Assembly: GCF_032362555.1 (NCBI RefSeq)
Contig: NC_083534.1
Location: 4,082,001-4,146,000, forward strand
Direction of reading: 5' to 3'
Source of the DNA: Amyelois transitella
Taxonomy: Eukaryota; Arthropoda; Insecta; Lepidoptera; Pyralidae
Length of the DNA: 64,000 nt
Part shown: positions 1-64,000 of the stretch, one piece after another
Layout: every line of letters begins with the position of its first letter
Position numbering within the stretch: position 1 is the first letter of the stretch
Notes under the pieces: generated by a model
Told to the model about the DNA's origin: nothing
Database searches by the model: none
Seen by the model: the letters and a program-made list of their open reading frames with translations, nothing else
Translations under genes and position numbers: made by a program

Positions 1-25
1 ATGAATGAAAGAATGAATGATTTAC

Positions 26-124
26 CTTCCGTTTACATCGGCCGAGGCCCACAAGATGTCCTGTGCCGAAGTCGGCCGTGTAAGTTTTTGTAACTGTCCT
101 TCCCTCGGTGTTATAGATTTGGAT
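26..124 (-). CDS. WDR74-like exon 3
   Basis: 99 nt, phase 0 at both ends, 33 codons, with a tttcag acceptor and a gtaaat donor. It carries on the blade after GRANQE with IQIYNTEGRTV. Later exons are outside the window. Confidence 0.72.
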
Positions 125-1952
125 CTGAAACATTATGCATTTTAGTTACATACATACATACATATGTATATATAATCACGTCTATATATGCCGTGCCGTG
201 TGGTTCCCGGCACCAATACAAAAAAGAATAGGACCACTCCATCTCTTTCCCATGGATGTCGTAAAAGGCGACTAAGGGATAGGCTTACAAAGTTGGGATT
301 CTTTTTTAGGCGATGGATGAGTTAGAAACCTGTCACTATTTGAATCTCAATTCTATCATTAAGCTAAATAGCTGAACGTGGCCATTAAGTCTTTTCAAGG
401 CTGTTGGCTCTGTCTACCCCGCAAGGGATATAGACGTGACCATATATATGTACGTCTATATTACTTGCGGGGTAGACAGAGCCAACAGTAATTAAGTAAA
501 TATAAAACAGTAGTTTAGTACAAAGGCGGGCTTATCCCTTAGTGGTATCCTTTTCAACCAACCTGACAATAATAAGTTTTAAACAGTTTTGAAGAGACTG
601 ATAAGCCACATTTAGATGTTTGGCTTTATGATAGAATTAGATTAGTAACATAAGTAAAAACACACATCGTCGTTCACGGAATGGTCAGTAGAGCCTTCAA
701 AAAAAGGAGGATATCTGTTGGGGGCAGAGATGAACAGCAAAGAAGACATGGGGGGTGCGGGCTGCGACCTTCTGGATGCTGAATCTCAGCCTAGTCAGAC
801 ATTCAGCCAATTGACTCGCAAGTGTTAGAGAGACAAACCTCTTTAGAGTTTTAGAGGTTTTTCATCTAATTTCATGTTTGAATTGATTCTATTTTTTGAT
901 AGATTTTGTTTTAACTTTCATATCATGTCTCCGCCTCTCATATTATATGTAACTTAAAATAAAATGTCTTTTATATTACCGAGTGCTCCGTTATTTAAAA
1001 TAAACCACTACTCTGCTAAATTAGTATGTCTCTAATCCAAACCTAGAGGTATACTAAAAGCAAGGCGCTGCGTGTCTTCGCTTCGCTGCTATTGGCTTAA
1101 TGTGTCATATTCTTTTCTATGATTGACAGTTGGTGTGTGATGTTAGTGATGTGGGTGAACTCCATTTTGTTGTAAGTACAATACAATAATGGCCTCTGTG
1201 GCGCAGCAGTACTACGCTTGTCTGTGACACCGGAGGTCCCGGGTTCGAATCCTGGTCAGGACATAATGAGAAAAGAACTTTTTCTGATTTGCCTGGGTTT
1301 TGGATGTTTATCTATATAAGTATTTATTATGACATATAGTATCGTTCAGTTAGTAACTAATACAAGTAATATAAGTCTCGAACTTACTTCTAGGCTAACT
1401 CAATCTGTGTAATTTGTCCCATATATATTAAAAAAAAAATTAAAATAATATCTCACCTCCTGATTAGCTCGCCCTAGTAGAATCTCTGTCTGATCAGCAT
1501 TCCCCCACTCCATACATGTAATGCTGTCATCTTTCTGCAGAGATTTTATGTCAACAAGATTTTCTATACATTTCTTATTGTTTTTAGAACTGTCCGTGTG
1601 GTATTTGACATCTGGAATAAACAATTATAAAAGAAATAATGTCATCATCATCTTTCTGGTGTTAGCGCTTTTTGCGCCCCTTTTTTAGTTTGGGGGAGCC
1701 GCTTTTGAATGTCATAGAGCAACACAAGATAGACTTTAGGAATTAAGTGGAATTTATTCAGCTATGTTGTTGCACCAAGTGATAGTGTTTTTATCCTTGT
1801 GATCTCTCACGATATCTATAAAAATTATCGGGGCAGTAGGGTATAGAAGGAATTGATTAAGGTAATTAATTAGAACTTGTGGACTTACGTTTAAAAGAAC
1901 CTATTTTACTTGCGACGAATATGTCGACCTCTTTGTCTTCTGTTAATAACAT
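26..1952 (-). CDS. WDR74/Nsa1-like WD-repeat protein, 5' part (partial)
   Basis: Three minus-strand exons join in phase: 1952-1889 (ATG, donor AAAC/gtaagt), 1611-1457 (acceptor ttattccag, donor GAG/gtgaga) and 124-26 (acceptor tttcag, donor AAG/gtaaat). Together they give 106 residues and continue off the left edge. The segment around TCMEWGNADQTEILLGRANQ followed by IQIYNTEG is the first WD-type blade of WDR74 proteins (compare ALCWGTGGETQMLVGCADRTV in the human protein, from memory). WDR74/Nsa1 is a nucleolar factor for 60S ribosome assembly; that role is inferred from the family. The introns hold SINEs. The gene diverges from the zinc-finger gene, with start codons 530 bp apart. The family call rests on limited similarity; the exon structure is firmer than the name. 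Confidence 0.72.
190..455 (+). mobile_element. (ATGT)n-tailed SINE, family A
   Basis: Near full-length copy from CCGTGTGGTTCCCGGCACC to GACGTGACCATATATATG, in a WDR74-like intron. An inverted tail fragment follows at about 458-495. Family A is defined by this head, the middle GGGATAGGCTTA, GGCGATGGGCTAGCAACC and AGCTGAACGTGGCC, and the end GGCTCTGTCTACCCC. Confidence 0.8.
1190..1430 (+). mobile_element. tRNA-headed SINE, family B
   Basis: Starts GGCCTCTGTGGCGCAGC (A-box-like) and carries GGGTTCGAATCC (perfect B box) near 1250. The body (TTTTTCTGATTTGCCTGGG, GTATCGTTCAGTTAG) and the end TCTGTGTAATTTGTCCC are shared with copies near 5246, 24305, 32500 and 39455. The B-box head makes it a Pol III-type SINE, not a tRNA gene. 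Confidence 0.8.
1457..1611 (-). CDS. WDR74-like exon 2
   Basis: 155 nt that complete the split codon and end in phase 0. It is charged (KNNKK, QKDD) and contains the ITCMEW and EILLGR strands. Confidence 0.72.
1889..1952 (-). CDS. WDR74-like exon 1 (start codon)
   Basis: ATG at 1952-1950. It encodes 21 residues, ends one base into a codon, and is followed by a consensus gtaagt donor. The stretch DIFVASKIGSFK resembles the first beta strand of WDR74. Confidence 0.7.
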
Positions 1953-2482
1953 AGTTCTGTTGTAATTGTTCTGCAAAATATTCACAAATAACCGCACATC
2001 GTAATCAAAACACACGTGAGGCTGACTGAGCAATTGAATTTATTTACTGTCAATGTCAAAACTGTCACTGCCAGTGTAGTGTTGCGCGTGTGTTGCGGTT
2101 TTCTACTAAATTTAATTTTTGTAAAAGAAATCTTTTAAAAATCAATACGTATCGTAGCGGGACGTGGAAAATTTATTTGATGAATCAAATAACAGAATAT
2201 AAATGTATTCTTTTGTTGTGTTGAGTTGTGAGGTGAGAATTTTTTCTTTCAGACCCGTGAAATATCAAAGTAAATATAATCGAGAAGTTTAGTGTTGGTA
2301 ACACTCGTAAAGTTCATTGATCTCGTTCGTTTTCAATTTTCGTGTTTTTATGTTTTGTTGCAGTATGATAATTCAATTGTATTTTCAACTTATTTAAATT
2401 CTATTAAAAGAATTTCCAGCATCATTTATTTACACTATAAATTAAGAGGAAGTGGCATAGTTATTATTGCTATATTATAAAA
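1953..2482. promoter_or_regulatory. Intergenic region between divergent genes (probable bidirectional promoter)
   Basis: 530 bp separate the WDR74-like and zinc-finger start codons. The stretch is AT-rich, has no clear TATA box at the expected position on either side, and is one of the few repeat-poor stretches here. That fits a shared TATA-less promoter plus 5' UTRs; transcription starts cannot be read from sequence. Confidence 0.45.
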
Positions 2483-2698
2483 ATGCTAGCCGTTTTATTA
2501 TTGAATCGAATGAGTATGAAAAGGCGTAGTTCTAAAAGGCAAAATGCATTTAAAATTGAGACTACAGTTGACAAAAAGCCTGGCGTACAGGATTTGTGCA
2601 GGACCTGCCTCAGTACGCAAGATTTGGTGTCTTTATTTTTCAATAAGGAAACCGAAAAAAAGAGGTCTGAAGACTTGAAACTTGTCACCGGTTTGGAG
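2483..2698 (+). CDS. ZAD-C2H2 gene exon 1 (first half of ZAD)
   Basis: 72 codons ending GLE/gtaaat. Contains CRTCLS, the first Cys pair of ZAD. A 24-bp-arm perfect hairpin follows 42 bp after the donor. Confidence 0.8.
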
Positions 2699-5600
2699 GT
2701 AAATTTATTTGTTATTAAAGTCCTTTGAGTTTTTGTTTATCTTTTAACCATGATATGGCAGAATTATGATTCTGCCATATCATGGTTAAAAGTCTGGTGG
2801 AAGCCATAACATAGAAAAGAAAGAGAGAAAGAGTTTTTGTTTACTTTGTTTTCTCCTTAAGTTATACCTACCACCAAATTTTTATTCACAAAATTCCTTT
2901 TATATGTGTTAGTTCTGTTTTAGGCAAAAGGGAAGTAAAATTAAATCAACAAAAACTAAAAATACTTAAACAACAAAAAATATTATACTCTTTAGTTTAA
3001 TTTTTTTTTTCTTATGTATGAAAAGCGAAATTATTTTACAAAACAGTTAAAAATTTATTGTGATTTCAGTCTTCTCCTATTTAAGATATAATTTTGTAAC
3101 TTGTAGTCCACCTGTGTAAAATGAAACATCCCTATAATTTCCTTAGCGTACTGCGGGTTTTTGAGAAATTGTTTCTTAGCGCACACCTAGACCACATAAC
3201 TCATCATAGGCTCACAAGGGACCGGAAAAAGTGGAAAGATCTGGAGGAGGCCTTTGTGTCTAAAGGATACGCTGATGGAGACTGATGTGTTTTTATTATA
3301 ACAGTTGTATATGTGTAATTGTAGAATCTGTATGTCAGCAATAAAGGCTTTTGAAATTGAAATATGTTTACAGATCAAAATGGACGATGAATTATCACAG
3401 AAAATATGCGTCAAATGCGTTGAAGCCATAAACAGCGCATTAACCTTTAGAAGGACGAGTCGGAAAGCCGAAAAAGCTCTGTTGTCTATGGCACCCGTAC
3501 CAAAAACAAAGAAAAAACACGAGGGCAAGTGCAAAAAGAGAGTTGCCAAGAAGAAAAATAAAAAATGTACTGAAAATGCGGATTTGGATTTTAAAAATGA
3601 AAACGATTTCGTTAATGATGATGATAATAATGACGGATTCAATAATGACGATTATGTTAATGATGTAAATGACGATTTTGTTAATGAAGTACTCGGTGAT
3701 GGTGTGAGGTCCGACAGTTTGAATGACGATACTCTAGAGGAGGCAGTTACGGTATATATTTATTTCTCATTAAAAAGGAGTTTTTTTTTTATATATTTTT
3801 GTGTGGTTCCCGGCACCAATACAAAAAAGAATAGGACCACTCCATTTCTTTCCCATGGATGTCGTAAAAGGCTACTAAGGGATAGGCTAACAGACTTGGG
3901 ATTCTTTTTTTAGGTGATGGGCTAGCAACCTCTATTTGAATCACAATTCTATCATTAAGCCAAATAGCTGAACGTGGTCATTCAGTCTTTTCAAGACTGT
4001 TGGCTCTGTCTACCCCGCAAGGGACATAGACGTGACCATATGTATGTATGTAAATATATTTTTATGTTGGTAAAAATATTTAAAAATTTAATTTATGAAC
4101 AGAAAATACATACATTAAATTACGCAGAGACTACATGTTTCCACTTTCTTCGATCTCTGCATACTTCCTTCGCTTCATCCAGATTCATAACTCTCTTCAT
4201 GCAAGATCGGCAGTTTCGGGTACACTTGACCTGAACTTTTACCAAGGACGTCCTTAATTCGATCAAGAAAAAGCGAAATGAAATAACAAATTATATATTA
4301 TTTTTGTTAAATGTTATTTTGTGTCATGGACATCATGACACAGTGACAGGTTGCTAACCCATCAAACCTACAAATTGAATCCCAAGTTTACTAGCCTATC
4401 CATTGGAAAGATATGGAGTCTTTCTTATCCAAAGTGCTGGGAACTACACAGCAAATAGAATAGAATAGATTTATTTTCAAAATTGGACACAAGGTATCAC
4501 TTATTGACGTGACATCACTCAAATCTAATTATAACTACTACCGCTTCCAAAGCTTGTGTATGTGTAGAGGAAGCGGCGGAACAAACTACACTGCAGCATT
4601 TTCATGGAGTTAACATTATTTTTTTTTACAGACAAGAAAACGAGTACACATTCCGAATGCGTCTTCCTACAAATGTCCTACTTGTAATAAGGAGTTTCGT
4701 ATGAAAACCACTTACAAGGCACATTTGAGATTCCACACAAATTATTGCGTTTGTGAGGTGAGAAACACATACATACATACATTCAATCACGTCTACATCC
4801 CCTGCGGGGTAGACAGAGCCAACAGTCTCGAAAAGACTGATATGTAATGTTTAGCTGTTTGGCTTGATGATAGAATTGAGATTCAAATATAATATAAGTG
4901 ATATGTTGCTATCCAATTGCTTACAAGAGGAACCCCTACTTTATAAACTTAGCCCATAGTCGCGTTTTACGACATCCGTGGGAAAGATATGGAGTGGTTC
5001 TATTCTTAAGTGCAGGAAACCACATGGCAACATTGTAACATAATAAGGCGACTAAGGGATAGGCTTATAAACTTGGGATTCTTCTTTGAGGCGATGGTCT
5101 TGCAACCTGTCACTATTTGAATCACAATTCTGTCATTAAGCCTAATAGCTGAACGCGGCCAATCATTCTTCCACGACTATTAGCTCTGTCTACCCCGCAA
5201 GGGATATAGACGTGTTCATATGCATATATCTATGTATATTTACTGACGGCCTCTGTGGCGCAGCGGCAGTACGCTTGTCTGTGACACCGGAGGTCCCGGG
5301 TTCGAATCCCGGCCAGGGCATGATGAGGAAAGAACTTTTTCTGATTGGCCTGAGACTTGGATGTTTATCTTTATAAGTATTTATTATAAATATCGTTGAG
5401 TTAGTGTCTCGTAACACAAGTCTCGAACTTACTTCGAGGCTAACTCGATCTGTGTAATTTGTCCCGTATATATTTATTTATATTTATTTATTTATATATT
5501 TTTCCAGTCGTGCGGTAAACGCTGCAGAAACAACAATCAGCTGCAGGAGCATAAACGGGCCCGACACGGTCTTGGCAGGATACACAAGTGCGCTTACTGT

Positions 5601-8600
5601 GAATACAGCTCGGCGACTAAGGAGGCTTTGGTGGTGAGTTTTTCGACACATACATACATAAATCCTACTACTATTATAAAGGCGAAAGTTTGTATGGATG
5701 TTTGTTACTCTTTCACGCAAAAACTACTGAACCGATTACCATGAAATTTGGTATGTAGGTAGCTGAAGACCCAGAAAAACACATAGGCTACTTTTTATCC
5801 CAGAGTTCCCGCGGGATTGATAGGGTTTCCATGCGGACGAAGTCGCGGGCGGCCTCTAGTAGGTACTTACATACATCTAGGTATCTATTCTATTCTTGTC
5901 TTGAAAACACTGAACTGCTTTATGATGGAATTGGTTGATACATATGTATTTCATTCATTCATATAATCACGTCTATATCCCTTGTGTGGTTGACAGAGCC
6001 AGAGCCAGTCTTGAAAGACTGATAGGCCACGTTCAGCTTTACGGCTGAATGATGGAATTGAGATTTAAATAAGTGACAGGTTGCTAGCCCATCGCCTTAA
6101 AAGAAGTATAAATCCAATAACTGTTTTTGTAATTTGTTATATTTATTTTTATGTGCAATAAAGTGTTAACAACAAACAAAAAGTAAATAACCAAATAAAA
6201 AGTTGTAAACTACCTACAACAACAAAAAAAAAAATAAACATCAAAAAAATTATTAAAAAAAAAATTAAAATTAAATAATTATCCGTTATTGTTGTATGAA
6301 GATACATGAGCGGCGTCACACCGGCGAGCGGCCGTACGTCTGCGATCATTGCGGCGCGACCTTCCATCGGCGCTCCAATCTGGTGCAGCATATAGCCATA
6401 CACCTGCCCGAGAAGAACTTCCAGGTGGGTTGTGGTCACGTCTTTTCACTTTACGGGGTAGACAGAGACTGTGACGGTTTGACATGACAGCATATACATA
6501 GCTATACACCTGCCAGCATATAGCCATTCACCTACCCGAGAAGAACTTCCAGATGGGTTGCGGTCACGTCTTCACACTTTACAGGGTAGACAGAGACTGT
6601 GACGGTTGGAGTATAATCAATTTGGTGCAGCACATGGCTATGCGAAGGTATGGCTATACCAGGTGTGTTGCGGTCACGTCTTTTCATTTTACGGGGTAGT
6701 CAGAGACTGCCGATTGGCGCCACGTTCCACCGGCGCTCCAACCTGGTGCAGCACATAGCTATACACCTGCCCGAGAAGAACTTCCAGGTGAGTTGCAGTC
6801 GCGTCTTCACAGTTTACGGGGCAGACAGAGACTGTGCCGGTTTGACATGACAGCATAGAGCTATACACCTGCCCGAGAAGGTGTTGTGGTCACGTCTTTT
6901 CACTTTACGGGGTAGACAGAGACTGTGACGGTTTGATATGACAGCATGTAGCCATACACCTGCCCGAGAAGAACTTCCAGGTGGGTTGTGGTCACGTCTT
7001 CACACTTTACGGGGTAGACAGAGACTGTGACGGTTTGACATGACAGCATATAGCTATACACCTGCCCGAGAAGAACTTCCAGGTGGGTTGTGGTCACGTC
7101 TTTACAGTTTATGGGGTAGACAGAGACTGTGACGGTTTGACATGACAGCACATAGCCATACACCTGCCCGAGAAGAACTTCCAGGTGGGTTGTGGTCACG
7201 TCTTCACACTTTACGGGGTAGACAGAGACTGTGGCGGTTGGAGTATAATCAATTTGGTGCAGCACATAGCCATACCAGGTGTGTTGCGTTCACGTCTTTT
7301 CACTTTACGGGGTAGACAGGCCTCGTGCCGGTTTGACATTATACACCTGCCCGAGATGGTGTTGTGGTTACGTCTTTTCACTTTACGGGGTAGACAGAGA
7401 CTGTGCCGGTTTGACATGACAGCACATAGCGATACACCTGCCCGAGAAGAACTTGCAGGTGGGTTGTGGTCACGTCTTCACACTTTACGGGGTAGACAGA
7501 GACTGTGACGGTTTCACATGACAGCACATAGCGATACACCTGCCCGAGAAGGTGTTGTGGTCACGTCTTTACACTTTACGGGGTAGACAGGGCCTGGTGC
7601 AGCATATAGCCATACACCTGCCCGAGAAGAACTTCCAGGTGTGTCGTGGTCACGTCTTCACACTTTACGGGGTAGACAGAGACTGTGCCGTTTGGACCAC
7701 ATCCAACTTTATCCTGCTCAGTATTCATAATTATGTGTGTGCGTTTCGTGACAATAGGGATGATGTCAAGGTCAAAACAAACAAGCACATTTGACCAATT
7801 TATCATAATTATAAGCACTCCACTTAGCCAACTAGCGTTTAAAATTAAGTAGTAAGAATGAGTTTGTGTCTTAAATTCCGCGGGAAAAGTACTTTTTAAA
7901 GAGATGAAAGGTAGACTATATCCTGCTCAGTATTCATAATTATGTGTGTGCGAAATTTCGTAACAATTCGTCCTGACGATAATGCGTTAGGATAACACAA
8001 ATAAACAAGAACATTTGACCAATTTATCGTATAAGTAAGTACTTTAAATAGCGTTTAAAATGAATTTAAGAAGTAGTAAGAATGAGTTTGTGTGTCCAAC
8101 AGTGCGACATGTGTCCGAAACGACTCAAGTCGCGCAAGTTCCTGCAGATACACAAACACAACGCGCACACGGGCCGCCGCTACGGCTACCTCTGCGCCGT
8201 GTGCGAGCACAGATTGTAGACACAGTTTATGTCATGCATTATATCAGCAAAATACATCTTTAAATCTGCTGACTTATATTCCATAGTTTATTAGCAAGTC
8301 GCTATAGGCAATGCTCCGGTATTAAAGTCTTAAATTCCGCGGGAAAAGTACTTTTTAAAGAGATGAAAGGTAGACTATATCCTGCTCAGTATTCATAATT
8401 ATGTGTGTGCGAAATTTCGTGACAATAGGAATGATGTTAAGGTCAAAACAATTATGATAATTATAAGCACTTCACCTAGCCAATTAGCCAAATGAGTTTG
8501 TGTGTTCAACAGTGCGACATGTGTCCGAAACGACTCAAATCGCGCAAGTTCCTGCAGATACACAAACACAACGCGCACACGGGCCGCCGCTACGGCTACC

Positions 8601-11600
8601 TCTGCGCCGTGTGCGAGCACAGATTGTAGACACAGTTTATGTCATACATTATATCAGCAAAATTCATCTTTAAATCTGCTGACTTATATTCCATAGTTTA
8701 TTAGCAAGTCGCTATAGGTATTACAGTCTTTAATTCCACAGTAAAAGTACTTTTTAAAGAGATGAAAGGTAGACTATATCCTGCTCAGTATTCATAATCA
8801 TGTGTGTGCGAAATTTCAAGGTCAGATGAATGGCGTCAAGGTCAAAACAATTATCATAATTATAAGCACTTCACCTAGCCAATTAGCCAAATAAGTTTGT
8901 GTGTCCAACAGTGCGACATGTGTCCGAAACGACTCAAGTCGCGCAAGTTCCTGCAGATACACAAACACAACGCGCACACGGGCCGCCGCTACGGCTACCT
9001 CTGCGCCGTGTGCGAGCACAGATTGTACACACAGTTTATGTCATGCATTAATATCAGCGAAATATCTTTAAATATGCTGACTTAGTTTATTAGCAAGTCG
9101 CTTTAGGCAATGCTCCGGTATTAGTCTTTAATTCCGTGGTAAAAGTACTTTTTAAAGAGATGAAAGGTAGACTATATCCAGCTCAGTATTCATAATTATG
9201 TGTGTGCGAGATTTCGTGACAATAGGGATGATTTCAAGGTCTAAACAATTATCATAATTATAAGCACTCCACCTAGCGTTTAAAATGAAGTAGTAAGAAT
9301 GAGTTTGTGTCTCCAACAGTGCGACATGTGTCCGAAACGACTGAAATCGCGCAAGTTCCTGCAGATACACAAACACAACGCGCACACGGGCCGCCGCTAC
9401 GGCTACCTCTGCGCCGTGTGCGAGCACAGATTGTAGACACAGTTTATGTCATGCATTATATCAGCAAAATATCTTTAAATCTGCTGACTTAAAATCCATT
9501 GTTTATTAGAAAGTCGCTATAGGCAACGCTCGGGTATTTAAGTCTGTAATTCCGCGGAAAAAGTACTTTTTAAAGAGATGAAAGGTAGACTATATCCTGC
9601 TCAGTATTCATAATTATGTGTGTGCGAAATTTCAAGGTCAGATTAATGGTGTCAAGGTCAAAACAATTATCATAATTATAAGCACTTCACCTAGCAAACT
9701 AGCGTTTAAAATGAAGTAGTAAGCATGAGTTTGTGTCTTAAATTCCGCGGGAACAAATAAGAACATTTGACCAATTTATCATATACCTAAGTACTTTAAC
9801 TAGCGTGTAAGAATAAGTTTGTGTGTTCAACAGTGCGACATGTGTCCGAAACGACTCAAATCGCGCAAGTTCCTGCAGATACACAAACACAACGCGCACA
9901 CGGGCCGCCGCTACGGCTACCTCTGCGCCGTGTGCGAGCACAGATTGTACACACAGTTTATGTCATACATTTTATCAGCAAAATATCTTTAAATCCGTTG
10001 TGATAATCTATTCGATAGTTTATTAGGAAGTCGCTTTAGGCAACGCTCGGGTATTAAAGTCTTAAATTCCGCGGGAAAAGTACTATTTAAAGAGATGAAA
10101 GGTAGACTATATCCTGCTCAGTATTCATAATAATGTGTGTGCGAAATTTCGTAACAATTCATCCTGAGGATAATGCGTTATGATAACAAATAAACAAGAA
10201 CATTTGACCAATTTATCATATACCTAAGTACTTTAACTAGCGTTTAAAATGAATTTAAGAAGTAGTAAGAATAAGTTTGTGTGTTCGACAGTGCGACATG
10301 TGTCCGAAACGACTGAAATCGCGCAAGTTCCTGCAGATACACAAACACAACGCGCACACGGGCCGCCGCTACGGCTACCTCTGCGCCGTGTGCGAGCACA
10401 GATTGTGGACACAGTTTATGTCATGCATTATATCAGCAAAATATCTTTAAATATGCTGACTTAGTTTATTAGCAAGTCGCTTTAGGCAACGCTCCGGTAT
10501 TTAAGTCTTTAATTTCACAGTTAAAGTACTATTTAAAGAGATGAAAGGTATACTATATCCTGCTCAGTATTCATAATTATGTGTGTGCGAAATTTCGTAA
10601 CAATTCATCCTGACGACAATGCGTTAGGAGAACACAAATAAACAAGAACATTTGACCAATTTATCGTATAAGTACTTTAACTAGCGTTTAAAATGAAGTA
10701 GTAAGAATAAGTTTGTGTGTTCAACAGTGCGACATGTGTCTGAAACGTCTGAAATCGCGCAAGTTCCTGCAGATACACAAACACAACGCGCACACGGGCC
10801 GCCGCTACGGCTACCTCTGCGCCGTGTGCGAGCACAGATTGTAGACACAGTTTATGTCATACATTATATCAGCAAAATATCTTTAAATCTGCTGACTTAG
10901 TTTATTAGCAAGTCGCTATAGGCAACGCTCGGGTATTAAAGTCTTAAATTCCGCGGGAAAAGTACTTTTTAAAGAGATGAAAGGTAGACTATAGCCTGCT
11001 CAGTATTCATAATTATGTGTGTGCGAGATTTCGTGACAATAGGGATGATGTCAAGGTCAAAACAAACAAGCACATTTGACCAATTATCATAATTATAAGC
11101 ACTCCACCTAGCCAATTAGTGTTTAAAATTAAGTAGTAAGAATGAATTTGTGTCTTAAATTCCGCGGGAACAAACAAGAACATTTGACCAATTTATCATA
11201 TAAGTATTTTACCTAGCGTTTAAAATGAAGTAGTAAGAATAAGTTTGTGTGTCCAACAGTGCGACATGTGTCCGAAACGACTCAAATCGCGCAAGTTCCT
11301 GCAGATACACAAACACAACGCGCACACGGGCCGCCGCTACGGCTACCTCTGCGCCGTGTGCGAGCACAGATTGTAGACACAGTTTATGTCATACATTATA
11401 TCAGCAAAATTCGTCTTTAAATCTGCTGACTTAATCTATTCGATAGTTTATTATAGTATATATATATATATATATATACTATAGGCAACGCTCCGGTATT
11501 AAAGTCTTAAATTCCGCGGGAAAAGTACTTTTTAAAGAGATGAAAGGTAGACTATATCCAGCTCTGTATTCATATCATTATGTGTTTACAAGGTCAAAAC

Positions 11601-13458
11601 AAACAAGCACATTTGACCAATTGTCATTGTTATTAGCACTCCACCTACCAACTAGCGTTTAAAATGAAATAGTAAGAATGAGTTTGTGTCTTAAATTCCG
11701 CGGGAACAAACAAGAACATTTGACCAATTTATCATATAAGTATTTTACCTAGCGTTTAAAATGAAGTAGTAAGAATAAGTTTGTGTGTTCAACAGTGCGA
11801 CATGTGTCCGAAACGTCTGAAGTCGCGCAAGTTCCTGCAGATACACAAACACAACGCGCACACGGGCCGCCGCTACGGCTACCTCTGCGCCGTGCGCGAC
11901 CACAGATTGTAGACACAGTTTATGTCATACATTATATCAGCAAAATATCTTTAAATCTGCTGACTTAATCTATTCGATAGTTTATTTAGCAAGTCGCTTT
12001 AGGCAACGCTCGGGTATTTAAGTCTTTAATTCTACGGGAAAAGTACTTTTTAAAGAGATGAAAGGTATACTATATCCTGCTCAGTATTCATAATTATGTG
12101 TGTGCGAGATTTCGTGACAATAGGGATGATGTCAAGGTCAAAATAATTATAAGCACTCCACCTAGCCAACTAGCGTTTGAAATGAAGTAGTAAGAATGAG
12201 TTTGTGTGTCCAACAGTGCGACATGTGTCCGAAACGTCTGAAGTCGCGCAAGTTCCTGCAGATACACAAACACAACGCGCACACGGGCCGCCGCTACGGC
12301 TACCTCTGCGCCGTGCGCGAGCACAGATTGTACACACAGTTTATGTCATACATTTTATCAGCAAAATATCTTTAAATCTGCTGACTTAAAATCCATTGTT
12401 TATTAGCAAGTCGCTTTAGGCAATGCTCCGGTATTAGAGTCTTAAATTCCGCGGGAAAAGTACTTTTTAAAGAGATGAAAGGTATACTATATCCTGCTCA
12501 GTATTCATAATTATGTGTGTGCGAGATTTCGTGACAATAGGGATGATGTCAAGGTCAAAATAATTATAAGCACTCCACCTAGCCAACTAGCGTTTGAAAT
12601 GAAGTAGTAAGAATGAGTTTGTGTGTCCAACAGTGCGACATGTGTCCGAAACGTCTGAAGTCGCGCAAGTTCCTGCAGATACACAAACACAACGCGCACA
12701 CGGGCCGCCGCTACGGCTACCTCTGCGCCGTGCGCGAGCACAGATTGTACACACAGTTTATGTCATACATTTTATCAGCAAAATATCTTTAAATCTGCTG
12801 ACTTAAAATCCATTGTTTATTAGCAAGTCGCTTTAGGCAATGCTCCGGTATTAGAGTCTTAAATTCCGCGGGAAAAGTACTTTTTAAAGAGATGAAAGGT
12901 ATACTATATCCAGCTCAGTATTCATAATTATGTGTGTGCGAAATTTCAAGGTCAGATTAATGGTGTCAAGGTCAAAACAAACAAGTACTTTTGACCAATC
13001 CTACTACTATTATAAAGGCGAAAGTTTGTATGGATGTTTGTTACTCTTTCACGCAAAAACTACTGAACCGATTACCATGAAATTTAGTATGTAGGTAGCT
13101 GAAGACCCAGAATAACACATTGGCTACTTTTTATCCCAGAGTTCCCGCGGGATTGATAGGGTTTCCATGCGGACGAAGTCGCGGGCGGCCTCTAGTTTAT
13201 CATATACCTAAGTACTTTAACTAGCGTGTAAGAATGAGTTTGTGTGTCCAACAGTGCGACATGTGTCCGAAACGTCTGAAATCGCGCAAGTTCCTGCAGA
13301 TACACAAACACAACGCGCACACGGGCCGCCGCTACGGCTACCTCTGCGCCGTGTGCGAGCACAGATTCGAGAAGCCTAACAAAGTGCGCGCGCACACGAG
13401 ACGCGTTCACGGTCTGCCGGATGAACAGCAACCGCCTATAGTTAGGGTGCAGTTGTAG
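2483..13458 (+). CDS. ZAD-type C2H2 zinc-finger protein, six fingers
   Basis: Six phase-0 exons: 2483-2698, 3374-3751, 4632-4757, 5508-5633, 6302-6424 and 13255-13458 (TAG), giving 390 aa. An N-terminal ZAD has C39-x2-C42 in exon 1 and C84-x2-C87 in exon 2, followed by a basic then Asn/Asp-rich linker. Six C2H2 fingers run from about residue 213: CPTC, CESC, CAYC, CDHC, CDMC and CAVC, each with 12 residues between the second Cys and first His. Fingers 2 and 3 are split by introns. ZAD fingers are insect nuclear DNA-binding regulators in which ZAD mediates dimerisation; the target here is unknown. M10 (2510) is an alternative start. An alternative last exon may lie at 15942-16175. Two exon arrays lie between exons 5 and 6. 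Confidence 0.85.
2741..2792. repeat. Perfect 24-bp inverted repeat with 4-bp loop
   Basis: Arms 2741-2764 and 2769-2792 are exact reverse complements around a TATG loop, inside intron 1 of the zinc-finger gene. Confidence 0.9.
3186..3290 (+). mobile_element. LINE ORF2 3'-end remnant
   Basis: The plus-strand frame reads RDRKKWKDLEEAFVSKGYAD then stop, like the C-terminal end of RTE/CR1-type LINE proteins. It lies in intron 1, about 85 bp before exon 2. Confidence 0.5.
3374..3751 (+). CDS. ZAD-C2H2 gene exon 2 (second half of ZAD and linker)
   Basis: The acceptor tgtttacag at 3373 was chosen over an upstream AG because it gives normal ZAD spacing up to KICVKCVEAI. The end is Lys-rich, then Asn/Asp-rich, closing at GTTACG/gtatat, phase 0. 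Confidence 0.78.
3801..4055 (+). mobile_element. SINE family A copy
   Basis: Head TGTGGTTCCCGGCACC to tail GACGTGACCATATGTATG, about 50 bp after the exon 2 donor. Confidence 0.8.
4118..4265 (-). mobile_element. RTE-like LINE 3' fragment
   Basis: Diverged copy of the 3' coding end of the LINE at 34960-37479 (matches CGATCTCTGCATACTTC, CTTCATGCAAGATCGG and GACGTCCTTAATTCGATCA). Confidence 0.7.
4445..4612 (+). mobile_element. Repeat family D (CCGCTTCCAAAGC ... CACTGCAGCATT)
   Basis: Begins AATAGAATAGATTTATTTTC and ends AACAAACTACACTGCAGCATT (split here as two parts of the same end). Related copies lie at 17015, 41137, 43560, 44470, 58216, 59345 (reverse), 60330 (reverse) and 60788. No coding capacity; a short non-autonomous element. 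Confidence 0.65.
4632..4757 (+). CDS. ZAD-C2H2 gene exon 3
   Basis: 42 codons; finger 1 (CPTC ... HLRFH) and the start of finger 2 (CVCE). A SINE tail begins within about 10 bp of the donor gtgaga. Confidence 0.82.
4767..5032 (-). mobile_element. SINE family A copy at the exon 3 donor
   Basis: Reverse copy whose (TACA)n tail starts about 10 bp after the splice donor at 4758. Confidence 0.8.
5044..5226 (+). mobile_element. SINE family A copy, 5' truncated
   Basis: Starts in the middle of the element (AGGCGACTAAGGGATAGGC) and keeps the 3' end GGATATAGACGTG. Confidence 0.75.
5246..5490 (+). mobile_element. tRNA-headed SINE, family B
   Basis: Best-preserved head in the window: GGCCTCTGTGGCGCAGCGG, then GGGTTCGAATCCCGGCC. 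Ends in a TATTTATTTA-rich tail just before exon 4. Confidence 0.85.
5508..5633 (+). CDS. ZAD-C2H2 gene exon 4
   Basis: 42 codons, acceptor tttttccag, donor gtgagt. Completes finger 2 and encodes most of finger 3 (CAYCEYSSATKEALV). Confidence 0.82.
5663..5859 (+). mobile_element. Helitron-like non-autonomous element, 197 bp
   Basis: Begins TCCTACTACTATTATAAAGG and ends GGGCGGCCTCTAG followed by T. The same 197-bp length recurs at 12999 and 28076. The 5'-TC and CTAG-3' ends and the A/T target match Helitrons (lepidopteran Lep1-like). Confidence 0.8.
5958..6115 (-). mobile_element. SINE family A fragment
   Basis: Reverse 3' half, from CACGTCTATATCCCTTG to the GGTTGCTAGCCCATCGCC block. Confidence 0.7.
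6302..6424 (+). CDS. ZAD-C2H2 gene exon 5
   Basis: 41 codons starting IHERRH, which closes finger 3 with exact C2-12-H3-H spacing, then finger 4 (CDHCGATFHRRSNLVQHIAIH) and LPEKNFQ, donor CAG/gtgggt. The acceptor (gtatgaag) has a weak pyrimidine tract. Its 3' half is the seed of the array that follows. Confidence 0.8.
6385..7690 (+). repeat. Tandem array 1: exon 5 3' end + donor + SINE tail, about 100-bp units
   Basis: About ten imperfect units. Each joins CACCTGCCCGAGAAGAACTT, the exon 5 donor context CCAGGTGGGTTG, and GGTCACGTCTT ... ACGGGGTAGACAGAGAC, which is the reversed tail of SINE family A. The copy at 6710-6787 keeps more of the exon (GATFHRRSNLV onward) with a gtgagt donor. Some units are shortened (near 6866, 7347, 7539). 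The long ORFs through this stretch follow from repetition, not from independent genes. Confidence 0.88.
8103..8219 (+). pseudogene. Truncated exon 6 copy 1
   Basis: 38 codons from CDMC to CEHRL, then TAG. Encodes finger 5 and the two Cys of finger 6. The CAG acceptor is intact. Confidence 0.85.
8513..8629 (+). pseudogene. Truncated exon 6 copy 2
   Basis: Same 38 codons, TAG. Differs from copy 1 in this exon only by a synonymous AAA/AAG. Confidence 0.85.
8912..9085 (+). pseudogene. Truncated exon 6 copy 3 (read-through class)
   Basis: TAG is replaced by TAC after HRL, so the frame runs on for 19 more residues (YTQFMSCIN ...) to TAG at 9083. An extra base in the tail sets this frame apart from the other read-through copies. 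Confidence 0.83.
9320..9436 (+). pseudogene. Truncated exon 6 copy 4
   Basis: 38 codons then TAG. Carries CTG and AAA at the variable Leu and Lys codons. Confidence 0.85.
9834..9992 (+). pseudogene. Truncated exon 6 copy 5 (read-through class)
   Basis: TAC at the stop position; 14 extra residues to TAA at 9990. Confidence 0.83.
10292..10450 (+). pseudogene. Truncated exon 6 copy 6 (read-through class)
   Basis: TGG at the stop position; 14 extra residues to TAA at 10448. Acceptor context is GTTCGACAG instead of GTTCAACAG. Confidence 0.83.
10728..10844 (+). pseudogene. Truncated exon 6 copy 7
   Basis: TAG class. CCG to CTG changes Pro5 to Leu next to the second zinc Cys; it also has the CGT Arg codon found in copies 9-12. 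Confidence 0.85.
11260..11376 (+). pseudogene. Truncated exon 6 copy 8
   Basis: TAG class. A perfect AT-rich palindrome is inserted downstream in this unit at about 11452-11484. Confidence 0.85.
11796..11912 (+). pseudogene. Truncated exon 6 copy 9
   Basis: TAG class. TGC to CGC replaces the second zinc Cys of finger 6 by Arg, and Glu becomes Asp next to it. Confidence 0.85.
12217..12375 (+). pseudogene. Truncated exon 6 copy 10 (read-through class)
   Basis: Cys to Arg as in copy 9, TAC at the stop position, TAA at 12373. Its unit is almost identical to the next one over 417 bp. Confidence 0.85.
12634..12792 (+). pseudogene. Truncated exon 6 copy 11 (read-through class)
   Basis: Same exon sequence as copy 10, 417 bp downstream: the most recent duplication in the array. 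Confidence 0.85.
12999..13195 (+). mobile_element. Helitron-like element inserted in array 2
   Basis: 197 bp from TCCTACTACT to CCTCTAG. Removing it restores GACCAATTTATCATATACC, present uninterrupted in the unit at about 9768. Paralogous units thus give an exact empty site, with insertion between A and T and no target duplication. Confidence 0.9.
13255..13458 (+). CDS. ZAD-C2H2 gene exon 6 (complete terminal exon)
   Basis: 67 codons then TAG. Finger 5 (CDMC ... HKHNAH) and complete finger 6 (CAVCEHRFEKPNKVRAHTRRVH), then a short Pro-containing tail ending RVQL. It is the only one of twelve copies that continues past CACAGATT, so it is the probable parental exon. Confidence 0.85.
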   Translation, partial: CDMCPKRLKSRKFLQIHKHNAHTGRRYGYLCAVCEHRFEKPNKVRAHTRRVHGLPDEQQPPIVRVQL

Positions 13459-13524
13459 TGTGGATTTTTTTTTTGTTTGCTAGCGGTTCCCGTTTAGTCT
13501 AATCTATCTAATATATTTAAACGA

Positions 13525-13735
13525 GCAATTCTTGTATATATATAATCAATATCTCGGAAACGGCTCCAACGATTTTCATGAAAGTTACAGATTAGGGGCT
13601 TTTCGGCTCAAGGAATCGATTTATCAAGGTCCTAGGTTCGAGAAAAGCTCGGTTCCCAAGATATTTAAACATTTTAAAAACCGCGTTTTAAGAAACTATA
13701 TCAGCGCCATCTCTGGTAGACCGAGCAAAGCAAAT
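13525..13735 (+). repeat. Interspersed repeat with short ORF
   Basis: Contains ATCTCGGAAACGGCTCCAAC, GAATCGATTTATCAAGGTCC and ATATCAGCGCCATCTCTGG. A reverse copy lies at about 54675-54895. The 83-codon ORF through it looks fortuitous. Confidence 0.65.
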
Positions 13736-13736
13736 A

Positions 13737-13982
13737 TTATAAAGCTGAAGAGTTTGTTTCAACGCGCTAATCTCAGGAAGTAGTGGTACAAATTGAAAAA
13801 TGATTTTTGTGTTCAATAGACCATTTATCGAGGTTTTAGGCTATTTAATATCACGCTTCAACTATTAGGAGCGAAGAAATAATGTTAATTATGAAAAAAA
13901 TGGGGAAAATAATTCACACTTGAAGGCTTCAGTGATGTCTAAGATAACTATTCCACGCGGACAGAGTCGCGGGCACAGCTAG
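13737..13982 (+). mobile_element. Helitron-like element, family H2
   Basis: From AATATTATAAAGCTGAAGAG to CGGGCACAGCTAG followed by T, joined directly to the preceding repeat. Diverged from other H2 copies. Confidence 0.6.
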
Positions 13983-13987
13983 TACGT

Positions 13988-14863
13988 ACATATGATCACG
14001 ATCGCCCTTGGGGGGTAGACAAGAGCTGACAGTCTTGAAATGACTTGATAGGCCGCGTTGAGATGTCTGGTTTAATGTTTATGGGAAATTATTCTGAAAA
14101 TTATAAAATATTTGCGCTTGAAAAGAAAGATGATAATCTATCTAAATTGTCTTTTGTTAATGTTTTCTTTTTTCTTATTTCAAATTGCATTATGCTTGTT
14201 TTTTTTTAAAAAGGAGTTCGTAACACTCTCTACCCGCCAAATGCAAACTGTTTCAGTATCTGGTTTGAATTTTAAGCTACGAAATCGGGATGATGCTGAT
14301 ACGCTATTTATATATTCGGCTACAAAATGAATTAAAAATTTGAAGTTTATAAAAAATAATATTTTAAACAGTATTTTCATGTAAATATAGGGTAATAAGT
14401 CGCACAAATTCGCTACAATGTATTAGGTTATTTTATATTTTTTTTTATTTTAGTATAGGTAGTAGGAATTCTCATTTTTACTCGTAAGTACTTATACTAA
14501 TTCGGTCTAGTCAAAATAAATCAGTATTACTTAAATGCATAAAATCTATTAAACTATATTTACAAAATTGATTTTTTTTTCTCAAATTAATGTCATCAAT
14601 ATGCTAAAAAGATGAATAGGATAGGACTGAAAAAGATTTTAAATAAGCAATCGAAAGACTTGTATTCACGGACGAAAAAAGTATTTTTGTTTAAGCTGCA
14701 GTATTAAAAACTTCTTTGCGGTATATTCACTTTTATAAAAAAAATATCATAAAATATAAAAATATTTAGAAAATTTATAGTTTTAAATCCACACTACAGC
14801 TGTTACTCTATAAATCTATGTTAAATAAATAATCCTATTAATATACTGATTATTTATTTAGAA
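13988..14863. other. AT-rich non-coding stretch
   Basis: A short reversed SINE A fragment lies at 13988-14075. The rest is AT-rich with no exon-like splice pair or recognisable repeat. Confidence 0.4.
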
Positions 14864-14903
14864 TAGACAAAATGGCGGCGAAGACTAACACTGGAGATGT
14901 CAG
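14864..14903 (+). CDS. Possible start-codon exon (gene unassigned)
   Basis: Acceptor tttatttag, then CAAAATGG with ATG at 14872 and 11 codons (MAAKTNTGDV, then a split codon) to a strong donor CAG/gtaagg. It could be the start exon of the Pro/Gln-rich gene, but it ends in phase 2 while the first recognised exon of that gene begins in phase 0, so a linking exon would be needed. It lies between the two possible last exons of the zinc-finger gene. Confidence 0.4.
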
Positions 14904-15378
14904 GTAAGGTAAAGGCACTTATTGCTCTGACATTTCATAAGTTTCTTTCTTTTTTTTAATTTAATTCAATTTTTTAAAAATTATATGTATTGTGCCTAAT
15001 TGTAGTAGCTCAGAAATTTTGTAAATCGTTTTTTTTTTCTTTTTACACTTTTAATGTTTAAAGGCAGTCTTTATTTTTTTTAAATTTTCTCTATTTCAAG
15101 AAGGCACTGGTGGTTGGATGATATTATATATAGTACTTAAATAAAAAAAAATTGCGATTAAATTTTGTGTTAAATGAATAATTTAAAAGTATTTCTTTTT
15201 AATAATAAAAAATACAATTTGTATGTCAAGCACTAGTGCCTTTACCTACCTTCGATTTTAAAATCTTAATATAAATATTTTTTGTAACTTACAACAAGTT
15301 TTACAACTTATTTTATATCAAGCCAATTATCCTTGAAGTCCAGTCGTCGGTCGGTTAATTTTATTTATAACATTTCAT

Positions 15379-15468
15379 CATACAGACACGAAGAAATAGG
15401 GAGTACTTGTAGTCAATAAGTCATATTTATAAACAAATAGTTACACCCTATTTCCTCGTGTCTGTATG
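15379..15468. repeat. Inverted repeat, 23-bp arms, 44-bp loop
   Basis: Arms 15379-15401 and 15446-15468 are complementary except for one position. Could be a remnant of a foldback element. Confidence 0.8.
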
Positions 15469-15527
15469 TATGCATGCGTTAATCTCGGAAACCTGTAGAA
15501 ATTTTGTTCCTGTTCCGAAATGTAGTT

Positions 15528-15705
15528 GGTGCCGTGTGGTGCCCGACACCAATAGGAAAAATAACAGGACCACTACGTCTCTTTCCCATGGATGTCTTAA
15601 AAGGCGACTAAGGGATAGGATTATAAACTTGGGATTTCTCTTGCTATCAATTCTATCATTCAGCCAAACACCTGAACGTGGCCTATTAGTCTTTTTAAGA
15701 CGGTC
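15528..15705 (+). mobile_element. SINE family A copy, 3' truncated
   Basis: Head GTGCCGTGTGGTGCCCGAC, ends at CTTTTTAAGACGGTCGGC, where a reversed Helitron H2 fragment (about 15720-15870) begins. Confidence 0.75.
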
Positions 15706-15941
15706 GGCTGATGTTATTGATGATGTTATATAGCCTAAAGCCTTCCTCTATAAATGGTCTATTCGACGCAAAAATATTTTTTCAATTCGAACCAGCAGTT
15801 CCTGAGATTAGCGCGTTCAAACAAACAAACAAACAAACAAACTCTTCAGCTTTATAATATTAGTATAGATATAGAAATATAACCTCTCTTTTTTCCCGCC
15901 AGATATAAAATATAACCTCTCTTTTTTTTTCTTTTTTTCAG

Positions 15942-16175
15942 TGTGAACATTGCGACAAACGCGAATATTCGCAGAAACGTCTCAACCTGCACATCTATTG
16001 CCGTCACAAGATAACCAACTACAGATTCATGTGTCCAATGTGCGCCGGAGTCTTCACCAGGCCGAGGAATGTGAGGAAGCACCTGACGAGGATCCATGGC
16101 GTCGCCAGGCCGGATCAGGGCCGGATTGAGAAGATAGAGAAGATGATGGTGCCGCTGGCGTCTTATGCTTGTTAG
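15942..16175 (+). CDS. Alternative C2H2 terminal exon of the zinc-finger gene (or last exon of a related gene)
   Basis: Strong acceptor (long pyrimidine run then cag), 77 codons, TAG at 16173. Starts directly with CEHC as exon 6 starts with CDMC, and holds two C2H2 fingers (CEHC ... HIYCRH and CPMCAGVFTRPRNVRKHLTRIH) with spacing like fingers 5 and 6, then a charged tail ending MVPLASYAC. Its phase fits splicing from exon 5 (6424). Two terminal exons of matching design point to alternative 3' splicing; the alternative is a tandem gene fragment. A polyadenylation signal AATAAA lies at 16197. Confidence 0.7.
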   Translation, partial: CEHCDKREYSQKRLNLHIYCRHKITNYRFMCPMCAGVFTRPRNVRKHLTRIHGVARPDQGRIEKIEKMMVPLASYAC

Positions 16176-16764
16176 GGAATTAAATTTTTATTAAAAAATA
16201 AAAAAAAGTTGTATTGTGCATTTTTATTTGTTTAACGGGCCATTTAGCATACATGCATAGTCACGTACTTTATTTGCTAGCGGGCCATTTAGCATACATG
16301 CATAGTTACGTAAAGACGTGACTATGCATGCTAAAAGGGATAAAGATCCCTTGCGGACAGAGTCGACAGTCTTGAAGAGACTGGTTGGCCAGGTTCAGCT
16401 GTTTGGCTTAATGTTAGAATTGAGATTCAAATAGTGACAGGTTGCTAGCCCATCGCTTAAAAGGAAAATTCCAATTGTATAAACCTATCCCTGGATCTGG
16501 CACCTAACAATTAAATAAAAAGGAATAGGTCAGAAATCATATGCAATTATTTTAGCCAATCAACTGATTTTTGAAATAAATTATACATATGTAAATTTTT
16601 TGGTATGGACACAATAGCAATTTTTGTACCTACGTACTAAGTACTACATCAATTTATATGTTGTTATTTGTATATCTGTCATAATAATATGTGAAACTGT
16701 ATAGAAAGCAAAATAAAAATAAACGCTTCTCATAAAGTATTAAAATGTTTTATTTTTTTAACAA

Positions 16765-16942
16765 AAACCATGATCAATCCAATACGGGTCAGGTTTATCT
16801 GCAAAGGTTGCGGAGGTCAGACGGGTGTCGCCTTGTGGAAAAACCTGACTCACCCAATCCAGGATCCATGGTCAAAGGCACACCCCGGGCTCCTCTCCAG
16901 AGTGGTGTGGATGCAATCGGGACTAAAGCCAGGAGGAAATAA
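16765..16942 (+). mobile_element. SINE family C copy
   Basis: Contains CCAATACGGGTCAGGTTT, CCTGACTCACCCAATCCAGG and GGCTCCTCTCCAGAG. The same body recurs near 19590-19965, 23430-23840 (reverse) and 34135-34450. Confidence 0.7.
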
Positions 16943-17011
16943 CGTCAACTTCACAATTATCAAACTTAGAACAGATATGTATACGAGAAAAAACATAAAT
17001 TAAATCACGTC

Positions 17012-17205
17012 TATTCAAATTCAAATTCAAAATTTTTATTCATTATTATAGGATACTATTATATCGCTTAATAATTGTCGTATGGTTTAACAACATTGGT
17101 TGACGTCAAATAAATTACTTAAAAACTAAGTTTACTGCCGCTTCCAAGGCGTCAGTGCAGAAGAAGCGGTAACAAACTGCACTGCAGCATTTTCTTCAAC
17201 AACGT
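17012..17205 (+). mobile_element. Repeat family D copy
   Basis: From TTCAAATTCAAATTCAAA to AACTGCACTGCAGCATTTTC. Nearly the same sequence recurs at 58216-58397. Confidence 0.7.
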
Positions 17206-17269
17206 CAACTTCACAATATGTATTAAATTATACTTAGAATAGAATGTGGACGGGAGAATACATTGTACA

Positions 17270-17515
17270 ATATATCGCTTGCGTGGTAGACAGGGTCAAA
17301 ATTCAAGGGTCAACTTGAAAAGACTGATAGACCCCGTTCAGCTGTTTGGCTTAATGATAGAATTGAGATTTAAATAGAGACAGGTTACTAGCCCATCGTC
17401 TTAAAAAAGAATCCCAAGTTTATAAGCCTATCCCTTAGTCGCCTTTTACAACATCCATGAGAACGAAATGGAGTGGTCCTTTTCCTTCTTTTTTATTGTT
17501 ACCAGGAACCACACG
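17270..17515 (-). mobile_element. SINE family A copy
   Basis: Reverse copy ending ACCAGGAACCACACGGC. Confidence 0.75.
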
Positions 17516-17567
17516 GCGAGAGAATACATTGTTTTGATAAAGTACTTAATTGATTTAATACATACAT

Positions 17568-18141
17568 ACATACATACATAAAATCACGCCTCTTTCCCGG
17601 AGGGGTAGGCAGAGACTACCTCTTTCCACTTGCCACGATCTCTGCATACTTCTTTCGCTTCGTCCACATTCATAACTCTCTTCATACAAGCTCGGCGGTT
17701 TCGGGTACTTTTGACCTGACCCTTTACCAGGACGTCCTTAATTTGATCAAGATACGTTCGTCTAGGTCTTCCCACTCCGACCTTTCCCTCCACACTCTCC
17801 TTGTATATCTGCTTAGTCAACCTGCTTTCATTCATCCTCTCCACATGACCGAACCATCTTAACATACCCTTTTCTATTCCTGTAACTACATCTTCTTTCA
17901 CATCACAACATTCCCTTATCACGCTGTTCCTTATCCTGTCACTCAATTTCACACCCATCATACTCCTTAACGCTCTCATTTCCACTGCATTTATTCTGCT
18001 TTCATGCTTCTTTTGCCATACCCAACTTTCACTCCCATACATTAATGTCGGGACCAACACGCCCCTGTGCACAGCCAGTCGAGCCTTTTTGGATAGTTTC
18101 TGACTGCTCATAAAGGCATGCAAAGCTCCATTCACCATTTA
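17568..18141 (-). mobile_element. RTE-like LINE, 5'-truncated recent copy
   Basis: 184 codons from the LINE C-terminal region, reading the same protein as the longer copy at 34979-35535. I see a single base difference in the stretch compared (near 17907). The (TACA)n end is intact. Truncation falls at the MVNGALHAF codons. Confidence 0.88.
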
Positions 18142-18614
18142 ATCGAAATTTAAATAATTTTATTTCGCTTGCCTCGATTCCCGTAAGCGAGTAGGTATAA
18201 AAATCTTCAACGACGTTCATCAATCTCTTCATTCAAACTCGTTTGCACACTCTGAAAGAATGAAATGAAAACCATGTTTCTTTTTAACAGACTTCATCTT
18301 TATTCCAATAACCTAAATCGTCTAGAAAATTGACACTTGACAAATTATTGTTGTTGAAAGATTCTTAAAGAATATGTAAAGCCGGAAGCATTTATATTAA
18401 TAAATAAATACAGGTTAGGAACACAAATTATCAGTAAAGGAACTGAGTATAAATATATATAGTATATAAACCAGAGAAAAACATAGATATCAAGGAGTAA
18501 GTATCGGCAGATATCACATCTTTCCACTTATTGCCACGATCCTTGCATATTTCACTCGCTTTATACATACATACAAACATACATATCATCACGTCTATAT
18601 TAAGTAAGTATAAT

Positions 18615-18735
18615 TAAGTAAGAGTTATGAATGTGGATGAAGCGAAGGAAGTATGCAGAGATCGTGGCAAGTGGAAAGAGGTAGTCCCTGCCTACCCCTC
18701 CGGGAAAGAAGCGTGATGTTATGTATGTATGTATT
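18615..18735 (+). mobile_element. RTE-like LINE 3' fragment
   Basis: Plus-oriented last part: GTGGATGAAGCGAAGGAAG, then CCTACCCCTCCGGGAAAG and an ATGTATGTATG tail. Confidence 0.75.
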
Positions 18736-18785
18736 ATTAAGTCAGTAAGCTTACATGAAGAAAGTTTTGAATGTTGATAAAGCGA

Positions 18786-19008
18786 ATAGAAAAAAGGACT
18801 ACTCCATCTCTTCCCCACGGATGTCGTAAAAGACGATTAAGGGATTGGTTTGTAAACTTGGGATTCTTCTTTTAGGCGATAGGCTAGCAACCTGTCACTA
18901 TTTGAATCTCAATTCTATCAAAAAGCCTAACAGCTGAACGTGGCCTTTCAATCTTTTCAAGACTGTTGGCTCTGTCTACCCCGCAAGGATATAGACGTGA
19001 CCATATGT
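18786..19008 (+). mobile_element. SINE family A copy, head lost
   Basis: Runs from AAAAAAGGACTACTCCATC to GATATAGACGTGACC. Confidence 0.75.
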
Positions 19009-19046
19009 ACGGATGCAGGTTTATAATCAGACATTATTTTCTTCAG

Positions 19047-19223
19047 CCTCAAGATACGGATCCAATTAAAAATGTTTCACTAAATATTACATCATCAAAC
19101 CTTGGATCTGATGTCAGGTCATCCCTTTTGAAGCCATCTCCTGTATTTCATGAGACGACGTCACATTTCGCCGGCCGCGGATGGGGAATGGGTTCCTGCC
19201 TCAGTTCTCCTGATAGGCCAAGT
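19047..19223 (+). other. Exon-like open segment, 59 codons, unassigned
   Basis: Acceptor ttattttcttcag and donor AAGT/gtatgtg enclose 177 nt open in one frame, phase 0 at both ends. The peptide has normal composition (GSDVRSSLLKPSPVFHETTS) but I do not recognise it. It could be a host exon, possibly 5' of the Pro/Gln-rich gene, or a retroposed fragment. Confidence 0.3.
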
Positions 19224-19309
19224 GTATGTGTACCTATATAGAAATTCCTAGATTTATTTTCGTAATAGCATACAAGGTATCTTTAACTTTAAAGGCTATG
19301 TATAATTAA

Positions 19310-19576
19310 CTAGCTGTGCCCGCGACTTCGTACGCGTGGAATAGTTATTTTGGGCATCGTTGAAGGCCCTCAAGGATGAATACTTAGTTTTTTTCACATT
19401 TACATTATTTCTTCGCTCCTAATAGTTGCAGCGTGATGTTATAAAGCCTAAAGCCTTCCTCGATAAATGGTCTATTCAACACAAAAAGAATTTTGCAATT
19501 CGAACCAGCAGTTCCTGAGATTAGCGCGTTCAAACAAACAAACAAACTCTTCAGCTTTATAATATTAGTATAGATT
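19310..19576 (-). mobile_element. Helitron-like element, family H2
   Basis: Reverse copy: CTAGCTGTGCCCGCGACTTC at the left end, AATATTAGTATAGA at the right. Confidence 0.75.
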
Positions 19577-19589
19577 ACGTATTGTAAGT

Positions 19590-19965
19590 TGAATCGGTAA
19601 GGTGCACGCTTAAATGCGTGATGCGCAGAAAGGCGCAGGTTCAAATCCCACCTCGGTCATGTACCTATGACTATCTTCAAAAGTAACGTAACTACATTTG
19701 TTTGAATACTAACCGATGCTCTTACCTTGAGGGAAAACATCGTGAGGAAACCTGTACATTCAGGCAACTGGATGTGTGACCATAATCGATTTAATACGGG
19801 TTAGGTTTACTTGCAAAGAAAGCTCCTTCCGCAAGGAAGTCAAATGGGAGTCGTTTCGTGTAAAAACCTGACTCACCCAATCCAGGATCCATGGTCAAAG
19901 GCACACCCCGGGCTCCTCTCCAGAGCGGTGAGGATGCAACCGGGACTAAAAGCCAAGAGAAAGAA
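19590..19965 (+). mobile_element. SINE family C copy with tRNA-like head
   Basis: The head has GGTTCAAATCCCACC (B-box-like) near 19640. The body has CCTGACTCACCCAATCCAGG and ends AACCGGGACTAAA. Confidence 0.7.
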
Positions 19966-20177
19966 TATAATTAAATCTATTACCGCTTCCAAAGCGCAAG
20001 TGTAGAAGAAGTGGAACAAACTACACTGCAGCGTTCGCCGGACTTCAACCCCAACTAACAAAAGTTTCTTTGTTTATTTTCACATCACGCGAATTTCACA
20101 TTGAACCAATCTTATGTCGGTTTATTAATCTTCGAGGTATAAATAAAGCGACATTGAGACATATATACATATACTTG

Positions 20178-20330
20178 AGATTTTTCTTTTAGGCGATGGG
20201 CTAGCAACCTGTCACTATTTGAATCTCAATTCTATCATTAAGCCAAACAGCTGAACGTGGCCTATCAGTCTTTTCAAGACTGTTGGCTCTGTCCGCAAGG
20301 CATATAGACGTGATTATATGTATGTATGTT
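20178..20330 (+). mobile_element. SINE family A, 5' truncated
   Basis: Starts at TTTTCTTTTAGGCGATGGGC and ends GACGTGATTATATGTATG. Confidence 0.75.
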
Positions 20331-20477
20331 TGTTTGTTTGTTTATAATATCTTTATTGCATAGAAATTTGCACAGTAACAAGAAAATAGTAGGTTCATAG
20401 TTATACTTAAAAGAAACAAATCACTTGCAATGGCGGACTATGTTATATTTATTTAATGATGACTTTATTCTGATTAG

Positions 20478-20547
20478 CCTCCAAATCCGCCTATGATGCA
20501 GGCACAGCAGATGCCGCCGCAAGGCTACTCTGCCTATCCCCATCCAG
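20478..20547 (+). CDS. Pro/Gln-rich gene, module 1 long exon
   Basis: 70 nt after tgattag, phase 0 in, one base over: PPNPPMMQAQQMPPQGYSAY then PHP. Confidence 0.7.
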
Positions 20548-23500
20548 GTATTACACATTAATTTACAATATTACCTTACTGTTTTTTTTTTATCTATAGC
20601 TGTAAAATTTTTTTGAGCATAACATTTTTTGGCATAATCATCGTTTGACATAATTTGTATGCTTATAATCTTGTCTACCAAATTGTCAAAAAATTAAAAA
20701 CAAAAGGCAATTTTACAATTAATAAATAATACAGGTATTAAACGCGCGCGTAATGTAAGTACCTTTATTCGCTCGGTGACCATGACTGACAACATGATTA
20801 GTAACATGATTCGAAAAGTCCGAGACAAAATAATGGTACGTTACAAAAAATAATTGCCTTTTGTTTTTAATTTTTTGACAATTTGGTAATTTGGTACCTG
20901 AAGTCCTATTTACAAAAAGTACCTACTTATAATGCAAAACGAAAGTTTAAAATCAGTTTAAAGATGAGTTTTGTTGCAGGCGGCTATATTTAAATTCACA
21001 TTATTAGTGCCGTGTGTTTCCCGACACCAATACAAAAAGAATAGGACCACTCCATCTCTTTCCCATGGATGTCGTAAAAGCCGACTAAGGGGTAGGCTTA
21101 TAAACTTGGGATTCTTCTTTTAGGCGATGGGCTAGCAACCTAGTATAGCAGCTACTATTTGAATCTCAATTATTCTATCTTAAAGCCAAATAGATAAACG
21201 TGGCCTATCAGTCTTTACAAGATTGTTGGCTCTGTCTACCCCGCAAGGGATATATGTATAGACGTGATTATATGTATGTATGTACCTATGTATGTATTAT
21301 TATTGTTACAGGTGCTGTAATGGTAAGATGTTGAAATTACTACCTCATAATTTCATTGGTAATGTGAGTAGTGTCATTCGTTAAAATAATTTGATCATAT
21401 ATGTATAGAAAAAATTAAACGTTACAATTTGCCAACAAAAAAATGGCGGACGACGCTCCACTTAACTCCACCGACAAGACTTAGTCTTATGTTTTAGAAG
21501 AAAATGATTCATTCCCGCCAAAACTCCGGGAAATCATCTTTGAATTAATGTCAAATTCTACAAAATGTTAGTTCTGAACAGCCCCTACTATATATACTAC
21601 TAGCGACCCGCCCCGGCTTCGCACGGGTGCAAAATTATAAATGTTATTATACATAAAAACCTTCCTCTTGAATCACTCCACCTGTTACAAAAAACCGCAT
21701 CAAAATCCGTTGCGTAATTTGATAGATTTAAGCATACAGACAAACAGACTAAAATAGCGACTTTGTTTTATACTATGTAGTGATTATCAGTCCCTTACAT
21801 AAGTACAATATTAGCGAAAGATATTGCAATGTGAAGAGGCTGCTTTTTGTTTTTTTATTTTATACAGTAATTCTCAGTTAATTGTTTCAAAAAAGGATTA
21901 ACTATGTAACTACCTACTAAAGTGTTAAAATCTTATGCGCAGGCGCCGCAGCCGGGCTACCACCAACCAATGCAACAACATCAACAACAAATGGGTAGGT
22001 AATTAAATTTGGATCCGTAATTACATAAGTAGTGCCCTTGTACTGAATTTCTCTTTATTTTAAGATTTTTTTTTCTTATTTTCCTTGTTGTACATAAATA
22101 TATAAATAAATAAATAAAAATACATTTCGAAAGTCATTAGAATCTCATATTAGGTAGGTATAGGTACAGTTATAATCACTTTGTGGAAAAAAAATTGCCG
22201 TGTGAAATTAAAGTGTGCCGTGTGGTTCCCGGCACCAATAGAAAAAAGAATAGGACCACCCCATCTCTCTCCCATGGATATCGTAAAAGGTGACTAAGGG
22301 GTAGGCTTATAAACTTGGCATTCTTCTTTAAGGCGATGGGCTAGCAACCTGTTATTATTTGAATTTTAAAGCCAAATAGCTGAACGTGGCCTGTCAGTTT
22401 TTACAAGACTGTTGGCTCTGTCTACCCCGCAAGGGATATAGACGTGATTATATGTGTGTATGTGGAAAAAAGGAAAATAAACAAACAGAAAAATTTAAAT
22501 AAAGGAACTATGTCGGATAACTGAAAAAATAGGACCACTCCATTTCTTTCGAGACGGATAGTCTTAATAATTCTTCGGATTCTTCTTTTATGCGATGGGG
22601 CAGCAACCTGTCATTATTTGAATCTCAATTCTATCATTGAGCCAAACAGCCGAACGTGCCAGTCTTTTCAGGACTGCTGGCTCTGTCTACCCCGCAAGGG
22701 GTATAGAAGTGATTGTATTGCATGTATGTATAGTATTGATAAATACTAATATAATGTTATTTTACATTGGACGCCGCCTATTTGCCTAGCCTGTAAAAGG
22801 TAGCAAAGTTTTAGCTCCATTCTTAATTTTAAAGACCAATGTACCTACACTTAGTTGTCAAATAAATGAAAATATATACATACATACATATCATCACGTC
22901 TATATCCCTTGCGGGGTAGACAGAGCCAACAGTTTTGAAAAGACTGAAAGGCCACGTTCAGCTATTTGGCTTAATGATAGAATTGAGATTCAAATAGTGA
23001 CAGGTTGCTAGCCTGTCGCCTAAAAAAGAATCCCAAGTTTATAAGCCTATCCCTTAGTCGCCTTTTACGACATCCATGGGAAAGAGATGGAGTGGTCCTA
23101 TTCTTGCGTGCAATACACGGCAAATGAAAATGAATAATTTTATTAAAACTTTTGATATTTTTTCTTTTGTTGCAGCCCCTCATGCGGTAAGTACCTAATT
23201 ATTAGCCAATCACGCGACGCTATTAGCCAATAACAGCGAAGAGTCTGAATCGCGCAAGCAAAGATTTCACGGATGGGATCATCGGGTCGGAGCCGCGGTT
23301 CCCCAGTTATAACACCAACTCGTGGTCACCCCGACGCGAAGGATTAATTAGGTGATGGGCTGGCAACCTGTCACTATTTGAATTTAAATTCTGTCATTTA
23401 GCCAAACAGCTGTCTTGCATTTCCGCAACACATGTTTAACAACCCTGATATATGTCAGACCTCCTGGTTTTAGTCCCGGTTGCATCCTCACCCCTCTGGA

Positions 23501-26500
23501 GAGGAGCCCAGGGTGCGCCTTTGACCATGTTTCCTGGATTGGGTGAGTCAGGTTTTAACACGAAGCGACTCCCGTCTGACCTCCGCAACCTTTGCAGGGG
23601 AACCTGACCCGTATTGGATCGATCATGGTCACACATCCAGTTGCCTGAATGTGCAGGTTTCCTCACGATGTTTTCCCTCGCCGTAAGAGCATCGGTTGGT
23701 ATTCAAACTAACATACATAAATTTGAAAATAGTTATTTGTACATGGCCGCAGAGGGATTCGAACCTGTGCCTTTTCGCGCCATCCGCATTTTAACCAGGC
23801 ATTTTACGGATTCGACCATCGACGCTCTTGTTGTGTATATACTTAATCTATAGATACTAATATTATAAAGCTGAAGAGTTTGTTTGTTTGTTTGAACGTG
23901 CTAATCTCAGGAACTAATGGTTCGAATTGAAAAAATATTTTTGTATTGAATAGACCATTTATCGAGGAGGTTATATAACATCACACTGCAACTATTAGGA
24001 GCGAAGAAATAATGGAAAATGTGAAAAAACACGGGGGAAATTATTCATCCTTGAGGGCTTCAATGATGCCCAAAATAACTATTCCACGCGGACTAAGTCG
24101 TGGGCACAGCTAGTATTCTATATTGTCCGAATTATATTTTATAGTTAGCGTGTTTTCAAGTAACACAAAATGATTTATCTATGGAACCAAAAAGTTTAAT
24201 AATCATTTCTCTTCACAGACGCCACCGCAGGCAGGCTACCAACCGATGCCACAACAACAAATGGGTAGTAAATATAATTTTTTATACTTAATTCTATCAT
24301 TAATAGGCCTCTGTGGCGCAGCGGTAGTGCGCTTGTCTGTGACACCGGAGGTCCCGGGTTCGAATCCCGGCCAGAACGAACTTTTTCTTATTGGCCTGGG
24401 TCTTGGATGTTTATCTATCGCACACACACACACACATGGTCACGTCTATATCCCTTGCGGGGTAGACAGAGCCAACAGTCTTGAAAAGACTGAATGGCCA
24501 CGTTCAGCTATTTGGCTTAATTAAAGAATTGAGATTCAAATAGTGACAGGTTGCTAGCCCATCGCCTAAAAAGAATCCCAATTTTGTAAGCCTATTCCTT
24601 AGTCGCCTTTTACGACATCCATGGGAAAGAGATTGAGTGGTCCTATTCTTTTTTGTTTTTTGGCGCCGGGAACCACACGGCACTTGTGGTTCACATGTTT
24701 ATCTATATAAGTATTATAAAAATACAGTATCGTTGAGTTAGTATCTCGTAACACAAGTCCCGAACTTACTTCGAGGCTAACTCAATCTGTGTAATATGTA
24801 CCGTAAAAACAAAATCCAAACAGCTGAACGTGGTCTTTTCGAGACTGTTGGCTCTGTCTACCCCGCAATTAATATAGATGTGATTATATGTTTGTATGTA
24901 TGTACGACTACTTATATAATATTATATTTCCCTAAAGATTTGCTTGAAACCTTTTTTCTTTCGTATGTGGCGCGAAAGATAATAAAATGTGCCTTTTGTT
25001 ATCCAGTTCCTTCATTATCAATATTATCTGTGTAAAATAAAATAAAAAATATGCGTATTAAGAGCATTAATTGCATCTTGCTTGGCTTGGGTTACTTTAA
25101 AATTTATTAACAAATATTTTTATTATTGTTACAGCCCCGTTGGCGGTAAGTATTATAAATATATATTTAAATCAAAAGCAGTACGTATTTAAGACAAAAT
25201 AATTTCTAATGCCAAGTATTGATCGTTTAAATTGTATAGTGTTGCCAAATTCTTTCATTTCACGTTGCAGATTCTTGATGTTTTTCAAAACCTTGATCAT
25301 TTTTACATATATACGTTCAGTCACGTCTATATCCTTTGCGGGGTAGACAGATCTAACAGTTTTGAAAAGCTTTATGATGGAATTAAAATTCAAAAGGCTG
25401 CTAGCCCATCGCCTAAAAAAGAATCCAAAGTTTTTAAGCATACATATATAAAGCTTTAGATTATTTAATTATAATAAATATATTATATAATAATTATTAT
25501 ACATAATGTATAATGTTTACAGCCCTATCCAGCCCCGTATCCTATGCATCCACAGCCACCCATGGGTAATTATACATTTTGATCAATGTTAATTCAGACT
25601 TCACATAATTATCTATACCAATATTATAAAGCTGAAGAGTTTGCTTGTTTGTTTGTTTGTTTGAATGCGCTAATCTCAGGAACTACTGGTTCGAATTGGG
25701 AAATTATTTTTGCGTTGAATAGACCATTTATCGAGGAAGGCTTTAGGCTATTTATCATCACGCTGCAATTATTAGGAGCGAAGAAATAATGGAATATGTG
25801 AAAAAAACGGAGAAGATTATTCATCATTGAGGGCTTCCTCAGTGATGATGAATGATGCCCAAAATAACTATTCCACGCAGACCAAATCGCGTGAAATAGT
25901 TATTTATGAGCGCGTAGATTAATGAATTTAAAAATATTACACAGAATGCGAACGGAGGCCTGGAGTCCGACTATGTTCACATTTAACATACATATAATAA
26001 CGTCTATATTCCTCGCGGGGTAGACAGAGCCAACAGTCACGAAAATACTGATAGGCCACGTTCAGCTGTTTGGCTTAGTGGTAGAATTTAGTTGATTTGA
26101 ATTGACACTATATTATACATACACTCACACACATACACATTTTCTATATTATTAAGGATATAGGACTATACCTAATGTTTAATGGCACAATTGATCATTT
26201 GGCATAATTTTTTTTCGCATAATTGCGAAACGATGATTAGGTATGCAAAAAAAACGTTATGTCAGAAGTGATTTTCTAACTAAATATTATGGAATCTATA
26301 CTTATATTATAAAGCTGAAGAGTTTGTTTGTTTGAACACGCTAATCAGGAACTACTGGTTCGAATTGAAAAATTATTTTTGCGTTCAATAGACCATTTAT
26401 CGAGGAAGGCTTTAGGCTATATCACATCACGCTGCAACTATAAGAAGCGAAGAATTAATGGAATATGTGAAAGGGCTGCAATGATGCCCAAAATAACTAT

Positions 26501-29500
26501 GCCACGTGGACGAAGTCGCGAGCACAGCTAGTCCTAAATATAAATATATTGTTACCCGAATAAAAGTAACCTTTTTTATTATACACTTTACACATTTTTT
26601 CTCTTTATAATAAGTAAGTATACTTACATTGATCATGTCAGATCAGGAAAAGGTAAAGATAATTACATGAAATTTTCTTTATTTTTACAGCTTATGGACC
26701 ACCACAGATGGTGCCCCAGCAAGTAAGTGTATTTATCTATACATATATATAAAAGCGAAAAACACTCACTTAGGAATCACGAAATCTCGAAATCTAATGA
26801 GCCAATATAGATGAAATTTGGCAGGAAGGTAGATTTTAATTAGGATTTTTGAAAATTGCATTCCTAAGGGGGTGAAATAGGGGTTGCAACTTTGTATGAA
26901 ACTTCGTCATTTTTAGTGTGGGATAATTACTTGAAATTTTAGATTTAAATTTACGGTTAGATTAAAATAATAATTCATTAATTAAATTTTGAAAATTGCA
27001 TTCCTAAGGGGGTGAAATAGGGGTTGCAACTTTGTATGAAACTTCGTCATTTTTAGTGTTGGATACATTATATTTAAATTCACGGTTAGATTAAAATATT
27101 AATTCATTTATTGGATTTTGAAAATTGCATTCCTATAGGGGTGAAATAGGGGTGGTAAGTTTGTATGAAATTTTGTCATTATTTCATGTGTCCAACATTA
27201 TATATATAATGTTGGACACATGAAATTAGTAAAAAATTCGAATACAGTAATAAGATTTTAAAAATTGCATTCCTAATAAATAGGGGTTGTAAATTTGTAT
27301 GAAATTTCGTCAATTTTAAAGTTGGGCATTTGAAATTTTATAATTTAATTTTGGTTAGTATGAAATAATCATTAAAACATTGGATTTTGAAAACTGCATC
27401 TCAAGGGCGAAAAATAAGGGTTGGAAGTTTGTATGAAACTTCGATTTTTGATGGGTGTCGAAGTGCGAGAAGTCTTAAATATTGGTTAGTAAAAAATAGA
27501 TATGTACGTATCAGTTGCGGAAAGCAGGATGGCACTACATAGGATGGGATGGGACAGGATAGGACTGGACGGCGCAGAACGGGACACAACTTTTTTTTGT
27601 GCGATGGACTAGCAACCAAACAAAGGAAACAAAAGTTGAAAGCCAAACAGTTGAACGAACGAGGCCTATCAGTCTTTTTATGACTGTTGGCTCTGTCTAC
27701 CCCGCAAGGGATATAGACGTGACCATATGTATGTATGTATGTATCGTTGAGTTAGTATCTCGAAACACAAGTCTCGAACTCACTTCGAGGCTAACTCAAT
27801 CTGTGTAATTTAATTTGTCCCGCATAATATATATATTTATTTATTTAAAAAAAATACCAAAAGAATATAACTTATGTGTGTTTATACGTTATGTTTTTTT
27901 GGTAGGTATATATACCATATTGGTATATACAATCAACTATATAAATAATACAAGTAATATGTTATCTATATAAGAATTTATTATACAATACAGTATCGTT
28001 GAGTTAGTATCTCGTAACACAAGTCTCGAACTCACTTCGAGGCTAACTCGATCTGTGTAATTTGTCCCGTATATATCCTACTACTATTATAAAGGCGAAA
28101 GTTTGTATGGATGTTTGTTACTCTTTCACGCAAAAACTACTGAACCGATTACCATGAAATTTGGTATGTAGGTAGCTGAAGACCCAGAATAACACATAGG
28201 CTACTTTTTATCCCAGAGTTCCCGCGGGATTGATAGGGTTTCCATGCGGACGAAGTCGCGGGCGGCCTCTAGTATATATATATATTTATTCACAGCAAGC
28301 AAGAGGCGGCGGTGCGGGCGCTGGTCGAATGCTGGGCGCCGGCCTCGCTGGCATGGCCGCTGGGGGCCTGACGGGATTCGCAGCTGGTGGTGGATTTAAC
28401 CCTAATGTAAGTTTATTATATACCTCACATCTATACTAATATTACATACATACATACATATGGTCACGTCCACGTACATACATACATACATACATATGGT
28501 CACGTCTATATCCCTTGCGGGGTAGACAGAGCCAACAGTGTTGAAAAGACTGAATGGCCACGTTCAGCTATTTGGCTTTATGATAGAATTGAGATTCAAA
28601 TAGTGACAGGTTGCTAGCCCATCGCCTAAAGAAGAATTCCAAGTTTGTAAGCCTATCCCTTAGTCGCCTTTTACGACATCCATGGGAAAGAGATGGAGTG
28701 GTCCTATTCTTTTTTTTAATTGGTGCCGGGAACCACACAGCATTATAAATGCTATACTAATATTATAAATGCGTAAGTTTGTGAGTATGTCAGGATGGCA
28801 GTATGGATGTTTGTTACTCTTTCACGCAAAAACTACTGAACCGATTATTACGATGAAATTTTATTATGTAGGTAGCTGAAGACCCAGAATAACATATAGG
28901 CTATACTTTTTATCCCGGAGTTCCCGCGGGATTGATAGGGTTCCCTTGCGGACGAAGTCGCGGGCGCAACTGCGTAATACGTAATATAACTGAATGTAAC
29001 ATATAATCACGTCCTCATCCTCTGCGGGGTAGACAGAGCGAACAGTCATCATAAGACTGGATGGCCACGTTCAGCTGTTTGGTTTAATGATGGAATTGAG
29101 TTTCAAATAGTGACAGGTTGCTAGCCCATCGCCTAAAAGAGGAATCCTAAGTATATATGCTTATATACTTGGATATATAATAACTTAAATAGTTTATGAT
29201 TTAGATGTACAATTCTTTATTTTCATAACTACTATTTAACGCAACGTTTTTTTTTTAATTTATTTATTAAGGTAGTCATACGAGTACAGACAGATTACAA
29301 AATTGCGCTATTATCCTTAGGAAATATAGTATTTATTATATAGTGAACAAGTAAAATGTCCAACTTTAGTGTAGGTACTACTAATGAGTCATCATTAACA
29401 GAACAAGAACTCGAACAACAAGACATTAAAACAAAAAAACGTTTGTATTACATGTACAATCGCGTCTTTCTATTTTCGAAAATTGATAATTGAATGAATA

Positions 29501-29767
29501 TATATATATTGTTCCTTTGAAAACAAATTACGACAGTGTTCTTTTTTTTAAATTAATTTATAGTTTTTTTTTTTAAACATAACACCATAATTTCAGAACC
29601 CAAATCCGCAAGCGGCTCCCCCGCCACCGGCGGGCGCTCCGCCACCACCGGGCGCTCCGCCACCCTCTGCCGCTCCGCCGCCAGATACACAGCCTGACGA
29701 AGACAATGAAATTGACAACTATGATGGCGATGATAGCTACGGTGGATTTGATGATGCTGATGATTAG
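20478..29767 (+). CDS. Pro/Gln/Gly-rich low-complexity protein, ten exons, 5' end unresolved
   Basis: Ten exons join in one frame: 20478-20547, 21312-21322, 21943-21994, 23176-23186, 24219-24264, 25135-25145, 25523-25565, 26691-26722, 28296-28406 and 29597-29767 (TAG), giving 185 residues. The N-terminal part is a Pro/Gln/Met/Tyr-rich tract built from repeated [exon ending ATG-G + 11-nt microexon] modules. A Gly/Ala-rich segment follows (GAGRMLGAGLAGMAAGGLTG), then PPPPAGAPPPPGAPPP and an acidic DDSYGGFDDADD end. This resembles Pro/Gly-rich cytoplasmic proteins with C-terminal Gly segments, but I do not recognise a family. Every exon has AG/GT borders and continuous phase. The start codon is not identified. 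Confidence 0.72.
20678..20886. mobile_element. MITE, 209 bp, 35-bp perfect TIRs, TA target duplication
   Basis: Arms 20678-20712 and 20852-20886 are exact reverse complements beginning CCAAATTGTCAAAAAATT. TA flanks both ends, as for Tc1/mariner-type elements. No coding capacity. Confidence 0.85.
21007..21290 (+). mobile_element. SINE family A copy
   Basis: Nearly full length; its (ATGT)n tail ends about 20 bp before microexon 1. Confidence 0.8.
21312..21322 (+). CDS. Pro/Gln-rich gene, 11-nt microexon 1
   Basis: GTGCTGTAATG between ttgttacag and gtaaga. With the preceding G it reads GAVM and restores phase 0. Confidence 0.65.
21600..21785 (-). mobile_element. Helitron-like element, family H3
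   Basis: Starts CTAGCGACCCGCCCCGGC (the reverse of a GGGTCGCTAG end). A plus-oriented copy ends at 34838. Confidence 0.65.
21943..21994 (+). CDS. Pro/Gln-rich gene, module 2 long exon
   Basis: 52 nt, APQPGYHQPMQQHQQQM, ending ATGG/gtaggt. Confidence 0.72.
22211..22470 (+). mobile_element. SINE family A copy
   Basis: Head GTGCCGTGTGGTTCCCGGC; ends GACGTGATTATATGTGTG. A second diverged copy follows at about 22530-22735. Confidence 0.8.
22872..23122 (-). mobile_element. SINE family A copy
   Basis: Reverse copy with an ACATACATACAT tail at 22877; ends about 50 bp before microexon 2. Confidence 0.8.
23176..23186 (+). CDS. Pro/Gln-rich gene, 11-nt microexon 2
   Basis: CCCCTCATGCG between tgttgcag and gtaagt. 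Reads APHA with the preceding G. Confidence 0.68.
23430..23840 (-). mobile_element. SINE family C copy
   Basis: Reverse copy with GGTTGCATCCTCACC at one end and a tRNA-like head (GGATTCGAACCTGTGCC) near 23756. Confidence 0.7.
23848..24113 (+). mobile_element. Helitron-like element, family H2
   Basis: TCTATAGATACTAATATT to GTGGGCACAGCTAG followed by T. Confidence 0.75.
24219..24264 (+). CDS. Pro/Gln-rich gene, module 3 long exon
   Basis: 46 nt, TPPQAGYQPMPQQQM, ending ATGG/gtagta; clearly similar to the module 2 exon. Confidence 0.72.
24305..24800 (+). mobile_element. tRNA-headed SINE B split by a SINE A
   Basis: SINE B runs 24305-24418 and 24695-24800. A reverse SINE A sits between, flanked by a 12-bp target duplication ATGTTTATCTAT (24407-24418 and 24695-24706). 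Confidence 0.88.
25135..25145 (+). CDS. Pro/Gln-rich gene, 11-nt microexon 3
   Basis: CCCCGTTGGCG between ttgttacag and gtaagt. Reads APLA with the preceding G. Confidence 0.68.
25523..25565 (+). CDS. Pro/Gln-rich gene, module 4 long exon
   Basis: 43 nt, PYPAPYPMHPQPPM, ending ATGG/gtaatt. Confidence 0.72.
25613..25890 (+). mobile_element. Helitron-like element, family H2, 3' end eroded
   Basis: TCTATACCAATATTATAAAG start; the final GCTAG is not preserved. Confidence 0.65.
26295..26531 (+). mobile_element. Helitron-like element, family H2
   Basis: TCTATACTTATATTATAAAG to CGAGCACAGCTAG followed by T. Confidence 0.75.
26691..26722 (+). CDS. Pro/Gln-rich gene exon after the modules
   Basis: 32 nt, acceptor atttttacag, donor gtaagt; completes the split codon and reads AYGPPQMVPQQ. 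Confidence 0.72.
26850..27455 (+). repeat. Imperfect tandem repeat, about 130-bp period
   Basis: GAAAATTGCATTCCTAAGGG followed by GTGAAATAGGGGTTGCAACT recurs about five times with growing divergence. One unit contains a 44-bp perfect palindrome at 27182-27225. Confidence 0.75.
28076..28272 (+). mobile_element. Helitron-like element, 197 bp, next to an exon
   Basis: Same family as 5663 and 12999. Inserted in the TATATA tail of a SINE B 3' fragment and ending 23 bp before the exon at 28296. Confidence 0.85.
28296..28406 (+). CDS. Pro/Gln-rich gene Gly/Ala exon
   Basis: 111 nt, phase 0-0, locally GC-rich. Encodes the Gly/Ala segment ending GGFNPN; donor gtaagt. Confidence 0.75.
28443..28745 (-). 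mobile_element. SINE family A copy
   Basis: Reverse copy with a doubled tail segment (two TACATACATA ... GGTCACGTC starts). A Helitron H1-like remnant follows at about 28752-28970 and another reverse SINE A at about 28995-29165. Confidence 0.78.
29597..29767 (+). CDS. Pro/Gln-rich gene terminal exon
   Basis: 171 nt including TAG. Starts NPNPQAAPPPP and ends in an Asp/Gly/Tyr-rich acidic tail. Confidence 0.78.
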   Translation, partial: NPNPQAAPPPPAGAPPPPGAPPPSAAPPPDTQPDEDNEIDNYDGDDSYGGFDDADD

Positions 29768-30955
29768 GGAAAATTTATACTTCCATCAAATCTCCACACT
29801 CCTCAGCCTGACTGTCCTCTAATAATACATATACTTACAATAATACTTATTATATGAGCTTGACGAAGACTAAGTACAACGAAACTGCATGCAGCCGAGT
29901 GATTTTTGTTATAAGCGTACGTAAGTGAAAAAAAAAAAAAAAATCACGAACGTTCGATTTTATATCGGACTTTTTGGCGGGAACCTAAACGTCAAACGTC
30001 ATGTTATTTGTGTTGTAATATTTTTCAAAATTTGTGTTTCACTATTAATTTTGGATAGAAGTATACCTGAGCACATAAGGCTAGTCTTTATTGCGAAAAA
30101 AAAACTGCTCATAAGCAAGTTTGATCTTGCCAAAACGGAAAAAGAAACAACTTTCTTATATTTCTTTAATATAGATTCGTTCCACATGAAACAGGCTAAA
30201 GTCTCCAACTTTCTTAAACTCAATTGACATTTTATTTTTTTAATAGACTCAAGTTTGTGGCAATGACAAATTTTGAGATGGTATTTTAGTACTTATAACA
30301 TTCTTTGGCGGGAAACTTGCTGTCATTGTCATATATCTTTCCTGACCTTTACTCTTGACCTGGAAAGTTGGAATAATAATGACACATTAAATAAATACAT
30401 CACGTCTTTATCCTTTACGGGGTAGACAGAGCCAACAGACTCAAAAAAGCTGAAAGGCCACGTTTTGGTTGGATTGGATTTGCGAACACCACTGCGTTGG
30501 CACCTCGTTGTGCAGGATTTTACAAGTTAAAATTGACTTGTATTTACTTTACTGTACATAGATATTATTTATGTGATCAATTTTTATTTGTTTTGTAAGT
30601 AAATATTTATTGTTACATTTTTAAATATTAAAAAATAATAACAAGAAATAAAGGCTCGAGTTTAATTTTAGACTGCTCTGAACTTTTAAATAGGTATGTT
30701 GAGTGGACAATGTAATGTGTTAAGGAAACTAATTTAACTAAACAAATTTATATATCGCATACCTAACTCATATTCGTAACAATACTCTCAGTTTGGATTA
30801 TATACGATTGTCCGCGATTATCTCACTTTTCGCTTAACCGATTTTAATGTGGTTTTTAGGTAATTGTTTGTTACGAATAAGTTTTTGGAAAATTAGCCTA
30901 CTTCAAAAAAGTTTGATATCGATTGGAAGCGATTCTGTTTTTACAAACGTTATAC
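29768..30955. other. 3' flank of the Pro/Gln-rich gene
   Basis: AT-rich with no gene. Candidate AATAAA signals near 30646. A reversed SINE A tail fragment lies at about 30398-30465. The 100-codon Lys/Phe-rich ORF at 29925 has no coding features. Confidence 0.4.
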
Positions 30956-30957
30956 TT

Positions 30958-31360
30958 AAATACATACCTATAAGCACGTCTATATCCCTTGCGGGGTAGA
31001 CAGAGCCAACAGTCTTGTAACGACTGATAGGCCATGTTCAGCTATTTGGCTTTAAGATAAAAAAAAACGACATGATGGAAAAACTGACAGGTTGCAAGCC
31101 AATCGCCTAAAAGGGGAATTTTAAGTTTATAAGCCTTCCCCTTAGTCGCCTTTTAAGACATCCATGGGAAAGAGATCGGAGTCTGCTGGCACAGGCATTC
31201 ATATGCTTAAAAGTAGGCTCCAACAACAAACCTATGTAAAGATCTGTAATTACTGAATAAATTCTTTTTCATTTTCATTTTTCATCTTTCATCTTCAAAG
31301 AGATGGAGTGGTCCTTTTCTTTTTTCTATTGGTGCCGTGAAACAAATGGCACATGTTATA
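30958..31360 (-). mobile_element. SINE family A copy with an internal insertion
   Basis: Reverse copy split at AAGAGAT by about 125 bp of unrelated sequence (31175-31300) containing CATTTTCATTTTTCATC. Confidence 0.65.
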
Positions 31361-31367
31361 AGTACTT

Positions 31368-31632
31368 ACATACATACATACATATGGTGACGTCTATATC
31401 CCTTGCGGTGTAGACAGAGCCAACAGTCTTGAAAAGACTGAATGGCCACGTTCAGCTATTTGGCTTAATGATAGAATTGAGATTCAAATAGTGACAGGTT
31501 GCTAGGCAATCGCCTTAAAAAGAATCCCAAGTTTGTAAGCATATTCCTTAGTCGCCTCTTACGACATCCACGGGAAAGAGATGGAGTGGTCCTATTCTTT
31601 TTTCTATTGGTGCCGTGAACCACACGGCACTT
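31368..31632 (-). mobile_element. SINE family A copy
   Basis: Full-length reverse copy, CATACATACATATGGTGACG to GTGAACCACACGGCAC. Confidence 0.82.
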
Positions 31633-32021
31633 ATAAGTACTTAAAAGAATAAAATACAATATAGCCGACAAGTATCTCAAATTGTCCGACAGACATTCAA
31701 AACATACACATTGTATTTGCTACGGTATCCACTCCGATTGTTGTGAAAATTTTTCGGTGCATTCAGTTATTTTATGCCGTCACAAATTTGGTTAATGTGG
31801 AAAAGTACCATAAAGATGATGTTACCTTGTAAGTAGGTACACGTAACCATGACGTGAGTCATAAAAGCATGTCGGACAGTCAACGATTACCTAGTGTTCT
31901 ACAAAATTTCCTCGTTTCAGGCAAGATATAGACCTAATTTATTTAATTATTTATAAGGCAACACAACGGGCACTAAGTAACAAGATACGAGGTTTCTTTA
32001 TAAATAAAATTGTTCCAATAA

Positions 32022-32285
32022 TTGTGCCGTGTGGTTCCCGGCACCAATACAAAAAAGAATAGGACCACTCCATCTCTTTCCCATGGATGTCGTATAAGGC
32101 GACTAAGGGATAGGCTTATAAACTTGGGACTCTTCATTTAGGCGATGGGCTAGCAACCTGTCATTATTTGGATCTCAATTCTATCATCAAGCAAAAAAGC
32201 TGAACGCAGCCTATCAGTCTTTTCAAGACTGGTGGCTCTGTCTACCCCGCAAGGGATAAAGACGTGACTATATGTATGTGTGTAT
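32022..32285 (+). mobile_element. SINE family A copy
   Basis: Full-length plus copy with CCGTGTGGTTCCCGGCACC head. Confidence 0.82.
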
Positions 32286-32387
32286 TTACAATAATAAAGT
32301 ACTAAAATTACAAATGCATACAATACCTACAGTTAATTACAAACAATTACAAAAACAATGCCAGAATATGTAGGTACTAATTGTAAT

Positions 32388-32970
32388 CATGTATTTTATC
32401 CTTTACGTGGTAGACAGAGCCGACAGTCTCGAAAATACTGAAACGCCACGTTCAGCTGTATGGCTTAATGAGGAAATTGAGATTCATATAGACTATATGA
32501 CGGCCTCTGCGGCGCAGCGGTACTTAGTACGATTGTCGAATCCCGGCCAGGGCATGATGAGAAAAGAACTTTTTCTGATTGGCCCGGGTCTTGGATGTTT
32601 ATCTATATAAGTAAGTATTTATTATAAAATATAGTATCGTTGAGTTAGTATCTCGTAACACAAGTGTCAAACTTACTTCGAGGCTAACTCAATCTGTGTA
32701 ATTTGTCCCATATATATTTATTTTAAATATAGTATCGTTGAGTTAGTATCTCGTAGCACAAGTCTCGAACTTACTTCGAAGCTAAATCAACCTGTGTAAT
32801 TTGTTCCATATATAAGTATTTATTTATTTAGTGACAGGTTGCTAGTTTGTCGCCTAAAAAATAATCCCAAGTTTATAAGCCTATTTCTTAGTCGCCTTTA
32901 CGACATCCATGGAAAAGTGATGGAGTGGTCCTATTCTTTTTTGCTTTAGTGCCGCGAATCACACGGCAAA
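32388..32970 (-). mobile_element. SINE A interrupted by SINE B
   Basis: Reverse SINE A parts at 32388-32490 and 32828-32970 enclose a plus-oriented SINE B (about 32498-32825) whose 3' third is duplicated (GTATCGTTGAGTTAGTATC twice). Confidence 0.78.
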
Positions 32971-33364
32971 ACTGATTAAAACAGATAGATAGATAGACTC
33001 TTTATTGCATCATAAGAAAAGAAAAACAGAAATATAATAAACACAGGTAAAGGGGTACAAAGGCGGACTTATCGCTAAAGCAATCTCTTCCAGTCAAGGA
33101 AATTAAAATAGAAAGGCTTTGGCTTTGATATGGCTAAAACAGTCCCATCATGCAGCCACGAAGTGAATTTCTTCTGAATAATGTAAAGTATCTGTCCTTG
33201 CATTATTCAGAGCTACAGTGACCATCGACAAACCGTCTATAACGTGCAATTTTTCCATAAATATTCGGCGGGAAAGCTGTATTTTATCCGTCATCATAAC
33301 ATAATTGAGACTTCAAGTTGAGTTGAATCAGGGTTGACATATTCAAATTTCAAATTTATTTTTA

Positions 33365-33600
33365 CATACAATACATATAATCACGTCTATATTCCTTGCG
33401 GGGTAGACAGAGCCGACAGTCTTAAAAAGTCTGATAGGCCACGTTCAGCTGTTTGGCTTAATGATCGAATCGAGATTTAAATAGTGACAGGTTGCTGACC
33501 CATCGCCTCAAAGAAGAACTCCAAGTTTATAAGCCTATCCCTCCCTTAGTCGCCTTTTACGACATCCACGGGGAAAAGATGGAGTGGTCCTATTCTTAGA
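33365..33600 (-). mobile_element. SINE family A copy
   Basis: Reverse copy with intact 3' end. A plus 5'-truncated copy lies at about 33932-34130. Confidence 0.78.
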
Positions 33601-34134
33601 TATAAATTTTGCACCTACTTACATGAGTGTATTGTTTTGTTATTATGTTTTTATATTTTATCAAGTACGAAGCAATAATAAGAATAATTTGCCAAGGAAC
33701 TTGACCGGTCACGCAAATAAAATCACAGTTTGCTATTTTCCCGCTTTGGCAGCCCTATTTCACTTTTTAAAATATGAATGACGATTGATTTTAGCTGATG
33801 TTTGAATGTTTTATTTGAAAAAAGTTCAAATCAATAATGTAACTCTTTGTGCAGTCTGTAACTTAGACTTACCTATTTAATTAAAAATAATAATTAAGTA
33901 CCTATTAACAGGGTGTAGTTGAATTGAATTGTCGTAAAAGGCGACTAAGGGATAGGCTTACAAACTTGGGATTCTTTTTTAGGCGATGCGCTAGCAACCT
34001 GTCACTATTTGAATCTCAATTCTATCATTAAGCCAAATAGCTGAACGTGGCCGTTCAGTCTTTTCGAGACTATTGGCTCTGCCTACCCCGTTAGGGATAT
34101 AGACGTGACTATATGTATGTATGTAGTTGAATTG

Positions 34135-34650
34135 ATTATCGTTTGTGCTAATGCGCTATGCCTGTGGTGGCCCGGTTCAAATCCGACCCCGGCCATGTAC
34201 CAAACACTATTTTCGACGTTACGTACATTAGTTTGAATATTAACCGATGGTCTTACGGTAAGGGAAAACATTGTGAGGAAATCTGCACGTTTAAGCAACG
34301 AAATGTCCATGTCCATGATGATGAATTAGGTTCCCCTGCAATGGCTGCCAGCGGCGGTCTTATGAGAGTCGCTTCTTGTAAAAACCTGACTCACCCAATT
34401 CAGGCATACCCCGGGTTCCTCTCCACAGTGATGAGGATGAAACTGTGACTAACGCCTGGCATACTTTATCAAACACATAGTTACGTCTATATCCCTTGCG
34501 GGGCAGACAGAGCCAACAGTCTTGAAACGACTGAAAGGCAACGTTCACATGTACGGCTTAATGATGGAATTGAGATTCAAATAGTGACAGGTTGCTAGCC
34601 CATCGCATAAAAGAAGGATCCCAAGTTTATTAGCCTTATCATGAAAACTG
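34135..34650. mobile_element. SINE C (plus) followed by SINE A (minus)
   Basis: SINE C at about 34135-34450 has a tRNA-like head (GGTTCAAATCCGACC). SINE A at about 34470-34645 is reversed. Confidence 0.7.
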
Positions 34651-34661
34651 TATCACTACAT

Positions 34662-34838
34662 AGTATAAAACAAAGTCGCTATTTTAGTCTGTTCTGTCTG
34701 TATGCTTAAATCTTTAAAATTACGCAACGGATTTTGATGCGGTTTTTTGTAACAGGTAGGAGTGATTCAAGAGGAAGGTTTTTATGTATAATAACATTTA
34801 TAATTTTGCACCCGTGCGAAGCCGGGGCGGGTCGCTAG
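34662..34838 (+). mobile_element. Helitron-like element, family H3
   Basis: Ends GGGGCGGGTCGCTAG followed by T. Matches the reverse copy at 21600-21785. Confidence 0.68.
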
Positions 34839-34959
34839 TATAATATAAGAATAACATGCTGTAAACTAAATATATAAGTAAAACAACCTTATATATGTAT
34901 AGCATAAGCAACCTTTATTATGTACCAAAGTAGGAGTTACTTAGAATGTTGTCAACATA

Positions 34960-37479
34960 CATACATACATACATAAAATCACGCCTCTTTCCCGGAGGGG
35001 TAGGCAGAGACTACCTCTTTCCACTTGCCACGATCTCTGCATACTTCTTTCGCTTCGTCCACATTCATAACTCTCTTCATACAAGCTCGGCGGTTTCGGG
35101 TACTTTTGACCTGACCCTTTACCAGGACGTCCTTAATTTGATCAAGATACGTTCGTCTAGGTCTTCCCACTCCGACCTTTCCCTCCACACTCTCCTTGTA
35201 TATCTGCTTAGTCAACCTGCTTTCATTCATCCTCTCCACATGACCGAACCATCTTAACATACCCTTTTCTATTCCTGTAACTACATCTTCTTTCACATCA
35301 CAACACTCCCTTATCACGCTGTTCCTTATCCTGTCACTCAATTTCACACCCATCATACTCCTTAACGCTCTCATTTCCACTGCATTTATTCTGCTTTCAT
35401 GCTTCTTTTGCCATACCCAACTTTCACTCCCATACATTAATGTCGGGACCAACACGCCCCTGTGCACAGCCAGTCGAGCCTTTTTGGATAGTTTCTGACT
35501 GCTCATAAAGGCATGCAAAGCTCCATTCACCATGTTCCCCGCGTTCACTCTCCTTTCAATATCACTATCATACTTGCCATCTGATGTAAACTTTGATCCT
35601 AGATATACAAACTCTTTCACTTGCTCCACTTTTTCTCCTGCAATCAAAATATTACATGCTGTCATTTCTTTCTCCATTTCAAAAACCAGTGTTTTAGTTT
35701 TACTTACGTTCACTTTCATTCCTTTCTCTTTTAAAGCTTCATGCATACAGTTTACCATCTCCTGTAACTCCTCCGCTGATGACGCCAGTATAACCTGATC
35801 GTCGGCATAGAGCAGACATTTGACGAGTAACTCATTCATCCTTAATCCACTTTTAGACTCTTTCAAAACTGTCAAACAGCTATCCATAAATAGGTTGAAC
35901 AGCCACGGTGACGCAACACATCCTTGCCTAACGCCTTTCTCAATCTTAAACCACTCAGTGTGCGCTCCGTTTATCCTGACACAAGCACTCGAATCCTCAT
36001 ATAAGGATTTCAGTGCTCGTATTAAGAGACTGCTCACCCCATGCATAGAAAGTGCTGACCACAATTCATTCCTCTCAACTCTGTCATAGGCCTTTTCCAG
36101 ATCTACGAATGTGCAATAGACTTTTTGACTCTTGGCCAAAAACTTTTCGGCTATGCACCGCAAGGAAAAGACCTGATCGGTACATCCCATTCCCTTTCGA
36201 AATCCCGCTTGAGCATCCCATATTTTGTCATCAGTTTCATTCCTGACTCTATTAATCAATACCTTAGCATACAATTTGCCGACGACGCTAAGCAGGCTTA
36301 TACCACGATAATTTTTGCAGTCCAGCTGTGACCCTTTTCCTTTGTAAAGTGGCACGATAACAGCCTTACACCAATCTTTTGGTACTCGGCCACTTCTCCA
36401 ACACAAATTGAAAAGGCAGTACAACTGACTAGCTACTACGCCTTTTCCTGCTTTAAGCATCTCGACCGACACTCTATCACACCCAGCAGCCTTTCCCGCT
36501 TTCATACTCTTAAGTGCTTCCACAATTTCGAACATTTCAATTTCGCCTTCCATCTCATTCTCTTTTTCTTCGCTATAGCAGAAATCTTTCTTATTTCCTT
36601 CCTTTTTTTCAAATAAACTTTCAAAATAGTCCTTCCATATCTTTAGTACACATTCTTCTCCTTTCACAACGCTACCATCCTGGCATCTGATCCTAGTCAG
36701 CTCTCTGGTTATAGTATTTCCTCGGGCTGACCTTACGGATTTCCAGAATACTTTCAGATTTGACTGAAAGTCTTCTGATAGCCTTTTATCAAAATCCTCT
36801 TTATACTCTTCTTTCTTTCTAATCACAGCTTTCTTAACCAAATCTTTCATTTTCTTATATTCCTTACGTGCTTCATTCACATCTTCATCTATAACCTCTT
36901 GCATTCTTAAGTTAGCTTTTGCTGCTAACAAATCCAGCCATGCTTTCTTCTTTAATCGCACAAGTTCTTGCACATCTTTACTCATCCACGCATTTTTGTG
37001 ATTTTTTCCTTTCCTTCTTCTACTTACACCACACACTTCAACAGCTACTTTCACAATTCTTTCTTTAAATTCCTTCCATCCATCTTCAATATCGCTCATT
37101 TCCTCTAAATCTTCAAATTCATCCTTCAGTCTATTAATATACTTCTTACCTACATCCATATCTTGCAAATTTTCTACTTTTACTCTTTCCAAAGCGCTGG
37201 TTTGCTCCCTTACCCTGTGCCGCCAGCGATTGAAGATACCCCTTATCCGGGATATCACCAGTAAATGGTCCGAGTCAATGCCAGCACCGCGATATGCACG
37301 GGTATCCAGCACTTTGTTCTTCAATCTTTCATCTACAATCACAAAGTCTATCATACTTTTTAAAATACCTTCCACTCTTGTGTAGGTGTGGATCTCTTTA
37401 TGTTGAAACATTGAGTTCGACACAAAAAGATCCCACTCTAGACAAATTTCTAATATACTTAAACTGTTACTTACTTAAG
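34960..37479 (-). mobile_element. RTE-like LINE, 5' truncated, with 14-bp target duplication
   Basis: ATGTTGTCAACATA flanks both ends (34946-34959 and 37480-37493). The 3' end is (ATGT)n as in RTE-type LINEs. Shorter copies occur at 4118, 17568, 18615, 37672, 55764 and 56672. Confidence 0.88.
34979..37423 (-). CDS. LINE ORF: endonuclease C-terminal part plus reverse transcriptase
   Basis: 814 codons from the first ATG; the frame stays open upstream for about 15 codons to the truncation point. N-terminal part: end of an AP-type endonuclease (IDFVIVDERL, GIDSDHLLV). The RT domain has AVIVPLYKGKGS, NYRGISLLSVVGKLYAKVL, TFVDLEKAYDRV, GVRQGCVASPWLFNLFMD and the catalytic LLYADDQVIL at about residues 540-550. 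The C-terminal region holds MLRWFGHVERM and GVGRPRRTYLDQI, common in insect RTE-like LINEs. Most of the endonuclease is missing, so this copy cannot retrotranspose alone, but the RT frame has no stop or frameshift, indicating recent insertion. Clade assignment is from memory. Confidence 0.88.
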   Translation of the reverse strand: MSNSMFQHKEIHTYTRVEGILKSMIDFVIVDERLKNKVLDTRAYRGAGIDSDHLLVISRIRGIFNRWRHRVREQTSALERVKVENLQDMDVGKKYINRLKDEFEDLEEMSDIEDGWKEFKERIVKVAVEVCGVSRRRKGKNHKNAWMSKDVQELVRLKKKAWLDLLAAKANLRMQEVIDEDVNEARKEYKKMKDLVKKAVIRKKEEYKEDFDKRLSEDFQSNLKVFWKSVRSARGNTITRELTRIRCQDGSVVKGEECVLKIWKDYFESLFEKKEGNKKDFCYSEEKENEMEGEIEMFEIVEALKSMKAGKAAGCDRVSVEMLKAGKGVVASQLYCLFNLCWRSGRVPKDWCKAVIVPLYKGKGSQLDCKNYRGISLLSVVGKLYAKVLINRVRNETDDKIWDAQAGFRKGMGCTDQVFSLRCIAEKFLAKSQKVYCTFVDLEKAYDRVERNELWSALSMHGVSSLLIRALKSLYEDSSACVRINGAHTEWFKIEKGVRQGCVASPWLFNLFMDSCLTVLKESKSGLRMNELLVKCLLYADDQVILASSAEELQEMVNCMHEALKEKGMKVNVSKTKTLVFEMEKEMTACNILIAGEKVEQVKEFVYLGSKFTSDGKYDSDIERRVNAGNMVNGALHAFMSSQKLSKKARLAVHRGVLVPTLMYGSESWVWQKKHESRINAVEMRALRSMMGVKLSDRIRNSVIRECCDVKEDVVTGIEKGMLRWFGHVERMNESRLTKQIYKESVEGKVGVGRPRRTYLDQIKDVLVKGQVKSTRNRRACMKRVMNVDEAKEVCRDRGKWKEVVSAYPSGKEA

Positions 37480-37493
37480 ATGTTGTCAACATA

Positions 37494-38136
37494 TACTTCA
37501 AATTTAACTTAAAACTGAATGTTTTATTAATGGTAAAATCTTAAGGGTCATTTCCACTGTTATAGGGACTAGCACGTGCGTTTTAAACATTTCAAAGACA
37601 CTAGACATTAAAAAGTAGTTGTTGCGAAATCTCATTGTATAGCAAAATAATATAATTTAATTATATAAGCCAAAGGTCAGGTCAAGAGTACCCGAAACCG
37701 AGCTTGCATGAAAAGAGTTATGAATGTGGATGAAGCGAAAATATTATGCAATGATCGTGGCTAGTGGAAAGATGTGGTCTCTGCCTACCCCTCAGGGAAA
37801 GAGGCGTGATTTATGTGTGTATGTTATTTGTATATGTAGCGCCTACAATAATTATCTCATCCATTGAGATAGTTAATGGTTTGGGCTGCCGCGTCTCATC
37901 CTGTCTACACTAAATTAAATCGATAACACAAGCACCCCATTCAAATTCTTCGGAAAATTTTCGATCGCATTAATGAAATCATACCTTAAACATGTTTATC
38001 GCGCACATAAATAAAACTGCTTTAGTTTTCGTACCATCAGTTCGTTACATGATTTTGCGCGGGACAAACAACATAACGTAACGTGTTATTTATAGATTCT
38101 AAATTTAAATTAAATTGTATTCTCAATTGTTTTAAA
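37494..38136. promoter_or_regulatory. Upstream region of the aldo-keto reductase gene
   Basis: Contains a plus-oriented LINE 3' fragment at about 37672-37830, then about 300 bp of unique sequence before the start codon. No TATA box at a convincing position. Confidence 0.4.
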
Positions 38137-58984
<20,848 letters not shown>

Positions 58985-59217
58985 ACACGCACAATTAAGC
59001 AGAAATAACAATAGATTCATCCACGTGTCCAACTTAGGTTCGAATCTCTGAGACCAGGATGTGCAAGATCGATTAGCCTGGCACCACGCACGAGTGTAAC
59101 ATTTAAAAGCACGTCACAATTTTATTGGCGCGAAATTAGCGCAATACTAGTGATAAATTATGTCAAAATAAATTATTTTGTCATTATTTTTTTTTATTTT
59201 ATCAACCCGTATCTGTG

Positions 59218-59710
59218 GTGTGGTACCCGGCACCAATTGAAAAATGAATTCGTTCATGTATTGATTGTATGAATTTTTTAATGTAGACAATGTGCATTAG
59301 TCTACGATTTAGATTGAAGAAATATAATTTTGTAAATTGACGTCCGGTGAAAATGCTGCAGTGTAGCTTGTTCCGCCGCTTCTTCTACACATGCGCTTTG
59401 GAAGCGGTGGTAGTTATAATTGGATTTAAGTGATGTGACGTCAATATGTGATACATTGTATCCAATTTTGAAAATAAATCTATTCTATTCTGAATAGGAT
59501 CACTCCATTTCTTTCCCATGGATGTCGTAAAAGGCAATTAAGGGATAATCTTATAAACTTAGGATTGTTCTTTTAGGCGACAAGCTAGTAACCTGTCACT
59601 ATTTGAATCTCAATTCTATCATTAAGCCGAACAGCTGAACGTGGCCTATCAGTCCTTTCAAGGCTGTTGGCTCTGTCTACCCCTCAAGGGAATAAACGTG
59701 ACTATTATGT
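59218..59710 (+). mobile_element. SINE A interrupted by a reversed family D element
   Basis: The SINE head at 59218-59245 and body at 59495-59710 enclose family D sequence (about 59340-59490, reverse, with GCTGCAGTGTAGCTTGTTCC). Confidence 0.7.
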
Positions 59711-59826
59711 ACACGTATCCAATCCATCTACTGTCAATCATCCTCTCCACACGACCATACCCATTAATAAAACAAACGTAATTCTTAAAACATTTATAAG
59801 TACTACGATTAAGACTGATGATTATA

Positions 59827-59970
59827 TCAATAATCATCAGTCGATGGACTTTTTGTAGCTAAATATTGCAACGCGCGCTGAATTGCCGGCGGTATGGGCG
59901 GCGGTGTTGGCAAATGCTGACCCTGGGGTTGGAAGCCGTTCTCGTCTGCCTTGTAAAGGAGGTTTATCAC
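59827..59970 (-). CDS. Cuticle protein terminal exon
   Basis: 144 nt, acceptor ctattacag. Encodes [14 protein letters not shown] and the C-terminal [10 protein letters not shown]. Confidence 0.9.
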
Positions 59971-62088
59971 CTGTAATAGAATAGACATTACATTACATTA
60001 CTTTACATTACATTACATCACATTACATTACATTACATTACTTCACATTACATTACATTACATATGGTCACGTCTGTATCCCTTGCGGGGTAGACAGATC
60101 CAACAGTCTTGAAAAGACTGAATGGCCACGTTCAGCTGTTTGGCTTAATGAGAATTGTAATTCAAATAGTGACAGGTTGCTAGCACATCGCCTAAAAAAA
60201 GAATCCTAAGTTTGTAAGCCTATCCTTTAGTCGCCTTTTACGACATCCATGGGAAAGGTATAGAGTGGTTCTATGAAAACCACACGACAATATATATCAC
60301 ATCACATCATATAATCTTAATTCTATCATTAAGCAAATGCTGCAGTGCAGTGCCCGACACTGCGGCCGCTTCTTCGGCACTGACGCTTTGGAATAGTTAC
60401 TAATAGAAAACGTAGTTTTAAGTCTGTATATGACAATTGATTAGTGACTAGAGGCCGCCCGCGACTTCGTCCGCATGGAAACCCCATCAATCCCGCTGGA
60501 ACTCCGGGATAAAAAGTAGCCTATATGTTATTCTGGGTCTTCAGCTACCTACATACCAAATTTCATCGTAATCGGTTCAGTAGTTATTGCGTGAAAGAGT
60601 AACAAACATCCATACTGACATCCTGACATACTAACAAACTTTCGCATTTATAATATTAGTGGGATTCACACATTTTTAGAGATTAATTTCTTATATTTTA
60701 ATTGATAACGTCATTGTTTTATAAATAATAATTAAACTGAACTCAAATCAAAACTAAAGCTATATCTACCATAATAATGAAAAAAAAACTCAAATTCAAA
60801 TTCAAAATTTTTATTCATTACTATAGGATACTTCATATCGCTTAATAATTGTCAAAACGTATGGTTTAACAACATTGGTTGACGTCAAATAAATTACTTA
60901 AAACTAACTTTACTGGTGCAGAAGAAGTGGTAACAAACTGCACTGCAGCATTTTTTTCAACAACGTCAATAATTTATTATATATATTATGTTATACAAAC
61001 AATAATAATTTGAATTAAAAATAGATACATTCTTTTTTAATTAAAAGTTTAATAATTTTTACCTGGCCATCCGGCGCTGTGTACTGATATTGTCCTTCAA
61101 CGACTAAACTAGACTCGCCGCCCGGATTTGCTTGCAAGGAACCACGCTGCTCGTGGTAGATACCTCCCTCTGAAAAAATATCATTACGGTAAGATAATTT
61201 ATATTTGTCAAAACACGTAATCGTACATTCATGTTTAACCGTTATTATGTAGTAGTTAAGATAAAGATAATTTATATTTGTCATAACAAGTAATCGTACA
61301 TTCTTGTCCATTATTATATACTAGCTGTGCCCGCGGTTCGTTCGCGTGGAATAGTTATTTTAGGCATCAGTGAAGCCCTCAAGGGTGAATAATTTTCCCC
61401 GTTTTTTTTTCACATTTTCCATTTTTTCTTCGCGTCTAATAGTTTCAGCGTGATGTTATATAGCCTTAAGCCTTCCTCGATAAACGGTCTATTCAACACA
61501 AAAATAATTTTTCAATTCGAACCAGTAGTTCCTGAGATTAGCGCGTTCAACAAACAAACTTTTCAGCTTCATAATATTAGTATGTATAGATAATAGAACA
61601 CTAAACAGTGTGGTTCCCGGCACTAATAGAAAAATAATAGGACTCTCTCCTCGTCTCTTTCCAATGGATGTCGTAAAAGGCGACAAAGGAATATGCTTGT
61701 AAACTTAGGATTCTTCTTATAGGCGATATGCTAACAACCGGTCACTATTTGAATCTTAATTCCATCGCTAAGCTAACAGCTGAACGTGGCCTGTCAGTCT
61801 TTCAAGACTGCTGGCTCTGTCTACACAAGGGTTATAGACGTGATTATATGCATACATACATACATATGGTCACGTCTATATCCCTTGCGGGGTAGACAGA
61901 GCCAACAGTCTTGAAAAGGCTGATTATATGAATGAATGAAAATTAAGATAAACAAAAATCGAAATACAAAAACACAAGTTACCAGTTTGCAACGCCCATT
62001 TATACGACCCGTCAGCGTCAGGTCCTTCAAAGTCATTCCGAACTATCATGTCATTATTCTGCCCTTGTATAGAAGTTACCGCCAAAAA
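59827..62088 (-). CDS. RR-1-type cuticle protein, three exons, start exon missing
   Basis: Exons 62088-61983, 61169-61063 and 59970-59827 (TGA) join in phase to 117 residues. [10 protein letters not shown] looks like the end of a secretion signal peptide; then [30 protein letters not shown] and [17 protein letters not shown] form a Rebers-Riddiford (RR-1 type) chitin-binding domain, followed by a Pro-rich [16 protein letters not shown] tail. The product should be secreted by epidermis into the procuticle and bind chitin. The signal peptide needs an upstream exon (at most about ten residues), which I could not find between 62089 and 63600. Convergent with the reductase. Confidence 0.88.
59995..60295 (-). 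mobile_element. SINE family A copy with an (ACATT)n-type tail
   Basis: Reverse copy preceded by repeated ACATTACATT units (59990-60060), directly after the acceptor of the cuticle terminal exon. Confidence 0.78.
60448..60664 (-). mobile_element. Helitron-like element, 217 bp
   Basis: Reverse copy: CTAGAGGCCGCCCGCGACTT to AATATTAGTGGGA. Related to the 197-bp family but with a longer inner segment. Confidence 0.78.
60788..60965 (+). mobile_element. Repeat family D copy
   Basis: CTCAAATTCAAATTCAAA to AACTGCACTGCAGCATTTTT, in a cuticle gene intron. Confidence 0.68.
61063..61169 (-). CDS. Cuticle protein exon (RR core)
   Basis: 107 nt, acceptor tttttcag, donor CAG/gtaaaa. Encodes [13 protein letters not shown] and the [10 protein letters not shown] core. 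Confidence 0.9.
61321..61590 (-). mobile_element. Helitron-like element, family H2
   Basis: Reverse copy, CTAGCTGTGCCCGCGGTTCG to ATTAGTATGTATAGA. Confidence 0.75.
61608..61935. mobile_element. SINE A copies in tail-to-tail arrangement
   Basis: A plus copy (61608-61855) is followed directly by a reversed 3' fragment (61858-61930), making a palindromic tail junction. Confidence 0.75.
61983..62088 (-). CDS. Cuticle protein exon (signal end and RR start)
   Basis: 106 nt, acceptor ttttcag, donor ACTG/gtaact; phase 0 in, one base over. Confidence 0.85.
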
Positions 62089-62104
62089 CTGAAAATTAAA
62101 AAGT

Positions 62105-62300
62105 TGTTTTTTTTTTTTAAATGGATAGGTTCACAAACTTGGGATTTACTTTTTTAGGCGATGGGCTAGCAACCTGTCACTATTTGAATCTCAATTCTAT
62201 AATTTAGCCAAACAGCTATCCGTGGCCAATTGTTCTTTTCGAGACTTCTGGCTCTGGCTACCCCGCAAGGGATATAGACGTGATTATGAACATAACACAT
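62105..62300 (+). mobile_element. SINE family A, 5' truncated
   Basis: Plus copy from GGATAGGTTCACAAACTTGG to ATATAGACGTGATTATG, just upstream of the first recognised cuticle exon. Confidence 0.75.
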
Positions 62301-62685
62301 TTTTTTTAGTACATAGCATTACAAAAAAAGTAATGCATAGATAACGGCGGACATTTCCCTAAGAGGGATTTCTTTTTTTTTTATAAGAATGTCAATAAGT
62401 CAAAACTGGTAATGAAAGTTTGTTGAACTTTGATGGATAAATAAATAAATAAGTAGGTATATATGTGTAACATTTTCTTTTTTTCACCAGCAAATTGAAT
62501 AAGACAATCTCGGGCTTCTTTTACGCGTGAAAAGTTAAAAAAGCTACCGATTTGTTTTCTGAATCTCAACATGTGGCGTATACCTATCGCACCTAAAGTT
62601 TATGAAATTGATATAAAACCTTTTTTTTTAATTGGTCGAATAATAAACAGTCGAGTCGAGTTTTGAAACTAGATGACATTTACCA

Positions 62686-62958
62686 TGCCGTTTTATGTGC
62701 CGTGTGGTTCTCGGCACAAATAAAAAAAGAATAGGACCACTCCATCTCGTTTCCATGGATATCGTAAAAGGCGACTAAGGATGGGCTTATAAACTTGGGA
62801 TTCTTCTTTAAGGCGATGGGCGATAGACAGGTTGCTCTGTCACTATTTGAATCTCAATTCCATCATAAAGCCAAACAGCTGAATGTGGCCTATCAGTCTT
62901 TTCAAGACTGTTGGCTCTGTCTACCCCGCACGGGATATAGACGTGATTATTTGTATGT
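62686..62958 (+). mobile_element. SINE family A copy with 13-bp target duplication
   Basis: ATGACATTTACCA flanks it exactly (62673-62685 and 62959-62971), defining a 273-bp element from TGCCG to TTGTATGT. Confidence 0.9.
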
Positions 62959-62971
62959 ATGACATTTACCA

Positions 62972-63605
62972 AAGATTTGAACCTCAGGATTTGAGATTGC
63001 CAGAATTCCCGCCAAAATGTCGCACAGTTTCTGGCATAGATAATAATCTATGGTAACCGAATTCAAATAGGTTACGTACAAAATAGTTTAGTCAAATATT
63101 TGCAAGATCGTGAATCGGTAAGTCGTGCCCTTCGGATCAGCATTTGCCCTTTTTAATGATATTTAGGATCAACATTGTCTCATGAGAGCGAAGATGTGTT
63201 TGACGTGACAATACTTTGTTTGGGCCACGAAAGGGCAGTCTTGTATAAAGAAGTTCGGGTAATAGGCACCTATAAAAATAAAAGCGAATTCAAATGTCAT
63301 GTTGTTCAAATTGTAACGTTTTTCCAAATTGTACTTACCTACATATGTTTCATTGACTAATAATGATTTTTAAGTGGGGTTAATTTAATAATGTACCTAC
63401 ATTATTCGCGTATTTATTTAATTTTCTCATATTTCATTTTCATAATATTTATATCTATATATATATAAAAAATTAAAATTTAAAATTTGTATCTTCACCA
63501 GCGGCGGAGTGAAGCAAAAGTCAGGCAAAGTAAAGCTACTCGACCATTAAAGTTTAACATAACATGATGAGGACTGACATTAATAGATACATTATAAAAT
63601 AGTAT
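62972..63605. other. Non-coding stretch upstream of the cuticle gene
   Basis: AT-rich, no recognised repeat or exon. The missing start exon of the cuticle gene could lie here or further right. Confidence 0.4.
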
Positions 63606-63608
63606 ACC

Positions 63609-64000
63609 GAAGAGGACGTCACTTCGAGAATCGCCAAGGCAAGAGCAACCTTCGCACAGCTCCGTCCTGTATGGCAATCACGGAAACTGACAAGGAGAGT
63701 TAAGCTCAAAATATTCCGGTCCAATGTGAAAACCGTTTTTCTGTGTGGGTGTGAGACGTGGAAGGTGACTAAAGACATCTCGCACCGTCTCCAAGTCGTC
63801 ATTAACCGCTGTCTTCGCCGTATTCTCGGTGTTTACTGGCCTGAGAAAATCTCCAACGTAGACCTGTGGGAACGCTGCGGTGAGACTCCGATCGACCAGC
63901 AGATCAAACGCCGCAAATGGAACTGGATCGGCCACACGCTCCGAAGGGACCCCGAACACATACCGAGGCAAGCCCTAGACTGGAATCCCCAAGGAAAGCG
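63609..64000 (+). mobile_element. LINE reverse transcriptase C-terminal part, truncated, runs off the window
   Basis: One frame is open without ATG from 63609 to the right edge: EEDVTSRIAKARATFAQL, KTVFLCGCETWKVT, RILGVYWPEKISNVDLWERC and RKWNWIGHTLRRDP. The WNWIGHTLRR block is typical of RTE/BovB-related LINE C-termini. It is a different family from the 35-37 kb element, GC-rich against its surroundings, and 5' truncated. Confidence 0.8.

What the first reader, a model, noticed from the sequence alone, without database searches (positions are those of the whole stretch)
7700..13458. Eleven-fold tandem amplification of a truncated zinc-finger exon in front of the complete exon
Twelve copies of the last zinc-finger exon lie in a row; eleven break after CACAGATT, inside finger 6, and only the last is complete. 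Every copy keeps an acceptor (CAACAG or CGACAG) and the open frame. If used as terminal exons they would give a protein with five fingers and a half finger; otherwise they are decoy acceptors. I know of no named system with this arrangement.
Basis: seen in the sequence. Interest (0 to 1): 0.85.

Follow-up and report, generated by a model that had tools for sequence, protein, structure and literature searches.

The report
Tandem array of truncated zinc-finger exons
In a moth's zinc-finger gene, the first part of one of two alternative last exons has been copied eleven times in a row in front of the intact exon, most likely as a side effect of local DNA duplication, leaving twelve near-identical splice acceptors as a natural test of how cells choose where to splice.

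Summary
The array is real in this sequence: 12 copies of the 5' part of one zinc-finger exon (8103-13458), 11 broken after CACAGATT, all 12 with an AG acceptor and an open frame to the break. The gene is a ZAD-C2H2 gene with relatives in many moths and butterflies. The intact copy (A, 13255) and a downstream exon (B, 15942) are alternative last exons; relatives carry A-type and other ends on the same 5' part. One tandem duplication with its right end inside exon A, then amplification, explains the common break and why only the last copy is complete. Four more units have lost the exon, three copies lost a cysteine present in 43 of 43 A tails of relatives, and poly(A) signals are not enriched: all against use as terminal exons. 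Against plain drift: the exon varies less than its flanks, at amino-acid-changing sites rather than silent ones; copying from the intact, selected exon is my preferred reason, selection on the copies a rival. The other side of the same intron is also amplified: 7 extra copies of exon 5's 3' end. No RNA, reads or second genome were available, so splicing is untested.

The parts
2483..2698 (+). Exon 1 of the ZAD-C2H2 gene (ATG and first half of zf-AD), predicted
   Evidence: GT donor and frame; zf-AD positions 1-37, 18.3 bits, below cut-off
3374..3751 (+). Exon 2 (second half of zf-AD and linker), predicted
   Evidence: AG/GT, frame; zf-AD 29.5 bits, cut-off 28, for the longer reading frame 3302-3796
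4632..4757 (+). Exon 3, finger 1 and first residues of finger 2
   Evidence: AG/GT, frame; zf-C2H2 24.3 bits, just below cut-off 25.2
5508..5633 (+). Exon 4, rest of finger 2 and most of finger 3
   Evidence: AG/GT, frame
6302..6424 (+). Exon 5, end of finger 3 and finger 4; donor CAG|GTGGGT
6480..7690 (+). Array of about 102-bp units with the 3' end of exon 5, its donor and a piece of a dispersed repeat; 7 extra exon-5 ends, 6 with GT, one with AT
7702..8102 (+). 5' edge of the exon-A array: partial unit and one exon-less unit (junction at 7863)
8103..8215 (+). Truncated exon-A copy 1
8513..8625 (+). Truncated exon-A copy 2
8912..9024 (+). Truncated exon-A copy 3
9320..9432 (+). Truncated exon-A copy 4
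9730..9746 (+). Exon-less unit junction (TTTGTGTCTTAAATTCC)
9834..9946 (+). Truncated exon-A copy 5
10292..10404 (+). Truncated exon-A copy 6 (CGACAG acceptor)
10728..10840 (+). Truncated exon-A copy 7 (P to L)
11147..11163 (+). Exon-less unit junction
11260..11372 (+). Truncated exon-A copy 8
11683..11699 (+). Exon-less unit junction
11796..11908 (+). Truncated exon-A copy 9 (zinc-ligand Cys to Arg; E to D)
12217..12329 (+). Truncated exon-A copy 10 (Cys to Arg)
12634..12746 (+). Truncated exon-A copy 11 (Cys to Arg)
12997..13200 (+). Insertion of a dispersed repeat about 55 bp upstream of the intact exon (98.5% to 28075-28277 and to 5661-5860)
13255..13458 (+). Complete alternative last exon A (fingers 5 and 6, stop)
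15942..16175 (+). Alternative last exon B (two other fingers, stop), ATTAAA/AATAAA from 16179

Best explanation
A neutral intragenic tandem duplication inside the intron between exon 5 and the alternative last exon A of a conserved lepidopteran ZAD-C2H2 gene. Inferred steps: (1) one duplication whose right end fell in exon A after CACAGATT joined truncated exon A to upstream intron sequence (CACAGATT|GTAGACACAG); (2) unequal exchange and local duplication amplified the roughly 400-bp unit, deleted the exon from some units and shuffled unit segments; (3) units were re-seeded from, or converted with, the intact, selected exon, so that copies differ little at amino-acid sites while silent sites and indel-rich flanks drifted. 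The gene works through exon 5 to complete A (13255) or to B (15942); truncated copies are mostly spliced out as intron, with occasional mis-splicing to a short or NMD-prone transcript. The structure and marks of recombination are shown; the order of events, neutrality and splicing are inferred.
For: One shared junction in 11 of 11 truncated copies. 4 exon-less units. Copies 10 and 11 differ by 1.0% in the flank, other pairs by 2.6-17.7%, so amplification spans a range of ages. Of 16 informative columns, 80 of 120 site pairs are incompatible with one tree; a PHI-like permutation gives p=0.005-0.006, or 67 of 105 and p=0.026 with the doubtful flank end cut off. Copies 9-11 carry Arg at a Cys found in 43 of 43 A tails. 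AATAAA/ATTAAA: 7 at 7701-13254 against a mean of 9.8 in 300 mononucleotide shuffles; a signal in 5 of 11 truncated units. Of 67 anchored relatives 43 have A-type and 24 other tails; Plutella P0050/P0056 share 301 residues and split at the last exon. Exon 5's 3' end is amplified on the other side of the same intron, as expected where only copies that leave an intact outer exon are tolerated.
Against: Exon columns vary in 6 of 113 against 50 of 192 in flanks (p=2.5e-6); without the outlier copy 8 and the doubtful flank end, 6 of 113 against 30 of 173 (p=0.003). Silent sites are then not slower than the flank (3 of about 23, p=0.77) while amino-acid sites are (3 of about 88, p=0.001); the direct contrast is p=0.10. 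This fits selection on the peptide, either in the intact exon from which copies were drawn (my reading) or in the copies themselves. No exon indels against about 4 expected (P=0.02). All 12 acceptors are kept. No transcript data.
Confidence: 0.74

Rival explanations
1. The truncated copies are used as alternative terminal exons, giving a ZAD protein with five fingers and half a sixth.
For: Acceptors nearly identical over 20 nt to the intact exon's, same phase and open frame in 11 of 11; amino-acid sites vary less than flanks while silent sites do not; 5 of 11 units have AATAAA or ATTAAA.
Against: No enrichment of poly(A) signals and none in 6 of 11 units; two different kinds of 3' end; 4 units have lost the exon; a Cys present in 43 of 43 A tails is lost in 3 copies. 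None of the 91 proteins has such an end, weak evidence because they are other species that may lack the array.
Confidence: 0.08
2. The copies are decoy acceptors that lower the output of isoform A or shift the A/B choice according to copy number.
For: 12 near-identical acceptors with 9-10 pyrimidines of 17 lie before B's, with 17 of 17; A and other ends are alternatives in relatives.
Against: Conservation of the array could not be tested; exon-less units exist; the same effect would follow as an unselected side effect.
Confidence: 0.1
3. Assembly artefact: one or two real copies expanded during assembly.
For: Copies 10 and 11 differ by 1.0% in the flank and 0 of 113 in the exon.
Against: 52 of 55 pairs differ by 4% or more in the flank, plus private indels and exon-less units, which assembly error does not usually invent. 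The exact count could still be off by a few.
Confidence: 0.04

Closest known systems
Alternative zinc-finger last exons on a shared 5' part, as in Drosophila lola (PMC1947980, passages read)
   Same: Common N-terminal exons joined to different C-terminal zinc-finger exons; here A and B.
   Different: ZAD, not BTB; two ends found in the window, not about 20; trans-splicing not tested; the truncated copies are not distinct isoform exons.
Exon gain and loss at Drosophila Gr39a (PMC2204066, passages read)
   Same: Tandem copies of one alternative exon, some degraded, with recent duplication and/or conversion.
   Different: There large exons spliced to common small exons, up to seven copies; here one shared truncation, 11 copies, at the acceptor side of a last exon.
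Tandem 90-bp exon arrays of Tetrahymena LRR genes (PMC6564038, passages read)
   Same: Exon plus intron units amplified, proposed by unequal crossing over, possibly with retrotransposition.
   Different: There every 90-bp exon contributes to the protein; here truncated copies with no evident usable 3' boundary.
Dscam exon arrays (PMC3236188, passages read)
   Same: Many tandem exon copies in one gene.
   Different: Dscam copies are mutually exclusive, diverged and without conversion signal; these are truncated, near-identical and show incompatible sites.

Membership tests
ZAD-C2H2 zinc-finger proteins | zf-AD domain at the N-terminus | tested here: met
   Exon 2 reading frame 29.5 bits against cut-off 28; exon 1 frame 18.3, below; spliced protein aligns over 100% of the query to moth proteins listed with PF07776, e.g. 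P0002
ZAD-C2H2 zinc-finger proteins | C2H2 fingers | tested here: met
   Exon 5: zf-C2H2 27.7 bits, above cut-off 25.2; exons 3, A and B match zf-C2H2 below cut-off but keep the C-C-H-H motif; fingers 2 and 3 span exon joins, read
Alternative-last-exon zinc-finger genes (lola-like architecture) | Same 5' exons joined to different finger-bearing last exons | tested here: met
   Gene models of one species, with equal contig length, share a prefix and differ in tail: P0050/P0056, 301 aa, split at the last exon; P0004/P0026, 229 aa, then P0004 carries the repeated exon 3. In the window by phase only
lola family proper | BTB domain | tested here: not met
   zf-AD instead; no BTB hit in the 7 pieces scanned
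Mutually exclusive exon cluster (Dscam-like) | Complete, diverged exons with both splice sites | tested here: not met
   11 of 12 truncated; 0-5 differences per 113 nt between copies
Tandem intragenic duplication array with exchange between units | Common breakpoint and exchange between units | tested here: met
   One junction in 11 of 11; 80 of 120 site pairs incompatible, p=0.005; p=0.026 with a shorter flank
Functional terminal exons | Transcripts ending in the array | not testable with these tools
   No RNA data available

The most novel reading that the evidence does not exclude
The truncated copies are kept by selection as a copy-number-tuned splice trap: twelve matched acceptors compete for exon 5, so the number of units sets how much full six-finger isoform A, short five-finger isoform or isoform B is made, and the gene repeatedly evolves such partial-exon arrays in different moth families.
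Probability: 0.08. Interest if true: 0.85.

Novelty: new variant of a known kind. Interest (0 to 1): 0.42.

Why it matters
Twelve near-identical acceptors in one intron, only the farthest with a complete exon, are a natural experiment on acceptor choice and last-exon definition. Partial-exon repeats in gene models of relatives in other families (Cydia, Choristoneura, Operophtera) hint that the locus is prone to them. If the copies are merely intronic debris, it is an instructive case of dead exon copies that still look alive because they are drawn from a selected exon.

Tried and rejected
Rejected: Dscam-like diversification (copies nearly identical and truncated); the unit as an element dispersed elsewhere in the window (exon A and two unit queries against the window with 6481-13458 masked gave only AT-repeat matches); enrichment of poly(A) signals; a full assembly artefact.

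Led nowhere: the genome search on the window's own genome, the same request sent five times, never answered, so copies elsewhere in the genome are unknown. Paper searches 'tandem exon duplication'+zinc finger+Lepidoptera and 'alternative last exons'+zinc finger+tandem duplicat+insect gave 0 papers; the listings showed no title or abstract start describing such a case. PMC8998645 (passages) was not relevant.

Corrected on the way: my first tail counts used a pattern that itself demanded the cysteines, so its '42 of 42' was circular; one search chose tails by anchor and score and gives 43 of 43 for the Cys and 41 of 43 for the Pro. The BLAST sorting of tails misplaced some proteins; I use (67 of 91 with the anchor, 24 dropped), taking an A score of 239 or more as A-type, which moves five proteins that labels A (P0026, P0056, P0072, P0073, P0079) to non-A; some non-A proteins are probably paralogs. 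The flank rate is raised by copy 8 and by a doubtful flank end; one search repeats it without them. One of the nine flank gap intervals was made by the partial 5' row; one search counts eight. Because silent sites then show no deficit, I lowered the best explanation from 0.78 to 0.74 and raised the use-based rivals slightly. In flank comparisons copy 12 was left out because its 3' flank is not homologous, and the partial 5' unit was left out. The 72-nt block test (P=0.007; 0.04 without copy 8 and with the shorter flank) was chosen after seeing the data.

Control for partial-exon repeats: exact internal repeats of 15 residues or more in 6 of 76 related proteins against 0 of 61 in one other ZAD gene family (the query family's closest listed hits plus members met; one has a 13-residue repeat); without Logan ('lgn') sequences 6 of 72 against 0 of 29. 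One of the six (P0001) looks to me like two fused paralogous genes; the other five come from four species. The 76 are the first 75 hits plus P0078, added because of its repeats, so the count is biased upwards and not firm.

Full report
What is there. The window is most likely from a moth (inference): the spliced protein's best matches are moths and butterflies, led by Aphomia sociella (72% over 84% of the query) and Plodia interpunctella (77% over 100%). The gene has five predicted common exons (2483-2698, 3374-3751, 4632-4757, 5508-5633, 6302-6424), each a multiple of three long, with GT donors and, from exon 2 on, AG acceptors. They code a zf-AD domain and four fingers (fingers 2 and 3 span exon joins and are read). 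Two possible last exons follow in the same phase: A (13255-13458, fingers 5 and 6) and B (15942-16175, two other fingers). Relatives carry both kinds of end. Of 91 hits, 67 have the anchor before the last exon; 43 score as A-type and 24 as other types. Plutella P0050 and P0056 are identical for 301 residues and then diverge at this junction. Choristoneura P0078 has an A-type stretch directly followed by a B-type stretch, the order seen in the window.

The array. Twelve copies of the 5' part of exon A start at 8103 to 13255; 11 of 12 break after CACAGATT and continue with GTAGACACAG, GTACACACAG or GTGGACACAG. In 6 of 11 the frame stops at once, in 5 of 11 it runs 14-19 residues further. The acceptors are nearly identical over 20 nt, including that of the intact copy; 11 of 12 have 9 pyrimidines of 17 and copy 4 has 10, while B has 17. 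Four further units lack the exon and acceptor because of a junction TTTGTGT|CTTAAATTCC at 7863, 9730, 11147 and 11683. A 200-bp dispersed repeat ends about 55 bp before the intact exon. The sequence after the intact exon's stop matches dispersed repeats from about 13506, and the nearest AATAAA/ATTAAA for A starts 873 nt after the stop, against 4 nt for B.

Other side of the intron. Right after exon 5, about 6480-7690 holds 102-bp units with the 3' end of exon 5, its donor and a piece of a repeat found at 13 other places in the window. Seven extra exon-5 ends are present; six keep GT at the donor and one (6546) has AT. Both borders of one intron are thus reiterated inward, with the intact exons on the outside. 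Tandem duplication of segments with one end in an exon does this mechanically; duplications that spoil the outer intact exon would be lost (inference).

Why the exon looks preserved. In copies 1-11 the exon differs by 2.1% per pair, the flank by 7.9%, and 6 of 113 exon columns vary against 50 of 192 flank columns (p=2.5e-6). Copy 8 and the far flank end inflate this; without them it is 6 of 113 against 30 of 173 (p=0.003). A 72-nt block has no variable column, a stretch picked after the fact. Of the six variable sites, three are silent (21, 24, 27) and three change an amino acid: P to L in copy 7, C to R in copies 9-11, E to D in copy 9. In A tails of relatives that Cys is C in 43 of 43 and the Pro P in 41 of 43. 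Silent sites are not slower than the trimmed flank (p=0.77), amino-acid sites are (p=0.001); silent against amino-acid sites directly is p=0.10. So the exon carries a weak mark of selection on the peptide. It can come from the intact exon if units are repeatedly drawn from it, or from the copies. Sites 24 and 27, three bases apart, show all four combinations, and 80 of 120 informative site pairs are incompatible with one tree: exchange between units or repeated mutation. I prefer exchange with, and re-seeding from, the intact exon; selection on each copy is not excluded, although three copies carry the Cys loss.

Function. If copies were terminal exons, poly(A) signals might be enriched; 7 were found at 7701-13254 against 9.8 in shuffles, and 6 of 11 units have none. 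None of 91 related proteins ends in such a truncated tail, which says little for a species not among them. No transcripts could be examined. The most likely working gene joins exon 5 to intact A or to B.

Recurrence. Gene models of relatives show partial-exon repeats: exon 3 in Cydia strobilella (P0003, P0006) and C. pomonella (P0004); exon 5 and the end of A in Operophtera brumata (P0054); eight occurrences of a B-end motif in Choristoneura fumiferana (P0078). The count (6 of 76 against 0 of 61 in one control family) is suggestive, not firm: P0001 looks like a gene fusion, P0078 was added by hand, and none of these assemblies was checked.

Comparison. The shared-5'/alternative-last-exon plan works like lola (PMC1947980) but is not lola (zf-AD; no BTB hit). 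Exon gain and loss with possible conversion is described at Gr39a (PMC2204066), unequal crossing over of exon units in Tetrahymena (PMC6564038). I read passages of these, not whole papers. An eleven-fold array of an acceptor-bearing truncated last exon did not appear in my listings, which cover only an open-access library. Verdict: real, unusual, most likely a neutral variant of tandem exon duplication; good as a splice-choice test case.

Noticed in passing
6480-7690: About 102-bp array of the 3' end of exon 5 with its donor: 7 extra exon ends, 6 with GT, one with AT.
   Followed up: partly
P0003, P0004, P0006 (Cydia), P0054 (Operophtera), P0078 (Choristoneura), gene models of relatives: Partial-exon internal repeats in the same gene in other moth families, hinting at a duplication-prone locus.
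   Followed up: partly
12997-13200; also 5661-5860, 28075-28277, 60447-60666: Dispersed repeat of about 200 bp; one copy ends just before the intact exon's acceptor.
   Followed up: partly
45455-49345 (+) and 50284-54266 (-): Long open frames that read to me like LTR retrotransposon gag-pol proteins; seen only in the ORF list.
   Followed up: no
34979-37474 (-) and 17584-18138 (-): Open frames that read to me like a non-LTR reverse transcriptase; the second repeats the end of the first.
   Followed up: no
5249-5320 (+): tRNA-His-like call (ARAGORN), probably a tRNA-derived SINE; another at 39613-39690.
   Followed up: no
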